The notes beneath the pieces are model-generated. The model was given only the letters and a program-made list of their open reading frames with translations, had not been told where the DNA came from and searched no databases. The position numbers and the translations under genes are program-made. From positions 771,515 to 835,514 of the forward strand of contig NZ_HG726020.1 in NCBI RefSeq assembly GCF_000499785.1: a stretch of DNA of 64,000 bases, read 5' to 3'. Within the stretch, counting starts at the first letter, position 1; every line of letters starts with the position of its first letter. This DNA is from Bacteroides neonati (GTDB taxonomy: Bacteria > Bacteroidota > Bacteroidia > Bacteroidales > Bacteroidaceae). Shown piece by piece: positions 1 to 64,000 of this stretch.

Positions 1-440
1 GTGGAAAGCTCGGTATGGCCGAGAAGTCGGCTTCGCGCAAAATGCTGATGCAGGATTATGGCTTGAGCGACACCTTTTTTAAAGAAATAGATGCTTCGGT
101 AAAGAAAAACTGCCGGACACAAAACGATGTACAAGCATACCTGTTCATGTATCAAGGGTTCTCGAGCGATTTGATGATGCTTATGGGCAACCTCATGCAA
201 TGGAAATTTCGCATGCCCTCGTTCTTTAAGAAAGCGCTTCGCGGGATGACGGAGAAAACCGTGCACGATGTATGTACCAAAGCCGTATGGAAAAAAGACG
301 ATGTACACAAAACGGCTATGACCGTGCGCCAATACAAAGAGCGTTTGGGCTACTCGGAACAGTGGATGTCTGAATACGTATATAACATCATTATCCTGGC
401 AAAAAAAGAGCCGAAACAGAAGGACGAAAACGCCAAATAG
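1..440 (+). CDS. Unrecognised protein, 5' end outside the window
   Basis: Only the 3' part is present. The frame is open from base 3 (codons GGA AAG CTC GGT before the ATG at 15), so that ATG need not be the true start. The visible 140 or so residues are basic and rich in Met, Lys and aromatic residues, with no signal peptide or membrane segment, and they end in a Lys/Glu-rich tail. I do not recognise a family. A strong hairpin terminator about 75 bp after the stop separates it from the KamA-like operon. A real gene is likely because the frame is long and ends just before that terminator. The function is unknown. Confidence 0.7.
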   Translation, partial: GKLGMAEKSASRKMLMQDYGLSDTFFKEIDASVKKNCRTQNDVQAYLFMYQGFSSDLMMLMGNLMQWKFRMPSFFKKALRGMTEKTVHDVCTKAVWKKDDVHKTAMTVRQYKERLGYSEQWMSEYVYNIIILAKKEPKQKDENAK

Positions 441-512
441 GCAAGCGTTATAAAACAGAAACAGATAGTGTTATAAAAAAAAAAGAATCGTAAAAGAGAT
501 ACGATTTATAAA

Positions 513-540
513 GCGGAGAATTGTGTTCTCCGCTTTTTTT
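513..540 (+). terminator. Rho-independent terminator of the first gene
   Basis: Perfect 8-bp stem GCGGAGAA/TTCTCCGC (513-520 and 526-533) with a 5-nt loop, followed by a run of seven T. It sits between the unknown gene and the KamA-like operon promoter. Confidence 0.88.
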
Positions 541-557
541 ACTATATTTAGCATCTA

Positions 558-565
558 TAGATTTG
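558..565 (+). promoter_or_regulatory. Predicted -7 element of the KamA/GSCFA/MurF-Alr operon
   Basis: TAGATTTG matches the Bacteroidota -7 consensus TAnnTTTG and lies 25 bp before the ATG at 590. The T-run of the preceding terminator occupies the -33 position. Transcription would start near 571, which excludes translation starts upstream of 590. Confidence 0.5.
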
Positions 566-589
566 TATAACTTCCAAAAACAACCGCGT

Positions 590-2683
590 ATGAAACAAAA
601 GAAAATGCTTTCAATCACACTTTCACAGTTAAAACAACTTTATTGCCAAGAGCTTCCGGAGCTCACTTCACTGGCCGCAGAAAGCCTCGACGAGGCCGAC
701 TTCAAAAGCCGGATAAGCAAGTATCTGGACGCACAACCTTCGGCAGGAAGCAGTGCAGACAAGCAAATTCGATTGCTACTCAGCTACGATGGACAGTATA
801 TTCACGAACTCTCGACAGGAGAAGACATAGAGATACGCACGTTGGCGTTGCTCCGTCAGTTCATCACCGGACAAATGCCCGATACGGATATGCCTACCGA
901 TCTGTTCATCGATCTATACTATCAGTTCAAGCGACTGAAACAACCTGAAGCCACTCCTCTTTCGCCCAACCGTATCAAGAACCGCACCGAACGCTGGCCC
1001 ACCGGACTGAACAAAGAAGTGGTGCGAATCAGGGAGGAGAACAAGGAGCGAATGCTTCATGTATTGATACAACGTATCGAAACCCGCAAAGCCGCGGCCA
1101 CCCGCTTTCACTTTGACGAGGGTATCAGTTACGAAGAGAAATACCGGATGGTAAGCGAATGGTGGAACGATTTCCGTTTCCACCTGGCCATGGCGATCAA
1201 AAGCCCTGCAGAGCTCAACCGGTTTCTGGGCAACTCACTGTCGACCGAAACCATGTACCTGCTATCGCGTGCCCGCAAAAAAGGAATGCCGTTCTTTGCC
1301 ACTCCTTATTATCTGTCGCTACTCAACGTAAGCAACGAAGGCTATAACGATGAAGCCATTCGAAGCTACATATTCTACTCGCCCGATCTGGTCGAAACCT
1401 ACGGGCAGATCCGTGCTTGGGAAAAAGAAGACATTGTAGAGCCCGGCAAACCCAATGCGGCAGGCTGGCTCTTGCCCGACGGACACAATATTCATCGCCG
1501 ATACCCGGAAGTAGCCATCCTGATACCCGATACAATGGGGCGTGCCTGTGGCGGCCTATGTGCTTCGTGCCAGCGTATGTACGACTTCCAAAGCGAGCGG
1601 CTCAACTTCGAGTTCGACTCATTGCGCCCCAAAGAGTCGTGGGACAAGAAACTGCGCCGATTGATGACGTATTTTGAAGAGGACACACAGTTGCGCGACA
1701 TTCTGATAACAGGAGGCGATGCGCTGATGAGTCAGAACAAAACCCTGCGCAATATGCTCGATGCGGTATATCGCATGGCCGTACGCAAACAAAAAGCCAA
1801 CCTCGACCGCCCCGAAGGCGAAAAGTATGCCGAACTGCAACGGGTACGGTTGGGCTCGCGCCTATTGGCTTACCTGCCCATGCGTATCAACGACGAGCTG
1901 GTCGAGATATTACGCGATTTCAAAGAAAAGGCTTCGGCCGTGGGGGTGAAGCAGTTTATCATCCAAACACACTTCCAAACGCCACTCGAGGTAACGCCCG
2001 AGGCGGAAGAAGCGATCCGGAAGATTCTATCGGCCGGATGGCTTATCACCAATCAATTGGTCTATACCGTAGCCGCATCGCGCCGCGGACACACCAACCG
2101 GTTGCGGCAGGTGCTCAATAAGCTGGGCGTGCTTTGTTACTATACCTTCTCGGTGAAGGGTTTCGATGAAAACCATGCGGTGTTTACGCCCAACAGCCGG
2201 TCGATGCAGGAGCAACAGGAGGAGAAGATTTACGGAACCTTGTCGGCAACACAAGCCGCCGAGTTGTCAAGCCTCATAGCTACGGGAGAGGATACCGCCG
2301 TACACATCCGCCGATTCATGAAGAAGCACAACCTGCCTTATCTGGCTACCGACCGCAGCGTACTGAACCTTCCCGCTATCGGGAAGAGCATGACGTTCAA
2401 GCTGATCGGCATCACCGAAAAAGGCAAACGGGTGTTGTGCTTCGAACACGATGCCACCCGCAACCACAGCCCCATTATCGACCAAATGGGCGAAATCTAT
2501 ATTGTAGAGAACAAGTCGCTGGCAGCGTATCTGCGCGAACTGTCGCAGATGGGCGAGGACCTTGAAGACTACACCACCCTCTGGACGTATACCGAAGGCG
2601 AAACAGAACCGCGCTTCAGCTTATACGAATATCCCGAGTTCGAGTTCGAAACAACCCGCCAAATGAGTAATCTCGAGATATGA
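590..2683 (+). CDS. KamA-family radical SAM protein (lysine 2,3-aminomutase-like)
   Basis: A 697-residue protein with the radical SAM iron-sulfur motif CGGLCASC (Cys320, Cys324, Cys327 from the ATG at 590). The spacing C-x3-C-x2-C is that of the lysine aminomutase family. It is much longer than classical KamA (about 420 residues): roughly 300 residues precede the cluster motif and there is a C-terminal extension, a form known in Bacteroidota whose substrate is not established. By homology it would use SAM and probably PLP. The start is set at 590 (ATG at 605 is an alternative) because the frame upstream runs through a terminator and promoter. Its TGA overlaps the next ATG by 4 nt, so it is translationally coupled to the GSCFA gene. 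Confidence 0.85.
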   Translation: MKQKKMLSITLSQLKQLYCQELPELTSLAAESLDEADFKSRISKYLDAQPSAGSSADKQIRLLLSYDGQYIHELSTGEDIEIRTLALLRQFITGQMPDTDMPTDLFIDLYYQFKRLKQPEATPLSPNRIKNRTERWPTGLNKEVVRIREENKERMLHVLIQRIETRKAAATRFHFDEGISYEEKYRMVSEWWNDFRFHLAMAIKSPAELNRFLGNSLSTETMYLLSRARKKGMPFFATPYYLSLLNVSNEGYNDEAIRSYIFYSPDLVETYGQIRAWEKEDIVEPGKPNAAGWLLPDGHNIHRRYPEVAILIPDTMGRACGGLCASCQRMYDFQSERLNFEFDSLRPKESWDKKLRRLMTYFEEDTQLRDILITGGDALMSQNKTLRNMLDAVYRMAVRKQKANLDRPEGEKYAELQRVRLGSRLLAYLPMRINDELVEILRDFKEKASAVGVKQFIIQTHFQTPLEVTPEAEEAIRKILSAGWLITNQLVYTVAASRRGHTNRLRQVLNKLGVLCYYTFSVKGFDENHAVFTPNSRSMQEQQEEKIYGTLSATQAAELSSLIATGEDTAVHIRRFMKKHNLPYLATDRSVLNLPAIGKSMTFKLIGITEKGKRVLCFEHDATRNHSPIIDQMGEIYIVENKSLAAYLRELSQMGEDLEDYTTLWTYTEGETEPRFSLYEYPEFEFETTRQMSNLEI

Positions 2684-3669
2684 ACCTAATCACTCCCGTC
2701 GAACTTCCGGCAGGGTTGCCCGCCATCACACACGCCCAGCAGTTGCTGCTGCTGGGGTCGTGTTTTGCCGAGAACATGGGCAAGCAACTCTCCGAGAATG
2801 CATTCCGAACCGACATCAACCCTTTTGGAATTCTGTATAACCCCCTCTCCATTGCCCGCGCTTTGCGCGACATACAAGCAGGGCGGGTGTATGAAGAATC
2901 CGATCTGTTCTTTTATCGTGGATGCTGGCACAGCCCGATGCACCACGGTGCTTTCTCTGCCTCCTCGCCGACCGAGGTGCTGGAACGCATCAACAGCCGA
3001 TTGCAGCAGGCACACAGACAACTCGAAAATACCGACTGGCTGGTGCTGACCTTCGGCACAGCTTATGTATACGAACAGGCTGTGAGTGGCAGCGTAGTTG
3101 CCAATTGCCACAAACTGCCCGAAAAGGAGTTTACCCGTCGTGCCCTGACGGTAGACGAAATCGTAAGCGAATACACCACACTGCTGAACGGGTTGCTGAG
3201 TCGCTGCAAGCAACTTAAAGTGCTTTTTACAGTGAGCCCCATCCGGCACGTACGCGATGGCATACATGCCAATCAGGTAAGTAAGGCAACGCTGCTGCTG
3301 GCCATTGATAAGCTACAAGCAATCTTCCCCCGGAGCACTTTTTATTTCCCCTCATACGAAATTGTACTCGACGAACTACGTGACTATCGTTTCTATGCCG
3401 ACGACCTGCTTCACCCCACGCCGTTGGCAGTTCGCTATTTGTGGGATCGATTTGCCGAAACCTTCTTCACCGAAGAAACAAAAAGAATCATGGAGGAATG
3501 TGAAAGCATTCGTAAAGCAGTAGCTCACAAACCCTTCCATCCGGGCTCCGAAGAGCATAAAAGATTTTTAGGACAAATAGTGTTAAAAATAGAACGACTT
3601 AACAAAAAATACCCGTACTTAGATTTCGAAAACGAACTAATAAGGATATGTCGTACACCATTGAACTAA
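2680..3669 (+). CDS. GSCFA domain protein
   Basis: A 329-residue protein carrying the signature GSCFA at residues 26-30, followed by AEN and NPFGILYNP motifs typical of the GSCFA family (SGNH/GDSL-hydrolase-like). The Ser in GSCFA corresponds to the block I nucleophile of such esterases, and HPTPLAVRYLW near residue 248 could supply the catalytic His. There is no signal peptide, so it is probably cytoplasmic. The biochemical role is not established. It overlaps the KamA-like gene by 4 nt and the MurF-Alr gene by 22 nt, so all three should be on one transcript. Placement before cell-wall genes hints at an envelope role, which is inference. Confidence 0.88.
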   Translation: MNLITPVELPAGLPAITHAQQLLLLGSCFAENMGKQLSENAFRTDINPFGILYNPLSIARALRDIQAGRVYEESDLFFYRGCWHSPMHHGAFSASSPTEVLERINSRLQQAHRQLENTDWLVLTFGTAYVYEQAVSGSVVANCHKLPEKEFTRRALTVDEIVSEYTTLLNGLLSRCKQLKVLFTVSPIRHVRDGIHANQVSKATLLLAIDKLQAIFPRSTFYFPSYEIVLDELRDYRFYADDLLHPTPLAVRYLWDRFAETFFTEETKRIMEECESIRKAVAHKPFHPGSEEHKRFLGQIVLKIERLNKKYPYLDFENELIRICRTPLN

Positions 3670-6131
3670 TTTCTCAACTAATAGCTGCCCACCGTGTGGG
3701 CGACCGTCCGGCCACGATCAACTGGTTGCTAACCGATAGCCGTTCGCTTAGTTTCCCCGAGGAAACACTCTTTTTTGCGCTTACTACCAAACGAAATAAA
3801 GGAGCACAATACATTCCCGATCTCTTTGACCGGGGAGTACGCAACTTTGTCGTCTCTACCGATGACATGGCGAGATTGACTCTTTCGACCGACCAAAAAG
3901 ACGACTGTAACTTTCTCGTCGTTGCCCATCCGATGAAAGCACTCCAGAAGCTAGCCGAGCAACACCGCGACCGCTTCCAGATTCCGGTAATCGGCATCAC
4001 CGGAAGCAACGGAAAGACCATCGTCAAAGAGTGGCTCCACCAATTGCTAAGCCCCGACCGCATCATAACCCGCTCGCCACGTAGCTACAACTCACAGATA
4101 GGCGTTCCGCTCTCCGTATGGCAGATGAGCGAGGATGCCGAACTGGGTATTTTCGAAGCGGGTATCTCCGAAATGGGCGAAATGCGTGCATTGCAAAACA
4201 TGATTAAACCCACCATCGGTATCCTGACCAACATTGGCGGAGCACATCAAGAAAACTTCTTCTCGATGCAGGAGAAGTGCATGGAGAAGCTCAGCTTGTT
4301 TAAGAACTGCGATGTAGTGATTTACAATGGCGACAATGAGATGATCTGCAACTGTGTAGCCAAGTCGATGCTCACCGCTCGTGAAATAGCTTGGAGCTGT
4401 AGAGATGCCGAACGCCCACTGTATATCAGTAAGGTGCTGAAAAAAGAAGACCATACCGTAATCGCTTACCGCTACCTGGGCATGGACAACTCTTTCTGTC
4501 TGCCTTTTATTGACGATGCCTCGATTGAAAATTCGCTCAACTGCCTGGCGGCGTGTCTGTACTTAATGACTCCTGCCGACCAGATCAGCGAACGGATGGT
4601 GCGACTGGAACCCATCGCTATGCGTCTCGAGGTAAAAGAGGGAAAGAACAATTGCGTACTGATTAACGACAGCTATAATTCCGATTTGGCTTCGCTGGAT
4701 ATTGCACTCGATTTTTTGTACCGCCGCTCTGTATCGAACGGACTGAAGCGTACCTTGATTCTATCGGATCTGCTGGAAACGGGACAAAACGCATCGGCAC
4801 TGTACCGCAAGGTAGCCCAATTGGTACAAAACCGCGGTATCGAAAAGCTAATCGGTGTGGGGCACGAAATATCATCGAGCGAAGCACGCTTCGAGGAGGT
4901 GGAGAAATACTTCTTTCCCGATACGGAAAGCTTTCTGGCATCGGAGGTATGCAAGGAGCTCAAAAACGAAGTGATACTGATCAAAGGAGCGCGCTCGTTT
5001 CATTTCGACTTGGTGTCTGAAGCATTGGAGCTAAAGGTTCACGAAACCATTCTAGAAGTGAATCTGGGTGCGATGATCGAAAACTTGAACCACTACCGCT
5101 CCATGCTACGTCCCGAAACGAAGATTGTGTGCATGGTTAAAGCATCGGCCTATGGAGCCGGATCGTATGAAATAGCCAAGACTCTTCAGGAACATCATGT
5201 AGACTATCTGGCTGTGGCAGTAGCCGACGAAGGTGCCGAACTGCGCAAAGCCGGTATCACAGCCTCTATCATCATCATGAATCCGGAGTTGTCGGCTTTT
5301 AAAACAATGTTCGATTATAAACTGGAGCCGGAGGTGTATAACTTTCACTTGCTCGATGCGCTGATTAAGTCGGCAGCCAAAGAGGGTATTACGAACTTCC
5401 CGATCCACGTGAAATTGGATACAGGCATGCACCGCTTGGGCTTTGACCCAACGGAGGTGTCGCACCTCATTCGTAAGCTCAAGAATCAGCACTCAGTCAT
5501 TCCCCGTTCGGTCTTTTCGCACTTTGTGGGTAGTGACGGTGTTCAGTTCGACGCATTCACCCGAAACCAGATAAGCGTGTTCAAGCAAGCCTCTGAGGAG
5601 TTGCAAGCCGCTTTCTCGCATAAGATACTGCGCCATTTATGCAATACGGCAGGCATCCAGCGATTCCCCGAAGCACAGTTCGACATGGTTCGTTTGGGGC
5701 TGGGACTCTATGGCATCAACCCGGTAGACAATTCGATAATCCACAACGTAAGCACCCTGCGCACCACCATCTTGCAGATACGTGACGTACCGGTAGATGA
5801 TACGGTAGGCTATAGCCGCAAGGGAGAATTGATTCGCCCTTCGCGTATTGCCGCCATCCCCATCGGGTATGCCGACGGGTTGAATCGCCACTTGGGCTGC
5901 GGCCGGGGCTACTGTCTGGTCAATGGAGAGAAGGCGCGCTACGTAGGCAACATCTGCATGGATGTTTGTATGATCGATGTGACCGACATCGACTGCCGTG
6001 AAGGTGATCAAGCGATCATCTTTGGCGATGAACTGCCGATAACCGTTCTTTCCGATGTACTCGATACGATTCCTTACGAGGTACTTACCAGCATATCGAC
6101 CCGCGTAAAACGGATTTATTACCAAGATTGA
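3648..6131 (+). CDS. Bifunctional MurF ligase / alanine racemase fusion
   Basis: An 827-residue fusion of two steps that supply D-Ala-D-Ala to peptidoglycan. Residues 1 to about 455 are MurF (UDP-MurNAc-tripeptide:D-Ala-D-Ala ligase) with the ATP-binding loop GITGSNGKT at 116-124. Residues from about 463 are a fold-type III PLP alanine racemase, with the PLP lysine in MVKASAYGAG (Lys498) and the downstream motifs HLCNTAG, RLGLGLYGI and IPIGYADG. In most bacteria these are separate genes, and the fusion is characteristic of Bacteroidota. The start overlaps the GSCFA gene by 22 nt. A putative promoter follows the stop codon, so tatA begins a new unit. Confidence 0.95.
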   Translation: MSYTIELISQLIAAHRVGDRPATINWLLTDSRSLSFPEETLFFALTTKRNKGAQYIPDLFDRGVRNFVVSTDDMARLTLSTDQKDDCNFLVVAHPMKALQKLAEQHRDRFQIPVIGITGSNGKTIVKEWLHQLLSPDRIITRSPRSYNSQIGVPLSVWQMSEDAELGIFEAGISEMGEMRALQNMIKPTIGILTNIGGAHQENFFSMQEKCMEKLSLFKNCDVVIYNGDNEMICNCVAKSMLTAREIAWSCRDAERPLYISKVLKKEDHTVIAYRYLGMDNSFCLPFIDDASIENSLNCLAACLYLMTPADQISERMVRLEPIAMRLEVKEGKNNCVLINDSYNSDLASLDIALDFLYRRSVSNGLKRTLILSDLLETGQNASALYRKVAQLVQNRGIEKLIGVGHEISSSEARFEEVEKYFFPDTESFLASEVCKELKNEVILIKGARSFHFDLVSEALELKVHETILEVNLGAMIENLNHYRSMLRPETKIVCMVKASAYGAGSYEIAKTLQEHHVDYLAVAVADEGAELRKAGITASIIIMNPELSAFKTMFDYKLEPEVYNFHLLDALIKSAAKEGITNFPIHVKLDTGMHRLGFDPTEVSHLIRKLKNQHSVIPRSVFSHFVGSDGVQFDAFTRNQISVFKQASEELQAAFSHKILRHLCNTAGIQRFPEAQFDMVRLGLGLYGINPVDNSIIHNVSTLRTTILQIRDVPVDDTVGYSRKGELIRPSRIAAIPIGYADGLNRHLGCGRGYCLVNGEKARYVGNICMDVCMIDVTDIDCREGDQAIIFGDELPITVLSDVLDTIPYEVLTSISTRVKRIYYQD

Positions 6132-6145
6132 TAGCCAAACAGAAA

Positions 6146-6177
6146 TTTTAGAAGCTCAGAATAAATACGTATCTTTG
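6146..6177 (+). promoter_or_regulatory. Predicted tatAC promoter
   Basis: TATCTTTG (6170-6177) matches the -7 consensus TAnnTTTG, with a TTTT at 6146-6149 about 20 bp upstream. The leader to the tatA ATG would be about 25 nt. Confidence 0.6.
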
Positions 6178-6205
6178 CCACTACTTATACTATACACTTA
6201 ACGTT

Positions 6206-6457
6206 ATGACAAACTTATTATTATTAGGTTTCCTGCCCAGCGGTTCCGAATGGATCATCATCGGTTTGCTTATTCTCTTACTTTTCGGAGGTAAGAAGAT
6301 CCCCGAACTGATGAAGGGACTCGGCAAAGGGGTGAAAAGCTTCAAAGACGGTGTAAACGAAGCCAAAGAAGAAATCAACAAAGCAAAAGACGAGGTGGAT
6401 GCTGCCGATTCGACCAAAACCGATTCGACTAAGTCCGACTCAGCAAAGAAAGAATAA
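6206..6457 (+). CDS. tatA: Sec-independent translocase subunit TatA
   Basis: An 83-residue protein with one N-terminal membrane helix (about 12-28) followed by the conserved FGGKKIPEL hinge (27-35), then an amphipathic helix and a long Lys/Glu- and Asp/Ser/Thr-rich charged tail. TatA forms the pore that passes folded proteins bearing twin-arginine signals across the inner membrane together with TatC. No separate tatB is present, so a minimal TatAC system is likely. tatC starts 3 nt after the stop. Confidence 0.95.
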
Positions 6458-6460
6458 ACG

Positions 6461-7249
6461 ATGGCGGAAATGACCTTCTGGGATCATCTGGACGAATTGC
6501 GCCGGGTGCTTTTCCGGGTGATCGGGGTATGGTTTGTACTGGCCGTCGGCTATTTCATCGCCATGCCTTATTTGTTCGACAGTGTGATCTTAGCGCCTTG
6601 TCATAATGATTTTATCTTCTATGATCTGCTAAGATACATCGGAGAGCAGCTACACCTGACCGATGAGTTCTTTACCAAAGAGTTTCAGGTGAAGCTGATC
6701 AATATCAATCTGGCGGCTCCTTTCTTTATACACATGTCCACCGCTTTTTGGATGTCGGTAGTAACGGCTATGCCCTATATCTTTTTCGAAATATGGCGGT
6801 TTATTAATCCGGCACTCTATCCGAAAGAACGGCGAGGAGTGGCTAAGGCACTAACCATCGGTACGGTTATGTTTTTCATCGGTGTGTTGCTGGGCTACTT
6901 CATGGTGTATCCGTTGACTCTTCGTTTCTTATCAACCTATCAACTCAGTGCCGAGATAGAGAATGTGATCTCGCTCAACTCATACATCGACAACTTCATG
7001 ATGCTGGTACTTTGCATGGGATTGGCGTTTGAATTGCCGTTGGTAACGTGGTTACTGTCGTTGCTGGGATTGGTTAATAAAACAATCCTCCAAAAATACC
7101 GCAAGCATGCGCTTGTGATCATTGTAATTGTAGCAGCCATTATTACGCCAACGGGCGATCCCTTTACCCTTAGCGTGGTTGCCATACCACTCTATATGCT
7201 TTACGAAATGAGTATCCTGATGATTAAGGATACAAAAAAAGGAGAATGA
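6461..7249 (+). CDS. tatC: Sec-independent translocase subunit TatC
   Basis: A 262-residue polytopic protein with about six membrane helices. The N-terminal FWDHLDELRRVL (6-17) is the typical TatC start, and PALYPKERR in the second loop and TPTGDP near the end are family motifs. TatC is the receptor for twin-arginine signal peptides. It is transcribed with tatA. The stop codon lies inside the stem of the operon terminator. Confidence 0.95.
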   Translation: MAEMTFWDHLDELRRVLFRVIGVWFVLAVGYFIAMPYLFDSVILAPCHNDFIFYDLLRYIGEQLHLTDEFFTKEFQVKLININLAAPFFIHMSTAFWMSVVTAMPYIFFEIWRFINPALYPKERRGVAKALTIGTVMFFIGVLLGYFMVYPLTLRFLSTYQLSAEIENVISLNSYIDNFMMLVLCMGLAFELPLVTWLLSLLGLVNKTILQKYRKHALVIIVIVAAIITPTGDPFTLSVVAIPLYMLYEMSILMIKDTKKGE

Positions 7250-7266
7250 TTCATTCTCCTTTTTTT
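7234..7266 (+). terminator. Terminator of tatAC
   Basis: Near-perfect hairpin GGAGAATG/CATTCTCC flanked by seven A and seven T. The tatC TGA (7247-7249) is inside the 5' arm and loop, so termination and the end of translation are very close. The A/T flanks could also let it work on the opposite strand for the convergent permease operon. Confidence 0.88.
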
Positions 7267-7271
7267 GTGTG

Positions 7272-7301
7272 GCATCCGTTTGCATCCGTTTGCATCCGTT
7301 T
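7272..7301. repeat. Three tandem 10-bp repeats
   Basis: GCATCCGTTT occurs three times head to tail (7272-7281, 7282-7291, 7292-7301), followed by a truncated copy GCATT. It lies in the gap between the convergent tatC and nucleobase permease genes. It could vary in copy number by slippage; no function is evident. Confidence 0.85.
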
Positions 7302-7342
7302 GCATTCCTGCCATATCTTTATCGCTGTATAGCGAAACGTTC

Positions 7343-8665
7343 TTATTGATTTTCCTCTTTCACCCGAATCACTGCATTGGCAATGATGGCAGTCAATCCA
7401 CCGGTGGTAATACCCGAAGCAAAGATACTGCGGATAGCCTCGGGAGCATTCTTCAACACATCGGGCATCAATTCAACTCCCAAACCAAGCGAAAGGCTTA
7501 CAGCCAATACCAGCGTCTCTTTGCGACCTATGTTTTGAGAAGAGATGATACGAATACCGGCAGCAGCTACCGTACCGAACATCAGCAATGTGGCTCCGCC
7601 CAATACCGGATCGGGCATCAATGAAAAGACCGCACCTACAATCGGAAACAGTCCCAACAACACCAACATGGCAGCAATGTAATAACCTACATAGCGGCTC
7701 GCCACCCCGGTAAGCTGAATAATACCATTGTTCTGCGCAAAGATAGAATTCGGGAACGAGTTGAACACTCCCGCCAGTAAGGAGTTAAATCCATCGGCCA
7801 ACACACCGCTCGATACACGTTTCATATACTTCTCTCCTTTAATATCCAATCCCGAAATCATAGAGTTGGCAGTTACATCACCTGTGGCCTCGATGGCTGT
7901 AATCAGATACACCAGACCGATGGCAATGAACGAAGAGATATTAAAGTCGAGCCCGTACTTAAAGGGTTGGGGAATGTTGAAACTCATCAACATACTCGGG
8001 TTCAAGGCACTCATATCGACTTTGCCCAGTGTAAAAGCCAATGCATAGCCCAAACAAAGACCCAATACGATGGAACTCATACGCAGATATTTGTTACTGC
8101 AACGGTTAAAGAAAAGCACACTCAGCAGAACCGATCCGGCAATAGAGAGGTTCTCCCACGAGCCAAACGTTCCGTTGTCCATCGCGCCAAACCCACCTGC
8201 ACAAGAAACGATACCTACTTTAATCAGACTCAAGCCGATAAGCAGCACCACAATACCCGATACCAAAGGGGTAATAATATTGCGCATATAGCGAAAGGTG
8301 CGGCTGATAATCATCTCGATGGGAGCAGCAGCCATACACACACCAAAGATAAGTGGTAGGCCACCAACCATGCCCGTAGCAATAATCGGGCCGATGAAAG
8401 AGAAACTGGTACCTTGAATACAGAGCAGTTTCGCACCAATGGGACCGATGCGGCGGCACTGGATAAAGGTAGACACACCGGAGGCAAAAAGAGACATAGA
8501 AACGAGAAATCCGGTTTTCTCCACATCGAGCTTTAACGCTCCGGCAATAATCAGCGGTGGGGTAATAATAGCCACAAAGATAGCCAGCAAATGCTGCAAG
8601 GCAGCAAAGAAAGCATCTTTAAACGGCGGACGGTCTTCGATACCGTAAATCAAATCTGTTTTCAT
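7343..8665 (-). CDS. NCS2-family uracil/xanthine permease
   Basis: A 440-residue, strongly hydrophobic inner-membrane transporter of the nucleobase-ascorbate (NCS2) family, about 14 membrane segments. It carries the NAT signature QNNGIIQLTG around residue 310. The sequence resembles the xanthine/urate branch (XanP/UacT-like) more than UraA, but the substrate cannot be decided from sequence. It follows the porin-like gene by 7 nt on the same strand, giving a two-membrane uptake pair. It converges with tatC across a 10-bp tandem repeat. Confidence 0.88.
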   Translation of the reverse strand: MKTDLIYGIEDRPPFKDAFFAALQHLLAIFVAIITPPLIIAGALKLDVEKTGFLVSMSLFASGVSTFIQCRRIGPIGAKLLCIQGTSFSFIGPIIATGMVGGLPLIFGVCMAAAPIEMIISRTFRYMRNIITPLVSGIVVLLIGLSLIKVGIVSCAGGFGAMDNGTFGSWENLSIAGSVLLSVLFFNRCSNKYLRMSSIVLGLCLGYALAFTLGKVDMSALNPSMLMSFNIPQPFKYGLDFNISSFIAIGLVYLITAIEATGDVTANSMISGLDIKGEKYMKRVSSGVLADGFNSLLAGVFNSFPNSIFAQNNGIIQLTGVASRYVGYYIAAMLVLLGLFPIVGAVFSLMPDPVLGGATLLMFGTVAAAGIRIISSQNIGRKETLVLAVSLSLGLGVELMPDVLKNAPEAIRSIFASGITTGGLTAIIANAVIRVKEENQ

Positions 8666-8672
8666 CCGATTC

Positions 8673-9374
8673 TTAATTTAGCGTCCATTTAAGTGCCAGA
8701 GTCGGAGTAACAAACGCACGTCCTTTGTAAAAGTTATCGGTAATTTCGAGTTCAGTACCTACGCTCAGGTTGAACTTTTCATTAACACCTTTCAAACGGT
8801 TTAGGTTCACCCAGAACTGAGGCTCGGCCATAAACGTCATTGTAGAACCAAACCAAGTTTTCTCTCTCCAATAATCGGCAAATCCGGAGAAGGTATAGAG
8901 GTTATTGCACATATTCATATACCAGGTAGCGGTTAACTGAAAGTTATTAGGCGATTGGTTTTTCTGGATATATTTATACATGGCACTGAGCGAGAAGCCA
9001 CGCGAGAAGTTCGCATTATTATACGTATAGGTAAGACCTGCCAAGTACGCATTGTTGATCGAATACTGTTTGGCAAGCCCGCCATTGTACTCAAGGTGAA
9101 TAGAAAAAGGAGCTTTCCAGAACTGAAGTTCACGGCTTATTTCCCAGTAAGCCTGCTCTACACCGTTGGAATTATAATCCATATCGACAAAGAAGAAGGT
9201 ACTACCCCAGTTATCGGGCTGAAACTTCTCTACGGTAGTAGTAAAGTGCGGACGAGCCACCATGTCTTTATCGTAAAGAGAGCGTCCGAAATCATAGTGT
9301 AACTGAATGTTTTGTGCGTGTAGAGCCACTGTAGCGGTTAGAAGTAGAAGAAATAGAAGTGTAATTCGTCTCAT
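8673..9374 (-). CDS. DUF5020-type outer-membrane protein (Tsx-like channel)
   Basis: A 233-residue protein with a Sec signal peptide (cleavage near HAQ, about residue 21). The rest alternates aromatic and polar residues as in a beta-barrel and ends in an aromatic-containing strand (LALKWTLN). It resembles the DUF5020 family, related to Tsx nucleoside channels. It is the first gene of an operon with the NCS2 permease, which supports an outer-membrane channel for nucleobases or nucleosides. The family name is from memory and not checked by search. Confidence 0.78.
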   Translation of the reverse strand: MRRITLLFLLLLTATVALHAQNIQLHYDFGRSLYDKDMVARPHFTTTVEKFQPDNWGSTFFFVDMDYNSNGVEQAYWEISRELQFWKAPFSIHLEYNGGLAKQYSINNAYLAGLTYTYNNANFSRGFSLSAMYKYIQKNQSPNNFQLTATWYMNMCNNLYTFSGFADYWREKTWFGSTMTFMAEPQFWVNLNRLKGVNEKFNLSVGTELEITDNFYKGRAFVTPTLALKWTLN

Positions 9375-9433
9375 AGTTCAATGTTTATAATAAATTAAGG
9401 GTGCGAAAATAGTTAATTAATTTAATAAATCGC

Positions 9434-9441
9434 GATATTTG
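9434..9441 (+). promoter_or_regulatory. Possible -7 element of the DNA glycosylase gene
   Basis: GATATTTG matches seven of eight positions of TAnnTTTG and lies 20 bp before the ATG at 9462, in the 87-bp divergent gap shared with the porin gene. Confidence 0.4.
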
Positions 9442-9461
9442 CACGAAAAAGAACTGAGATT

Positions 9462-10046
9462 ATGGAACAGCCGTTAGTTGAAAAGCATCCGTTAGCCCCC
9501 TTTTTGCCTGCTCAAGCTAAACTATTGATGCTGGGTAGTTTTCCACCACAAAAGAAAAGATGGTCGATGGACTTTTACTATCCAAACTTAAACAATGATA
9601 TGTGGCGCATTGTCGGGATGCTATTCTTCGACAATAAAGATTACTTTCTCAACGAGAGCCGCAAAGCCTTTTGTGCCGATCCCATCATACATTTTCTCGA
9701 ACAACGGGGCATTGCTATATTCGACACCGCCACTTCAATTCGCCGCTTACAGGACAATGCTTCGGATAAGTTTCTCGAAGTAGTAGAACCGACCGATATC
9801 GCCCGGTTACTTCACGAGCTTCCGCAATGCAAAGCCATCGTGACTACGGGACAGAAGGCAACCGACACTTTGCGGCAACAACTATCTGTTGCCGAACCCA
9901 AGGTAGGCGACTTTAGCGAATTCGTTTTCGAAGGTCGTGCCATGAGGCTCTATCGTATGCCCTCTTCGTCGCGTGCCTATCCATTGGCATTGGTCAAGAA
10001 AGCGGCTGCTTATCGCATCATGTTTCAGGATTTACAAATGCTTTGA
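9462..10046 (+). CDS. Uracil-DNA glycosylase superfamily protein
   Basis: A 194-residue soluble protein. LMLGSFPPQKKR near residues 22-33 matches the first active-site motif of the glycosylase fold (GSFPG-like), and PSSSRAY near residue 170 fits the C-terminal substrate-binding loop. This pattern is seen in the hypoxanthine/deoxyinosine and mismatch glycosylase branches, so removal of deaminated bases in DNA repair is expected; the exact lesion is unknown. The ArsC-like gene begins 22 nt downstream and may be co-transcribed. Confidence 0.8.
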   Translation: MEQPLVEKHPLAPFLPAQAKLLMLGSFPPQKKRWSMDFYYPNLNNDMWRIVGMLFFDNKDYFLNESRKAFCADPIIHFLEQRGIAIFDTATSIRRLQDNASDKFLEVVEPTDIARLLHELPQCKAIVTTGQKATDTLRQQLSVAEPKVGDFSEFVFEGRAMRLYRMPSSSRAYPLALVKKAAAYRIMFQDLQML

Positions 10047-10068
10047 TACACTTTTAAAATACAAACAG

Positions 10069-10422
10069 ATGAAACCAATCTTTTTGCAATATCCAGCCTG
10101 TAGTACTTGCCAGAAAGCAAAGAAATGGCTGACGGAAAACAACATGGAGTACACGAACCGCCTCATCGTCGAAGATCGTCCCACCGTAGCGGAGCTAACC
10201 CAATGGATTTCACAAAGCGGACTCCCGATTAAGCGTTTCTTCAATACCAGCGGCGTGGTATATAAAGAGCTAAAGCTCAGCGAAAAGCTATCTTCGATGA
10301 GCGACGAAGAGCAAATAGCTTTACTTGCCACCAATGGTAAACTGGTGAAGCGTCCTCTGCTGGTTACCGACAAGCAAGTGCTTGTAGGCTTTAAGGCCGA
10401 TGAATGGGAAAGATTAAAATAA
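10069..10422 (+). CDS. ArsC/Spx-family thioredoxin-fold protein
   Basis: A 117-residue protein with a CxxC motif (Cys11, Cys14, in PACSTCQKAKKW) and conserved features of the arsenate reductase/Spx family, including RFFNTSG and KRPLLV. In the family the first Cys is the redox nucleophile; whether this member reduces arsenate or acts otherwise is undetermined. An upstream in-frame extension exists, but it overlaps the glycosylase end, and the ATG at 10069 matches the family start. There is no arsenic operon around it, so a real arsenic role is doubtful. Confidence 0.88.
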   Translation: MKPIFLQYPACSTCQKAKKWLTENNMEYTNRLIVEDRPTVAELTQWISQSGLPIKRFFNTSGVVYKELKLSEKLSSMSDEEQIALLATNGKLVKRPLLVTDKQVLVGFKADEWERLK

Positions 10423-10445
10423 TTAATCATTTCTTTACGAAAGTT

Positions 10446-10476
10446 CTTGGAAGTTCGAAAAGTTCTATTACCTTTG
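10446..10476 (+). promoter_or_regulatory. Predicted tRNA-Trp promoter
   Basis: TACCTTTG (10469-10476) is a perfect -7 element with CTTG at 10446-10449 at the right distance. The start would be about 6-8 bp before the tRNA. Confidence 0.65.
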
Positions 10477-10487
10477 CACCCGCAATT

Positions 10488-10560
10488 ACGGGAGTAGCTC
10501 AGTTGGTAGAGCACCGGTCTCCAAAACCGGGTGTCGGGAGTTCGAGCCTCTCCTCCCGTG
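10488..10560 (+). tRNA. trnW: tRNA-Trp (anticodon CCA)
   Basis: A full cloverleaf of 73 nt: acceptor ACGGGAG/CTCCCGT, D arm GCTC/GAGC, anticodon stem CCGGT/ACCGG with loop CTCCAAA (anticodon CCA), T arm with TTCGAGC, discriminator G. The 3' CCA is not encoded. It has its own promoter and terminator, so it is an independent single-tRNA transcript. Confidence 0.97.
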
Positions 10561-10561
10561 C

Positions 10562-10600
10562 AAAGAGCGCTATAAATCATCGATTTATAGCGCTCTTTCT
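10562..10600 (+). terminator. Terminator of tRNA-Trp
   Basis: Perfect 17-bp inverted repeat beginning AAAGAGCGCTATAAATC with a 3-nt loop and T-rich tail. It starts one base after the mature tRNA end plus one and is symmetrical, so it may also stop the convergent pyridoxamine kinase transcript. Confidence 0.9.
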
Positions 10601-10619
10601 TTATCCGATCAACGGTTTA

Positions 10620-11492
10620 TCAAATTAGTTCGTAGCTACTGCTTTGTATCGGCATATCCAGATTATGCAACACCTTCTCCAATAGAATACCTTCCCGGTT
10701 ATCATATTCATAGCCAAACGTAGCGCGAATGCCTTGCAAAATAAACTGTGTAGCCCGGTCGAGCGCGATAGGCAGGCTATCACCCTGCATCAACGCACCG
10801 GTAATGACACTGGTAAAGGTGTCTCCCGTGCCGGGATAATGGGCGGGCAAGTAAGGGCAAGTCACCTTCCAGTACCGGTTGCCTTGCCTGTTGTAAGCAT
10901 AGACCGAAGTTTTATGGCTGTCGCTCAGTACGGGCACACTGGTAATGATAACTATCTCGGGGCCCATATCAGAGAGGTGACGAAGATAATGCTTCAGCTC
11001 TTCGTCGGTATTCTTTTCTTTATGGGGTTCGCCCAATAAGTAAAACAGTTCGGTCATATTGGGGGTAATCACATCGGCTTTGGTGATGAGTTGCCGCATC
11101 TGCTGCACCATTGTTTCGTCGAAGTTGGTATAAAGCTTACCGTTATCGCCCAACACCGGATCGACTACCACCAAGCTGTCATTGCGGCGAAAATCGTCGA
11201 TAAAGTCGCACACAACCTGTACCTGCCGGGGCGAACCCAGATAGCCTGTATAGAAGGCATCGAACTGAAAGCCCAATCGTGTCCACTCGGAAATAATGCG
11301 AGGCATCTCATCCGTGAGGTCGAGAAAGGTAAAGTCGGGGTATTGCGTATGGTTAGACAAGATGGCCGTAGGAAGCGGACAGACCTGAAAACCCATGGAA
11401 GAGAGAACCGGAATAACGACCGTAAGAGAGACCCGACCTACTCCTGAGAGGTCGTGTACTGCTGCTATTTTCTTTACTTTATTTGCATACAT
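10620..11492 (-). CDS. Pyridoxamine/pyridoxal kinase
   Basis: A 290-residue ribokinase-fold kinase of the PdxY/PdxK type, which phosphorylates vitamin B6 vitamers with ATP. HDLSGVGR near the N-terminus and the anion-hole motif GTGDTF near residue 231 are diagnostic. The ATG at 11492 is preferred over the one at 11519, because the latter overlaps the end of the upstream gene and the protein from 11492 matches the family start. It lies 13 nt downstream of the phosphodiester glycosidase gene on the same strand, so the two are probably co-transcribed. Confidence 0.9.
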   Translation of the reverse strand: MYANKVKKIAAVHDLSGVGRVSLTVVIPVLSSMGFQVCPLPTAILSNHTQYPDFTFLDLTDEMPRIISEWTRLGFQFDAFYTGYLGSPRQVQVVCDFIDDFRRNDSLVVVDPVLGDNGKLYTNFDETMVQQMRQLITKADVITPNMTELFYLLGEPHKEKNTDEELKHYLRHLSDMGPEIVIITSVPVLSDSHKTSVYAYNRQGNRYWKVTCPYLPAHYPGTGDTFTSVITGALMQGDSLPIALDRATQFILQGIRATFGYEYDNREGILLEKVLHNLDMPIQSSSYELI

Positions 11493-11505
11493 GCTGGTTC
11501 GATAT

Positions 11506-12357
11506 TTAATGGTAAACACAAAGTGAGTTGGCTACAGCGCGCTCGCCTTGGCTATCGTACTGCCTGTTATCGCAAGGTTTGTTCAAGACCCCGTTATCGG
11601 GTGCAGAGGCGCTCCACAACGTGGTAGAACCTCCTCCATCCAGGTTCAGGGCATTCTTCCCTCCCAATATACGCAACAGATGCGCCAACTCGGCGATGCG
11701 TATGCCTTCGGCTTTTCCCTTGAAACGACCGTCGACAGTAACCAGCAGTACCTTACCGTCTTTTAACTGGCACACAGCACTGCGGGGATGTCTGGTATTA
11801 ACAAAGTTCTGGTTGCAACTGTTCAAATCGCAAGGCGCACCGTCGAGCAACATCAAAGGTCCGGAGGCAAGCACCGTTCCTTTCTTGGCATTCCATTGCC
11901 GTTCCACCTGCGTGTTCCACGGTATCAACTCTATCTTTCCTTTGCGGAGATGAATGGCACCGGTCACTACCGTCGATAGCGCACCGGCGTTGGTCGAATC
12001 GATCACTACCCCCTCTTTGCGCAAGTAGCAAACCGAGTTTCCTTTTCGTATATCGAAGTAAGAGCCATTGATAGCAGCAACGGCTCCTGCGGCATGTGCT
12101 GCCTTACTGGTTTCCGCCTTAGGGGAATGAACCAATACGTCGAAACGATATTTCTTCGGTGTGATCTCAAGAATGGTAATGTGCTGCGGAACACCATACA
12201 GCGATGCGAATTCGGCTTCTTTGCATAGCATCCCTTTGCGAAGAGGGGTTTGTCGCCAAGAGGCATGCACAATGGCCAATGAGTCGGCCGGTGTTTGTGC
12301 TGCAAGTTCGAAAACGGTCGTTAGGAAAAAGAGAAAAAGAAAGAGCTTACATTTCAT
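11506..12357 (-). CDS. Phosphodiester glycosidase family protein (DUF2233/NAGPA-like)
   Basis: A 283-residue exported protein starting at the ATG at 12357 with a clear signal peptide (hydrophobic residues 4-17, cleavage near ELAAQ). The body has the NAGPA/DUF2233 motifs: AAINGSYFD, a TRHPRSAVC segment and NLDGGGSTTL. The family removes GlcNAc from phosphodiesters in animals and acts on exopolysaccharides or cell-wall sugars in bacteria; the substrate here is unknown. The frame extends 47 codons upstream, but that stretch lacks a signal peptide at its start and runs into the divergent promoter region. Confidence 0.85.
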   Translation of the reverse strand: MKCKLFLFLFFLTTVFELAAQTPADSLAIVHASWRQTPLRKGMLCKEAEFASLYGVPQHITILEITPKKYRFDVLVHSPKAETSKAAHAAGAVAAINGSYFDIRKGNSVCYLRKEGVVIDSTNAGALSTVVTGAIHLRKGKIELIPWNTQVERQWNAKKGTVLASGPLMLLDGAPCDLNSCNQNFVNTRHPRSAVCQLKDGKVLLVTVDGRFKGKAEGIRIAELAHLLRILGGKNALNLDGGGSTTLWSASAPDNGVLNKPCDNRQYDSQGERAVANSLCVYH

Positions 12358-12462
12358 AACAGATGTATTAAAAGACTGTTGAATCGGGTTATCACTGGCA
12401 AAAATACCGTTTTTTGTTGTCCGACAAAAGGAATGAACGATTATTATTCCGTCTCGCCAACA

Positions 12463-12494
12463 TTTGGCAGAGTCGATTCCAACCTGTATCTTTG
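12463..12494 (+). promoter_or_regulatory. Predicted promoter of the ybaN-like gene (leaderless)
   Basis: TTTG (12463-12466), 20 bp spacer, TATCTTTG (12487-12494): a full consensus match. The -7 element ends only 4 bp before the ATG at 12499, so the transcript would start at or next to the start codon. Confidence 0.7.
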
Positions 12495-12498
12495 CCAC

Positions 12499-12861
12499 AT
12501 GAAAACCTTATGTATCATCTTAGGCAGCTTCTCTTTAGCATTGGGCATCATTGGTATTTTCGTACCGTTGCTTCCCACCACACCCTTTCTGCTACTCACT
12601 GCGGCACTCTACTTCAAAGCTTCGCCGCGGTTGTATCAGTGGTTATTGAGCCAGAAACGTCTGGGGCCATACATCCGTAACTATCGCGAAAACAAAGCGA
12701 TTCCCCTGCGTGCCAAAATTACTTCGCTCCTATTAATGTGGGGAACGATGCTTTATTGCATCTTCTTCCTCATTCCGCTTATATGGGTCAAAGTACTTCT
12801 GTTCGTTATTGCAGCAGGGGTCACTTATCATATTCTCTCTTTCAAAACATTGAAAAAGTGA
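12499..12861 (+). CDS. YbaN-like inner-membrane protein (DUF454)
   Basis: A 120-residue membrane protein with about three hydrophobic helices. GxxGxxxPLLPTTPFLLL in the first half and the following SPR-WL-Y motif are typical of the DUF454/YbaN family, whose function is unknown. The start at 12499 matches the family N-terminus and there is no later Met before the conserved block. A consensus promoter ends 4 bp upstream. The 3' end overlaps the convergent nucleosidase gene by 34 bp. Confidence 0.85.
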   Translation: MKTLCIILGSFSLALGIIGIFVPLLPTTPFLLLTAALYFKASPRLYQWLLSQKRLGPYIRNYRENKAIPLRAKITSLLLMWGTMLYCIFFLIPLIWVKVLLFVIAAGVTYHILSFKTLKK

Positions 12862-13394
12862 CTAAGACCTTCGCGGGCATCGGCTAGTTTATCTTCCCAA
12901 TGCTTCACGGAGTTCTGTCCGACCACGTCTGTTACATACTTCACAGAGATAAACGGTATCTCTTTGGCACGGCATACAAACGCTTCTGCGTAGGCTTCCA
13001 TATCGATAACATCGCCCTCGACGTGGGTCAGCTCAGTTAAGAATCCGTCGCCTGTATTACACGTTCCCTCTTCGGTCCAGTCGGTGCAATAGCCCTTTTC
13101 GGCAAGTAGTGGCGACGAATCTATTTGCCACTCCATTCCCAAATCGGTTAGTTTTCGCATATCGCGATCTACAAACCGGCGACAGACAAAGATGTCTCCT
13201 ACCCGGTGATTGACCGTACCTGCCGTACCCAGATTAATGACCAAATCGGGATGTACCTGATTGATCGCTTCGGAAAGATGATAAGCTGCTTTGACCTTTC
13301 CGATGCCCGTACGCACGTAATACAACTCGGCATCGGGCCACTTAATCTCTGTAAATTCGCCTTGAACGGCGTTGGTTACCAGTATTTTCAACAT
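12828..13394 (-). CDS. Nucleosidase of the MTA/SAH (PNP-UDP) family
   Basis: A 188-residue protein of the nucleoside phosphorylase/hydrolase fold. It has NLGTAGTVN, the ribose-binding VIDMEAYAEA (catalytic-type Met-Glu) and KYVTDVVGQ (catalytic-type Asp), as in MTA/SAH nucleosidases and futalosine hydrolases. It is shorter than MtnN (about 230 residues). The likely reaction is N-glycosidic bond hydrolysis of methylthioadenosine, S-adenosylhomocysteine or a related nucleoside. It is the third gene of an operon, 5 nt after the regulator, and overlaps the convergent ybaN-like gene by 34 bp. Confidence 0.85.
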   Translation of the reverse strand: MLKILVTNAVQGEFTEIKWPDAELYYVRTGIGKVKAAYHLSEAINQVHPDLVINLGTAGTVNHRVGDIFVCRRFVDRDMRKLTDLGMEWQIDSSPLLAEKGYCTDWTEEGTCNTGDGFLTELTHVEGDVIDMEAYAEAFVCRAKEIPFISVKYVTDVVGQNSVKHWEDKLADAREGLSHFFNVLKERI

Positions 13395-13399
13395 ACAAT

Positions 13400-13687
13400 C
13401 TATTTTTTAATGATATAACTCTTCAGTGCTTCTACATATTCCTCAAAAGCATCGACCCCTTGCGGAGTTATTTTGCAGACGGTACAAGGCATTTTGCCCT
13501 TAAACATCTTGGTCACCTCCACATAGCCCGCCTTATTCAACTTATCAATCTGCACGCTAAGGTTGCCTGCCGTTGCTTTGGTTTGCTGGCGAATATAGAC
13601 AAAGTCGGCCTCTTCGACAGATATAAGCAACGACATCACAGCCAAGCGCAGTTCGGAGTGGAGTAACGGATTTAGTTCTTTAAACAT
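13400..13687 (-). CDS. Winged-helix transcriptional regulator (HTH_34-like)
   Basis: A 95-residue single-domain protein with the N-terminal pattern LHSELRLAVMSLL and a recognition segment TAGNLSVQIDKLNKAGYV, typical of small MarR/ArsR-like winged-helix regulators (HTH_34, DUF2087-like). No ligand-binding domain is visible. The start overlaps the upstream membrane-protein gene by 8 nt. A 14-bp palindrome over the predicted start of this operon is a candidate autoregulatory site. Confidence 0.88.
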   Translation of the reverse strand: MFKELNPLLHSELRLAVMSLLISVEEADFVYIRQQTKATAGNLSVQIDKLNKAGYVEVTKMFKGKMPCTVCKITPQGVDAFEEYVEALKSYIIKK

Positions 13688-14291
13688 ATTGTTTCTTTTC
13701 GTTTAATACTTGCTCTCTGGGTACATCACGATTCAATAAATGACCGGGAATAATCATCATAATAACAAAAATTGCAGCAAAAATAAGAATTTGTTCCTCT
13801 CCTTTTACAACCAAGCAAAGAAAAGAGAGCAGAATGCCTGTTATACCAAAACCGATATAGGTTTTGTAGCTGGCGATGCAGCCGGTCAGCGTCACTCCCA
13901 TACTCATGATGAGGCTAATCAAAAACAAGATGGAGAAAGTGCCCGGAAGGAGCACGCAGGCCACCGAAAGCCCCCAGCCAACCAAACCCAATACCATCCA
14001 TACCTGATTGATGACCCGGTCGAAGTAAGTTCGTTTAAGCGACTTCTGACTCAACCCCAGTCGCCACATAGCCAAACAACCTCCTACCGGAATTAAAAAC
14101 CACAACCAAGCCACCTCATGATAGCCGGTCAACGCAAATCCGGTATAAACCAGCAGGGAAACAATCACTGTGATATACCCCCAAATGAGAGAAAAGCTAC
14201 CGGCTTTGTATGCTACACTTTTTCTTGAATCACGAATTACTTGCGAGATAAGTTCTAAACTTTCTTGCTCACTCATTTTTTTGTCTTCCAT
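13680..14291 (-). CDS. Multi-pass membrane protein of unknown function
   Basis: A 203-residue protein with a short charged N-terminus (SEQESLELISQVIRDSRKS) and about six membrane segments. It is the first gene of the operon with the winged-helix regulator. Such membrane-protein/HTH_34 pairs are recurrent in Bacteroidota, where the membrane protein may sense a signal; that is inference. ATG at 14276 is an alternative start. I recognise no enzymatic motif. Confidence 0.8.
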   Translation of the reverse strand: MEDKKMSEQESLELISQVIRDSRKSVAYKAGSFSLIWGYITVIVSLLVYTGFALTGYHEVAWLWFLIPVGGCLAMWRLGLSQKSLKRTYFDRVINQVWMVLGLVGWGLSVACVLLPGTFSILFLISLIMSMGVTLTGCIASYKTYIGFGITGILLSFLCLVVKGEEQILIFAAIFVIMMIIPGHLLNRDVPREQVLNEKKQYV

Positions 14292-14499
14292 TGTTATTCT
14301 TTTTTTTAAGTTTATTCTAAGTTTTGTTTATTCATTTACTTCCAGTTGCTTTACAACAAGCAAAAACAGGAAAAATCAAGGATATATCCTTGCAAAAGGC
14401 CAGAGAGGATTGCTATTCCTATCAAGGGGGGCAATAGAACTTTTACGTGGTTTCTTTTCATAAACTAAGCGTATTAAGTACATAATTCAAGTTCATTAA

Positions 14500-14513
14500 C
14501 AGATTCGAATCTG
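14500..14513. promoter_or_regulatory. 14-bp palindrome, candidate operator
   Basis: CAGATTCGAATCTG is a perfect palindrome positioned 4-17 bp downstream of the predicted minus-strand -7 element, i.e. over the expected transcription start of the membrane protein / regulator / nucleosidase operon. Confidence 0.4.
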
Positions 14514-14516
14514 CTG

Positions 14517-14547
14517 CAAATATAACTAGTTTATTTTATAAACCAAA
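14517..14547 (-). promoter_or_regulatory. Predicted promoter of the membrane protein / regulator operon
   Basis: On the minus strand: TTTG (complement of 14544-14547), 19-bp spacer, TATATTTG (complement of 14517-14524). Both elements match the consensus. The leader would be about 220 nt, unusually long, and contains a 16-bp palindrome CAAGGATATATCCTTG at 14377-14392. Confidence 0.6.
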
Positions 14548-14985
14548 TAATATTATAAATCTTTTTATAATAAAAGTATGTAAGAGATATGAAAGGTAAT
14601 TTTAATCTTTCGTCTATGAACAGATGGAGTTGGTAAATACACAAGTATCTTTGAAAAACACACGAACTATAAAACAAATAAAACGTGCAGTGAGTGAAGG
14701 AAACACAAATAGAGAACTGCACAAAATAGCGAAACAAACAACTAATTATCAACTAGATATAAAATAAATCCAAATCCATCATCAAGTTACTTTTCCTCAT
14801 CTGTAAAATAACTATTTTAATGGTGTGTTAAATACGTACTTTTCATACTAAAGAATAGGTAGTCATTCATTCCAAAAGTACGTACTTTTGGACAAGAGCA
14901 AATGAAGGAATCAGGGAAAGAGTTAATAGTGTTAAGCCATAAGCTATTCATGCGTTTTTATTACATTATCTATATACAGTCAAAA
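14548..14985. other. AT-rich gene-free stretch with a perfect 22-bp palindrome
   Basis: No convincing gene is seen. The main structure is a perfect 22-bp palindrome at 14871-14892, core CCAAAAGTACGTACTTTTGG. Its half-site ACGTACTTTT is repeated at 14834-14843, 46 bp upstream. This looks like a dimer-binding site with an extra half-site. No promoter motif could be tied to it. Confidence 0.6.
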
Positions 14986-15019
14986 AAAAGGCATTTGGAA
15001 TAATATCCAAATGCCTTTT
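14986..15019 (-). terminator. Terminator originally belonging to the surface lipoprotein operon
   Basis: Perfect 14-bp stem (AAAAGGCATTTGGA and its complement) with a 6-nt loop, followed on the minus strand by eight T. The nearest minus-strand gene upstream is the lipoprotein ending at 16639; the IS1380 element lies exactly between. Removing the element and one target copy would place the hairpin about 30 nt after that stop codon. Confidence 0.8.
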
Positions 15020-15020
15020 A
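15016..15020. repeat. Left target-site duplication of the IS1380 element (TTTTA)
   Basis: TTTTA directly precedes the left inverted repeat; the same five bases follow the right inverted repeat at 16608-16612. It overlaps the edge of the terminator stem. Confidence 0.75.
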
Positions 15021-15054
15021 CCTTAAATCCGCAGTCATATTATTTTCAGAGAAT

Positions 15055-15092
15055 CCAAACACTTGAGGATGAATAACATCCTCAAGGTTTGG
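15055..15092. repeat. Hairpin inside the IS1380 left end
   Basis: CCAAAC-A-CTTGAGGATG pairs with CATCCTCAAGGTTTGG across a 5-nt loop, with one bulged A. There is no T-tract on either strand, so it is not a canonical terminator. It may limit transcription or translation entering the transposase gene from outside, a common feature of IS ends. Confidence 0.7.
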
Positions 15093-15153
15093 TTATGTCA
15101 CAAGATTCACCTAAATTAGTGCTACCAAACAAACCATAAAGGTACTTGTGCAT

Positions 15154-16437
15154 ATGACAACAAAAATAGCCATAAAATCAGATAATATCACTCCTTTTGG
15201 GGGTATATTTTACGCAATGGATGAATTTTCTCGTTTAGGACTGAATTCCGTGATCGATAAATCTTTAGGATTACGTTCTTCCTACGCCGGTTACCAATAT
15301 AGCGAAATTATTTCGAGCCTATTTTGGATCTACTATTGCGGCGGTGACCACATCGAAGATATCGGCAAACACCTTGGCAAACATCTTGAATTACGCCCGG
15401 ATACTGAAATCCCCAGTCCGGATACTTTATTGAGAGGCATAAAAGAACTCGCAGAATTGGATATCCACTATACTTCCCAAAAAGGAGCAAGCTATGCTTT
15501 CAATAAGGCGGAACAGCTTAATAGTTTGATGCTCGATATGCTCCTTCAAACAGAACAACTCAAGCCAAACACGCTTTATAACTTGGACTTCGACCACCAG
15601 TTTATTCCCACAGAAAAGTATGACACTCAGTATTCTTACAAGAAAAAACGTGGTTATTTCCCCGGCACGGCAACTATTGGTGGTAACATTGTTGGTGTGG
15701 AAAATCGGGCCGCAAACGCAAATGTCCGTTTTCGTCAAGCGGATACGCTCCAACGGACTTTTCGTCGTTTGGCCGATAGGGGAATATTCATAGACCGTTG
15801 CCGGATGGACTGTGGTTCTTATTCGGAAGAGATTATCCGTATGACACATGGCTACTGCAACAAGTTCTACATACGAGCCGGCAAATGTCAGTCTCTGTAT
15901 GAAGAAATGACGAAAATCACAGATTGGAAAAAAGAAGAAATCAACTTCGAGAATTATGAAGTGACCTCCATACCTTTTACTTCCTTTTTGCAAGAAGAAA
16001 ACTACCGACTTGTTATTCAAAGGCAAAAGCGTAAGGACAACCAATTGGACCTATTTGATGGTGAATACACCTATCGGTGCATCTTAACCAATGACCATGA
16101 AAGTTCTGAAAAAGACATTGTACTCTTCTACAATGCTCGTGGAGCCTGTGAAAGAACATTCGACATGATGAATAACGATTTCGGGTGGAGTCATCTTCCC
16201 TGTTCATTCCTCAAAGAGAATACAGTATTCCTGCTACTTACAGCCATGGCTAAAAACTTTTATGCTTACCTTATTGAGAAGGTTGCAGCCGTGTTTGAAG
16301 ATATTGAACCGGTAAGCCGAGTCAAACGATTTATCTTTCGATTCATTACAGTTCCTGCGAAATGGGTAAAGACAGGCAGACAATGGGTACTCAATATTTA
16401 TTCCGACAAACCATACAAGTTGCTTTGGAGTCCGTAA
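15154..16437 (+). CDS. IS1380-family transposase
   Basis: A 427-residue transposase from the ATG at 15154 (a GTG two codons earlier is possible). Family features: LDFDHQFIP, an Asp in DRCRMDCGSYSEE, and ACERTFDMMNNDFGW carrying the catalytic Glu, matching the DDE arrangement of IS1380. The gene is intact with no frameshift. It is transcribed toward the 3' end of the lipoprotein gene, so it would be antisense to read-through from that gene. Confidence 0.95.
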   Translation: MTTKIAIKSDNITPFGGIFYAMDEFSRLGLNSVIDKSLGLRSSYAGYQYSEIISSLFWIYYCGGDHIEDIGKHLGKHLELRPDTEIPSPDTLLRGIKELAELDIHYTSQKGASYAFNKAEQLNSLMLDMLLQTEQLKPNTLYNLDFDHQFIPTEKYDTQYSYKKKRGYFPGTATIGGNIVGVENRAANANVRFRQADTLQRTFRRLADRGIFIDRCRMDCGSYSEEIIRMTHGYCNKFYIRAGKCQSLYEEMTKITDWKKEEINFENYEVTSIPFTSFLQEENYRLVIQRQKRKDNQLDLFDGEYTYRCILTNDHESSEKDIVLFYNARGACERTFDMMNNDFGWSHLPCSFLKENTVFLLLTAMAKNFYAYLIEKVAAVFEDIEPVSRVKRFIFRFITVPAKWVKTGRQWVLNIYSDKPYKLLWSP

Positions 16438-16607
16438 AAACAACTTTTCGTGGGATTACTTATGCCTTCAGCTAACTGGGGAAAGGGGAAGCTATGCCCT
16501 ATAACCTGAAATCAAGGAGAAAAGCAGGGGGAAAAGCTACGAGTAGGAACTATTAGGTGAATTAAATCGCTATTTGAATCAGTTATAAATTAGCTGCGGA
16601 TTTGAGG

Positions 16608-16612
16608 TTTTA
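16608..16612. repeat. Right target-site duplication of the IS1380 element (TTTTA)
   Basis: Same five bases as at 15016-15020, immediately outside the right inverted repeat. Confidence 0.75.
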
Positions 16613-16638
16613 CATTAGCAGAGTTATCTAATCAAAAC

Positions 16639-18807
16639 CTAGTACAATTTTGTGGTTGAACCCGCTCTATAGTTCCCTACTTGAGTGGCATTGTCTATGA
16701 CACCTATATAGTTTGTCATAGGAGCAGTGCCAGCAAAAGGTCTTTGAGTTTGATTAACATGAATTTCGGCAAAATTATCCGATTGAATTAACATGGATTG
16801 AAGCGGTCGATTCCATCTTTGCTTTAGCACGCCATCATATAAGAGGTCTAACGAATAATCTCCAGTTTGAGTGCATAGAATTGCAAAATTACATGTCAAG
16901 ACTTTACTTTCCGTATCATATTTCATTGCATTGCTGCGAACCTCGGTTGTTACCGCGTTAAATTTAGAATAAACAGATGTCAGAATTGATGTGGTTTGCG
17001 TCATTCGAAGAGTAACTTTTGAAATATCGAACAAAGTTTCATCAACACCCATAAAGGTACAAAAGTCTCCTACATAAACCTGAATCATCGCAGCCGCCCG
17101 TTTTAAACGTATAATTTCATTATTACTACCATTGTTTAACGTATATGAGTACTGTACCATATACGTATTGTAGGGTATGGGCTTATAAAATTCGTTGTCA
17201 CCGTATTTCTCCAGTGTAAGGCAAAATCCGTTAGGCTTATTCTGTAGCCCTATAAGATAAGAGGCAGTTATACTATCAGGATTATAAATAGCAGAAACAA
17301 TTTTAAAATTTGAATCAGCATCATTCTCTTGCTTGTCTTGCTGGAACGAAGGGTATCTCCGGATGTCTGCCGAAAGATTATTTTCAGCTGTACCATATCC
17401 ATATTGCTTCTGTAATGATAAAACGTAATCAAGATTATCGAGTCTGAAAAAATCTTGTTTTAGAACTGCATTAGCAGGTAGTACCAATGAATTTAGCGGA
17501 GTAGTGGGTCGACCCAGTTCTACAGAGTTTAAAGGATTATAAAAATAACTGATATACAAATATTTATTTAAGTGCAACTTGATAAACTGAGTCAAAACGG
17601 CTCCTTTCTCATCAAGTGCATAAAATACCGCATCTCCATTAAACATGGCTCGATCCAGATCAATAAGAATAGGTGCCTTGATCCTGATTACTCTTTGTGA
17701 AGGATTAGCAGAAATAAAGGGTTCTGCACTCCAACCCGGAGGAAGAACGCTACGTATACTGGTAACATTATCACTACTTTGATAAGGAACCTCAATAACC
17801 TGCCCTGCAGAAACATAGTTAATAACGTTATTTTCGTCTGCTATCCCTTGCGAAAGCAACTTAAAATCCACTTTAACAATGGGCACAACAAATGTATCTC
17901 CAAACTTGGTGGTAATGGTAATTTTCGTTCCATCGGAAGATTGCTCAATATTGGTAACAAAACTTTCCGTTCCAGGCTCCCCTTGTGGCCCTTGTGCTCC
18001 TTGTGGCCCTTGCGCTCCTGATTCTCCGTTTTGTCCATCAATCGCATTTGCACGAATCTTTTGTCCATTTACAACCAAAAAAACAGCTTCTTTATCGGGA
18101 TATTTTATAGTCCAATAAAAGTTTTGATCGTCAGGGTTTGATAAATCTTGAGCCGCACTAACAACAGGTATACCACCATCCTTTCCATCGACTCCAACAG
18201 CCTTATAATTTGTTATCTCACCATTGAACATCCAATATCCATCTTTACTGATCTCAATAGTAGGCGTTATTCCATCTCGCCCTGCAACACCGTCCTGTCC
18301 GTTGGTTCCATCTTGTCCTTTGGCCAAAACGCCTGTATCTTTATCACCTATAAACCAGTTGCCATTCTCTCCAATGTGTGGTGAGACACCGTCTTTTCCG
18401 TCTTTTCCTCTCGCCGGAATACCTACATCCGTATTACCTATCACCCAGTTTCCGTTTGCTCCTATACGTGGGGTCAGCCCATCTATTCCGTTTTTTCCAT
18501 TTTTCCCGAAGGGAACATAGAAATCGGTATCTCCTAACGTAACTGTAACACCTATCGTATCGTTACCAGGTAGAATTGTATAGACCAGATTGGAGGCAAT
18601 GGGCTTGTTATTAAGTATTTCATAAAGTTCCTTAAGCTGCTTTATATCCGCATTTATAATAGTGATTCTTTCATTAATACTCTTCAAACTTTCCGCCAAT
18701 ACATATTGACGGCTATATAGTGTACTAACATCTTCTTTATAACAACTTGCCAGGAGCGTACTAACTAAAACAGTACAAGCAAGACATATCCTAATTACTC
18801 GTTTCAT
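16639..18807 (-). CDS. Collagen-like surface lipoprotein
   Basis: A 722-residue lipoprotein (lipobox TLLASC, Cys22). Order: short coiled coil (about 38-64); a beta-type segment; then three modules of about 40 residues (from about 110, 140 and 180) in which P-x-IGxNGNWxIG-type motifs alternate with Gly-x-y runs (GKDGKDG, GQDGTNGQDG, GRDG); a second collagen-like run at about 258-279; and a large non-repetitive C-terminal region of about 440 residues. The N-terminal plan resembles the DUF4988/PL29-N type domain of Bacteroides lipoproteins. No catalytic motif is seen. Role inferred: surface adhesin or fibre. It is the second gene after the OmpA/TPR protein; its terminator has been displaced by IS1380. 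Confidence 0.85.
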   Translation of the reverse strand: MKRVIRICLACTVLVSTLLASCYKEDVSTLYSRQYVLAESLKSINERITIINADIKQLKELYEILNNKPIASNLVYTILPGNDTIGVTVTLGDTDFYVPFGKNGKNGIDGLTPRIGANGNWVIGNTDVGIPARGKDGKDGVSPHIGENGNWFIGDKDTGVLAKGQDGTNGQDGVAGRDGITPTIEISKDGYWMFNGEITNYKAVGVDGKDGGIPVVSAAQDLSNPDDQNFYWTIKYPDKEAVFLVVNGQKIRANAIDGQNGESGAQGPQGAQGPQGEPGTESFVTNIEQSSDGTKITITTKFGDTFVVPIVKVDFKLLSQGIADENNVINYVSAGQVIEVPYQSSDNVTSIRSVLPPGWSAEPFISANPSQRVIRIKAPILIDLDRAMFNGDAVFYALDEKGAVLTQFIKLHLNKYLYISYFYNPLNSVELGRPTTPLNSLVLPANAVLKQDFFRLDNLDYVLSLQKQYGYGTAENNLSADIRRYPSFQQDKQENDADSNFKIVSAIYNPDSITASYLIGLQNKPNGFCLTLEKYGDNEFYKPIPYNTYMVQYSYTLNNGSNNEIIRLKRAAAMIQVYVGDFCTFMGVDETLFDISKVTLRMTQTTSILTSVYSKFNAVTTEVRSNAMKYDTESKVLTCNFAILCTQTGDYSLDLLYDGVLKQRWNRPLQSMLIQSDNFAEIHVNQTQRPFAGTAPMTNYIGVIDNATQVGNYRAGSTTKLY

Positions 18808-18896
18808 TTTATTACTTATGTTTTAAATTTGACTTTTATTTCACTTTACCTTTTCTCTATTTTTCTGATTCTTAGAGAGGGAAAACCGTGTTCCGG

Positions 18897-20771
18897 TTAT
18901 TTTGAGTAACGATTAGAGGCAAAATTATTCATGTTTTGCACTGCATTTTTATCGCCATTATCTATTGCCTTTTGAAAATACTGCTCGGACAATTGCCGGT
19001 TGCCGAGTTTTGCATACATAACTCCCATTAGATTCCACGCCCGACTGTCTGAAGAGACTCTATCTAAATAAGTTTGAGCGGCTGGTGCGTTATCTCTAAG
19101 CAATTCGACCAAAGCCTTATATATGTTCACCAAAGGATGTGCCGGATAAAATTTAAATGCAACATCTACAGTTGTTTCAAAGTTTGCATCCCCCATAGGA
19201 TACTGATTGGCTACAGAGATCATCTCTTCAGCACTCAACTTCTCAGGGGATACTTGAATAATTTTAACTGCGTCAGCTACTTCATAAGGCTTCACTGAAT
19301 AATGGAATGTATATTCATTTCTCCTCAACGCCGGGTAAAGAGTTGCTGACATTTTATAATAAGGCTCACCAAGTAACTTCAGTTTAGCTTTTTTCTGCCC
19401 GACGGCAATGTTTTGATCCAACACTAGCACGATCTGTTCTTTATTCGGATACGCCCACCTTTCTACAGACTTCTGCAATCCTTCCCAATCTTCGCCTTTA
19501 CCTATAATATCTATCTGATTTGTAGGAAATCGATACAATCTTGAAATATAGTCTCCAACAGCTTTCGCCCGATTATATGACAAGACTTTATTAAATGCTT
19601 CATCTCCTTCGGGAGAGGCATAGCCTGTTACTGAGATTCGTTCCATAGTCAAGTCTTCATCACTTTTTAGCTTTGAGAACGCGACTGCTATTTTATCCAA
19701 TTCTACCTGATTATAGTTTAGCGAAGGAATAATATCCCATTTTGAAACTGGAAAATAAAGCATTGCCTCATCTGAAAAGCTGCGTTCCTTTCGAGTGGTT
19801 ATGTCTGGAGTTAAAAAAGAGAATGCAAAAGTCCGGAATATTGCACTCTCGTTTTTTTCCTCCTGCTTAGGAATGGGAGCTATATCAACAGATGTAAGCT
19901 TCGGCTTTAATTCAGTCTTTCTTCCAAATTTCCAAATGATGGTTGCACCGGAAGACCAGATATAGTCATCTTTTGAACGCTTCATTGTGCGTATCCCATC
20001 AAAATTCTGATTATTAACCCAAACAAGCCCACTGCTTAATTCCAAACCCAACTGACGGGTAAGGCGAAAGTGCAATGCAATATCTCCACCCAATCCTATG
20101 CTCGGCGAGGTTTTTACCTTAGGAGCAATTTCCTTATCATTAGCTTTAGCATAAGCTTGCGAAGAAAACTTCTGCAAATATATACCAGGTTTAACGAGTA
20201 CAGACAAAAACTGTTCTTTATCAGTCGGCACCTCCATAAACATTCTATTCAGATTAAATACTCCTTGCAGTGCGAACTGCATATAGCAAACTTTGGCATA
20301 TATATCTGAATATTTCACCCCTGTGAGATGAGCATTCTCACTGTTCTTATCCCAAAAGCCAAAAAGATCAGGATAGACGGAATATTCTTGTCCATCGACC
20401 AGTGTATACGGATAATAAGTCATGCCATCGTTACCCAGTATAAAATCTTTAGAGAAGTTGCGCGAAGAGGCTTTCATTTTTCCAATAGAGGCACCAAACT
20501 CCAATCCAAAAATATTAGAAAAGCGATAACCCAACTTCAAGTCAAACCGACTTCCAAAGTGTTTTTTCGGTTCGGTAAGCGAATATACATCGCCAAACAT
20601 GAGAGGCACAGAGTAACCTGCACCGACATACCAATAAGGAAATACTTTTTTAATTTCTGTTGTTTTTGCTGCCACAATGCCTTTGTGTTGCGTAACTTGT
20701 GCACAAACCGGAAGCAGATTTAACAAGCTAACAGCTAGTGTTAACCAGATGAGTAATACTGTTTTCTTCAT
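18897..20771 (-). CDS. Outer-membrane protein with OmpA-like and TPR domains
   Basis: A 624-residue protein with signal peptide (cleavage near VCAQ, about residue 25). Residues about 45-285 are aromatic-alternating strands of a beta-barrel. About 330-435 is an OmpA-like segment (VTGYASPEGDEAFNKVLSYNRAKAV) related to peptidoglycan-binding domains. About 545-615 carries TPR-type repeats (AWNLMGVMYAKLG, YFQKAIDNGDKNA). The plan matches OmpA-like partners of Bacteroidales surface fibres. It is the first gene of a two-gene operon with the collagen-like lipoprotein (89-nt gap) and could anchor it. Lower GC than the flanking housekeeping genes. Confidence 0.85.
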   Translation of the reverse strand: MKKTVLLIWLTLAVSLLNLLPVCAQVTQHKGIVAAKTTEIKKVFPYWYVGAGYSVPLMFGDVYSLTEPKKHFGSRFDLKLGYRFSNIFGLEFGASIGKMKASSRNFSKDFILGNDGMTYYPYTLVDGQEYSVYPDLFGFWDKNSENAHLTGVKYSDIYAKVCYMQFALQGVFNLNRMFMEVPTDKEQFLSVLVKPGIYLQKFSSQAYAKANDKEIAPKVKTSPSIGLGGDIALHFRLTRQLGLELSSGLVWVNNQNFDGIRTMKRSKDDYIWSSGATIIWKFGRKTELKPKLTSVDIAPIPKQEEKNESAIFRTFAFSFLTPDITTRKERSFSDEAMLYFPVSKWDIIPSLNYNQVELDKIAVAFSKLKSDEDLTMERISVTGYASPEGDEAFNKVLSYNRAKAVGDYISRLYRFPTNQIDIIGKGEDWEGLQKSVERWAYPNKEQIVLVLDQNIAVGQKKAKLKLLGEPYYKMSATLYPALRRNEYTFHYSVKPYEVADAVKIIQVSPEKLSAEEMISVANQYPMGDANFETTVDVAFKFYPAHPLVNIYKALVELLRDNAPAAQTYLDRVSSDSRAWNLMGVMYAKLGNRQLSEQYFQKAIDNGDKNAVQNMNNFASNRYSK

Positions 20772-21327
20772 TCTTTCGTTGATTTAAATTGTTATTTTTT
20801 AGTTTGCCGAATTATATTGTAAACTATATTTTTTTCATTCGAATTGCCAATGACCAATTTAACGAACCCTTTAAATATCAGATATCAATAACCTATAAAA
20901 TATATTATTTTACAAAACATAAAAAGAGTTGAAATACACTAAAATAAATAATACCCTAAACACATCAATACTGATACGAATATATTAAAAAAGCATGAAT
21001 ACCTGTAATTATGCTTATTCTTTTTTCAGGGAAAGCCGTGCTAATATAACCAACGCGGCTCTGTGCGCGCGCTTAAAGATTAACACCTAATTTAGAGAAA
21101 ATCTGTATTTTTGATTCCTTAAGAAGAGTATGCTTTATCTAATTCATTTATAAAGGAATAAGTCAAATAAAGAAAGTCAGATTTAAACGAAACTTAACCG
21201 TAGAATATCATTAACATTATGTAATATCAAAATAGAACAATGAAGATCGGCATGTAAGAGAAGCGTCTATTTCATTCTTCAATTTATTTTGCTAGGAATA
21301 CATACTCAAAACAGTGAATGTTTGAGC
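20772..21327. other. AT-rich gene-free region upstream of the surface operon
   Basis: About 550 bp with no supportable gene. It should contain the promoter of the OmpA/lipoprotein operon, but I found no clean minus-strand TAnnTTTG. One plus-strand -7 match TATTTTTG is at 21106-21113. A short GC-rich patch (21034-21072, with AGCCG/CGGCT) stands out from the AT-rich surroundings. I searched for inverted repeats that could flank an invertible promoter and saw none. Confidence 0.6.
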
Positions 21328-21334
21328 ATATTAA
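21328..21334. repeat. Left target-site duplication of the IS4 element (ATATTAA)
   Basis: ATATTAA precedes the left inverted repeat and recurs at 22922-22928 just outside the right one. Confidence 0.8.
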
Positions 21335-22921
21335 CTCAAGTTTCGGATTTAGAAATCAAGCCGTTTGAGCGTACGCTCGGAGTGCTGCAAGTCGTCTGTC
21401 ATTTTCTATGATCTGTATCATCAGTTGCTCTTCATCAGCCCCTGTGAGTTCAGCCACGACTGCCACTACTTCTAATATGATTGCCCATATCTTCTCCATA
21501 ACAGTCAGTTCGTGTACTCCGGCAAAAATATCGTTGAACAACCCACCGATTGTTTCGTAGTCCAGACTCCTTTTTACCGAGGCAAGCAAATTGTAGCGTA
21601 TCATAACCAGTGATACGTGCGCTATCTGCGAGGAAAAGTCTCTTGCCGAGCATCCTGCAAGATTAAGCAATCGCTTGCTATCGGCAAAGAAAACCTCAAT
21701 AGCCCAACGCATTGCATAGATTTCATATGCCCGCAAGAAATCAAGTTTTACATTGGTTGTCAGCAATATTTTCCATCCCTCTCTCTTTCCTCTGCGACAG
21801 AAGAACAGCCGCACCTTGCGCCCACCGAGCATCACGTCCACCGACGCATAGTGGCAACGGTACCGTCTACTGTATATCACAGATTTAGAGCCCAGCAGCT
21901 TACTGATTATGGCTTTTGCCGTCAGTTCACCCCACTTTTTGGTGAGATATTTGGTATTACCCATCTTTGCCATCCCTAACAAGTGAAACTTCTTATGACT
22001 GTTGTATACGAAATCGACAAGCCCGGAACAAGTGAACCAACTGTCAACAAGCAGATATTCAAAAGGAATCTTTGCTTTGATGGCGCGTCTGACCATTTCA
22101 ATGAGTTTCTTTCCCTTACTCATGAAATATTCCTCTTTACGTTTGGCCACATGGGAGTTCTCATCTCGTTTCCTATTATAACGGTTCTGTCGTTGCTTTG
22201 CGCTTAACCCCTGTTCCTTACCCTCTACCTTGCCTTTCTCTCCATGCAGAGATGAGTCAAGCATAAACTGGGTGCGCCCGTCACTCCAGCACAGCATAAG
22301 CGCTTTATACCCAAGAATACATTTCTGATGAACATGTGAGAATATCTTGCCGATAGACTCCATACGCATTCCGGTTTTAGGCAAGTCAGAGTCATCAGCG
22401 ATGAGTACTACAGGAAGATGACTCTTCTTGAAATCCTGACGGTTAGTCACTTTGGCTATCAGCTTGACAACAATGCGGTATATCAGATTGCGCCAGTTGA
22501 TATTATCATGTGACATAAACGAATACAAGACATCCTTCTTGCCGCCGAACATTCGACTTAAAGCCGAATCAGGATAATGGGAAAAACCTTTTATGGCGAA
22601 AAACGGCATCAGGACAAGAATCTGAAACAGCTGAAGATTGGTCAACTGACAGTTTTCACGTTTGTTCCCTCCAAGACAACGGCTGTCAAGATGAAGAGAC
22701 TCTAACAGTCCTGAAAATGAGTCCATCACAGAGCAACGGCGTTTTTCACTCAAAATATTGCGGATTTCTGACGGAATTTTAGTAATTTTGCTCATGGCTT
22801 TGAGAATGGTTAATTAGTTGTTTGGTCACTGCTAATTTACTAAATTTCCGAGATTTACGGAAAGTCTCAAAGCTTTTTTTATGTCTAGAATTAGGATGTC
22901 AGCCTAAATCCGAAACTTGAG
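21335..22921 (-). mobile_element. Complete IS4-family insertion sequence
   Basis: A 1587-bp element bounded by perfect 18-bp inverted repeats CTCAAGTTTCGGATTTAG (21335-21352) and its complement (22904-22921), with a 7-bp duplication ATATTAA on each side. It holds one intact transposase. It lies between the surface operon and the zapB-like gene; the latter's promoter (23038-23067) is outside the element and intact. Intact structure indicates recent transposition. Confidence 0.95.
21356..22795 (-). CDS. IS4-family transposase
   Basis: A 479-residue DDE transposase. The first catalytic Asp is in IADDSDLPK (about 134-137), the second in LLVDSWFT, and the Glu is in YAMRWAIEVFFADSK, which fits the IS4 YREK signature Y-x2-R-x3-E-x6-K exactly. 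The N-terminal region carries a C-rich segment and basic residues. No frameshift or internal stop, so it should be functional. The stop lies 3 bp inside the left inverted repeat. Confidence 0.95.
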   Translation of the reverse strand: MSKITKIPSEIRNILSEKRRCSVMDSFSGLLESLHLDSRCLGGNKRENCQLTNLQLFQILVLMPFFAIKGFSHYPDSALSRMFGGKKDVLYSFMSHDNINWRNLIYRIVVKLIAKVTNRQDFKKSHLPVVLIADDSDLPKTGMRMESIGKIFSHVHQKCILGYKALMLCWSDGRTQFMLDSSLHGEKGKVEGKEQGLSAKQRQNRYNRKRDENSHVAKRKEEYFMSKGKKLIEMVRRAIKAKIPFEYLLVDSWFTCSGLVDFVYNSHKKFHLLGMAKMGNTKYLTKKWGELTAKAIISKLLGSKSVIYSRRYRCHYASVDVMLGGRKVRLFFCRRGKREGWKILLTTNVKLDFLRAYEIYAMRWAIEVFFADSKRLLNLAGCSARDFSSQIAHVSLVMIRYNLLASVKRSLDYETIGGLFNDIFAGVHELTVMEKIWAIILEVVAVVAELTGADEEQLMIQIIENDRRLAALRAYAQTA

Positions 22922-22928
22922 ATATTAA
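22922..22928. repeat. Right target-site duplication of the IS4 element (ATATTAA)
   Basis: Same seven bases as at 21328-21334, directly after the right inverted repeat. Confidence 0.8.
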
Positions 22929-23037
22929 CTAACCGGCATCATTTGAGATACTTCTCTTTCCGGCAGCAAAAATGAGGCACAAAAGTATTCACAAGTAACT
23001 TTTTTCTCTCCAAACAAGTTATTTCTTGCAAAAAGTT

Positions 23038-23067
23038 TTTGTAATCTCAGAGTTAATCGTATTTTTG
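23038..23067 (+). promoter_or_regulatory. Predicted zapB-like/zapA promoter
   Basis: TTTG (23038-23041), 18-bp spacer, TATTTTTG (23060-23067). It lies outside the IS4 element, which inserted about 110 bp upstream, so the cell-division genes keep their promoter. Confidence 0.6.
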
Positions 23068-23087
23068 TGTACAATTTTAGTGTAGTA

Positions 23088-23381
23088 ATGACAGAAGAAG
23101 AAAAAAAGTTATTAAACACCTTTGAAACAAAGTTGCGACATTTAATCTATCTGCATGATAAATTAAAGCGCGAAAACGCTGAGTTAAAGCTACTTCTTGA
23201 ATCAGAGAAGCAGAAGAGCGAGAAGGTAAAGGCCGAATATACAGAATTGGAAGCCTGCTACACCAACCTAAAAACAGCTACGACAATCAGCCTTAACGGC
23301 AGCGATGTAAAAGAGACAAAGCTGCGATTGTCTAAATTAGTGCGTGAAGTCGACAAATGCATCGCTCTGTTGAACGAATAA
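23088..23381 (+). CDS. ZapB-like coiled-coil protein upstream of zapA
   Basis: A 97-residue, charged, almost entirely helical protein; heptad-like Leu/Ile spacing over residues 8-65 indicates a coiled coil. It lies directly before zapA with a 13-nt gap, the position of a ZapB-like division factor in Bacteroidota. Function in Z-ring organisation is inferred from context, not from a diagnostic motif. The ATG at 23088 is chosen; a GTG seven codons earlier overlaps the promoter. Confidence 0.8.
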   Translation: MTEEEKKLLNTFETKLRHLIYLHDKLKRENAELKLLLESEKQKSEKVKAEYTELEACYTNLKTATTISLNGSDVKETKLRLSKLVREVDKCIALLNE

Positions 23382-23394
23382 AATAAGGAGATGT

Positions 23395-23685
23395 ATGAAC
23401 GATAAAATAAAGATAAACCTGTTGATAGCCGACTCATACTATCCGCTCACCATCAACCGTGAGGAAGAAGAAAGTGTAAGAGAAGCAGCCAAGCAGGTCA
23501 ATATCAGACTAAATACGTACCGGGAGCATTACAAGACCCTATCGCCGGAAAAGATTCTGGCCATGGTAGCCTATCAGTTTTCGCATGAGAACTTGATGCT
23601 AACACAACGAAATGACACCCAGCCGTATGCGGCCAAGATAGATGAATTGACGGAAGTACTGGATCAATATTTGAAAAACGAATAA
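23395..23685 (+). CDS. zapA: Cell division protein ZapA
   Basis: A 96-residue protein: N-terminal INLLIADSYYPLTI beta part, then ESVREAAKQVN leading to a long helix, the canonical ZapA layout. ZapA bundles FtsZ filaments at midcell. AAGGAG immediately upstream (23385-23390) is an unusually clear Shine-Dalgarno for this phylum and supports the start at 23395. A terminator follows. Confidence 0.93.
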   Translation: MNDKIKINLLIADSYYPLTINREEEESVREAAKQVNIRLNTYREHYKTLSPEKILAMVAYQFSHENLMLTQRNDTQPYAAKIDELTEVLDQYLKNE

Positions 23686-23722
23686 TCTTCCCGTTCTCCG
23701 CGTTTTATTAAAAAAGAAATTC

Positions 23723-23779
23723 ACGCACTGCAAGATACCCGAAAGAAAGAATTTTCGAGTGTTTGGCGGTGCGTTTTTT
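23723..23779 (+). terminator. Terminator of zapA
   Basis: ACGCACTGC (23723-23731) pairs with GCGGTGCGT (23766-23774), with a partly paired interior (CGAAA/TTTCG), followed by six T. The stem-loop is long for a simple terminator. Confidence 0.72.
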
Positions 23780-23803
23780 ATTTATATAATAATTTAATTG
23801 ACA

Positions 23804-25339
23804 ATGATAGTAATAATAGGAGCATCCATTGCTTGCTTCGTCGTAGGTGGCGTTCTATCGTACGTATTCTTTAAATACGGGCTGAAGGCCAGATACGATA
23901 ATTTGCTCAAAGAAGCAGAGATCGAAGCAGAGGTAATCAAGAAAAACAAACTGCTGGAAGTGAAGGAGAAGTTCCTGAACAAAAAGGCAGATCTCGAAAA
24001 AGAAGTAGCCCTGCGCAATCAAAAGATTCAGCAGGCCGAAAATAAACTGAAACAACGCGAAATGGTACTGACACAGCGTCAAGAAGAGCTTCAGCGCAAA
24101 AAGTTGGAAGCAGACGCAGTGAAAGAAAACCTCGAAGTGCAACTGGTCATTGTAGACAAGAAGAAAGAAGAACTCGATAAACTACAACACCAGGAAATTG
24201 AGAAGCTGGAAGCTATCTCGGGTCTTTCGGCCGACGATGCCAAGGAACGCTTGGTAGAATCACTGAAAGAAGAGGCTAAAACGCAGGCTCAGTCATTTAT
24301 CAACGACATCATGGACGATGCCAAACTAACCGCCAATAAGGAGGCTAAGCGCATCGTTGTACAGTCGATTCAGCGGGTAGCAACCGAAACGGCGATCGAA
24401 AACTCGGTGACAGTATTTCACATCGAATCGGACGAAATCAAAGGACGTATCATTGGTCGCGAAGGACGCAATATCCGTGCCTTGGAAGCAGCAACCGGTG
24501 TCGAAATCGTAGTAGACGATACCCCCGAAGCCATTGTACTTTCGGCCTTCGACCCCGTGCGTCGCGAAATTGCCCGTTTGGCATTGCATCAACTGGTTAC
24601 CGACGGTCGTATTCACCCGGCTCGTATCGAAGAGGTGGTATCGAAGGTGCGCAAGCAGGTGGAAGAAGAGATTATCGAAACAGGTAAGCGCACAACCATC
24701 GACTTGGGTATTCACGGATTGCATCCGGAACTGATCCGTATCATCGGTAAAATGAAGTATCGCTCGTCATACGGTCAGAACTTGCTGCAACACGCACGCG
24801 AAACAGCCAACCTCTGCTCGGTAATGGCAGCCGAATTGGGATTGAACCCCAAGAAAGCCAAACGCGCCGGATTATTGCACGATATTGGTAAGGTGCCTGA
24901 TGAAGAGCCCGAATTGCCACATGCTTTGCTGGGTATGAAACTGGCCGAGAAGTTCAAAGAGAAACCGGATATCTGCAACGCCATCGGTGCTCACCACGAC
25001 GAAACAGAGATGACCAGCTTATTGGCTCCTATCGTACAGGTTTGCGATGCCATCTCGGGCGCACGCCCCGGTGCTCGCCGCGAAATTGTAGAGGCTTATA
25101 TCAAACGATTGAACGACCTCGAACAGTTGGCTATGTCTTATCCGGGTGTAACGAAGACTTACGCTATCCAGGCAGGACGCGAGTTGCGTGTCATTGTAGG
25201 TGCAGACAAGATCGACGACAAGCAAACCGAAAACCTGTCGGGCGAAATTGCGAAGAAGATACAAGACGAGATGACGTATCCGGGACAGGTGAAGATCACC
25301 GTTATCCGCGAAACGCGCGCAGTGAGCTTCGCTAAGTAA
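23804..25339 (+). CDS. rny: Ribonuclease Y
   Basis: A 511-residue membrane-anchored endoribonuclease that initiates mRNA decay. N-terminal membrane helix (about 1-22), long coiled coil (about 25-190), KH domain with [12 protein letters not shown] near residue 212, then an HD domain with LLHDIGK (His359, Asp360) and a later HHDET motif. Length is usual for the family. ATG at 23804 is preferred over the TTG two codons earlier. Transcribed separately from zapA and ended by a strong terminator. Confidence 0.96.
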
Positions 25340-25363
25340 ATCAAAGAAGAAAATAAAACAGAT

Positions 25364-25390
25364 AAGGGCGAAGCAATTCGCCCTTTTTTA
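25364..25390 (+). terminator. Terminator of rny
   Basis: Perfect 9-bp stem AAGGGCGAA/TTCGCCCTT with GCAA loop and six T. Confidence 0.93.
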
Positions 25391-25408
25391 ATACCCATTC
25401 TTATAAAT

Positions 25409-26149
25409 ATGGAAAAATATCGGTTCGAGATTTGTACCAATTCGGTAGAAAGCTGTCTGGCAGCCCAAAAGGGAGGAGCCCAACGTGTAGAATTATGTGC
25501 GGGCATACCCGAGGGCGGAACAACTCCTTCGTGGGGCGAAATAGCCACCGCCCGGGAGTTATTGCAGATAAAGCTGCACGTCATTATCCGTCCGCGCGGA
25601 GGAGACTTTCTCTATTCGCCCGTCGAACTCAGCACCATGGTGAAAGATATCGAAGCAGCCCGCCAATTAAAGGCCGATGGAGTAGTATTCGGTTGCCTGA
25701 CAGCCGATGGAGAGATAGACTTGGATGCCATGAAAACACTCATGAAGGCAGCAGAGGGATTATCGGTTACCTTTCACAGAGCCTTTGATGTATGCAAACA
25801 ACCGCAACAAGCATTGGAACAACTAATTGCACTGGGGTGCGAACGAATATTGACTTCGGGACAGCAGGCTACAGCCGAACAAGGCATTCCGCTGCTTAAG
25901 GAATTACACCAACAGGCAGCAGGACGAATCATCCTGCTGGCGGGCTGTGGTGTGAATGAGGGGAATATAGCCCGTATCGCTTCGGAAACAGGCATCCGGG
26001 AGTTTCATTTCTCGGCACGCGAATGCGTGAAAAGCGGCATGCGTTATAAGAACGAAGCCGTATCGATGGGCGGTACCGTTCGCATTGATGAATACGAACG
26101 GAATGTAACAACGGCCGAACGGGTAAGAAAAACCATCTCGTCTATCTGA
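25409..26149 (+). CDS. cutC: CutC-family protein
   Basis: A 246-residue TIM-barrel protein. EICTNSVESCLAAQKGGAQRVELC at the N-terminus and FHRAFD, LTSGQ and EFHFSAR motifs identify CutC, historically linked to copper homeostasis although the direct activity is unclear. Length matches the family. It ends against the convergent transglutaminase-like gene, with a 20-bp palindrome at the junction. Confidence 0.93.
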   Translation: MEKYRFEICTNSVESCLAAQKGGAQRVELCAGIPEGGTTPSWGEIATARELLQIKLHVIIRPRGGDFLYSPVELSTMVKDIEAARQLKADGVVFGCLTADGEIDLDAMKTLMKAAEGLSVTFHRAFDVCKQPQQALEQLIALGCERILTSGQQATAEQGIPLLKELHQQAAGRIILLAGCGVNEGNIARIASETGIREFHFSARECVKSGMRYKNEAVSMGGTVRIDEYERNVTTAERVRKTISSI

Positions 26150-26159
26150 CCGGAACAAT

Positions 26160-26179
26160 CCATGGGCTATAGCCCATGG
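26160..26179. terminator. Perfect 20-bp palindrome at a convergent gene junction
   Basis: CCATGGGCTATAGCCCATGG lies 11 bp after the cutC stop and includes the TAG stop of the opposing gene. It could act as a bidirectional stop for both transcripts, but there is no T-tract on either side, so the terminator reading is tentative. Confidence 0.45.
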
Positions 26180-28863
26180 ATTACTTTCATCAGTTGTTCG
26201 CCCAATCCGATGGTATAGCCTTGCGAAACAAAAACCACCCGGTTGAATGTATCGGCTACGATAAACATCGGCAGAATTGTTGCATTGGGCAGTTTCATGC
26301 CTTGAGCTATCTGCTTCTGAATGGCTCCATCTTTGTCGATACCGTAAACGATTGTCGAAGGCAATCCGGGGAAATCGGCCGGACGGAACTTCTTATATTG
26401 TGCTTCGTCGGGGAAAAGCAGTACCAGCTTACGTCCCCATTTTTCAAAGTCACCACTCAAAGCAGCGATGTCTCTGAGTGCATGGTTGGTAGGCTCTTGT
26501 CCGGCACCAAGCACTGCGACAACGAAATATCCACGGCCACAAGTTTTCAGCACCGTTGTAGGCTCGCTACTACCAATGGGCAGATAGGTCGATTCGGAAT
26601 TGAAGTTACCAATCACCTGCACCTTGTCTTTACTTTCGCGCATGGTTAAATCTACGGTAGTGGTCTTTCCGGCCTCAATGGTAAAGAACGAGGCGGTAGC
26701 CAATACCTCGCCACTGGCCAGACGCGTTCCGGTTACCATCATATAATAGCCTGTATCGAGTTTGGTACCATTCTTCAATAAGTTCGACCAGGTAGCACCG
26801 CCACCCATGTCTACATCCCCTTCATCATAATTGAGCAGTTGAAAGGTTCCGTTCTTGTATTTAGAAAGCGTAAAGTGAGCGTAGTACTTCGGATCTTTCA
26901 AGGCGGGCTTGCTTTGAAAGGTTGCCATGAGTGTACCTGTTGCTTGTTGCGTCGGTTTGGCCTTATCAAAGTCTACATCAACGGTCTGCAGCTGTTGGTT
27001 GGCAGGGTTGACTGTTAGGTATTGCACCTTTCCGGTAACCGCGTCTATGCGGGCAGGTATCCCCAAACTGCGTGCCAACGAAACGAAGAAGATATCGCGT
27101 GAATGTTCGTCAGCCATTCTTGCTTTCCATACACCGGCAGGCGAAATAGGAATACGCTGAACATTCAACTCATTGGCCGGCATAATTTCCTTCTTACACC
27201 ACTCCACCAACTGTTGCGGGTCGCGACGGAAACGTTCGGCATCGGCTTTATCAACCTGAGCCTGAAAGAACGACTTATAAGGAGTAATCATTTCATTGCT
27301 CACACGAGGGTTGAGTATATCACTTACAAAATCGGCCTGCGCATATTCCCCTTTGCCGGAATGAGTAAAATGATCGTTAAGTACCTCGATAGACACATCG
27401 CGAAGGTCCTTAGCCGAAAGTGTTTGTAGGAGATCAACGGCATCGGGCAATCTATTGCCGGCAGCTGCAGCTGTCAGAAAATCAACCAATGTCTGATGAT
27501 TGCCTCTCGAACCGGTAAGGAAGCGTGCAATCACAGCCGACTGAGTAGCATCGCCTTTGGCTATACGGCTCAACAGTTCGTCGATCTGCTTCTGGGTGAT
27601 AAAGGTTGCTACATAGGCATTGCGGATAGAGTCTTCCTGCGCCATGCGAAGCGTATTGGCAGCCCGTTGTTCGGGAGTTACCTCGGGTAAGAACGTATTT
27701 TCGACCGGAGGAACCAGATCAAAAGGTATCGAATAGCTCTCTCCTTCTTTCTTATCTAACGTCAGCAATAAAGTATCGGCTTTGCCGAATGACAGTTTGC
27801 CATATCCGAATCGATCGCCTTTCGAGGCCCATACCAACATATCTCCTTTACCGGCAGTGAGCGAAGTCTCGCCTTTACTGCCTGTCTTTTTAGTGGCAAC
27901 GGTGTAGAACTCGGCATAGTTATAAACCTTATATTCTACTTTGGCATCGGCTACCGGTTGTCCGTTAGCATCCTGAACCAACACTACCCCCTTGCCGGTG
28001 GGTGCATAGTTTTCGATCACATTAATCTCGGTGTAGTTGGGGGTTTCTTCCATCGTCTCTTCGGCACCGTTGTAGCGCCCGAATACTTTGGTATGCATCA
28101 GCATTCCCCGACTGGCAGGAGCATTGAACCATCCGAGATTTAATACAGGTTCGGGTTCGCAAGCACCTAGAAAGTACCACTTTCCATCTGCCCAAGCCTC
28201 TACCCACGCATGGTTATCGTCGGTATGTGCCCAACGGGGGGTATATACCTGACGGGCAGGAATACCTACCGCTCTGAGAGCGGCCACCGTAAAGGTAGAC
28301 TCTTCGCCACAACGACCGTAAGCCGTCTTGACCGATGCCAGTGGCGAACTGGTACGTGCATCACTCGGGGTGTAAACCACTTTCTCATGACACCAGTGAT
28401 TCACTTCGAGAATCGCATCTTTCATCGACAAGCCTTTCACACGGTCTTTCAGTTCGCCATAGAACACACGCCGGGCATCATCCAGATTCTCGTTATTGAC
28501 CCGAACAGGCAATACGAAGTGGCGATACAGCTCATTGGGAACAACCTTGCCCCAAGGCATTTCATCACTGGCCTGCTTCGACAAGCGAATATTCTCCACG
28601 TAATACTCGCCCGGATAGTCGGTTATATCGCCTATAGGCATATAGGCATAGAGAAACATCAAAGCCTCTCGCTCATGAACACTCAGCGATGCATCATCAC
28701 ACACCGCAAAAAGATTACCTTTGGGAAGCTGTTGCTTCTTCATCTCAAAATCGTTCATTACTTGATGCCGGTAAGCCTCATCGGTTATAAAATGAGATTC
28801 GCTGCACGAAAACAGACAAACGGCAAGTAACGATACAATCAGAGTACGGGATAAATAGGTCAT
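26167..28863 (-). CDS. Transglutaminase-domain lipoprotein
   Basis: An 898-residue lipoprotein (lipobox LFSC, Cys20). A transglutaminase-like core spans about 150-245, with the catalytic-type Cys185 in GRCGEES and His218 in NHAW; the third acidic residue is not obvious, Glu236 in GACEPEP being the nearest candidate. After it come an Ig-like segment (VVLVQDANGQPVADAKVEY, about 293-380), helical regions, a second transglutaminase-like patch (LARSLGIPARIDAVTGKVQ) and a C-terminal part ending with a redoxin-like segment. Probably exported to the periplasm or surface; substrate unknown. The YfcC transporter gene lies upstream on the same strand (24 nt), so they are likely co-transcribed. Confidence 0.85.
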   Translation of the reverse strand: MTYLSRTLIVSLLAVCLFSCSESHFITDEAYRHQVMNDFEMKKQQLPKGNLFAVCDDASLSVHEREALMFLYAYMPIGDITDYPGEYYVENIRLSKQASDEMPWGKVVPNELYRHFVLPVRVNNENLDDARRVFYGELKDRVKGLSMKDAILEVNHWCHEKVVYTPSDARTSSPLASVKTAYGRCGEESTFTVAALRAVGIPARQVYTPRWAHTDDNHAWVEAWADGKWYFLGACEPEPVLNLGWFNAPASRGMLMHTKVFGRYNGAEETMEETPNYTEINVIENYAPTGKGVVLVQDANGQPVADAKVEYKVYNYAEFYTVATKKTGSKGETSLTAGKGDMLVWASKGDRFGYGKLSFGKADTLLLTLDKKEGESYSIPFDLVPPVENTFLPEVTPEQRAANTLRMAQEDSIRNAYVATFITQKQIDELLSRIAKGDATQSAVIARFLTGSRGNHQTLVDFLTAAAAGNRLPDAVDLLQTLSAKDLRDVSIEVLNDHFTHSGKGEYAQADFVSDILNPRVSNEMITPYKSFFQAQVDKADAERFRRDPQQLVEWCKKEIMPANELNVQRIPISPAGVWKARMADEHSRDIFFVSLARSLGIPARIDAVTGKVQYLTVNPANQQLQTVDVDFDKAKPTQQATGTLMATFQSKPALKDPKYYAHFTLSKYKNGTFQLLNYDEGDVDMGGGATWSNLLKNGTKLDTGYYMMVTGTRLASGEVLATASFFTIEAGKTTTVDLTMRESKDKVQVIGNFNSESTYLPIGSSEPTTVLKTCGRGYFVVAVLGAGQEPTNHALRDIAALSGDFEKWGRKLVLLFPDEAQYKKFRPADFPGLPSTIVYGIDKDGAIQKQIAQGMKLPNATILPMFIVADTFNRVVFVSQGYTIGLGEQLMKVIHGL

Positions 28864-28887
28864 AGTTGTATATATAATAAGGTGTAG

Positions 28888-30483
28888 TTAAAATCCATTC
28901 AAGGGAAAAACAACCGTAGGCACCAATAGCAATAAGCCCAACAGTATAAAGAATACCAGCAGCCGTCCGAACCATTTGACCCACACTTCATAGGGAATGC
29001 GGGCAATGCCCAAGGCTCCCATCAGCACAGCCGAGGTAGGCGTAATCATATTGGTAAATCCATCGCCAAACTGATAGGCCATTACAGTTGCTTGTCGCGA
29101 GAGTCCTATCACATCGGAGAACGGTGCCATGATAGGCATCGTAAGTGCTGCTTTGGCAGAACCCGACGGAATAATAAGGTTGATAAAGGTTTGAATGAGG
29201 TACATAACTCCGAGCGATACGAACTTCCCGGTTTCGCCCATGAGCGATGCCAGCGAGTGAAGAATGGGGTCAATAATGTGTCCGTCCTGGAGAATCTGAA
29301 TAATTCCTCCTGCCAGCCCCACCACGATAGCTGCCGAAAGCATATCTTTCGCTCCATCGAGAAACTGTTTAATAATCGTATCCGTCTGTTCGCTATTGGC
29401 AAATCCCGATAAGATACCCATCGCCAAGAAGATAGCCGATATCTCTGGCAAATACCAGCCATGCGCCATCACCCCTACAATCAGAAAGAGAATGGTGAAG
29501 GCAAGCAGCGTCAGAATAAAGAACTGATTGGACTTGCGCAGCCCCAGTGCACCGAACAAAGCAAAGAAGAAGGATAGCACAGGAACGGCGTAACAGGTAA
29601 CAGCCGATTCGCCCAATGCGAATGTGCTTTGCGGATAGTAAACCGAAAACAGAATCAAGGAGACAAGTATAAGTACATATACCGCATAAGCCGAGCGGGT
29701 GGTGACATAGGATAGCTGTTCGGAAGCCCCTTCGCCACGCTTACGCCAGTAAGCATCGGCCTGATACATAGGCGACTTCTCGGGATGTTTCTTAATGACC
29801 GATGCATATTTGAGGATACAGGCAATCAATACGCCTGTCAGTATCACCCAACAGACCATGCGGTACTCAAAGCCCGAGAACAGAGGCAGGTCGGACAATC
29901 CTTGTGCAATACCGATCGTAAACGGATTGAGCACAGCCCCGGAGAAACCGATGTGAGCGGCCACATAGACCATACACAAACCCGTGATGGAGTCATAGCC
30001 CATCGAGATGGCCAGCGGAACGATGATAATAACAAAGGCGAGCGCCTCTTCGCTCATACCGAACACTGCTCCGAACAGGCTGAACAAAGTAATGATAAGC
30101 CCGATAACCACGTTATTTACGCCAAGCATCCTGATAAACCGATGACGCTCCAGTCCTTTTGTAAATCCCAGAAAGGAGAAGATACCCGCATCAATAGCAC
30201 GGCTACTGTTCATTATCTGAAAGGCTCCGCCCATAATCAGCAAAAAAGCAATAATGCCTGCTTGGCGTTCGAATCCATTGAGCAGTGCACTGAACACTTG
30301 CCATGTTTGGGGAGACTGGGGTACGGGGTGAAAAGAGTGGTCTACAATAACTGTGCGGGGGATACCGTTCACTTCGACTGTTTCGCGTACATATTCGCCG
30401 GCAGGTATTATCCATGAAAGTACGGCACAGATCAAAATCACGGAAGAGATAATGGTGTAAGTGTGTGGTATTCGCTTTAACAT
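28888..30483 (-). CDS. YfcC-family (DcuC-like) membrane transporter
   Basis: A 531-residue polytopic protein with about 12 membrane segments. The N-terminal RIPHTYTIISSVILICAVLSWIIPAGEY and later GDGFTN-ITPTSAVLMG are typical of the YfcC/arginine-ornithine antiporter-like branch of the C4-dicarboxylate superfamily. Substrate unresolved (amino acids or peptides are common for the family). The ATG at 30483 is preferred because an earlier one at 30507 lies inside the predicted -7 element. Upstream of and probably co-transcribed with the transglutaminase-like lipoprotein, which suggests uptake of its products; this is inference. Confidence 0.87.
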   Translation of the reverse strand: MLKRIPHTYTIISSVILICAVLSWIIPAGEYVRETVEVNGIPRTVIVDHSFHPVPQSPQTWQVFSALLNGFERQAGIIAFLLIMGGAFQIMNSSRAIDAGIFSFLGFTKGLERHRFIRMLGVNNVVIGLIITLFSLFGAVFGMSEEALAFVIIIVPLAISMGYDSITGLCMVYVAAHIGFSGAVLNPFTIGIAQGLSDLPLFSGFEYRMVCWVILTGVLIACILKYASVIKKHPEKSPMYQADAYWRKRGEGASEQLSYVTTRSAYAVYVLILVSLILFSVYYPQSTFALGESAVTCYAVPVLSFFFALFGALGLRKSNQFFILTLLAFTILFLIVGVMAHGWYLPEISAIFLAMGILSGFANSEQTDTIIKQFLDGAKDMLSAAIVVGLAGGIIQILQDGHIIDPILHSLASLMGETGKFVSLGVMYLIQTFINLIIPSGSAKAALTMPIMAPFSDVIGLSRQATVMAYQFGDGFTNMITPTSAVLMGALGIARIPYEVWVKWFGRLLVFFILLGLLLLVPTVVFPLNGF

Positions 30484-30504
30484 ATCGGTTTTATTGTTCA
30501 GGCA

Positions 30505-30512
30505 CAAAGTTA
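30505..30512 (-). promoter_or_regulatory. Predicted -7 element of the YfcC operon
   Basis: Minus-strand TAACTTTG (complement of CAAAGTTA) 21 bp before the ATG at 30483. No clear -33 element. Confidence 0.5.
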
Positions 30513-30620
30513 TGTATTATATTTGTAATAACCAGCCCTCACTTTAGGCGCTATAGAAAAAAAATAAGGTAATAATGCATTTTTTCTATGTTGTATAACA
30601 TATTATTCAAAAACAATTCG

Positions 30621-30628
30621 TATCTTTG
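30621..30628 (+). promoter_or_regulatory. Predicted -7 element of a small-protein gene
   Basis: TATCTTTG, perfect match, followed by a leader of about 60 nt that contains a GGGGGG run, before the ATG at 30696. Confidence 0.6.
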
Positions 30629-30695
30629 CAGTGTAAAATAATAAAAGATATAAAATCACTCTCCAAAACGTGGGGGGTACAAAAAGAAGACGATT

Positions 30696-30833
30696 ATGAA
30701 AAAGAATGAAAGTGCTAAGATTATGATGTTGCAGTATCGTATTAAACGTTATCACGCAATGGGAAATGGAACAATGTGCCAAGCCTTAAATGGCCAACTA
30801 CAAAAACTGCTTTCACAGCAGACAGCCATGTAA
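30696..30833 (+). CDS. Small protein of 45 residues, uncharacterised
   Basis: The reading frame begins MKKNESAKIMMLQYRIKRY and ends LLSQQTAM. It is basic, helical-looking and rich in Met and Gln, without a membrane segment or signal peptide. Support comes from layout: it has its own consensus -7 element (30621-30628), an AAAAAGAAG purine stretch before the ATG, and its own hairpin terminator at 30860-30892, so it forms a complete monocistronic unit in a 444-bp gap. It is too short for most gene finders. Function is unknown. The alternative is a non-coding RNA that happens to contain an open frame. Confidence 0.6.
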   Translation: MKKNESAKIMMLQYRIKRYHAMGNGTMCQALNGQLQKLLSQQTAM

Positions 30834-30859
30834 AAAAATACACATTATATGAACGCTTG

Positions 30860-30892
30860 GCGGATAATCAACTATGATTCTCCGCTTTTTTT
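30860..30892 (+). terminator. Terminator of the small-protein transcript
   Basis: GCGGA-T-AATC pairs with GATT-C-TCCGC with one internal mismatch, 6-nt loop and seven T. Its tail runs into the -7 element of the next gene (30896-30903). Confidence 0.75.
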
Positions 30893-30895
30893 ATA

Positions 30896-30903
30896 TACTT
30901 TTG
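30896..30903 (+). promoter_or_regulatory. Predicted -7 element of the dipeptidase gene
   Basis: TACTTTTG, perfect match, 24 bp before the ATG at 30928 and directly after the preceding terminator. Confidence 0.55.
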
Positions 30904-30927
30904 TAACCTCAACAATCTATTCATAGT

Positions 30928-32538
30928 ATGAAACGAATCACTACCCTCGTGCTGTTTCTAGTCGGTATTTCTCTGACCTCACAGGCACAGACCCCTTATC
31001 AGGAGATGCCGGTACTCCATCCGGAAAGTTGCACAAGTATCATGGTAGGCAAAAAAGCCTCGACCGACGGATCAGTCATCACCAGTCACACCTGCGACAG
31101 CTATTACCGCACATGGCTCAACATAGAACCCGGACGCACCTACGATAAAGACACCACCCTTAATATTTATCAAGACCGCCTGCATACGGAATTTACCGAC
31201 GATGCCACCGGGCTGAAGTTTAAAGGAACCATTCCACAGGCACATACTACCTTCTCTTTTCTGGATACAGCCTATCCGTGCCTCAACGAAAAGCAACTGG
31301 GCATGGGCGAGACAACCATCAGCGGACGCAAAGAGTTGGTCAACCCCAAAGGAATGTTCATGATCGAAGAGCTTGCCAAAGTGGCTCTGCAACGCTGCAC
31401 TACGGCTCGCCAAGCCATCACCTTAATGGGCGAACTGATCGAGAAATACGGGTATAGCGATTGGGGCGAATGCCTGACCATTGCCGACCCGCAGGAAGTA
31501 TGGATATTCGAAGTCTTTGGCGAGGGCAAAGAGAACATAGGCGGTGTATGGGCAGCCGTACGCATCCCCGATGAAGAGGTAAGCGTATCGGCCAACATAT
31601 CGCGTATCGGCACGTTGAACCTAAAAGATCAGAACAACTATATGGCTTCCAAAAACGTATTCGATGTGGCCCGGAAGCTCGGCTTCTGGGACGGCAAAGA
31701 GCCCTTCAAGTTCTGGAAAGCGTATAGCGGTGGCAATTATTTCGGCGAGAAAAAGTCGTTTAGCATACGCGAGTTCTTTGTACTCAACACACTGGCTCCC
31801 TCATTGAAGCTAAGTTATGAGGCCGAGGAACTGCCGTTGAGCGTAAAGCCGGAGAAACTCGTCTCGCCAGCAGACGTAAGCAAGCTACTCCGCCAGACGT
31901 ACGAAGGTACCCCTTGGGACGTAACCCAGAACCTAAAGGTACCCGTGAAACAAAAAGGCAGCGAAAAGACCGACACAATTGTAAGCCCCGTAGCCAACCC
32001 TTGGATGACTAGAGACATGATGGCATTGCTCAACAGCCTACGAAAAGACGCAGTGCCCAACAACCGCAACATTGCCGTTCCGCAATGTTCCTACTCTACC
32101 GTTATTCAGTTGCGCAGCTGGCTGCCCGATGCCATAGGTGGCATTGCCTGGTTCGCTTTCGACAATCCGGGGCAAAGCCCACGTATCCCTATCTTCTGCG
32201 GAGTCAATGAGCTTCCTGCCTCGTTCGGCATCTGCGGACAGCACCGTTATCGAGAAGATGCAGCCGTATGGCCGTATCGCCGTGCCAATAAGCTGGCCAC
32301 GGTAAAGTGGGGCACTGCCCGAAAGGCGTTGGAGAAGCACCTCTCCTACTTTGACGAGAAGGCTGCGCGCGAACTACCTTTCGTAGAGAAGCAGTATGCC
32401 GAAATACAAAAGAAACAGGGCGCAGAAGTTGCACAGGCATTCCTCAACGGATACAGTGCCGACTATGCAGGTGCTACCCAATTGCGCTGGCAAGAGATGG
32501 GCGATCAGTTCTGGCACGACTTCCAGAAAGGTTTCTAA
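30928..32538 (+). CDS. C69-family dipeptidase (PepD-like), exported
   Basis: A 536-residue protein with a Sec signal peptide (cleavage near SQA, residue 20). Peptidase C69 is an N-terminal-nucleophile family, and the conserved Cys35 in ESCTSIMVGKKASTDGS is the expected catalytic residue, exposed after removal of a short propeptide. WGECLTIADPQEVWIFE and AWFAFDNPGQSP are further family motifs. It would hydrolyse dipeptides in the periplasm or outside the cell. Single-gene unit: own promoter upstream, terminator downstream. Confidence 0.93.
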   Translation: MKRITTLVLFLVGISLTSQAQTPYQEMPVLHPESCTSIMVGKKASTDGSVITSHTCDSYYRTWLNIEPGRTYDKDTTLNIYQDRLHTEFTDDATGLKFKGTIPQAHTTFSFLDTAYPCLNEKQLGMGETTISGRKELVNPKGMFMIEELAKVALQRCTTARQAITLMGELIEKYGYSDWGECLTIADPQEVWIFEVFGEGKENIGGVWAAVRIPDEEVSVSANISRIGTLNLKDQNNYMASKNVFDVARKLGFWDGKEPFKFWKAYSGGNYFGEKKSFSIREFFVLNTLAPSLKLSYEAEELPLSVKPEKLVSPADVSKLLRQTYEGTPWDVTQNLKVPVKQKGSEKTDTIVSPVANPWMTRDMMALLNSLRKDAVPNNRNIAVPQCSYSTVIQLRSWLPDAIGGIAWFAFDNPGQSPRIPIFCGVNELPASFGICGQHRYREDAAVWPYRRANKLATVKWGTARKALEKHLSYFDEKAARELPFVEKQYAEIQKKQGAEVAQAFLNGYSADYAGATQLRWQEMGDQFWHDFQKGF

Positions 32539-32540
32539 CA

Positions 32541-32574
32541 AAAAGCCGGTTACTTATAGAGTAGCCGGCTTTTA
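32541..32574 (+). terminator. Terminator between dipeptidase and heparinase-like genes
   Basis: AAAAGCCGG pairs with CCGGCTTTT around an interior that also pairs (TACT/AGTA). A-rich on one side and T-rich on the other, so it may serve both convergent genes. Confidence 0.85.
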
Positions 32575-32595
32575 TGTTATATACCAGTATCGCAA

Positions 32596-34512
32596 TCAAT
32601 TGCGAATGACGAACGTATACGTTCCTGCGCTCTTCTGTTCTTTGGCCTTGAGCACAATGCGGTAAATCTCCTTGCCCCATACAGTAGACAAACGGGGATC
32701 ATCAAGTGCTATCGGTTCCACAGTTGCATCGAATACGGTGGGGTAATCCAACTCTACTTGTTGACCGGCCGCTTCAATGGTTAGTTTACCGGGCGATTTC
32801 AATACAACCTTGCCCCAGGTAAGAAAGTTCACCTGCGTCGGTTCGGTTGTTTGATTCAATGCAAACTTATCGGTAATAGTCAATTGCTTGCCAGCCAGAG
32901 CGTACGCACGCACCCAACTCTTCACCCCTGCCTCTTCGGGATATGCACCGGCTATATCGGTCGAGAAAGTCATCTTACGCATGTTGCAAGTGGTCTGTGT
33001 TGCTTTATATTCCTGTCCGAAGCGTTGCGGCACTCCATTGATGAGCGGCAGGTTATGATAGTTGCTCTGCATGGTCCAGATGGTATAGCGTTCGCTGCCG
33101 AAGGTCTTCCGGGTATATGTACCCACCCCCGCATCGATCAGCATCGGGACGGTGTTCACATAGAGTGAAAATGTACCCACATCGTTGTGGTTATGGCTCT
33201 CGTTATTAAAGCCTCCCTTTGCAGCAAGAAACAATCCTTTGTTATTCTTCAGGTAGCAGAACTCCGTTTCGGGATACCAAGTCACATCGGGCGAGGCGTG
33301 CCGAGGGGTTGTCCGGGCAAACTGTGCATAGCTTGCAATCGACTCGAGCGAACGAAAGGCATCGTTGCCCAAGGTGATATATGCTTTCTTCTCCTCAACC
33401 AGGTAAGCGGCAAACTGCATCATCTCGTTGCTACCTACCGCCTGACCATAGCGGTAAATAAGCGGTGCATCACCTCCGCCTTTGGCCGAAGCATCGGCAA
33501 AGTTCACCACCCATCCGTTTCCTACATACGAACGAGAGATGTATTCGCCCATACTGCACACCATCGGTTCGCCAAAGAGAGAGATTTTTCCATCCGTACC
33601 GTCCGAAAGCAGTTGCAGGTAATCATACAGCTTTCCGGCCGCATGCCCCCAATACGAAGTTCCTTCCTCGCAAGCACCGTCGGCCTTTACGAAGTTGATA
33701 AACTTATCGACCGATTGCATGGAGCGGTGCACCGCTTTAGCCAAACGCCCCGGATCATTCTCCATCAATAGGAAACATTGCAGTACATTGGAGTTGCACC
33801 AAGGATTCCAGTTGTTGATGATCTCACCTGGCTTCCAGTTAAAAGCCATCCACCAAGCATCACTGCTGTTCATAAACGGATCGAGAATACGCTCCTGAAT
33901 GGCATGACGCATGCGTACGGCAATGGCCGGATTTACCTCATCGAAGGTCGGTGCAAAGAAATAGTGAATCCATGCCATCAGCGAACCGTATCCACCCGAT
34001 CCTAAATCAATGATCTGTTCGCGAAAGTCGGGGAGAGAACGACGGCTGGCCTGACGGGGCAAGTGAGCCGACAGTACCCACGAAGTCATCTCGCACCCTT
34101 GATACACCCCATTGATCAGCTGATCGATAAAGCGTCCTTTGCCTTCGGCCAGTTCGGCGAGCATCAACGTATTCAGCGCACAGCGGTTCTCTTCATAGGG
34201 ATTTTGCATAATATTGCGTTCGCCACTACGCTCGTACTCCAAGTAGGCGGTGGCGGGAATCAGCTTCCATTGATACTTCAATAGTTTCTCTCCTTGCGCA
34301 ATGAGCATCGCCTTTTGAGAACCCAAAAGCGAATCCCAAGACGGACGGTTGTGATAGGTAGGATACTTCACCCACTTCTGGTTCATCACTAAGGCAGCTT
34401 TCACTGTGGCCTCGTCGGCCTTCTTTTGTAGTAAGTTTCGTTCGGTATAGGCTTGTGCAGAACTACATCCGATAAGAATCAGCAGCAGGGTGCCGATAAG
34501 TTGTTGCTTCAT
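32596..34512 (-). CDS. Heparinase II/III family protein
   Basis: A 638-residue exported protein, signal peptide with a possible lipobox (LIGC, Cys16). The N-terminal two-thirds is an alpha/alpha toroid and the rest a beta-sandwich. GGFNNESHNHNDVGTFSLY around residue 435 carries the catalytic-type His residues of the heparinase II/III (PF07940) lyase domain. Polysaccharide lyase on an acidic glycan is the expected activity; no SusCD pair adjoins it, so it may be an orphan enzyme. A minus-strand -7 element TATCTTTG (34542-34549) lies 30 bp upstream. Confidence 0.87.
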   Translation of the reverse strand: MKQQLIGTLLLILIGCSSAQAYTERNLLQKKADEATVKAALVMNQKWVKYPTYHNRPSWDSLLGSQKAMLIAQGEKLLKYQWKLIPATAYLEYERSGERNIMQNPYEENRCALNTLMLAELAEGKGRFIDQLINGVYQGCEMTSWVLSAHLPRQASRRSLPDFREQIIDLGSGGYGSLMAWIHYFFAPTFDEVNPAIAVRMRHAIQERILDPFMNSSDAWWMAFNWKPGEIINNWNPWCNSNVLQCFLLMENDPGRLAKAVHRSMQSVDKFINFVKADGACEEGTSYWGHAAGKLYDYLQLLSDGTDGKISLFGEPMVCSMGEYISRSYVGNGWVVNFADASAKGGGDAPLIYRYGQAVGSNEMMQFAAYLVEEKKAYITLGNDAFRSLESIASYAQFARTTPRHASPDVTWYPETEFCYLKNNKGLFLAAKGGFNNESHNHNDVGTFSLYVNTVPMLIDAGVGTYTRKTFGSERYTIWTMQSNYHNLPLINGVPQRFGQEYKATQTTCNMRKMTFSTDIAGAYPEEAGVKSWVRAYALAGKQLTITDKFALNQTTEPTQVNFLTWGKVVLKSPGKLTIEAAGQQVELDYPTVFDATVEPIALDDPRLSTVWGKEIYRIVLKAKEQKSAGTYTFVIRN

Positions 34513-34541
34513 GGTATTTGTTATTAATTACATTCGGAACG

Positions 34542-34549
34542 CAAAGATA
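34542..34549 (-). promoter_or_regulatory. Predicted -7 element of the heparinase-like gene
   Basis: Minus-strand TATCTTTG (complement of CAAAGATA), 30 bp before the ATG. Confidence 0.55.
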
Positions 34550-34611
34550 TGTTTCGGGAAAGATAAGTAAGGGGCAGAATAGTACAAAGATAGTGGCAAG
34601 AATGTACAAAA

Positions 34612-35715
34612 TCACTCCCAACGACTAAATTCAAAGCTCAGTTGCTCCCAAACGCCGGTATGTTCGTTGCTCTTTTCATCACTCTCCTCGCGGGGATTCG
34701 ATACCGAAAGACCAATGAGCCGAATGGGATGCTCTTCGTATTTGACCTCTTTGAGCAACTGCTTGGCAAGAGGCAGTATCTTATCGAGCGCAGTGAGCTC
34801 GGCCGACTGGGTACAACTGCGGGTGATCTGGCTGAAGTCGTGAAATTTGATCTTCAGCGTCAACGTGTTTCCTTTAAAATCTTTGCGTTGCAACCTCGCC
34901 ACCAGTTCGGTAGCCACATGATAAAGTTCGATGATGACCGACGATGTAAGTGAGATATCTTTCTCGAGCGTGCGCTCGCAACCAATGGATTTGCGAATGC
35001 GTACAGCCTCGACCGGCCTTAAGTCAATGCCACGGGCAAAATCGTAATAGATAGCACCCGCCTTACCAAACTGCCTGCCGAGCATATCGAGCGAGCAGTC
35101 GCGCAGCTGGCATCCGTTGTGAATACCGAGTGCGTGCATCTTCTTTGCCGTAACCGGCCCTACGCCCCAGAACGATTCGATGGGCAGACGGTCGATGAAC
35201 TCAATGGCCTGTGCGGGATGAATGGTGCAGAGTCCGTCGGGTTTGCGGTAATCCGAAGCGATCTTAGCCAGAAACTTATTGTACGATACACCGGCCGAAG
35301 CAACCAGGTTCAGTTCTTCACGGATACGTTGCTTTATCTCCCGCGCTATGTCGACAGCCAATACCATGTGCCGTTTATTCTCGGTTACATCCAGAAAGGC
35401 CTCATCGAGCGAAAGAGGTTCGATCACATCGGTATAATCATGAAATATCTCGTGTATCTGCCGGGACACCGATTTGTACACCTCCATCCTGCCCGGCACG
35501 AAGATCAATGAAGGGCATAAACGCTTCGCCTTTTGCGATGCCATGGCCGAGCGAACACCGTAACGCCGCGCCTCATAGCTCGCCGCAGCAACCACTCCCC
35601 GCTCTTCGGCATGCCCCACAGCGAGTGGTTTGCCCCGAAGTTCGGGGTAATCACGCTGCTCTACCGATGCATAAAAGGCATCCATATCGATATGTATAAT
35701 CTTTCGTTCGCTCAT
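34612..35715 (-). CDS. dinB: DNA polymerase IV
   Basis: A 367-residue Y-family translesion polymerase. IDMDAFYASVEQ at the N-terminus and SLDEAFLDV carry the catalytic acidic residues; an HhH region (LPIESFWGVGPVTAKKM) and the little-finger domain follow. The C-terminal QLSFEF resembles a beta-clamp binding motif. The ATG at 35715 is preferred; one at 35730 would overlap the predicted -7 element. No neighbouring LexA or imuA genes are seen. Confidence 0.95.
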   Translation of the reverse strand: MSERKIIHIDMDAFYASVEQRDYPELRGKPLAVGHAEERGVVAAASYEARRYGVRSAMASQKAKRLCPSLIFVPGRMEVYKSVSRQIHEIFHDYTDVIEPLSLDEAFLDVTENKRHMVLAVDIAREIKQRIREELNLVASAGVSYNKFLAKIASDYRKPDGLCTIHPAQAIEFIDRLPIESFWGVGPVTAKKMHALGIHNGCQLRDCSLDMLGRQFGKAGAIYYDFARGIDLRPVEAVRIRKSIGCERTLEKDISLTSSVIIELYHVATELVARLQRKDFKGNTLTLKIKFHDFSQITRSCTQSAELTALDKILPLAKQLLKEVKYEEHPIRLIGLSVSNPREESDEKSNEHTGVWEQLSFEFSRWE

Positions 35716-35727
35716 TCTATTTCGAAG

Positions 35728-35735
35728 CAAATATA
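35728..35735 (-). promoter_or_regulatory. Predicted dinB -7 element
   Basis: Minus-strand TATATTTG (complement of CAAATATA), only 12 bp before the ATG at 35715, so the leader would be under 10 nt. Confidence 0.5.
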
Positions 35736-35853
35736 CATGATAATTTTTAGGATTCTTATTGTAAGCCTTAAAAACTCTTCTCTCAAGATTTAGTATATTG
35801 GGGCTACAGTCTTCTTAGTACAACAGCACAAGAAAGAGAGCTAAATTGAATAT

Positions 35854-35890
35854 AAAAAACCTGCGAACGAGTATTGGCTCAATTCGCAGG
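35854..35890 (-). terminator. Terminator of the SusC/SusD/GH18 operon
   Basis: CCTGCGAA (35860-35867) pairs with TTCGCAGG (35883-35890) with a 15-nt loop; on the minus strand it is followed by six T. It closes the operon after the LamG-type lipoprotein. Confidence 0.82.
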
Positions 35891-35934
35891 CTTCCCTTTT
35901 TCGCTTAAAAAACTACTCCTAATTTATTCAAACA

Positions 35935-37080
35935 TTACTCAATAGCTACTGGAGTATCTAGTGTTTTAATTGTTATACCATTAGTCGTTCCTTCTATACG
36001 ACCAGTAGCATCTTTAATAACTCCGCCTATTTGATTTTCAGATCCATCCAGTTTATAATAGAGTACCAAACCATCCGATTTCGGATCAACAGACAACATA
36101 TTTTGGTTAAGTTGATTTTGAGTACGCGCAACGCTCCATACACGGACTTCACTCATATATCCATTCAATGGACGTTCTCCCCATGGAAATCTTGGAATCT
36201 TACCGATATTAAAACCAACATCTGAATTCGGATCAAAACCGGCAATACCCCAAGCCGATTCAGCCCATTTAGTTCCATTAACATAAATAGTAGTTCTCCC
36301 CGATGGTTGATCATAAGTCAAGGCTACGTGATACCAGCGTTTAGTCATCAATTTATCCGTTGTATGATAGTTCTGCGTTCCTGCAGCTTCCAAAACATCG
36401 TTGGGAACTCCAGGAGCGTCACCAATACGGAAAATCATTACACCTTCAGTCCCCATAATCGTATTATTATTAGATAAACGATTGACATACAGAAGTGTTT
36501 CGTACGTAAATGATGAGAAGAAAGTTCCAACTGGGAATTTTATTGAGATATACTGACTACTAAATGTACCAACTTTGGTAATCTTTATAGGCTTAGAGAG
36601 AAAAAAATACGCAATGCTTTCTCCAGGAAGAGTAGACACAGAAGACGACTGTACAGACACAGGCAAAATAAATGTTTTCCCTTCTTCCAGCGTTCCTAGA
36701 TTGGATAGTTCCAAAATTACGTTATCCGCATACAGCTTTCCACTTGGAATAATTGAAATTGAGCTACTTAGCTTTACATGAGATACATCAAACATCTCGT
36801 AAGTTGTTCCATATTTCGCGTTGTATTCTTCAACCACGCTAGGATCGGCTATAGCATACGATACAGCTATTTGCGAAGAGGCCATAGTAGAAAGTCTTGA
36901 AGTTAAGTTGAAAGTCATCACATCGCTTTCGTCTTCCACCGAGAGAGTATATTCCTTATTTTCGAAATAAACCTTAGATTCCAGCAGCTTACTCTCTGAA
37001 TCGTTGCAAGCACTCATCAGCAGTAATATGCCTCCCAATACCCAATAATTGAATATATGTTTATTCATAATTCTTTTCAT
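35935..37080 (-). CDS. DUF1735/LamG-type surface lipoprotein of the PUL
   Basis: A 381-residue lipoprotein (lipobox LMSAC, Cys25). The first part (about 30-160) is of the DUF1735 type common in Bacteroides surface glycan-binding proteins. From about 170 onward is a LamG/concanavalin-like lectin fold, with RWYHVALTYDQPSGRTTIYVNG and NGYMSEVRVWSVART as signatures. No catalytic residues are evident, so a glycan-binding role is inferred. Last gene of the PUL, following the GH18. ATG at 37068 is an alternative start. Confidence 0.87.
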   Translation of the reverse strand: MKRIMNKHIFNYWVLGGILLLMSACNDSESKLLESKVYFENKEYTLSVEDESDVMTFNLTSRLSTMASSQIAVSYAIADPSVVEEYNAKYGTTYEMFDVSHVKLSSSISIIPSGKLYADNVILELSNLGTLEEGKTFILPVSVQSSSVSTLPGESIAYFFLSKPIKITKVGTFSSQYISIKFPVGTFFSSFTYETLLYVNRLSNNNTIMGTEGVMIFRIGDAPGVPNDVLEAAGTQNYHTTDKLMTKRWYHVALTYDQPSGRTTIYVNGTKWAESAWGIAGFDPNSDVGFNIGKIPRFPWGERPLNGYMSEVRVWSVARTQNQLNQNMLSVDPKSDGLVLYYKLDGSENQIGGVIKDATGRIEGTTNGITIKTLDTPVAIE

Positions 37081-37107
37081 TTTATTAATTTACAAATTCA
37101 CCGATTC

Positions 37108-38232
37108 TTATAGCTTATTTTTTGATTCATCTTGTCCAGTTTTCCATTCGTTGAAAACCTTCTGATTTATCTGAATGGCCTGACGCATCCACTTATAGTT
37201 AGGAGTGTTATCATAGTCTTTGTCGAAGCGGTAAGCCCCCACTCCACCTTTGTAACCTTTTGATGGCATATTGGCAGCTTGCCCCAGCAGCCCTCCACCA
37301 GTGGGAGCGTAGGCTTCAAAATTTTCTGTAGTGATGATTGTCTTAGGATCAATACCATAGTGTTCAAGGCTAGGTCTAGAGGAGCCATAACTCTGTGTTA
37401 TCCAATAGTCAACATAACCATCCAATTCAGTGGTAAGACCACTAATGCTACCATCAATACAAATCAATTTGTGTCCTTTACCTTCTGGGTCGCTCATCGG
37501 ACCGATGTATTTATTCATTTCCTTAACCAAGTAAATCAAGTGCTTATTCGTACTCAACGTTCCATCCATATCGAATACACCACTTCCAATTTCCCAGTCA
37601 ACATCATAACCGTCCCAGTCGTTTGCGTACAGAGAGTCGCACAGCGCTTTAGCAAACTTCGCCAAACATGCATAATGGTTTTCACTTTCAAATTGACCTT
37701 CAAATCCCCAATATTTCCAGCGAGCTTGTTTTTTTGCTTCTTCCAATTTGGATTCACTCCAACCTTCATCCTCTGCCTGCTTTTCTACATCCGCATATAC
37801 CGCACCAGGAGTTTTTCCCTTACCTATAAATGAAAGAAGACTCACTTCCAGCAACTTCGTACCTTTGACCTTTTGCACAAACTCTTTGTCTGCCTTCTGT
37901 TCAGGAGTGATGTCGTAGCGACCGGGAGCACCGCTCCACATCGAAACTATATCCATGCTATCTGGCATCGAAGTTAGATATCCTCTTCGATAAGCTCCAG
38001 CAGGAGACCAGTTGGAATACCATCCAAAAGCTACGGGACGTCCGTAGTTCCAGGAAGTTGCCTTGTATGCACGCAAGTCGGCATAATAAGCCTCACTCTC
38101 CGCATTGTTCATTGTATTGTATCCACCGATATGCTCAATCTCTATATTTTCCACATCAGTACAAGCAGTCGCCATCATGCCAAACAACGGAACTAAATAT
38201 AATATTTTTTTTAATGTTTTCATATTTTTCAT
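37108..38232 (-). CDS. GH18 endoglycosidase-like lipoprotein
   Basis: A 374-residue lipoprotein (lipobox ATAC, Cys24) with a GH18 TIM barrel. DGYDVDWE gives the catalytic motif DxxDxDxE (Asp207, Asp210, Asp212, Glu214); Glu214 is the general acid. AFGWYSNWSP and SYGSSRP sit where barrel strands are expected. In Bacteroides PULs, such GH18 lipoproteins are usually endo-beta-N-acetylglucosaminidases that release N-glycans from glycoproteins at the cell surface, so an N-glycan substrate is likely. It follows susD by 28 nt. Confidence 0.92.
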   Translation of the reverse strand: MKNMKTLKKILYLVPLFGMMATACTDVENIEIEHIGGYNTMNNAESEAYYADLRAYKATSWNYGRPVAFGWYSNWSPAGAYRRGYLTSMPDSMDIVSMWSGAPGRYDITPEQKADKEFVQKVKGTKLLEVSLLSFIGKGKTPGAVYADVEKQAEDEGWSESKLEEAKKQARWKYWGFEGQFESENHYACLAKFAKALCDSLYANDWDGYDVDWEIGSGVFDMDGTLSTNKHLIYLVKEMNKYIGPMSDPEGKGHKLICIDGSISGLTTELDGYVDYWITQSYGSSRPSLEHYGIDPKTIITTENFEAYAPTGGGLLGQAANMPSKGYKGGVGAYRFDKDYDNTPNYKWMRQAIQINQKVFNEWKTGQDESKNKL

Positions 38233-38260
38233 TTTGTATTAAAATAATTACCACAGATTA

Positions 38261-39898
38261 TCACTTGCAGTCCCACCACAAACGGGTTGAAGATTTATCC
38301 TCACCGCCCTTACCATTATTAAACAACTGCAAAGCAGCTCCATAAATAGCCTTTCCATCAGTCGTTTCATAAAAACTTGTAGGATAAATCATACGGCGGA
38401 CCCCTCCTTCTTTAGTTGCTCCTTGGGTGGCACCTCTATTTTGCATAACAGGATTCAATTTCGGATAACCGGTTCTTCTCCACTCTGTCCATGCCTCTTG
38501 ACCATTCGGGAATAATGCAATCCATTTCTGAATCATGATCTTCTCCAACTTCTGCTCTGAACTACCTTCAAATTTAGCAGTAGAAGAAGAAGGAGCAGCG
38601 AAACTACAAGCATATGGTCCTGCAAATTCATGTTTTACCGGCACCCTACCAGAGTTCATGTAATTATCCACAGAAGAAGTTACTCCATTTTCCTGGAACG
38701 ACATTTCGATACCTTGTTTATAGAGCACATCGGCACTGCCAAACTCAGCTCCCCATACCAAAGCTGCTTCGGCACGTAGAAAATAAACCTCGGAAGCACG
38801 TAGCCAATAAGTCGGAGTACTACTTTGAATATTAGGTTTGGAAAATAACTTATAAGTATCATTCTGTGCAAAAGTATGACCGGCGGGAATAGCTTGGTAT
38901 TTCTTGCCATCATAAGCAATTTGCCCTAATGTACTTTTATCATCCACCGGTTTGAAATAAGCACTTAAACGGGGATCAGCATAGCCCATTAGGTAGGAGA
39001 ATATGGACGAGCCCATGCGTGACTCATTGTATGTTTCAGACAGCCATTCGATATTATTACGGAAAGTAATACCTGCTCCCACACTCATTTGGGCTTCATC
39101 ACCTTTTTCAATCATGACACCAATAGAATGTCCGATAGCCTGAGATACATACTTTTTAGCCATTTGTTCATCAGCAAATCGAATACGCATTGCTAGACGA
39201 AGCATCAGCGAATTGGCATACTTCACCCATTTCTTTGTATCACCAGCATAAACAGCATCGTAATCTGCCATTACAGTTACACCAGTTCCAGCTTTCTTTG
39301 TCAACAAATCAATGGCATCTGTCAAGTCCTGAAACATGGAACTGTACACATCTTTCTCCGCATCAAATGGAATATTCATTGTTGCGTCAGCCGCATGCAA
39401 GTATGGCATCGGTCCGAAAGACTCTAATGCTTTATGCCATGCTGAAATTTTTAGTATTTGTGCCAATGCAAAAACTTCCGGAGTATTGTTCACTTCTGAA
39501 TATAGCTTCAATCTCTTCCATGGATCAAGCGGATTAGTATATGAACGAGTATAAGTACCCTCAATCCAACCATTAATTAAAAAATAAGTTGTATTGTTAT
39601 TCCCTGATCCCCAGCCGCTAGAGTTATTTTGTCCAAAAAAACCACTCCAAGAATCGGCGGACAGATGATAGTCAGTCTGATATTGGTTAATTATATCCGT
39701 ATCATCAGCCTGTGTACCTACCGGAAAAACAGATCTTTCCATGGCCGTAACCAGACCACCAACGGCATAACCATCCGCTACTCCCTCTTCAGGAGTCATC
39801 TCTAATAAATTCGTATTGATTTTTTCAAAATCACATGATACAAATAACGCCACGGCACATATACCTGCTAAGAGTTTATATTGATTTATCCTTTTCAT
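38261..39898 (-). CDS. SusD/RagB-family glycan-binding lipoprotein
   Basis: A 545-residue lipoprotein (lipobox FVSC, Cys22) of the SusD-like family. N-terminal CDFEKINTN, YSEVNNTPEVFALAQILK and the C-terminal EAWTEWRRTGYP are typical. SusD proteins lid the SusC channel and bind glycan at the surface. It is 15 nt after susC in the same operon, which fixes it as the cognate pair. Confidence 0.95.
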   Translation of the reverse strand: MKRINQYKLLAGICAVALFVSCDFEKINTNLLEMTPEEGVADGYAVGGLVTAMERSVFPVGTQADDTDIINQYQTDYHLSADSWSGFFGQNNSSGWGSGNNNTTYFLINGWIEGTYTRSYTNPLDPWKRLKLYSEVNNTPEVFALAQILKISAWHKALESFGPMPYLHAADATMNIPFDAEKDVYSSMFQDLTDAIDLLTKKAGTGVTVMADYDAVYAGDTKKWVKYANSLMLRLAMRIRFADEQMAKKYVSQAIGHSIGVMIEKGDEAQMSVGAGITFRNNIEWLSETYNESRMGSSIFSYLMGYADPRLSAYFKPVDDKSTLGQIAYDGKKYQAIPAGHTFAQNDTYKLFSKPNIQSSTPTYWLRASEVYFLRAEAALVWGAEFGSADVLYKQGIEMSFQENGVTSSVDNYMNSGRVPVKHEFAGPYACSFAAPSSSTAKFEGSSEQKLEKIMIQKWIALFPNGQEAWTEWRRTGYPKLNPVMQNRGATQGATKEGGVRRMIYPTSFYETTDGKAIYGAALQLFNNGKGGEDKSSTRLWWDCK

Positions 39899-39913
39899 AA
39901 TAAAGATAGTCTA

Positions 39914-42900
39914 TTATAATTTAAATTTAATTCCAAAACCGAAGCTACGAACGCTTGGTTGCATAAAGTAGTCGTTACCTTGTCCGTAAGTGCTTGTAGA
40001 AGGAGTCAGCTCCGGGTCGAACGGAGCCTTACAATACAACATCCAAGGGTTGTTTGCAATAAACGAAACCGATACATCTTTCAATATATTACCAAACCAT
40101 TTATCAGGCATGGTATAGCTGAGTGTTAACTCTTGTAGACGAATATTAGTTGCATTGTACACGTAATAGCCAGACGTTTCATAGTTGCCAGAACCAATCA
40201 TCTGATAATAGGTTTTTGCATCTACTCTGCCTTGTCCTTTTAATAGAGCACCACCTTCATCGCGAGCTTCAGCCGAGCGTTTAGATACGCCAAAACGATC
40301 GAGCAAAGCTTCAGTAGAAGAAGTCACAACTCCCCCAAAACGTCCATTTATCAAGAAGCTAAGGCCAAATCCTTTGTATGACAATACATTGCTCCAGCCC
40401 ATATTAAAGTCTGGAGAAGTCTTTCCCAGATAAACGGGTTCACCTCTTTCCAAACCATATGAACCATCACTCTTTACTTCCACATATCCCAAATGGTCTT
40501 TTTTAAGGAAGGTATTCGCATAGATATCATGGATGCTACCACCTACTTTCAGAAGCACACGACCTTTATCTTTGGATACTTCAGGAATATTAATCGGATC
40601 TTCCATTAAAGCAGTATGATAATTATTGACCATCTCCTTTATTTCATTGACATTGCGTGAAAAAGTCAAAGTAGAAGAGAAAGACAATCCGTTTTTAAGT
40701 TGATCATTGTAACCCAACGAAGCCTCCCAACCACGATTCTCTACATCACCTGCCTGCAAATAAATTTGCTTGTATCCGGTATATGCGGGAAGGGTACCCA
40801 AAAATGTTTGATTCTTTGTATTAGAATGGTAATAAGTAACTTCTGCACTCAACCTATTCCACAAACGCAAACTCAAACCAACTTCACGAGATTTGGTACG
40901 TTCTGCTTTAAAGTCGGTGAACGGGTAAATATAGGACGGTTGCAAAATACCACCCACAATTACTTCGGTCACTGTACCTGGAGTCAAACCCGAACGAGAA
41001 ACCGGAGCACCTACTTCAGTGTAAGAGCCACGTATCTTTAAATAAGAGATAAATTTAGGTAATGTCACCATTTCAGAGACAATAGCCGACAAACCAATAG
41101 AAGGATAGAAGAAAGACTCTTCATTCGTGTTTACCAAACGGGAGTTCCAATCGTTACGTCCGGTTAATGTCAGATAGAGCATACTTTTCCAACCTAACTC
41201 CACATTGCCAAAAGCTGCATAATTACGCAAAGAAGCATCGCCTCCCTTTTCAGAAATACGCCCATTGGTCGGGTCGATATTGGCTGCGATAAATTTATTG
41301 GTTGCGCCAGCCAAAGTTCCTTTGTATCCTCTCTCAATCGACCAATAATTGGAGTAACTCCAACCAAAGTTAGCAGCAAGACTGAAATCCTGAATACGTT
41401 TGTTGACATTCATCATAAAATCAGCATACTCCTGACGGTCATTATAGTTGCTATATCCGTAATGTCCTTTCTTACCTTCCGCAAATTTCTGATCAGAAGA
41501 TGCATAAATTTTACGCTCAAATCTGACATTGGTGTCATCCATTCTAAAGCGGGTAGCAACATTCAGCCAATCAGTAATTGTATAAGTTAATCCTACATTG
41601 AACATATAACGACTCTTTTCATTGGTGGCCACATTGCGATAAGCAGTCCAATAAGGGTTCTGAGAAGCATAAGTCGATTCGGCAATAGGCCAATATTGTA
41701 CTGGCAGTTTACGACTTTCATCGTAGCGTTCAAAAGTCTTGATGTCCTCAAAGTTTTCACCACGTGGAAACAGATAAGCAGCCATCACCGGATTCCAATA
41801 CTGACCTTGTGATACCATATTCTTATCTTTTTGTTTCACATACGACGCTCCAAGATCGAGTTGCAACTTTTCATTTAAAAATGTAGATGTATTGCGAATA
41901 GTAAAGTTCAAGCGATCATATGTATTATTAGGCACGATACCACTGGAGTTAGTTGATGAAACAGAGGCAAAAGTCTGATTCTGTTTAGTTCCTGTGGTCA
42001 ACGTAAGTGAATTAATAAAATTCATACCCGTATTGAAGAAGTCATTCTTCGGATCATAGCTCGACGGAGTAGATAATTGCTCTCCCCAACTGTCATACAT
42101 GTCTTTCTTATTTCCATATGTATTCTGGAATTCGGGTGTCATGTATGCCTTACTAAATTCAGTAGAAGAAGAGAATTGTACCGAAAGTTTTCCTTCTTTA
42201 CCCTTTTTAGTAGTAACTAGAATTACACCATTGGCAGCACTACTACCATATAAAGCGGCAGCCGATGGGCCACTTAATACCGAAAGACTTTCAATATCTT
42301 CAGGGTTAAAATCGGCAATACCTTCCGTCCCAGCCTTACCTTCGCCCATGATACCACTATCTGTATTTCCCATATTCGTATTAAATAAAGGGATACCATC
42401 TACTACATATAGAACATTGTTATCGCCTTCAATAGATTTTGCACCACGCATAACTACGCGGGTAGCACCACCAACACCACTTGCACTCTTGTTGATATTC
42501 ACACCGGCGATCTTACCGTTCAAAGAGTTTATAAAATTGGCATCTTTCACGTTAGTAAGGTCAGATCCTTTTATTTGCTGTACATTATATGATAATGCCT
42601 TTTCAGCACGTTTGATACCCAACGCCGTAACAACAACTTCGTCCAACACTTCTGTGTCTTGTGCCAAAGTAATTTGATAAAACTCTTTCTTTGAAACAGT
42701 TATCATTTGAGTAGCATACCCTATATAGGATACTTTCAATACCGATTTCTCAGGTACTTTTAGTGTAAATTCTCCATCAATATCAGATATTGTACCTGTA
42801 GAAGTTTCATTTATGGATATATTTACTCCAATCAACGGTTCTCCACCCGTATCGATAATTTTTCCGCGGATATTTTTAATCGCTTGTGTAGCTATAGGTT

Positions 42901-43240
42901 TCTGCTCAGTAATAATGATGTAATTACCTTGAATTTGATAAGTGAAACCTGTTTCTTTTAAGATTACGTCAAGTGCGATTGACACTAATGCATTTTTCAA
43001 GTTTAGATTGGCAATTTCCTTGCCTTTTAATTGTGAATCACTATAATTTATAGACATTTTGGACTGTCTTTCGACAACTTTCAAAGCATCAATCACTGTG
43101 ATTTTTTTCTGCTGGACAGTAATTTTACTATCATTTTGAGCAAAAGAAGAAGTCTGCATAAGCAACAATAGGCTTAAAAAAGTAAGAAAGGCTCCTTTTT
43201 GTGCTATTAGTTCTGCTATTTTTTCGTAAGTTTGTAGCAT
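39914..43240 (-). CDS. SusC/RagA TonB-dependent transporter with STN signalling domain
   Basis: An 1108-residue outer-membrane transporter. Signal peptide (to about residue 35), STN domain (about 45-110; KITVIDALKVVERQSKM), carboxypeptidase-regulatory-like domain (about 122-205), TonB box/plug (EVVVTALGIKR through GNDNVLYVVDG-type segment, about 205-330), then the 22-strand barrel. The STN domain marks it as a transducer that contacts the FecR anti-sigma factor, whose gene lies directly upstream. Order sigma, FecR, SusC, SusD is the classical trans-envelope switch. Confidence 0.96.
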   Translation of the reverse strand: MLQTYEKIAELIAQKGAFLTFLSLLLLMQTSSFAQNDSKITVQQKKITVIDALKVVERQSKMSINYSDSQLKGKEIANLNLKNALVSIALDVILKETGFTYQIQGNYIIITEQKPIATQAIKNIRGKIIDTGGEPLIGVNISINETSTGTISDIDGEFTLKVPEKSVLKVSYIGYATQMITVSKKEFYQITLAQDTEVLDEVVVTALGIKRAEKALSYNVQQIKGSDLTNVKDANFINSLNGKIAGVNINKSASGVGGATRVVMRGAKSIEGDNNVLYVVDGIPLFNTNMGNTDSGIMGEGKAGTEGIADFNPEDIESLSVLSGPSAAALYGSSAANGVILVTTKKGKEGKLSVQFSSSTEFSKAYMTPEFQNTYGNKKDMYDSWGEQLSTPSSYDPKNDFFNTGMNFINSLTLTTGTKQNQTFASVSSTNSSGIVPNNTYDRLNFTIRNTSTFLNEKLQLDLGASYVKQKDKNMVSQGQYWNPVMAAYLFPRGENFEDIKTFERYDESRKLPVQYWPIAESTYASQNPYWTAYRNVATNEKSRYMFNVGLTYTITDWLNVATRFRMDDTNVRFERKIYASSDQKFAEGKKGHYGYSNYNDRQEYADFMMNVNKRIQDFSLAANFGWSYSNYWSIERGYKGTLAGATNKFIAANIDPTNGRISEKGGDASLRNYAAFGNVELGWKSMLYLTLTGRNDWNSRLVNTNEESFFYPSIGLSAIVSEMVTLPKFISYLKIRGSYTEVGAPVSRSGLTPGTVTEVIVGGILQPSYIYPFTDFKAERTKSREVGLSLRLWNRLSAEVTYYHSNTKNQTFLGTLPAYTGYKQIYLQAGDVENRGWEASLGYNDQLKNGLSFSSTLTFSRNVNEIKEMVNNYHTALMEDPINIPEVSKDKGRVLLKVGGSIHDIYANTFLKKDHLGYVEVKSDGSYGLERGEPVYLGKTSPDFNMGWSNVLSYKGFGLSFLINGRFGGVVTSSTEALLDRFGVSKRSAEARDEGGALLKGQGRVDAKTYYQMIGSGNYETSGYYVYNATNIRLQELTLSYTMPDKWFGNILKDVSVSFIANNPWMLYCKAPFDPELTPSTSTYGQGNDYFMQPSVRSFGFGIKFKL

Positions 43241-43315
43241 CTTTTTAGTATTAGTAATTGGTTATTATTCTAGGATCATTTTGAATAGCGTCAATATACG
43301 CTAATATTTAAAAGA

Positions 43316-43323
43316 CAAAGATT
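43316..43323 (-). promoter_or_regulatory. Possible susC promoter element
   Basis: Minus-strand AATCTTTG matches seven of eight bases of TAnnTTTG, about 75 bp before the susC ATG. An ECF-type promoter would have different sequence, so the actual regulated promoter is unproven. Confidence 0.3.
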
Positions 43324-43329
43324 TCACAT

Positions 43330-43367
43330 CCGGAAAGAACGCCCATTCTTTCCGGGTATTTTTTTAC
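43330..43367 (+). terminator. Hairpin with T-tract on the strand opposite the PUL
   Basis: Perfect 10-bp stem CCGGAAAGAA/TTCTTTCCGG (43330-43339, 43346-43355) with a 6-nt loop, followed on the plus strand by a run of seven T. It sits between fecR and susC. Minus-strand transcription gives the same stem without a T-tract. Confidence 0.6.
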
Positions 43368-43403
43368 ATAGTACATTAAGTTAAAAGGTTCTACAATAGA
43401 GTT

Positions 43404-44387
43404 CTATTTGTTAGTTATATAACATTTATTTCCTTTGATCGTATATTTTACCTCTCCTACTACTTGAGCTATAATTTCAATTACCTCCTTCAGGCTTGCC
43501 TGTTTTTGGAATCGGAAACTATAAGTATTCTTATTCAAGCTATGAAGGCTGTAAACGAATGTATAAGGAAATTTACGCTCAAGATTAGTGAATATATCTT
43601 CCAGGCACATATTACTAAAGACTAATTCTCCACGTTGCCATGCAGTTACATCTCCGATTTGGGGCAAATACAGGCTATGACTTTTCGTCTTCTTGCTATA
43701 AATAAATTGTTCATTAGGCTTTAAGATTATATTAGACATCAGATTATTAAATTCTATTTTTACACTTCCTTCCAAAAGAGTTGCAATCAACTCGTCATTT
43801 TCAGGATAAGCGTTTACATTAAACTCGGTTCCCAAAGCTGTAATCTGACAGTCATTAGCCTTCACTATAAAAGGATGTTCTTTATCCGACTTCACTTTAA
43901 AATTAGCTTCACCAATCAAATAAACGCTTCTGGTCTTACCATCGAATTGTTCCGGATACAACAATGTACTTTTTGAGTTCAACATTACATATGTACCATC
44001 GGGTAATGTCAGTTCATTAATTTCAGCCGCTGGTATATAACATTCGATCAAATCTTTTTGCGGTCTTTCTTTCTCGAGCATCAAAAATACTGAAATGGAG
44101 GATACTGCCAATAAAACAACTGCAACTGCCCTCCAAATACGTAACTGATATATTCTGTTAGTTTCAGCAGTTCTCACTCCTATATTACGTTGCATCTGTC
44201 GAATTGATTGTTTCATTCTGCAAGGTACCTTTTGCTCTCCAGCCTGACTCCATAACAGATGAAGTGCCTTTTCTTTTTCCTCGACATGTTCTTCTTTTAC
44301 GAGCCATTGTTGTACTTTTCTTCGTGTACTTAATGAATATTCATTATTGGCGAACAAATCTATGATTTGCTGAATATAGTTTTTCAT
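43404..44387 (-). CDS. FecR-family anti-sigma factor
   Basis: A 327-residue inner-membrane protein. The N-terminal about 85 residues (RKVQQWLVKEEHVEEKEKALHLLW) are the cytoplasmic sigma-binding part. A membrane helix lies at about 86-106, followed by the FecR domain (EINELTLPDGTYVMLNSKSTLLYP onward), and a C-terminal DUF4974-type domain that contacts the STN of SusC. It keeps the ECF sigma inactive until the transporter is loaded. 48 nt after the sigma gene. Confidence 0.95.
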   Translation of the reverse strand: MKNYIQQIIDLFANNEYSLSTRRKVQQWLVKEEHVEEKEKALHLLWSQAGEQKVPCRMKQSIRQMQRNIGVRTAETNRIYQLRIWRAVAVVLLAVSSISVFLMLEKERPQKDLIECYIPAAEINELTLPDGTYVMLNSKSTLLYPEQFDGKTRSVYLIGEANFKVKSDKEHPFIVKANDCQITALGTEFNVNAYPENDELIATLLEGSVKIEFNNLMSNIILKPNEQFIYSKKTKSHSLYLPQIGDVTAWQRGELVFSNMCLEDIFTNLERKFPYTFVYSLHSLNKNTYSFRFQKQASLKEVIEIIAQVVGEVKYTIKGNKCYITNK

Positions 44388-44435
44388 CGTTCTTTTTCTT
44401 TTCTTTATATACTAAATACACCTAGATGAATTGTA

Positions 44436-44987
44436 CTACTTAAATGGGAGTAAAAAAAAAGCAAAAAGAAGCACTTTTTTTAATTCTATCAACACTAAAT
44501 AGACCTGATGTTCTACTGTGCGAATAGAGATACCCAGTCTATCTGCAATTTCTTTATAGCTAATGCCCTGAAATCGATTGAGTTCGAATATCATTCTCCG
44601 ACGCTCCGGCAGTTTTTCCAAAGTCAAACGAACCACTAACAGCATTTCATTATAATATATATTTTTTAGAGCGTCTTCATTTTCCGTCAATTCCTCGAGA
44701 AGAGTCTTTTCAAAAATACTTTCCTGATATTCATGTTCTACTTGCTGATGTTTAAAGATATTCAGGACAGCGTTTCTAGTCATTATAAAAAGATAGCTAT
44801 CAAGTTCTCTTTCATTGTCTAGCCATATTGCAGGCTGTTGCCACAATTTACAGAAAATATCCTGAGCTACATCTTCTGCATCTGCTTCTGATTTAAGAAG
44901 CATTTGAGCAAAGTTTTTCACTTTTGGAAAACTTGTATTAAAAAGACGCTGATATTTAAGTTCTATCTGCCTGTCATTATATTCCAT
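44436..44987 (-). CDS. ECF sigma factor of the FecI type
   Basis: A 183-residue protein: region 2 with LLKSEADAEDVAQDIFCKLW (about 30-49) and region 4 helix-turn-helix with GISYKEIADRLGISIRTVEHQVY (about 142-164). The C-terminal tail is hydrophobic and Lys/Leu-rich (LLFAFFLLPF), which is unusual in a soluble factor and could favour membrane or anti-sigma contact. First gene of the PUL, paired with FecR. Confidence 0.93.
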   Translation of the reverse strand: MEYNDRQIELKYQRLFNTSFPKVKNFAQMLLKSEADAEDVAQDIFCKLWQQPAIWLDNERELDSYLFIMTRNAVLNIFKHQQVEHEYQESIFEKTLLEELTENEDALKNIYYNEMLLVVRLTLEKLPERRRMIFELNRFQGISYKEIADRLGISIRTVEHQVYLVLIELKKVLLFAFFLLPFK

Positions 44988-45189
44988 TTCAGTATCATTT
45001 TGTCCTTTTAAATAGTAAAAGTATATATTCCCTTTGCACTTGGATGCAACAGCAACTAAAGATTAACACTTATTTGCAATTAAACATATTCACAGTTTCC
45101 GATAAGAGTAAGAAGCGAGCAAAAAAAGAAAACGAGAGCAGTTAATATTTTATTATTTACATAAACGATAAAGTAAACAATTATTATAC

Positions 45190-45239
45190 AATAGATTAAG
45201 AGCCATATACACCTAGGTATATATGGCTCTTAATCTATT
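45190..45239 (-). terminator. 48-bp near-perfect palindrome after tmRNA
   Basis: A 50-base stretch reads the same on both strands apart from one mismatched pair near its centre (core ACCTAGGT). Its arms begin AATAGATTAAGAGCCATATA. It lies 18 bp beyond the tmRNA 3' end and about 200 bp upstream of the sigma gene start. It is a very stable hairpin, but the T-tract is poor on both strands. Probably the tmRNA terminator. Confidence 0.6.
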
Positions 45240-45256
45240 CTTATTATCATCAAAAG

Positions 45257-45655
45257 TGGAGTTGGAGGGAGTCGAACCCTCGTCCAAACGAGGAAATCAC
45301 AAGCTTTCTACATGCTTATCTTTGCCTAAATTTTCGTGCAGAAGCAGAACCAAAGCCATCAACTTCTACCTTATCCTCTTAATTTCATCTTCATCGAAAG
45401 CCCGAGGTAACTTCCAACTATTTCCGATATTACTGCATTACTTAACCAGACCGCTTCGGATCAACAGCATCTGAGTAATGTCCCGTCCCAGTACCTAGTA
45501 CCGGGATTAAGCTAATCTACTATGATTCGATTAAGCAGCAAGAGCAAATTGTCTTTCGCCAGATAAAATTTTGATAACTGAGATTTAAGTGCAAATCACC
45601 GACGCACTGCATGCTTACTCACCATTTCTGCCCGCTGTCAAATCCAGTCAACCCC
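45257..45655 (-). ncRNA. ssrA: Transfer-messenger RNA (tmRNA)
   Basis: A 399-nt one-piece tmRNA. The 5' GGGGTTG pairs with CAACTCC at the 3' end, followed by discriminator A and no encoded CCA. The 3' T-arm has GGGTTCGACTCCC. The 5' part holds the D-loop-like GACTGGATTTGAC. The tag frame, GGC GAA AGA and so on to TAA (complement of 45531-45560), encodes GERQFALAA, ending in the ALAA degron recognised by ClpXP. It rescues ribosomes stalled on mRNAs without stop codons. Confidence 0.95.
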
Positions 45656-45712
45656 AGATTCTTTTCGTGCACAAAGCGATAACTTTTAATTGGTCGAAAC
45701 GCTTTCCTGAGG

Positions 45713-45720
45713 CAAAGATA
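45713..45720 (-). promoter_or_regulatory. Predicted tmRNA promoter element
   Basis: Minus-strand TATCTTTG (complement of CAAAGATA), giving a precursor leader of about 50 nt before the mature 5' end. Confidence 0.6.
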
Positions 45721-45818
45721 CGAAATACTTTCCGATTCGCGATGGTTTATTCAAAATTATTAAGGAAGATGGCCGACCAACTAACCGGCAATGGGCAAGC
45801 GGTTGAAGGGGAAGAAAC

Positions 45819-45926
45819 CTGAACAGTGAGCGATAAAGGCCTGAACAACGATCGAGAGAAGCCTCAAGAAAAAGTGAAAGAAGCCGGGAAGAAGTGAAAG
45901 AAGCCGGGAAGAAGTGTTTTTCATGC
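45819..45926. repeat. Array 1 of degenerate 22-bp repeats
   Basis: Five adjacent units at 45819-45840, 45841-45862, 45863-45884, 45885-45904 (20 bp) and 45905-45926. Units start CTGAACA, CTGAACA, CTCAAGA, CGGGAAG, CGGGAAG and mostly end in AAGC or GGC; GAAGTGAAAGAAGC is shared by units 3 and 4. No spacers, and a period not divisible by three. Located in the tmRNA-GH3 intergenic region. Confidence 0.75.
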
Positions 45927-45943
45927 CGTCATAGTACTATTTA

Positions 45944-46059
45944 GGTACGGAGATAATTGCCTCCCCACCTTGGTGGGGAGACATTCTCACCAAGGTAGGG
46001 AAGATTACCCACCCGGGTGGGGAGATATTCTCACCCGGGTGAGAAGCTGATTATCTCGA
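45944..46059. repeat. Array 2 of 22-bp repeats, each with dyad symmetry
   Basis: Four exact 22-bp steps at 45972, 45994, 46016 and 46038, each starting GGT(G/A), preceded by a longer partial unit from 45944. Units 1 and 3 share GGTGGGGAGA(C/T)ATTCTCACC, itself an inverted repeat. The dinucleotide between units is AA or CG and changes together with the opposite arm (CCTTGG versus CCCGGG), so pairing is preserved. Confidence 0.75.
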
Positions 46060-46090
46060 TAGTAAAAACGGATGTAGATACGGGAATAAA

Positions 46091-46200
46091 CGATGAGCGC
46101 CACCGACTCGACAGAGAAAAGAGTACAGCATACTGAAAAAGAGCGTACAACATACCCCAAAAGGACGTATGCCGCACCGAAAAAGAGCATCGCCCACAAA
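46091..46200. repeat. Array 3 of degenerate 22-bp repeats
   Basis: Units at 46113-46134, 46135-46156, 46157-46178 and 46179-46200, with a weaker one at 46091-46112. Common pattern: A-rich start (GAAAAAGAGC), then GTAC-like and CATACC/GCACC motifs. Different sequence from arrays 1 and 2, but the same period. Minus-strand short frames here are by-products of the repeats. Confidence 0.7.
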
Positions 46201-46256
46201 GCCACCCCCGAAGTATTTTATGCAACAAAGAAACACATTTTTTCGGAAAGAAGCAC

Positions 46257-46264
46257 TATCTTTA
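46257..46264 (+). promoter_or_regulatory. Predicted -7 element of the GH3 operon
   Basis: TATCTTTA matches seven of eight consensus bases, 38 bp before the GH3 ATG, with a TTTTTT tract about 15-20 bp upstream as a possible -33 element. Confidence 0.45.
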
Positions 46265-46302
46265 TGCACTGATACGTTGAATCATAACAGACCTGAATAA
46301 TC

Positions 46303-49155
46303 ATGAACAAACTTCTCCTCACCACCCTGCTACTGGGAGGCAGCACGCTGCTCCCGATGCACAGTTCCTTACTACAAGCGCAGAAGCTGCCGGCCACCTA
46401 TCGTCCCGCCAAAACCGAAATGTACCGAAAGGGATGGATAGACTTCAACAAAAACGGCATCAAAGATATTTACGAAGACCCTACAGCTACCGTAGATGCA
46501 CGCATCGAAGACCTCTTGGGACAGATGAACATGAACGAGAAAACCTGCCAGATGGTTACTCTCTACGGCTACAAGCGGGTGCTGAAGGATGCGTTGCCCA
46601 CCCCCGAATGGAAGCAACAACTCTGGAAAGACGGCATGGGAGCGATTGACGAACACCTGAACGGTTTTCAGCAATGGGGACTGCCACCTTCGGACAACGA
46701 AAACGTATGGCCGGCCTCACGCCACGCGTGGGCACTGAACGAGGTGCAACGCTTCTTTGTCGAAGAAACACGGCTGGGCATCCCGACCGACTTTACCAAC
46801 GAGGGCATCCGCGGCGTGGAGAGTTTCCGCGCCACCAACTTCCCTACCCAACTGGGACTGGGGCATACGTGGAACCGCTCGCTGATTCGCCAAGTAGGAC
46901 GCATCACCGGACGAGAGGCGCGTATGCTCGGCTACACCAACGTCTATGCGCCCATTCTCGACGTAGGGCGCGACCAACGCTGGGGACGCTACGAAGAGGT
47001 GTACGGCGAATCGCCCTATCTCGTAGCCGAACTGGGCATTGAGATGGTGCGCGGATTGCAACACAACCATCAAGTAGCCGCCACCGGCAAGCACTTCATC
47101 GCCTATAGCAATAACAAAGGCGCACGCGAGGGCATGGCACGGGTCGACCCGCAGATGTCGCCCCGCGAGGTGGAGATGATACATGTATATCCCTTCAAGC
47201 GAGTGATACGCGAGGCGGGCATGCTGGGCGTGATGAGCTCGTACAACGATTACGACGGATTTCCCATACAGAGCAGCTACTACTGGCTCACCACGCGGCT
47301 GCGGGGAGAGATGGGCTTCCGAGGCTACGTAGTGTCGGACAGCGATGCCGTGGAGTATCTGTATACCAAACACGGAACAGCCAAAGATATGAAAGAGGCC
47401 GTGCGCCAAAGTGTCGAAGCGGGGCTGAACGTGCGCTGTACCTTCCGCTCGCCCGACTCGTATGTGCTTCCGCTACGCGAACTCATCAACGAGGGAGGAT
47501 TGAGCGAAGCGGTTATCAACGACCGCGTGCGCGACATTCTTCGGGTGAAGTTCCTTGTCGGACTGTTCGATGCCCCGTATCAGACGGATTTGAAGGGGGC
47601 GGATAGCGAAGTCGAGAGCCTCGCCAACCAAGCCGTCGCCCGACAGGCCTCGCTCGAATCGATCGTGCTGCTCAAAAACGATAACAATACCTTGCCACTC
47701 GATGCTTCAACGATTCGTAAGATAGCCGTATGCGGTCCCAATGCCGATGAAACCTCGTATGCACTGACTCACTACGGTCCCTTGGCAGTAGAAGTGATCA
47801 GTGTGCTCGACGGCATCAGAGAGAAACTCAACAACAAAGCCGAGGTGCTCTACACGAAAGGGTGCGAACTGGTCGACGCCAACTGGCCCGAATCGGAACT
47901 GATCGACTTTCCGCTCACACCTGCCGAACAGGAGGAGATAGACAAAGCCGTGCAACAGGCGCAACAGGCCGATGTAGCCGTGGTGGTGCTGGGTGGCGGA
48001 CAGCGCACGTGCGGAGAAAACAAATCGCGCAGCAGCCTCGACCTTCCGGGGCGGCAGCTCAATCTGCTGAAGGCGGTTCGGGCTACCGGAAAGCCGGTGG
48101 TGCTGGTGCTTATCAACGGCCGTCCGCAGTCGATCAACTGGGCCGATCGGTTCGTTCCGGCCATTGTCGAGGCGTGGTATCCGGGATCGAAAGGGGGCGA
48201 GGCAGTGGCCGATGTACTCTTTGGTGACTACAATCCGGGGGGCAAACTAACGGTGACGTTCCCCAAAACGGTGGGACAGATACCATTCAACTTCCCCCAT
48301 AAACCCTCATCGCAGGTCGATGGCGGCAAAACACCCGGAGGCGAAGGCAATATGTCGCGTGCCAACGGAGCCCTCTACCCCTTCGGCTACGGACTGAGCT
48401 ATACGACGTTTGCTTACTCCGACCTGCAACTCTCCTCCTCCACCATCACTCCGCAGCAACAGGCACAGGTGCGTTGCCGCATCACCAACACCGGACACCG
48501 GGCGGGCGACGAGGTGGTGCAGCTCTACCTGCGCGATGTACTGAGCAGTGTAACCACCTACGAAAAGAATCTGGCGGGTTTCGAACGCGTACACCTGCAA
48601 CCGGGCGAGAGCAAGGAGGTATGCTTCACGATTGACCGCAAACACCTCGAACTGCTCAACCTCAACAACGAATGGGTGGTAGAGCCGGGAGCGTTTAAGG
48701 TGATGGTCGGTGCCTCGTCCGAGGACATCCGTCTGAACGGAACACTCACCGTAGCCGACTACGGAACCACCGCTCCGAACAGCCCGACAAAGGCTAACCC
48801 CGTAAGTGCCAGCACGAACGAGGAAGCGGTGAAACAGGTATTCGATACAAATTTGTCGACCGTTTGGCAAGGAAATAAAGGAGATTATATTACTTTTGCT
48901 TTGCAAAGCGGTGCTACCGTAGCCGATGTTTCCATCGCCTTCGGTAGAGAAAACGCACTGCCTGCCGAGTTCGAAATCCAGCTTTCGAGCGGAGGCGGAC
49001 AGTTCCTGACGGTGTATAGCGGACGGGTGACGGAGTATAACAAGCTACTCACCTATCGCTTCAAAGAGACGGCAGCGAGCGATCTTCGCATTGTGCTCGG
49101 AGCCGACCGCGTAGGCATTGCCGAGGTAAAAATAAAACAACTTAAACAAGAATAA
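46303..49155 (+). CDS. Glycoside hydrolase family 3 enzyme, exported
   Basis: A 950-residue enzyme. Signal peptide to about residue 26, GH3 N-terminal barrel with the nucleophile Asp346 in VVSDSDAVEYL, KHFIAYSNNKGAREG substrate motif, GH3 C-terminal sandwich (VVVLGGGQRTCGENKSRSSLDLPG), a fibronectin-III-like domain (about 690-780), and a C-terminal F5/8-type (discoidin-like) region from about 810. Exo-beta-glycosidase (glucosidase or xylosidase type); specificity unknown. Clearly more GC-rich than the PUL. The lactonase gene follows after 4 nt. Confidence 0.94.
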   Translation: MNKLLLTTLLLGGSTLLPMHSSLLQAQKLPATYRPAKTEMYRKGWIDFNKNGIKDIYEDPTATVDARIEDLLGQMNMNEKTCQMVTLYGYKRVLKDALPTPEWKQQLWKDGMGAIDEHLNGFQQWGLPPSDNENVWPASRHAWALNEVQRFFVEETRLGIPTDFTNEGIRGVESFRATNFPTQLGLGHTWNRSLIRQVGRITGREARMLGYTNVYAPILDVGRDQRWGRYEEVYGESPYLVAELGIEMVRGLQHNHQVAATGKHFIAYSNNKGAREGMARVDPQMSPREVEMIHVYPFKRVIREAGMLGVMSSYNDYDGFPIQSSYYWLTTRLRGEMGFRGYVVSDSDAVEYLYTKHGTAKDMKEAVRQSVEAGLNVRCTFRSPDSYVLPLRELINEGGLSEAVINDRVRDILRVKFLVGLFDAPYQTDLKGADSEVESLANQAVARQASLESIVLLKNDNNTLPLDASTIRKIAVCGPNADETSYALTHYGPLAVEVISVLDGIREKLNNKAEVLYTKGCELVDANWPESELIDFPLTPAEQEEIDKAVQQAQQADVAVVVLGGGQRTCGENKSRSSLDLPGRQLNLLKAVRATGKPVVLVLINGRPQSINWADRFVPAIVEAWYPGSKGGEAVADVLFGDYNPGGKLTVTFPKTVGQIPFNFPHKPSSQVDGGKTPGGEGNMSRANGALYPFGYGLSYTTFAYSDLQLSSSTITPQQQAQVRCRITNTGHRAGDEVVQLYLRDVLSSVTTYEKNLAGFERVHLQPGESKEVCFTIDRKHLELLNLNNEWVVEPGAFKVMVGASSEDIRLNGTLTVADYGTTAPNSPTKANPVSASTNEEAVKQVFDTNLSTVWQGNKGDYITFALQSGATVADVSIAFGRENALPAEFEIQLSSGGGQFLTVYSGRVTEYNKLLTYRFKETAASDLRIVLGADRVGIAEVKIKQLKQE

Positions 49156-49159
49156 AGAA

Positions 49160-50275
49160 ATGATTAAACAAGCAATCGGGCTATGTGCCATCGGTATCTT
49201 GTCCGCCGCCTGCTCATCGAAGCCGTCGGCAGGCAAGCAAGAAAACGAACTGTCGATGCTGGTAGGCACGTACACATCGGGCAGCAGCAAAGGTATCTAC
49301 ACCTTTCGTTTCAATGAAGAGACAGGAATCGCCACTCCGCTAAGCGAAGTAGCATTGTCGAACCCCTCCTACCTGACGCTATCGGCCGACGGAAAATTTG
49401 TCTACGCCGTTAGCGAGGAAGACGGTGCCTCCTCGGCCGTCAATGCCTTTGTGTTCGACCAAGAGAAGGGCACATTGCAGCTGCTCAACAGCCAACCCAC
49501 CGAAGGATCGTCGCCCTGCTACGTATCGACCGATGGTAAAAAGGTGCTGACGGCCAACTACGGGGGCGGCAGCATGTCGGTGTTTACCGTACAAAGCAAC
49601 GGATCGTTGGCAAAGATCGATACGTTGTTTTTGGGAGCGGCCACCGGTCCGGATAGCGAGCGGCAAGGTGCGGCACATGTGCATTGCGCTACCTTCTCGC
49701 CAGATGGGAATTACATCTTCGCGACCGACTTCAGTGCCGACCGCCTGTTGCAGTATGCCGTTCATGAGAAAGAGGAGAAGCCACGTCCGCTATCGGCAAC
49801 GGTAGACATCGCTCCCGGTTCGGGACCGCGCCACATCACCTTCAGCCCCAATGGAAAGTTCGCTTACCTGATTAACGAACTGTCGGGCAAGGTGATCGCT
49901 TTCAGCTATGCCGACGGACGATTGAACGAGATTCAAACCATCACGGCCGATACCGTTCGGGCAAAGGGCAGTGCAGATATCCACCTGAGCCCCGACGGGA
50001 AATACCTCTACGCAAGCAATCGCCTGAAAGAAGATGGATTGGCCATTTTCGAGGTGAACAGCGAAACGGGCACGCTGGCCAAGGTGGGCTATCAGCTTAC
50101 GGGTATTCATCCGCGCAACTTCAACATCACGCCCAACGGCAAGTATCTCTTGGTGGCTTGCAGAGACAGCAACGTGATTCAGGTGTTCGAAAGAGATCCG
50201 ATAACCGGATTGCTCACAGATACGAAGCAAGACATTGTGGTCGACAAACCGGTCTGCATACAGTTTGCCGAATAG
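49160..50275 (+). CDS. Lactonase-family lipoprotein (7-bladed propeller)
   Basis: A 371-residue lipoprotein (lipobox SAAC, Cys18). The rest is a seven-bladed beta-propeller with repeats of the type SPDGKYLYASNR, HITFSPNGKFAYLINE and ITPNGKYLLVACRDSN, matching the 6-phosphogluconolactonase-type family (PF10282). Because it is exported, a sugar lactone or another extracellular substrate is more likely than 6-phosphogluconolactone. It is 4 nt after the GH3 gene and surely co-transcribed, so the two may act on the same sugar. Confidence 0.9.
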   Translation: MIKQAIGLCAIGILSAACSSKPSAGKQENELSMLVGTYTSGSSKGIYTFRFNEETGIATPLSEVALSNPSYLTLSADGKFVYAVSEEDGASSAVNAFVFDQEKGTLQLLNSQPTEGSSPCYVSTDGKKVLTANYGGGSMSVFTVQSNGSLAKIDTLFLGAATGPDSERQGAAHVHCATFSPDGNYIFATDFSADRLLQYAVHEKEEKPRPLSATVDIAPGSGPRHITFSPNGKFAYLINELSGKVIAFSYADGRLNEIQTITADTVRAKGSADIHLSPDGKYLYASNRLKEDGLAIFEVNSETGTLAKVGYQLTGIHPRNFNITPNGKYLLVACRDSNVIQVFERDPITGLLTDTKQDIVVDKPVCIQFAE

Positions 50276-50294
50276 TGATTCTACCGGATGCCTC

Positions 50295-50912
50295 TTATTG
50301 GGTGGGTTTCTTAACCAATACAGAGGCACCTTTCTTTACGCACTTCACCGTACCGTTGAGAAGCTTGCCTGCTTTCATATCGAAAATAAGATTGGGGTTG
50401 AAGTGCTGTCCGTTGACACGCGTCTCGAAATGCAGATGCTCGGTAGTGGCGCGTCCCGTACGTCCGGTCAGTCCGATGGGTTGACCGGCTTTTAATTGAT
50501 CTCCTACCTTCACGAAATTAGTAAAGTTATGGCTGTAAATGGTTTCGAGTCCGTTGCCATGACGCACAACGACTACATTGCCGTAGCCTCCGTAGGCTTT
50601 GGACAACCGCACCACCCCATCAAAAGCACAGCGAATGGTATCTTTGGCACAGGTCTTGATATCGACCCCGCTGTGGCTTCGGCGTTGGTGAGTGCCGTAG
50701 CCCGATATCACCTTGGCACCGGGCAACGGGAAGGCATAACCCGCCTTAGCAACAGAGTCGAGGTTCCACACCAGTTTGTTGCCGCTGGCAAAGAGTCCCG
50801 GGGTGGGTACTTTAATATCGATTGTTTCGCGCCCCGTAAAGGTAGGCTTGCTTTGTGCCGCAACTGTAAGCGATACACAGCAAAGGAGAAAGAGAAGGTA
50901 GTAATGTTTCAT
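50295..50912 (-). CDS. M23-family metallopeptidase, exported
   Basis: A 205-residue protein with a signal peptide (cleavage near VAAQ, about residue 20). M23 core: HSGVDI (metal ligands His and Asp) and HLHFE near residue 160, with GYGNVVVVRHGNGLETIYSH between. Zn-dependent endopeptidase of peptidoglycan cross-bridges or a LytM-like activator. All three visible ligands are intact, so an active enzyme is likely. The 89-bp leader region carries a 22-bp repeat array. Confidence 0.9.
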   Translation of the reverse strand: MKHYYLLFLLCCVSLTVAAQSKPTFTGRETIDIKVPTPGLFASGNKLVWNLDSVAKAGYAFPLPGAKVISGYGTHQRRSHSGVDIKTCAKDTIRCAFDGVVRLSKAYGGYGNVVVVRHGNGLETIYSHNFTNFVKVGDQLKAGQPIGLTGRTGRATTEHLHFETRVNGQHFNPNLIFDMKAGKLLNGTVKCVKKGASVLVKKPTQ

Positions 50913-50918
50913 GGTATA

Positions 50919-50984
50919 TTCGTTAAGTGATGGTTTGTGGTTCGTTGAGTGATTGCTTGCCGTTCGTTAAGCGCTTGCTTATAT
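50919..50984. repeat. Array 4: three 22-bp repeats in the M23 leader
   Basis: Units at 50919-50940, 50941-50962 and 50963-50984, each starting TTCGTT(A/G)AG; the last two share GCTTGC. A fourth weak unit overlaps the end of the next gene. Same 22-bp period as the three arrays near 46 kb but unrelated sequence. Confidence 0.78.
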
Positions 50985-51001
50985 GAAGGGGCTGCTTGCC
51001 G

Positions 51002-51667
51002 TTACGGGAAGAAGAGCAGTTCTCCTCCATCCGAACCGGTATAGTTTTTCAGTAAGGTTTGTATCATGTGGGCTGCTTCGGAGAGTCCTTTCTCGCCGCT
51101 ATATCCGTTGACCAACGCGAGAATATGCGAGGTTTCCAGTCCCATCTTCGTGCGCTCGTTGTCGCTGGTGGGTGTACCGATACCGCCCAACGCATCGCGA
51201 TAGACGGGAAGCCCTTCGATATTCAACACTCCCCGCCCGATGCCCTCAAAGGGTTCGGCAGCTCGCCCGATGCCGAGTTCGAGGCTGTTGCCCGTTATCT
51301 TATCAGCATCGAATCCGCCGATGGAATAGCCTGTACGCAACGACACCAAATTAATCAGATCGACCAGCGTATCAATCTGATACAACGGAATACCCCGTAG
51401 CAATCTACGACGCAAGGCTTCGGCCGAAGGGCGATAGCGTCCGGGGTCTTTGCCGCACCGTTTATAAGCTTCGCGCGTAGCAGCAATGGCAGGTTGGTGT
51501 TTTATATCGTCCAGACAAGTAGCAGCAGTCAACTCGGCCGTAAAGGAGTCGATCTCTTGCCACAGTCCGGGGCAGAAAGACGTGTTCTGTACGTGTGCAT
51601 AAACGGCTACTCCGGCAAAACCGGGACAAGCCTGTTTGATCTCTTCCGAAAGGGTAATGGTAAACAT
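51002..51667 (-). CDS. B3/B4 domain protein
   Basis: A 221-residue protein matching the B3/B4 domain of the phenylalanyl-tRNA synthetase beta subunit, with YRPSAEALRRRLLRG and DLINLVSLRTGYSIGGFDAD as family motifs. Free-standing versions are proposed to deacylate or edit mischarged tRNA, but this is unproven here. 3 nt after pgeF on the same strand, so in the obg operon. Confidence 0.87.
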   Translation of the reverse strand: MFTITLSEEIKQACPGFAGVAVYAHVQNTSFCPGLWQEIDSFTAELTAATCLDDIKHQPAIAATREAYKRCGKDPGRYRPSAEALRRRLLRGIPLYQIDTLVDLINLVSLRTGYSIGGFDADKITGNSLELGIGRAAEPFEGIGRGVLNIEGLPVYRDALGGIGTPTSDNERTKMGLETSHILALVNGYSGEKGLSEAAHMIQTLLKNYTGSDGGELLFFP

Positions 51668-51670
51668 AGG

Positions 51671-52480
51671 CTAATGAATCATGATTCCCGACAGGATGCG
51701 ACCGGACTGAATGCCCAACCTTCGCGCCGAGAAGAATTGTTCGTGATGAATATAGGTGCAGATACCTGCCGTTTCTATCTGCGGGGCAGGAACACCAAAG
51801 TCGAGCAATGCCAAGCGGTTCGCTTCCCACAGGTCGATGTGCGGCTTTCCGGTTTGAGCATTGCGCAGAGAGAGGGTCTGCATATTGAATCCGTTGCGGA
51901 GAAAGGTATCGTACACCTCCTCGCCTACTTCGAACGATGCCGGTGAAATACCGGGACCGATACACGCCCACACATCTGCTCCCTGCGTACCGAAGTGTAT
52001 TTGCATCTGCTCGAGGGTATGGGCAACGATGCGGTTCACCGTTCCGCGCCAGCCGGCATGTATGGCGGCAATGACTTGCCTGCGTTTGTCGTAGAGCAAA
52101 AGGGGAATACAGTCGGCCGTTGAGATGCAAAGGCAGTAGCCGGGCAAACGGGTCACCACAGCATCGACTCCATGCAGGAGAGCTTTCCGGGTAGTTGCGT
52201 CGGCAGCCTGAAAGGCCTCATCGATGATGCGCACCTCTGTACCGTGGGTTTGCCGGGGGATGATGAACTCGCGCGGTGCTTGCGGCAACGCCTCGATCAG
52301 CCGTTGACGGTTGTGCTCCACAGTGGCAGGATCGTCGCCACAATAGGGCGAGCAGTTGAAGGTACCGTAAGCACCCTCTCCACATCCACCCATACGGGTG
52401 GTGACAAAATGAGAAATGTTGGCGCACGAGCCGAACGACTCGTATGCCAACATCCTGTTATCTACTGTAAGTGGAATCAT
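51671..52480 (-). CDS. pgeF: Peptidoglycan editing factor PgeF (laccase-domain protein)
   Basis: A 269-residue protein of the YfiH family, with [17 protein letters not shown] and HAGWRGT holding the His and Cys metal ligands. E. coli PgeF removes wrongly incorporated L-Ser from cell-wall precursors; some homologues are called polyphenol oxidases. Start overlaps the obg stop by 4 nt (ATGA), so translation is coupled. Confidence 0.93.
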
Positions 52481-53637
52481 TTTTCGTCGAAATCCTCTTC
52501 TTCGTATTCGTATTCAAAGTCATCGTCATCATCGTCGTTGCCGGTTTCGAAGATAATCTCTCCGTCCTCGCCCATTTCTCTAAGCTCCTGTTTGAGGTAG
52601 CTTACATCCTTGGGACGATGTACAATGCTTTCGATCTTATTGCTCTCTTTGTTCAGCTCCTCCCAAAGCATATCTTTCAACGTCGGGATACCCAAACCGG
52701 TAATGGAAGAGATGAACACATGGGGCACGCCATCGGGCAGCGTGGGTTCAATTTCATCCATCAACTCCTGATCGAGCATATCGCATTTGGTGATCGCCAA
52801 TACGCGCTGCTTGTCGAGCATCTCTGGGTTAAAGGTAGCCAGCTCGTTGAGCAGAATATCGTACTCCTTGCGGATGTCGTCGCTATCGGCAGGCACCATG
52901 AACAGCAACAAAGAGTTACGTTCGATATGACGCAAGAAACGAAGTCCGAGCCCTTTGCCCTCGCTTGCGCCCTCGATAATACCGGGGATATCGGCCATTA
53001 CGAACGATTTCCCGTCGCGATAGGACACAATGCCCAAGTTGGGTTCGAGTGTAGTAAAGGGGTAGTCTGCGATTTTGGGTTTGGCAGCCGACACAGCCGA
53101 GAGCAAGGTAGACTTGCCCGCATTGGGGAAACCTACGAGTCCGACATCGGCCAGCAGCTTCAGCTCCATGATCACCGTCATCTCCTGCATCGGTTCGCCC
53201 GGTTGGGCAAAGCGTGGAGCCTGACGGGTCGCTGTTTTGAAGTGCGTATTGCCTTGTCCGCCGCGACCGCCCTTGAGCAGCATAACCTCTTGTCCGTCTT
53301 CGGTAACGTCGCAAATGTATTCACCTGTTTCGGCGTTATAGACAACGGTTCCGCAGGGAACTTCGATGATTTTATCCGCGCCGTCTTTACCAAAGCTACG
53401 AGCCTTACCGCCCGACTCTCCGTGACCGGCCATGGCATGGCGGTCGAACTTCAAGTGAAGCAGTGTCCAGTAGTTACGGTTACCGCGCAAAATGATATGG
53501 CCTCCTCTTCCGCCATCGCCCCCATCAGGGCCGCCATTAGCAACATATTTCTCGCGCCTCATGTGCGTAGAGCCTCTTCCGCCCTTTCCGGAGCGACAGT
53601 ATATCTTTACGTAGTCAACAAAATTCGATTCAGCCAT
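52477..53637 (-). CDS. obg: Obg-family GTPase
   Basis: A 386-residue protein. Glycine-rich Obg fold (about 1-158; [12 protein letters not shown]), G domain with [13 protein letters not shown]-loop, [14 protein letters not shown] switch region and TKCDM specificity motif. The very acidic C-terminal tail (Asp/Glu/Tyr run) is usual in Bacteroidota. Obg is essential for ribosome assembly and stress control. Downstream of adk with a 15-nt gap. Confidence 0.97.
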
Positions 53638-53652
53638 AATTCATTCATTTAA

Positions 53653-54216
53653 TTAACCAATTGCCTTGCAAATGTCGGCAAAGATACCGTCCATCGTGCC
53701 CAGCCCCTGGATATGCTTATACTTTCCTTCGCCTTTGTAGAACTCCTTCAAAGGTGAAGTTTGTGTGTTATATACTACCAAACGTTTTTTGATGGTCTCT
53801 TCGTTGTCATCGGCACGACCGGACTCTTGTCCGCGCTTGATGAGGCGAGTCATCAACTCTTCCTCGGGCACATCAAGATCGAGCATTACAGAGATGTCCT
53901 GTCCGCGCTCCTTCAACATTACCTTCAACGCCTCAGCTTGTGGAATAGTTCTGGGGAAACCATCAAAAATAACTCCCTTGCTGTCTTGAAAGCTATCGAA
54001 AACGCTTGCCAAGATGTCGATCATCAATGAATCGGGGATCAATTGTCCCTGATCGATGTATCCTTTGGCTGTTTTACCTAATTCCGTGTTGTTCTTGATC
54101 TCAGCACGAAGTACATCTCCTGTCGAGATGTGATTAATACCATACTTTTCTACAATACGTTCGCTTTGTGTCCCTTTTCCTGAACCGGGAGCACCAAAAA
54201 TTACAATGTTCAACAT
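53653..54216 (-). CDS. adk: Adenylate kinase
   Basis: A 187-residue short-LID adenylate kinase: GAPGSGKGTQ P-loop at 8-17, FDGFPRTIPQA AMP-binding motif, GRADDNEETIKKRL in the LID/catalytic region. Balances adenine nucleotides. A small hairpin TACCC-GCGA-GGGTA (54248-54261) lies in the 60-bp gap after hpt. Confidence 0.97.
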   Translation of the reverse strand: MLNIVIFGAPGSGKGTQSERIVEKYGINHISTGDVLRAEIKNNTELGKTAKGYIDQGQLIPDSLMIDILASVFDSFQDSKGVIFDGFPRTIPQAEALKVMLKERGQDISVMLDLDVPEEELMTRLIKRGQESGRADDNEETIKKRLVVYNTQTSPLKEFYKGEGKYKHIQGLGTMDGIFADICKAIG

Positions 54217-54276
54217 CTTTTCTATTATAATTTAACTAGTTACTTCTTACCCGCGAGGGTAGCTTATATTTTATGT

Positions 54277-54813
54277 TTAATCTACTACAGTATAAATATC
54301 GGGATAGTTGCGGCCAAAGCCATCATAATCCAATCCGTAACCGACAATGAAATCGTTGGGAATTTCCATCGCTACGTACTTAATATCCAATTTTACTTTC
54401 AGCTTCTCGGGTTTAACCAGCAACGAGGCAATGTGAATGGTTTCGGGGCCGCGAGTACCCAAGGTCTCAAGCAAACGTTGCATGGTGAGTCCTGTGTCGA
54501 CGATATCTTCGATGATAACGATGGTGCGTCCCACAATCTCTTCATTGATGCCGATGACCTCCTTTATGGCTCCGGTCGATGAAATACCTTGGTAAGATGC
54601 CAACTTCACAAAGGATAATTCGCAAGGGATGGTAATGTGTTTCATCAAGTCGGAAGTGAACATAAACGAACCGTTCAATACACTGAGGAACAGTGGGTTT
54701 TTATCGGCCAAATCCCGATTGATTTCGTTCGCAACGCGAATCACTTGTGTGAGTATTTCTTGTTCTCTGATGGAAACAGAAAACTGTTTATCTTTTATCT
54801 GAATGGTATCCAT
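54277..54813 (-). CDS. hpt: Hypoxanthine phosphoribosyltransferase
   Basis: A 178-residue enzyme with the PRPP motif VIIEDIVDTGLTM and FMFTSDLMKHI; purine salvage from hypoxanthine or guanine to IMP or GMP. The start at 54813 is chosen because the alternative ATG at 54843 lies in the predicted -7 element (complement of 54841-54848). Probably heads the hpt-adk-obg-pgeF-B3/B4 unit. Confidence 0.94.
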   Translation of the reverse strand: MDTIQIKDKQFSVSIREQEILTQVIRVANEINRDLADKNPLFLSVLNGSFMFTSDLMKHITIPCELSFVKLASYQGISSTGAIKEVIGINEEIVGRTIVIIEDIVDTGLTMQRLLETLGTRGPETIHIASLLVKPEKLKVKLDIKYVAMEIPNDFIVGYGLDYDGFGRNYPDIYTVVD

Positions 54814-54840
54814 AACCGATGTTTTTAAAAAAGTTGGATG

Positions 54841-54848
54841 CAAAAATA
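54841..54848 (-). promoter_or_regulatory. Predicted hpt promoter element
   Basis: Minus-strand TATTTTTG (complement of CAAAAATA), 27 bp before the hpt ATG at 54813. Confidence 0.5.
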
Positions 54849-54977
54849 CGACTTTTATTCCACTCTTTCACCCCATCTGCTCTATTTTTCTGAAAACAGT
54901 TATTGATATTTGGCAAAAACCAACGACTATGTGTGGCAAATAAAGGGAGAATAAAGAGATATCTGAACCATTATTTG

Positions 54978-54985
54978 TAATTTTG
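54978..54985 (+). promoter_or_regulatory. Predicted nnr promoter element
   Basis: TAATTTTG, consensus -7 match, 27 bp before the ATG at 55013. Confidence 0.5.
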
Positions 54986-55012
54986 CAGAAAATTGAATAA
55001 TACAAAGTTGAC

Positions 55013-56524
55013 ATGAAGATATTTTCTGGTAACAGCATCAAAAAGTTAGATGCATATACGATCGAACACGAACCCATCAGCTCGTTCGACTTGATGGAGC
55101 GGGCAGCACAAGCACTCACAGAGGCTATTTGCGAAGGTTGGGAAAAGGAAACACCCATCACCGTCTTTGCCGGACCGGGCAATAACGGTGGAGACGCACT
55201 CGCTGTAGCTCGTATGATGGCGGAGCGGGAATACAACGTAGAGGTTTATCTGTTCAATCCCAAAGGCGACCTGTCTGCCGACTGCAAAGCCAATAAAGAG
55301 TTGTTGGAGATCATGGATGAGGTAGTGTTTCATGAAATCAGCACTCAGTTTGTTCCTCCTGCGCTAACTGTCGACCATTTGGTTATCGACGGTCTGTTCG
55401 GCTCGGGACTCAACAAACCGTTGAGCGGTGGTTTTGCAGCAGTAGTTAAGTTCATCAACGCATCGGCTGCCACGGTGGTATCTATCGATATCCCTTCGGG
55501 ACTGATGACCGAGGATAACACGTTTAACATAAAAGCACACATTATCAAAGCAGACGTCACGTTCAGCCTGCAATTTCCCAAACTGGCTTTTCTCTTTGCC
55601 GAGAATGCAGAGTATGTAGGCCAATGGCATTTGCTCGATATTCAACTCAACGAAGAAGGCATCGAAGAGATAGCTACCAGCTACGAAATGCTGGAAGGCG
55701 AAAAGGTGAAAACACTCATCCTTCCGCGCAAGAAGTTTGCCCACAAAGGAGACTTCGGTCATGCTTTACTGATAGCCGGTTCGCAAGGCATGGCAGGTGC
55801 ATCGGTATTGGCAGCCAAGGCTTGCCTTCGCTCCGGCGTAGGACTGCTGACTGTACATGCTCCTTTTGTAAACAATAACATTCTGCAAACAGCCGTACCC
55901 GAAGCTATCGTTGAGGTAGACAGACACGAATTCTATTTTACGCATGCCACCGAAACAGACAATTACATGGCTATCGGTATCGGCCCCGGCTTAGGCAAAG
56001 AAACAGAAACCGAAGCAGCTTTGCTGGAACAGCTCACCCGGTGCCAAGCTCCTTTGGTAGTCGATGCCGATGCACTGAACATACTCGCCAACCATCGTCA
56101 TGCATTGAATCATTTACCCAAAGGCTCGATCCTAACACCTCACCCCAAAGAGCTGGAGCGCCTCGTTGGCAAATGTCAGGATTCGTATGATCGCCTTCAG
56201 AAAGCCTGCGAGCTGGCACGTACAGCCAGAGTACACATTATATTAAAGGGAGCCTATTCGGCCATTATTACCCCGACAGGCAAATGTTTCTTCAACCCCA
56301 CCGGAAACCCGGGTATGGCCACAGGAGGTAGTGGAGATGTATTGACAGGTGTCTTATTAGCCTTGTTAGCGCAAGGATACAGTGATGAACATGCCGCATT
56401 GATCGGTACTTACGTGCATGGACTGGCAGGAGATTTTGCCAGAAAGAAACAAGGCATGATCGGCCTCACGGCAAGCGATATTATCGAATCTTTGCCCATG
56501 GCTTGGCGCTTGGTAAGCGAATAA
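55013..56524 (+). CDS. nnr: Bifunctional NAD(P)H-hydrate epimerase / dehydratase
   Basis: A 503-residue two-domain metabolite-repair enzyme. The N-terminal YjeF epimerase (about 1-215) has FAGPGNNGGDAL; the C-terminal ribokinase-like ADP-dependent dehydratase (about 220-503) has TPHPKELERLVG and GNPGMATGGSGDVLTG. It restores NAD(P)H damaged by hydration. Full length, with both active regions present. Confidence 0.96.
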   Translation: MKIFSGNSIKKLDAYTIEHEPISSFDLMERAAQALTEAICEGWEKETPITVFAGPGNNGGDALAVARMMAEREYNVEVYLFNPKGDLSADCKANKELLEIMDEVVFHEISTQFVPPALTVDHLVIDGLFGSGLNKPLSGGFAAVVKFINASAATVVSIDIPSGLMTEDNTFNIKAHIIKADVTFSLQFPKLAFLFAENAEYVGQWHLLDIQLNEEGIEEIATSYEMLEGEKVKTLILPRKKFAHKGDFGHALLIAGSQGMAGASVLAAKACLRSGVGLLTVHAPFVNNNILQTAVPEAIVEVDRHEFYFTHATETDNYMAIGIGPGLGKETETEAALLEQLTRCQAPLVVDADALNILANHRHALNHLPKGSILTPHPKELERLVGKCQDSYDRLQKACELARTARVHIILKGAYSAIITPTGKCFFNPTGNPGMATGGSGDVLTGVLLALLAQGYSDEHAALIGTYVHGLAGDFARKKQGMIGLTASDIIESLPMAWRLVSE

Positions 56525-56559
56525 AGGTTAAGAGGGTATGAACTCTCGAATAAGTTTAT

Positions 56560-56567
56560 TACTTTTG
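56560..56567 (+). promoter_or_regulatory. Predicted promoter element of the DUF4831 gene
   Basis: TACTTTTG, consensus -7 match, 31 bp before the ATG at 56599. Confidence 0.5.
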
Positions 56568-56598
56568 TTAGTCGAAACCACTTATTAAAGAACAGAAT

Positions 56599-57657
56599 AT
56601 GAAGAAATTAATGATATTAACAGGGTTACTGATGATTACATCGGTAGCTTCTGCGCAAACAGAGGTTCTAACCGGAGTCACTCGTGGTAAAGATTTCGGG
56701 GTGACGTATGCACTTCCAAAGACTCAGATTGAAGTGGAAGTAAAAGCCAATAAAGTAAACTATACACCGGGTGAGTTCAGTAAATATGCAGATCGCTATC
56801 TGCGACTGAATAATGTATCGGCCGACCCGGAAGAGTACTGGGAGTTGGTGAGCGTCAAAGCCAAATCGGTAGGTGTGCCCGATAGCGAGAATGTTTACTT
56901 CGTTAAAATGAAAGATAGAACCGTGGCACCGCTTATTGAATTGACGGAAGACGGGATTATTAAATCCATCAACATGCCGCTCGGTCCTAAAAAAGCAACC
57001 CCGGCACCTACCCCTATAGTGGCTAAAAAGAAAGTAAATGCACGCGACTTTCTCACAGAAGAGATCTTAATGGCAAACTCCTCGGCAAAGATGGCCGAAC
57101 TGATTGCCAAAGAAATTTATAACATCCGCGAAAGTAAAAATGCATTGGTACGCGGACAGGCGGAAAATATGCCCAAAGACGGCGAGCAACTAAAGCTAAT
57201 GCTCAATAGCCTCGACGAGCAAGAGACTGCCATGACGGAGATGTTCTCGGGCGTCAAAAACAAAGAAGAGAAAATATTCACGATCCGGATAGACCCTGCC
57301 AAAGAACTGACAGACGAAGTTGCTTTTCGTTTCTCAAAAAAGTTGGGCGTAGTTGCCAACAACGATCTGGCAGGTGTGCCGGTCTACATTAGTTTAAAAG
57401 ATGTAAAGACTCTGAACGTGCCGCAAGAAGATGGAAAGAAGAAAGTAGAAGGCATTGCTTACAATGTACCCGGCAAAGCATTGGTTACATTAACAGAAGG
57501 AAAAACAAAATTATTTGAAGACGAACTTCCGGTTACTCAGTTCGGAACAATAGAGTATTTAGCTCCGGCACTATTCAATAAAAAAGCAACAACCAAGGTT
57601 AGCTTCAATCCCGTTACCGGTGGATTAATCAAGGTAGACAGAGAAGAGGAGAATTAA
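56599..57657 (+). CDS. DUF4831-type exported protein
   Basis: A 352-residue protein with a signal peptide (cleavage near ASAQ, residue 20). LTGVTRGKDFGVTYALPKTQIEVEV at the mature N-terminus and AKEIYNIRESKNALVRGQAENMPKDG are consistent with the DUF4831 family of Bacteroidota, periplasmic proteins of unknown role. No catalytic motif. The family name is recalled and not confirmed by search. Confidence 0.8.
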   Translation: MKKLMILTGLLMITSVASAQTEVLTGVTRGKDFGVTYALPKTQIEVEVKANKVNYTPGEFSKYADRYLRLNNVSADPEEYWELVSVKAKSVGVPDSENVYFVKMKDRTVAPLIELTEDGIIKSINMPLGPKKATPAPTPIVAKKKVNARDFLTEEILMANSSAKMAELIAKEIYNIRESKNALVRGQAENMPKDGEQLKLMLNSLDEQETAMTEMFSGVKNKEEKIFTIRIDPAKELTDEVAFRFSKKLGVVANNDLAGVPVYISLKDVKTLNVPQEDGKKKVEGIAYNVPGKALVTLTEGKTKLFEDELPVTQFGTIEYLAPALFNKKATTKVSFNPVTGGLIKVDREEEN

Positions 57658-57687
57658 AAACACCCGATCACCGTTAGCTAAATCTAA

Positions 57688-58029
57688 TTAGCAACCCACC
57701 GCAAATTGGATAAAATGATCTTTCTGTAGCTGATACATATACGTAATAATACGAGACTCGTAGTTGACTTCTTCCGGGAAGTGGGCTACGAGTTTTTCTA
57801 TAATCTCCCGTACCGTACGTTTGCCATCGATCAGCTCCCAAATAGCTGTCCCATGCTTCTCGAGCTTTACATGGATATCGGCAGACATCCCTTTGGGCAA
57901 TAAAAAGCGACGCATCCATGCATACTTAAACCGAGGAAAGGCGATGACTATGCAATCGCCTTCCTTCTCGGTTGTAATATGTGCACTGCGGAAAGGTATA
58001 ACATCCAATAAATTGGTCTTTTCTTTCAT
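57688..58029 (-). CDS. PqqD-family protein
   Basis: A 113-residue protein; LEKHGTAIWELIDGKRTVREIIEKL is the PqqD/winged-helix peptide-binding core. PqqD normally chaperones a precursor peptide to a radical SAM maturase (RRE-type domain), but no such partner or precursor peptide is seen nearby. It lies 14 nt after the MFS transporter gene on the same strand. Role unclear. Confidence 0.85.
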   Translation of the reverse strand: MKEKTNLLDVIPFRSAHITTEKEGDCIVIAFPRFKYAWMRRFLLPKGMSADIHVKLEKHGTAIWELIDGKRTVREIIEKLVAHFPEEVNYESRIITYMYQLQKDHFIQFAVGC

Positions 58030-58043
58030 GACAGTTTGCTTAA

Positions 58044-59426
58044 TCAGTCTTTGATATTGGGTTGTTCAAGACCGTAGTGGTGTTTCTTATCTTCGGCTTT
58101 GAGCCAGATACCTAATAAAAAGGCCAGAATACCTAAGCTGGCAAACACCAACATAGACAGGGTATAATCGTAACGGCCATCGGTTACATCGGGATTGGCC
58201 CAAACCAATACCTTACCGATGATGTTGGGGAATGCAAACAAACCAATATTCTGAATCCAGAAGATAACAGAATAAGCTGAACCCAAATAACGCTCTTCGA
58301 CCAATTTCGGAACAGACGGCCACAAAGCAGCCGGTACCAGTGAAAAGGATACGCCCAATACAATAATGGCAGCATAGGCTACCACCAAACTAGCCGTATT
58401 ATTTCCCATCGGATAGATAGCAAACACCATGTGGCAAGCAAATACCAAAACAGAGCCCAGTATCAACATCGAAGCTCCCTTGCCCCTCTTATCGAGGAAC
58501 CAACCCAGCAACGGTGTAAGCACCATTGCACCAATAGGGAACCAAGAGAACAGAGCCGAAGCATCGCTGGTAGGCATTCCTAAACGGTTTTCGAGCATGC
58601 TGGTTGCAAACTTCTGAAAGGGGAATATAGCCGAATAATACAATACGCACAAGAATGCCACAATTAAAAATGGCTTGCTGGTGAATAAGATACCCAAATC
58701 GCTGATTTTAAAGGGTTCTTCTTCCTCTTGATTGGCTTCGCCACCCAGTTGCTTATCGAGTTTTTTATCCATTAAAGAGTAAACAATAAAAGACAATAAA
58801 CCGATGCATAGCAAACCTGCACAAATAGCTACAGGGCGTACAATATCCTCGGAGCCCAATGAAGCGAAGTAAGGCGATAAACGAAACACAGCAAAGACTC
58901 CCAAACGCGCAATAGCCATCTCGAGCCCCATAGCCAAAGCCATCTCTTTGCCACGAAACCATTTAACGATCGATTTAGATACGGTGATACCTGCCATTTC
59001 GACGCCACAACCAAAAATAGCAAAACCAATAGATGCCAACTTAGCAGTAGGAGGAAACGATACCCAGAAAGAGTCCAGAAAGTCGTAAATGATATTGCCC
59101 GGACCAAAGAAAGAGCTGATGGCATAGAGCTTAATACCACCACCTATCACCATAATCGCTCCCGAAAGAATTCCGGTAAAACGAACTCCCAGCTTATCCA
59201 GAATAATACCTGCAAAGATTAAGAAAAAGGCAAATACATTCAGGAAGTACTCAGAGCTGGCAAATGTACCATAGGTATCAGCCGTCCAGCCGCGCTGTGT
59301 TTCGAGCATGGTTTGAAGAGGGGATAGCACGTCTACAAACATATACGCAAAAAACATCATCGATGCAATCAGAATCAGCGCAGTCCATCTCAAAAAGGCT
59401 GACTCTCTCATAGTTTTGTTTATCAT
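58044..59426 (-). CDS. Major facilitator superfamily transporter
   Basis: A 460-residue transporter with 12 predicted membrane helices and a long central cytoplasmic loop (acidic EEEEPF at about 236-241). RGKEMALAMGLEMAIARLG and LDKRGKGASML fit the MFS loop motifs, and the overall pattern resembles the MFSD1/oxalate-formate exchange type. Substrate unknown. Co-transcribed with the PqqD-like gene. Confidence 0.87.
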   Translation of the reverse strand: MINKTMRESAFLRWTALILIASMMFFAYMFVDVLSPLQTMLETQRGWTADTYGTFASSEYFLNVFAFFLIFAGIILDKLGVRFTGILSGAIMVIGGGIKLYAISSFFGPGNIIYDFLDSFWVSFPPTAKLASIGFAIFGCGVEMAGITVSKSIVKWFRGKEMALAMGLEMAIARLGVFAVFRLSPYFASLGSEDIVRPVAICAGLLCIGLLSFIVYSLMDKKLDKQLGGEANQEEEEPFKISDLGILFTSKPFLIVAFLCVLYYSAIFPFQKFATSMLENRLGMPTSDASALFSWFPIGAMVLTPLLGWFLDKRGKGASMLILGSVLVFACHMVFAIYPMGNNTASLVVAYAAIIVLGVSFSLVPAALWPSVPKLVEERYLGSAYSVIFWIQNIGLFAFPNIIGKVLVWANPDVTDGRYDYTLSMLVFASLGILAFLLGIWLKAEDKKHHYGLEQPNIKD

Positions 59427-59460
59427 ATAAAATATAGTTATAAAAGTTCGTGTTAAACAA

Positions 59461-59501
59461 CTATGGCTGCAAACCTTTGTTACAAAGAGTTGCAGCCATA
59501 G
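59461..59501 (-). terminator. Terminator after secG
   Basis: Perfect 12-bp stem CTATGGCTGCAA/TTGCAGCCATAG with a 17-nt loop. On the minus strand it follows secG, with a short T-rich tail. Confidence 0.72.
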
Positions 59502-59535
59502 CCTTTATACTATTCCAGTAAATAGAAGTAGCATA

Positions 59536-59892
59536 TTAATTCGCAGCAGAATCAGTTGCAGCAGGAGCTGTTTCAGCAGCCGGTGCAGCTGTACCCGAAG
59601 GCATGTTGTAGGGGTTAGTTGCTTCTTCTTGTTGAGCTTGCTCCATAATGACATCTTGTGTTTTAGAAGCAGTAGGAACCACATAAGCGGCAGCAATGCT
59701 CATCACGACCATAAATATAGCCAGTCCCCAAGTTGTCTTTTCTAAGAAGTCAGTAGTTTTGCGCACACCCATAATTGCATTCGATGATGAAAATCCCGAT
59801 GAAAGACCTCCTCCTTTAGAGTTCTGAATCAATACGATGAAACACATCAATATGGCTGCAATAACCATTAAGACAATTAATAATACGTACAT
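59536..59892 (-). CDS. secG: Preprotein translocase subunit SecG
   Basis: A 118-residue protein with two membrane helices (about 2-22 and 54-74), joined by the conserved IVLIQNSKGGGLSSGF segment, followed by a C-terminal Ala/Pro/Thr-rich tail typical of Bacteroidota SecG. Last gene of the operon with the sigma54 activator, lptE and the TPR protein. Confidence 0.95.
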   Translation of the reverse strand: MYVLLIVLMVIAAILMCFIVLIQNSKGGGLSSGFSSSNAIMGVRKTTDFLEKTTWGLAIFMVVMSIAAAYVVPTASKTQDVIMEQAQQEEATNPYNMPSGTAAPAAETAPAATDSAAN

Positions 59893-59896
59893 TTTA

Positions 59897-60691
59897 TTAT
59901 TTTGATTTAGCGTTAATAATCAATTTCTCCAAAAATCTTATTTGGTCTGCAAAGTAACCATTTTTTTTTGGATATTTCAAACTTAATTTTTTAATAATTT
60001 CAAGAGCTTTGGAATATCGTTGCTGTTTGACGTATATTTTAGCTAAAGTTTCTGTAAAACAGCTATCATCTTCATCTTCTTCTAGATGGACAACATCCGA
60101 TGATGACTCTTCGACAGTTGCTTCATGGATGGTTACAGATGGCAGTTCCTCCGTTTCGACCGATTTCATTCGCATAGAAACCAATTCATTGTCGCTTTTT
60201 TCTATGAAGCCGTCGATCAGTTCCTGTCCGCGTAGTTTCGGAGAGGGTGTCGTTTCGTCCGACTCATCTACTTCATCACTCTGTAAAAGATATGACGTGT
60301 AATCGGTCGTATAATCCAGACTGATTTGTTGTGATAGTTCTTCGGGAACAGTGGCCAGAAAAGCGTCAATCAAAGAAAGTGTCCGATCAAAGCCCGGCTC
60401 CTCCTCTTTCTCTTCTATAAAAGCAGGTTTCGCACCGTGCGGCACTTGCAATGAATGCTTATCTCCTTCGATAAGATAGAACAGAGCTCTACGGTCGGCT
60501 ACGTACAGTGTAGTTTTTCGTAGTTCGGATCCGAAGGTAATGTCGTGAAGCAAAAAGAGATTTTTCAGATAAAGCAGACGAGCCGATTGAAAATAGGGAT
60601 AACGGGTAACGCATGTACGTAGTTCGTACAAAGTTTCCTTATTGAGCGTCTCAGGGTGCTGAATCCATTGTTGAAGGTTAGCAGAAGTCAT
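59897..60691 (-). CDS. TPR-containing protein, conserved in Bacteroidota
   Basis: A 264-residue soluble protein. An N-terminal helical domain (LRTCVTRYPYFQSARLLYLKNL), an acidic low-complexity middle (about 135-212), and a C-terminal TPR-like unit (ETLAKIYVKQQRYSKALEIIKKLSLKYP). No signal peptide, so cytoplasmic. The ATG overlaps the lptE stop by 4 nt; secG follows 4 nt later. A role in envelope biogenesis is inferred from this position. Confidence 0.83.
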   Translation of the reverse strand: MTSANLQQWIQHPETLNKETLYELRTCVTRYPYFQSARLLYLKNLFLLHDITFGSELRKTTLYVADRRALFYLIEGDKHSLQVPHGAKPAFIEEKEEEPGFDRTLSLIDAFLATVPEELSQQISLDYTTDYTSYLLQSDEVDESDETTPSPKLRGQELIDGFIEKSDNELVSMRMKSVETEELPSVTIHEATVEESSSDVVHLEEDEDDSCFTETLAKIYVKQQRYSKALEIIKKLSLKYPKKNGYFADQIRFLEKLIINAKSK

Positions 60692-61212
60692 TCCCAGTTT
60701 GCCACAGTTGCGTTAAAAATTTGATCGGCAATCTCTTTAGACATTTCGGCGATATAAGTGTCCTGCACAGCAGATAGTAGCTGCGTAGAGGGGTAAACAC
60801 GAAAAGCAGAGAACTGTTGTTCAAAGTCTTCTTCATGGTTGGTATTGTTTACAAAACGCACGTTAACTGTTAGGGTTAACTTCGTTTCGGAAGCATATCC
60901 ATCTCCCTGTACCGATTGGTTATATTGGCTGTATCCGGTTATTTCTCCGTCTATTTCCAAATCGGCATTACCTTTAACAAGTTGCAAGCGGGTTTGCCGC
61001 ACAAAGATATCTTTCAAATCTTCATTAAACCGAGTAGCCAGGGGGGCATATACATATTCCGATTTAATAGGGAAGTTCTCGATCGAAATGGTTTTCACCT
61101 TATCATAATTAATCGATGCCCCATTAAACTTATAAGAAACAGTACAGGCAATGATCACTACCGGCAAAACTGCCAATAGGCCTACACGTATTATTTTTTT
61201 AATCCAATCCAT
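60688..61212 (-). CDS. lptE: LptE-like outer-membrane LPS assembly lipoprotein
   Basis: A 174-residue protein with lipobox IIAC (Cys23) and the LptE fold hallmarks YKFNGASI, TISIENFPI, ATRFNEDLKDIFVRQTRLQLV. LptE plugs LptD and helps deliver LPS to the outer leaflet. Overlaps the sigma54 activator by 14 nt and the TPR gene by 4 nt. Confidence 0.92.
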   Translation of the reverse strand: MDWIKKIIRVGLLAVLPVVIIACTVSYKFNGASINYDKVKTISIENFPIKSEYVYAPLATRFNEDLKDIFVRQTRLQLVKGNADLEIDGEITGYSQYNQSVQGDGYASETKLTLTVNVRFVNNTNHEEDFEQQFSAFRVYPSTQLLSAVQDTYIAEMSKEIADQIFNATVANWE

Positions 61213-62443
61213 ATTCTTTTATTTTTCTGTATAGGGTACGTTCCGATATATTCAGATCTTTAGCCGCACTCTTTCGCTTCCCGTGATGCTTCTCAAGTGC
61301 TTTACGTATCATCTCTTTTTCGAGATCATCGAGCGATAGTGACTCTTCCACATACTCCTCAGTATCCTGTATATCGTCGTCGACCGGAGAAGGTGCTTTC
61401 ACCGCATGAATAATAGTAGGCACAACCGATGAGGTAGATGCCGGTCCAACCACCGGTGTCACATTACCATAATAATTGGCAGGAGGCGAAGCAGGTACTC
61501 CCTTTTTTTCGGCCATTAAGTTGTGAACCATCTTCTTCAGTTCAGCTACTTCCTGACGCATATCAAAAAGCACCGAATAGAGTATTTCGCGTTCACTCTC
61601 AAAGCTCTTCCGTTCCTTGGAGCCAAACATCAAAGCAGGCAAACGCTGCGTGTTCTGCTCGGGGATATAGGTTTGAAGAATGGCTGCATTAATCTCTCTG
61701 TTGGTCTCAATGATCGATATTTGCTCTGTGATATTTTTAAGTTGGCGCACATTGCCCGGCCAGGAATAAGCCAGTAATACTCGCTTCGCATCTTCGGTCA
61801 GTTGAATAGAAGGCATACGGTACTTCTCGGCAAAGTCCGATGCAAATTTTCTGAACAGCAGCAAAACATCCTCGCCACGCTCACGCAAAGCCGGTATCTG
61901 TATGGGTACTGTATTGAGACGGTAATACAAATCCTCGCGGAAACGTCCTTCGGCGATAGCCTGCATCAGATTAACGTTCGTAGCAGCCACAATACGTACA
62001 TCTGTTTTCTGCACCTTCGATGAGCCTACTTTGATAAACTCTCCGCTTTCAAGCACACGCAACAGACGCGCTTGTGTGGGCAAAGGCAACTCTCCTACCT
62101 CATCTAAAAAGATAGTTCCTTTATCGGCCTCTCCAAAGTAACCTTTACGTTCGCCTATGGCTCCGGTAAATGCACCCTTTTCATGACCGAATAGTTCCGA
62201 GTCAATCGTTCCTTCCGGAATAGCTCCGCAGTTCACAGCAATGTACTGTCCATGCTTGCGGCGACTATATTGATGGATAATCTGGGGAAAACTCTCTTTT
62301 CCAACTCCACTCTCTCCGGTTATTAGCACAGACAAGTCGGTAGGTGCCACCTGAATAGCTACATCAATGGCACGAGATAAGGTTTCGGTATTACCGATAA
62401 TACCGAACCTTAGTTTTACTTGTTGAATTTCCGCTTTTGTCAT
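61199..62443 (-). CDS. Sigma54-dependent transcriptional activator without receiver domain
   Basis: A 414-residue NtrC-type activator: AAA+ domain with GESGVGKE (Walker A), GAFTGA sigma54-contact loop and LDEVGELPL (Walker B), a linker of about 100 residues (Pro/Ser/Val-rich), and a Fis-type HTH at the C-terminus (SAAKDLNISERTLYRKIKEYG). There is no N-terminal sensory domain, so activity must be controlled by a partner or by expression. It starts an operon with lptE, TPR and secG; the minus-strand TAATTTTG (complement of 62463-62470) is 20 bp upstream. Confidence 0.94.
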   Translation of the reverse strand: MTKAEIQQVKLRFGIIGNTETLSRAIDVAIQVAPTDLSVLITGESGVGKESFPQIIHQYSRRKHGQYIAVNCGAIPEGTIDSELFGHEKGAFTGAIGERKGYFGEADKGTIFLDEVGELPLPTQARLLRVLESGEFIKVGSSKVQKTDVRIVAATNVNLMQAIAEGRFREDLYYRLNTVPIQIPALRERGEDVLLLFRKFASDFAEKYRMPSIQLTEDAKRVLLAYSWPGNVRQLKNITEQISIIETNREINAAILQTYIPEQNTQRLPALMFGSKERKSFESEREILYSVLFDMRQEVAELKKMVHNLMAEKKGVPASPPANYYGNVTPVVGPASTSSVVPTIIHAVKAPSPVDDDIQDTEEYVEESLSLDDLEKEMIRKALEKHHGKRKSAAKDLNISERTLYRKIKEYGLD

Positions 62444-62462
62444 GATCGTACTAAATCTATGA

Positions 62463-62470
62463 CAAAATTA
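62463..62470 (-). promoter_or_regulatory. Predicted promoter element of the sigma54 activator operon
   Basis: Minus-strand TAATTTTG (complement of CAAAATTA), 20 bp before the ATG at 62443. Confidence 0.5.
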
Positions 62471-62519
62471 CAAAAAGCTTTCAATAGCACAAGCTAAATG
62501 AGAAGAATTTTCCCAGACA

Positions 62520-63614
62520 TTATGCGTCCTCAACCGTATCTAGCTTAAGTTTATCGCTATCGTCACGCTTTTCGTAGTACTGTTTTCTCAACGGGTTGGC
62601 ATGAGCCGCCTTTTCGAAAAGACGATTACGATAAACATCGATTGCCACATAAACAGCCTGACGGAAAGAGTCCTCACAGGCTGCTCCTGTTCCCGCAATA
62701 TCATAGGCTGTTCCATGAGCCGGAGAGGTACGTATAACCGGAAGACCGGCTGTATAATTCACACCTTCATCCATTGCCAATGCTTTAAAAGGTGCCAAGC
62801 CCTGATCATGATACATAGCCAACACACCATCAAAGTGCATATAGTTGCCTGCTCCCATGAAACCATCGGCGGGATACGGTCCGTAGCACAATACTCCCTG
62901 TGCCGTCATCTCTTCGATAGCCGGTACAATGATTGTCTGTTCCTCTTTACCCAACAGTCCTTCGTCTCCCGCATGAGGATTCAATGCCAGTACAGCAATA
63001 CGAGGAGCACCAATTCCAAAATCAAACTTCAACGAACGGTTGAAAATCGCCAATTTTTCTTTGATAAGTTCCTTGGTTATGGAAGAAGCAATTTCGCTTA
63101 CAGGAATATGCCCGGTTACCAAAGCCACTCTAAAATCATCTTTCATCAGAATCATGAGCGATTTGGAACCATTGCCCAGTTTTTCTTCAATATATTCCGT
63201 ATGACCCGGAAATGAAAATCCTTCGGACTGGATGGTGTGTTTATTGATCGGTGCCGTAACAATCACGTCGATCAGCCCCGCTTTGTACTCTTCAATGGCT
63301 CTTTCCAAAGCACCTAGAGCAGCTTTTCCTGCCTCCGGATCGGCTTTGGCAAACTCCACTTTCACCTCATCGTCGGTACAATTAACCACACTCAGCTTAT
63401 CGTCACCTGCCTCCGAGGCAGAGTTCACAATACTAAAGTTAGTGGGTAAATCGAGTGATTTACGGTGATAAGCTGCCACCTTTGGCGAACCATAGATAAT
63501 GGGGGTGCACAGTTCGAACATCACAGGATCCGAAAAGGTTTTCAATATAACCTCATACCCAACCCCATTGATATCTCCCTGAGTGATACCAATCCTTATT
63601 TTGCTATTTTCCAT
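62520..63614 (-). CDS. pdxA: 4-hydroxythreonine-4-phosphate dehydrogenase
   Basis: A 364-residue PdxA: GITQGDINGVGYEVIL at the N-terminus, FPGHTEYIEE (metal His), ALNPHAGDEGLLG and AMYHDQGL (metal His) near the C-terminus, and PVIRTSPAHGTAYDIAG as NAD-binding/active-site loop. NAD-dependent step of pyridoxal phosphate synthesis (DXP-dependent route). It follows the DUF4837-like gene by 9 nt on the same strand. Confidence 0.96.
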   Translation of the reverse strand: MENSKIRIGITQGDINGVGYEVILKTFSDPVMFELCTPIIYGSPKVAAYHRKSLDLPTNFSIVNSASEAGDDKLSVVNCTDDEVKVEFAKADPEAGKAALGALERAIEEYKAGLIDVIVTAPINKHTIQSEGFSFPGHTEYIEEKLGNGSKSLMILMKDDFRVALVTGHIPVSEIASSITKELIKEKLAIFNRSLKFDFGIGAPRIAVLALNPHAGDEGLLGKEEQTIIVPAIEEMTAQGVLCYGPYPADGFMGAGNYMHFDGVLAMYHDQGLAPFKALAMDEGVNYTAGLPVIRTSPAHGTAYDIAGTGAACEDSFRQAVYVAIDVYRNRLFEKAAHANPLRKQYYEKRDDSDKLKLDTVEDA

Positions 63615-63623
63615 ATTGGTTAT

Positions 63624-64000
63624 TTATTTTTTATCTGCTTCCTTGGTTACGCCAAGCGGAATCTCTGTTTGCGCCTTCTCATTGGGCAATTTCAATGTGT
63701 ACAGCGATGCCTCCATCATGCGTATCAAGTTGCGTTTCATTTTATCGGGCGAATATACAAAAACTTCGGCAGTAATGATACGATTGTTCGCTTTATCCAA
63801 GCGTGTATGCGAAACAAACGGACCTCCCATGAAATCATTCTTCATACGCCATAGTCCGCGAGCCTCGAGTGTATAATCACCTTGCACATTAATCGGACGC
63901 ACATCCGTACGCAACGAGTCGGTCATCATATACATACCTTCTTTTGAACCGGGAATATTGGCTTTCATTACCGAATCGCGTTTATGCACAAAGTATTCTT
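63624..64000 (-). CDS. DUF4837-like protein, 5' end outside the window
   Basis: Only the C-terminal part is visible; the frame is still open at the window edge, so the Met at 63989 need not be the start. The segment has LWRMKNDFMGGPFVSHTRLD and NNRIITAEVFVYSPDKMKRNLIRMMEASLYTL, resembling the DUF4837 lipoprotein family that often precedes pdxA in Bacteroidota. Function unknown. Co-transcribed with pdxA (9-nt gap). Confidence 0.72.
   Translation of the reverse strand, partial: EYFVHKRDSVMKANIPGSKEGMYMMTDSLRTDVRPINVQGDYTLEARGLWRMKNDFMGGPFVSHTRLDKANNRIITAEVFVYSPDKMKRNLIRMMEASLYTLKLPNEKAQTEIPLGVTKEADKK

Follow-up and report, generated by a model that had tools for sequence, protein, structure and literature searches.

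Bacteroides has a genus-wide class of short arrays located between genes, each with a fixed 22-bp unit that is usually present four times. The sequence families into which they fall belong to clades, and the period belongs to the whole group. The class is described here starting from Bacteroides neonati, in a window (the whole stretch of 64,000 nucleotides analysed) in which a first-pass annotation had noticed three tandem arrays between the tmRNA gene and a GH3 family gene. One period carried by differing sequences hints at a hitherto unrecognised protein or a copying process that works in 22-base steps. Dozens of unrelated repeat families share a single length within a dominant gut genus, which implies that they have a cause in common. 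Should a protein read this length, it would be an unrecognised chromosome-organising or boundary factor, and if a copying process makes it, it would represent a new route to minisatellites. No report of 22-bp intergenic arrays in Bacteroides was found among the titles and abstract openings listed from open-licence PMC text, which is a weak negative. Changes in unit number could serve strain typing, and the lag-22 scan is simple and applicable to every Bacteroides genome.

The arrays of the tmRNA-GH3 gap

Table 1 Features of the tmRNA-GH3 locus and its surroundings, as positions in the window
Feature	Position	Strand	Description	Basis or context
tmRNA gene	45256..45655	-	left neighbour of the arrays	ARAGORN and Rfam RF00023, 122.9 bits
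Array 1	45807..45916	.	A/G-rich; about three units of 22 bp followed by 20-bp units	TRF
Array 2	45961..46048	.	four palindromic units, 22-bp pitch	member of a dispersed family
Array 3	46114..46201	.	four 22-bp units, AAAAAGAGCGTACAACATACCC type	TRF, lag-22 score
GH3 family gene	46303..49155	+	right neighbour, divergent from tmRNA	ORF; relatives by tblastn
Fourth array	50918..50980	.	about three 22-bp units, TTCGTTAAGTGATTGCTTGCCG	intergenic, TRF

The gap between the two genes measures 647 bp in the window (Table 1); the label GH3 is the name given in the first-pass annotation, which was made from sequence only. Autocorrelation of positions 45720-46300 over lags 1-79 against 500 dinucleotide shuffles bore out the period claimed for this region: the match at lag 22 was 0.406 compared with 0.263 in the shuffles (z 7.6), the highest of all lags and above the highest of the 500 shuffles at that lag, followed by lags 44 (z 4.6), 20 (z 3.8), and 66 (z 3.6). 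Local lag-22 z values were 5.05 for array 1 (from 45807), 7.04 for array 2 (from 45961), and 5.12 for array 3 (from 46114). For these three and the fourth array, none of 400 shuffles of the array's own piece reached its score at any lag from 10 to 60. A chance origin of the period was therefore rejected, as the shuffles score lower for the region and for every single array.

The 22-bp step had been ascribed to all three arrays, and it is present in each, but array 1 ends on 20-bp steps: after its 22-bp units the step switches at 45868-45916, and lag 20 (z 5.16) is slightly above lag 22 in this piece. Array 1 is not palindromic (p 0.92), nor are the units of array 3, a sequence found at only one place in its own genome. 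Array 2 consists of palindromes of the YTCACCYRGGTGRR type with short variable stretches in between, so that the description of the arrays as lacking spacers was not quite right. The window copy of array 2 is flanked by an imperfect inverted repeat, GAGATAAT/ATTATCTC (45950-45957 and 46050-46057). Gaps between palindromes in the arrays are at most 16 bp because the total pitch is 22, compared with at least 20 bp for CRISPR spacers, so that in spacing the arrays do not match a CRISPR array. Whereas the three arrays do share one intergenic region, as first described, the period is not confined to it: the fourth array lies between two minus-strand genes and is unrelated in sequence to arrays 1-3.

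At gathering score, Rfam returned only the tmRNA and one tRNA for positions 45000-51500 of the window and six array loci, and the Bacteroides promoter pattern had no exact match at either promoter of the gap. A phage origin was rejected, as the window region had no match in phages, and so was a plasmid origin, as two tested families had none in plasmids. The tag peptide given by ARAGORN for the tmRNA is unusual (GSYLGLSMKMKLRG), possibly as a result of a misread frame.

The 22-bp lag in the Bacteroides group

Intergenic windows of 66 comparisons were scanned at each lag from 10 to 70 with a threshold of z ≥ 4.5. The group sample, 351,944 bp of intergenic sequence, was taken from the own genome (864 kb including the window), from four further genomes of the genus, and from 35 named loci belonging to Bacteroides, Phocaeicola, Mediterranea, and Caecibacteroides. 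As controls, 136,810 bp of intergenic sequence were used, drawn from nine genomes representing nine other families of the order, from 100 kb of E. coli K-12, and from eight named loci outside the group; these loci include Prevotella and an uncultured Bacteroidales, and some of them may be near the group. Segments with N and locus L141 were left out of the counts. Array cut-offs were z 4.5 or 6, so weak arrays were missed.

Seventy-one arrays were obtained in the group at lag 22, compared with 42 at lag 44, 18 at lag 23, 13 at lag 66, 9 at lag 21, and 7 each at lags 42 and 46; every other lag gave 0-4 (3, 4, 1, and 0 at lags 10, 11, 31, and 32). The controls yielded a single array at lag 22, where about 28 would be expected at the group rate, 6 at lag 21, and 5 at lag 14. 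The lag-22 peak anticipated for intergenic DNA of related genomes was thus found. It is no artefact of a single genome, as 3 to 15 arrays were present in each of the five group genomes sampled as stretches. Each array counts separately among the 71, also where several belong to a single family or orthologous locus; together they form 52 clusters (blastn, E ≤ 0.001), of which 47 are single and the largest have 7, 7, and 6 members, so that the excess does not stem from a few families counted often. The constant period with changing sequence, noticed originally at one locus, accordingly holds genus-wide. In arrays preselected at lag 22, 153 of 156 steps were exactly 22 bp.

Four units are the commonest number (34 of 52 arrays). 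The scan window of 88 bp favours four units, and this was checked with a shorter seed: with a three-unit seed, 28 of 53 arrays had four units and 13 had three, and the shorter window gave 0, 1, 0, 4, 53, 10, 0, 1, and 0 arrays for periods of 18 to 26. Palindromic units occur in 37 of 66 arrays, array 2 included (p ≤ 0.05 against column-shuffled arrays, about 3 being expected), and the remaining 29, including arrays 1 and 3, were not palindromic at this level. Near-perfect adjacent pairs at period 22 were found only inside arrays (24 of 24); there were no isolated 22-bp duplications.

Using gene calls from a simple longest-ORF script, no lag-22 window fell in a called gene in the window or in the nine genomes scanned. 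Three N-free cases occurred among the named loci, two of which fall in a single ORF call of L107 (B. gallinarum) that covers the repeat tract of the tmRNA-GH3 gap. The period had been judged incompatible with coding, and rightly: 22 cannot be divided by 3, and convincing genes are devoid of lag 22, by which coding repeats were ruled out. The arrays tend to sit midway between transcription units. Gaps of at least 150 bp held an array in 15 of 73 convergent, 34 of 295 tandem, and 12 of 131 divergent cases, a weak excess for the convergent ones (15/73 versus 46/426 for the rest, Fisher p 0.03).

Repeat families and their change between relatives

At E ≤ 0.001, 16 matches were obtained in the own genome besides the region itself, every one of them to array 2 or its margins; at this threshold arrays 1 and 3 are without relatives there. 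Array 2 recurs at nine other places in the genome, one of them a short match. Six copies were read closely and showed the four palindromes again, with at most a short common left flank. The notion that sequence is not conserved applies from array to array but not within families. Among 149 genomes of the genus, the array-2 family is present in 4, the own one included, and is weak in two. The ten proteins beside the six copies are ordinary and mixed, two of them being without a Pfam match, and none matched a transposase or Rep family. A third family of the own genome occupies three other places, and one further array tested has none.

Another family consists of four TGTACA cores with 16-bp spacers and is present in 7 of 149 genomes. 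Two genomes each have at least about 40 places occupied by it, with 40 scored of 82 and 83 candidates; the scored candidates comprised 81 and 82 matches, both strands together. In 26 distinct copies, 311 of 312 pair cells of the cores were kept and the spacers varied. The spacers are position-specific, as judged from 30 copies read, and their dyads hold fixed mismatches (C:C in 26/26 and A:C in 23/26 copies). Of the 30 copies, 19 were chosen and aligned for longer common flanks, and several others share the array only; the array-only copies, inspected by eye, had no common terminal inverted repeat or target-site duplication. At L164, L169, and L181 (about 1300-2050), the TGTACA array lies inside a longer dispersed repeat with CCGGAGT..ACTCCGG hairpins. 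This longer repeat carries a GTCTAGCAGTCTAGCA..TGCTAGA motif in two genomes and looks like an element of several hundred bases.

All four cores were intact in three orthologous TGTACA pairs. In two of these the array was 75/76 and 76/76 identical, compared with medians of 62 and 68 for flanking 76-bp windows, of which only 5 of 1004 and 0 of 928 equalled the array. Each of the two pairs shares a third-spacer variant absent from the rest of the 30 copies read; such private variants fit vertical descent. The third pair (70/76, matched by 159 of 1372 flanking windows) is not unusually conserved, and a one-base indel has produced one 23-bp step in it. No clean empty site was found in the few pairs examined: in L129/L133 (92.5%) the place of the array is occupied by other sequence, with no simple gap, and L137/L128 and L101/L121 gave no clean alignment at that place.

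In 13 named loci, ARAGORN reported a tmRNA that lies upstream of GH3. The gap is 155-312 bp long and without a lag-22 array in nine of them, and three hold an array. The gaps with an array measure 772 bp in L135, 582 bp in L137, and about 285 bp in L111, the last as read from the sequence, ARAGORN having misplaced this tmRNA to give 951 bp. The gap of 1010 bp in L106 (B. timonensis) has no 22-bp array and may hold small genes instead. Arrays are also located within about 540 bp upstream of GH3 in L109, L120, and L142. None of the arrays upstream of GH3 in other loci clusters with the three of the window. In the tmRNA-GH3 gap of B. gallinarum (L107, 6024-6690), about six 66-bp units lie beside about eight 22-bp units centred on AACANTTTGTT; the longer unit is three times 22 in length and has no clear internal 22-bp period by eye. 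A difference of exactly 88 bp, or four units, separates B. cellulosilyticus from B. timonensis at another locus, where the two are 97.8% identical over a 13-kb alignment; neighbouring units of the B. cellulosilyticus array are near-identical. Concerted evolution was considered on three arrays only, one L102 unit of which had been typed out of register, and this comparison was set aside. Variable copy number, which had been predicted, is thus seen between two close species at one locus.

Known systems and the origin of the pitch

REP/BIME sequences, which go with RAYT transposases, are palindromic, intergenic, dispersed, and more frequent between convergent genes. The arrays resemble them in being intergenic, partly dispersed, palindromic in 37 of 66 cases, and weakly enriched in convergent gaps; REP/BIME sequences are not known to have a fixed 22-bp pitch over unrelated sequences. 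Identity with the REP/RAYT system was rejected because the own genome has no match to the Y1 transposase (PF01797), which was detected in E. coli and in four others of 14 control genomes. Iterons of plasmid origins and the TnsB sites at Tn7 ends are direct repeats near 22 bp that are bound by an oligomeric protein. They share the repeat length with the arrays described here, which differ in occupying many places per chromosome and, for the six array-2 copies, in having no replication or transposition gene among the ten neighbouring proteins.

The closest known kind is BrickBuilt of Porphyromonas gingivalis, a 23-nt tandem repeat inside an IS5-like MITE (PMC4596501). It occurs in 19 intergenic copies of one sequence family with 1 to 22.8 units, has a leader and a tail with IS5-like inverted ends, and is thought to be moved in trans (PMC4596501). 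The likeness lies in a short tandem unit without long spacers, a strictly intergenic position, dispersal, and the order Bacteroidales. BrickBuilt is, however, a single family with a 23-nt unit, whereas the group studied here has many unrelated families of 22 bp, usually with four units, and 71 arrays at lag 22 versus 18 windows at lag 23. The first-pass statement that no named element behaves in this way was almost right, BrickBuilt being a near relative in kind. The same source mentions 22-nt tandem repeats in P. gingivalis W83, by which the trait may reach beyond the group sampled (PMC4596501).

The best reading, with a probability of roughly 0.4, is that the arrays are clusters of sites at a fixed 22-bp pitch for a putative protein, which change by whole units and have spread in places in a REP- or MITE-like way. 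Each array would be bound by a putative symmetric DNA-binding protein that assembles along the DNA every 22 bp, at about 11 bp per turn in the bound state. Spacing would be kept, and the sequence of the sites would be free to change with the protein or the family. Arrays would grow and shrink by whole units, and a four-unit block may have spread in some lineages as a dispersed element resembling REPs or MITEs. Located between transcription units, the bound complex could serve as a boundary or do no harm. The invariant TGTACA cores at a fixed pitch fit a clustered protein-binding site, and the dispersal seen in some families is consistent with an element of the REP or MITE kind. Also in favour of this reading are the lag-22 excess over the controls, spread over 52 clusters, the exactness of the steps, the mode of four units, the frequent palindromes, the two highly conserved orthologous TGTACA pairs, and the mid-intergenic location. 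Against the site clusters, the genes beside six array-2 copies are ordinary and mixed, the convergent excess is weak, the unrelated sites of most arrays call for many proteins or a sequence-blind one, arrays 1 and 3 are among the 29 of 66 that are not palindromic, and the third TGTACA pair is not unusually conserved.

Selfish elements, either a MITE or minisatellites moved in trans, with the unit serving as a binding site for a transposase or arising as a by-product when DNA is copied, come second and are rather unlikely; they and the site clusters can both be true. Dispersed and clade-restricted families (4/149 and 7/149 genomes), copying of whole arrays with position-specific spacers, the intergenic position, the imperfect inverted repeat around array 2, and the BrickBuilt precedent (PMC4596501) all speak for them. 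A transposase would leave one period over unrelated sequences unexplained, however, and none was found beside the six array-2 copies; the array-only copies read showed no common ends or target-site duplications by eye, the sample contains no relative for 47 of the 71 arrays, and two orthologous copies appear to be under constraint. A single period in unrelated sequences, non-palindromic ones included, speaks for a mutational ruler, an enzyme that nicks or copies DNA in 22-bp steps and amplifies any seed in tandem. The near-identical adjacent units in B. cellulosilyticus, the difference of exactly 88 bp from B. timonensis, and the 66-bp repeat of B. gallinarum agree with this, but it is improbable in view of the confinement of near-perfect pairs to arrays, their absence from convincing genes, and the palindromes and the mode of four, which it leaves unexplained.

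Selection for hairpins formed by RNA or single-stranded DNA, whether REP-like, terminator, or attenuator, is still less probable. Folded as DNA, 8 of 14 arrays reached z -4.6 to -9.5 against shuffles, and some, such as those of L083 and L124, pair end to end. The other six, arrays 1 and 3 included, fold weakly (z 0.86 to -2.1), and this together with the mismatches fixed in the TGTACA spacer dyads disfavours hairpins, as does the want of an Rfam family for the arrays searched. Whole-array symmetry as a general feature was rejected: picking the best centre beforehand gave p 0.0003 against one unit off and 0.09 against half a unit, but with equal pair numbers the centre was no better than one unit off (p 0.25). 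Two turns of B-DNA amount to 21 bp, and helical phasing or intrinsic curvature alone might draw on the nearness of 22 to this value and on lag 42 (four turns), which lies above most lags. It is hardly credible, since spacings of 21, 10-11, and 31-32 bp are not favoured, though equally or better in phase, and lag 44 is far above lag 42 (42 versus 7 arrays). The sharp preference for 22 speaks for a length ruler rather than helical phase alone. When length or helical phase was proposed as the conserved quantity, the constancy of length was correct, and helical phase as the cause was not supported (9, 71, and 18 arrays at lags 21, 22, and 23).

More broadly, it is tentatively proposed that Bacteroides has its own undescribed system, protein or copying machinery, acting on intergenic DNA of any sequence in 22-bp steps. 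Such a system would build or maintain four-unit arrays of which the sequence turns over, with families proper to each clade. A repeat of another kind is found in the window at 17980-18019, where a 9/18-bp repeat of the CCTTGTGGC type lies within a long ORF and is perhaps collagen-like.
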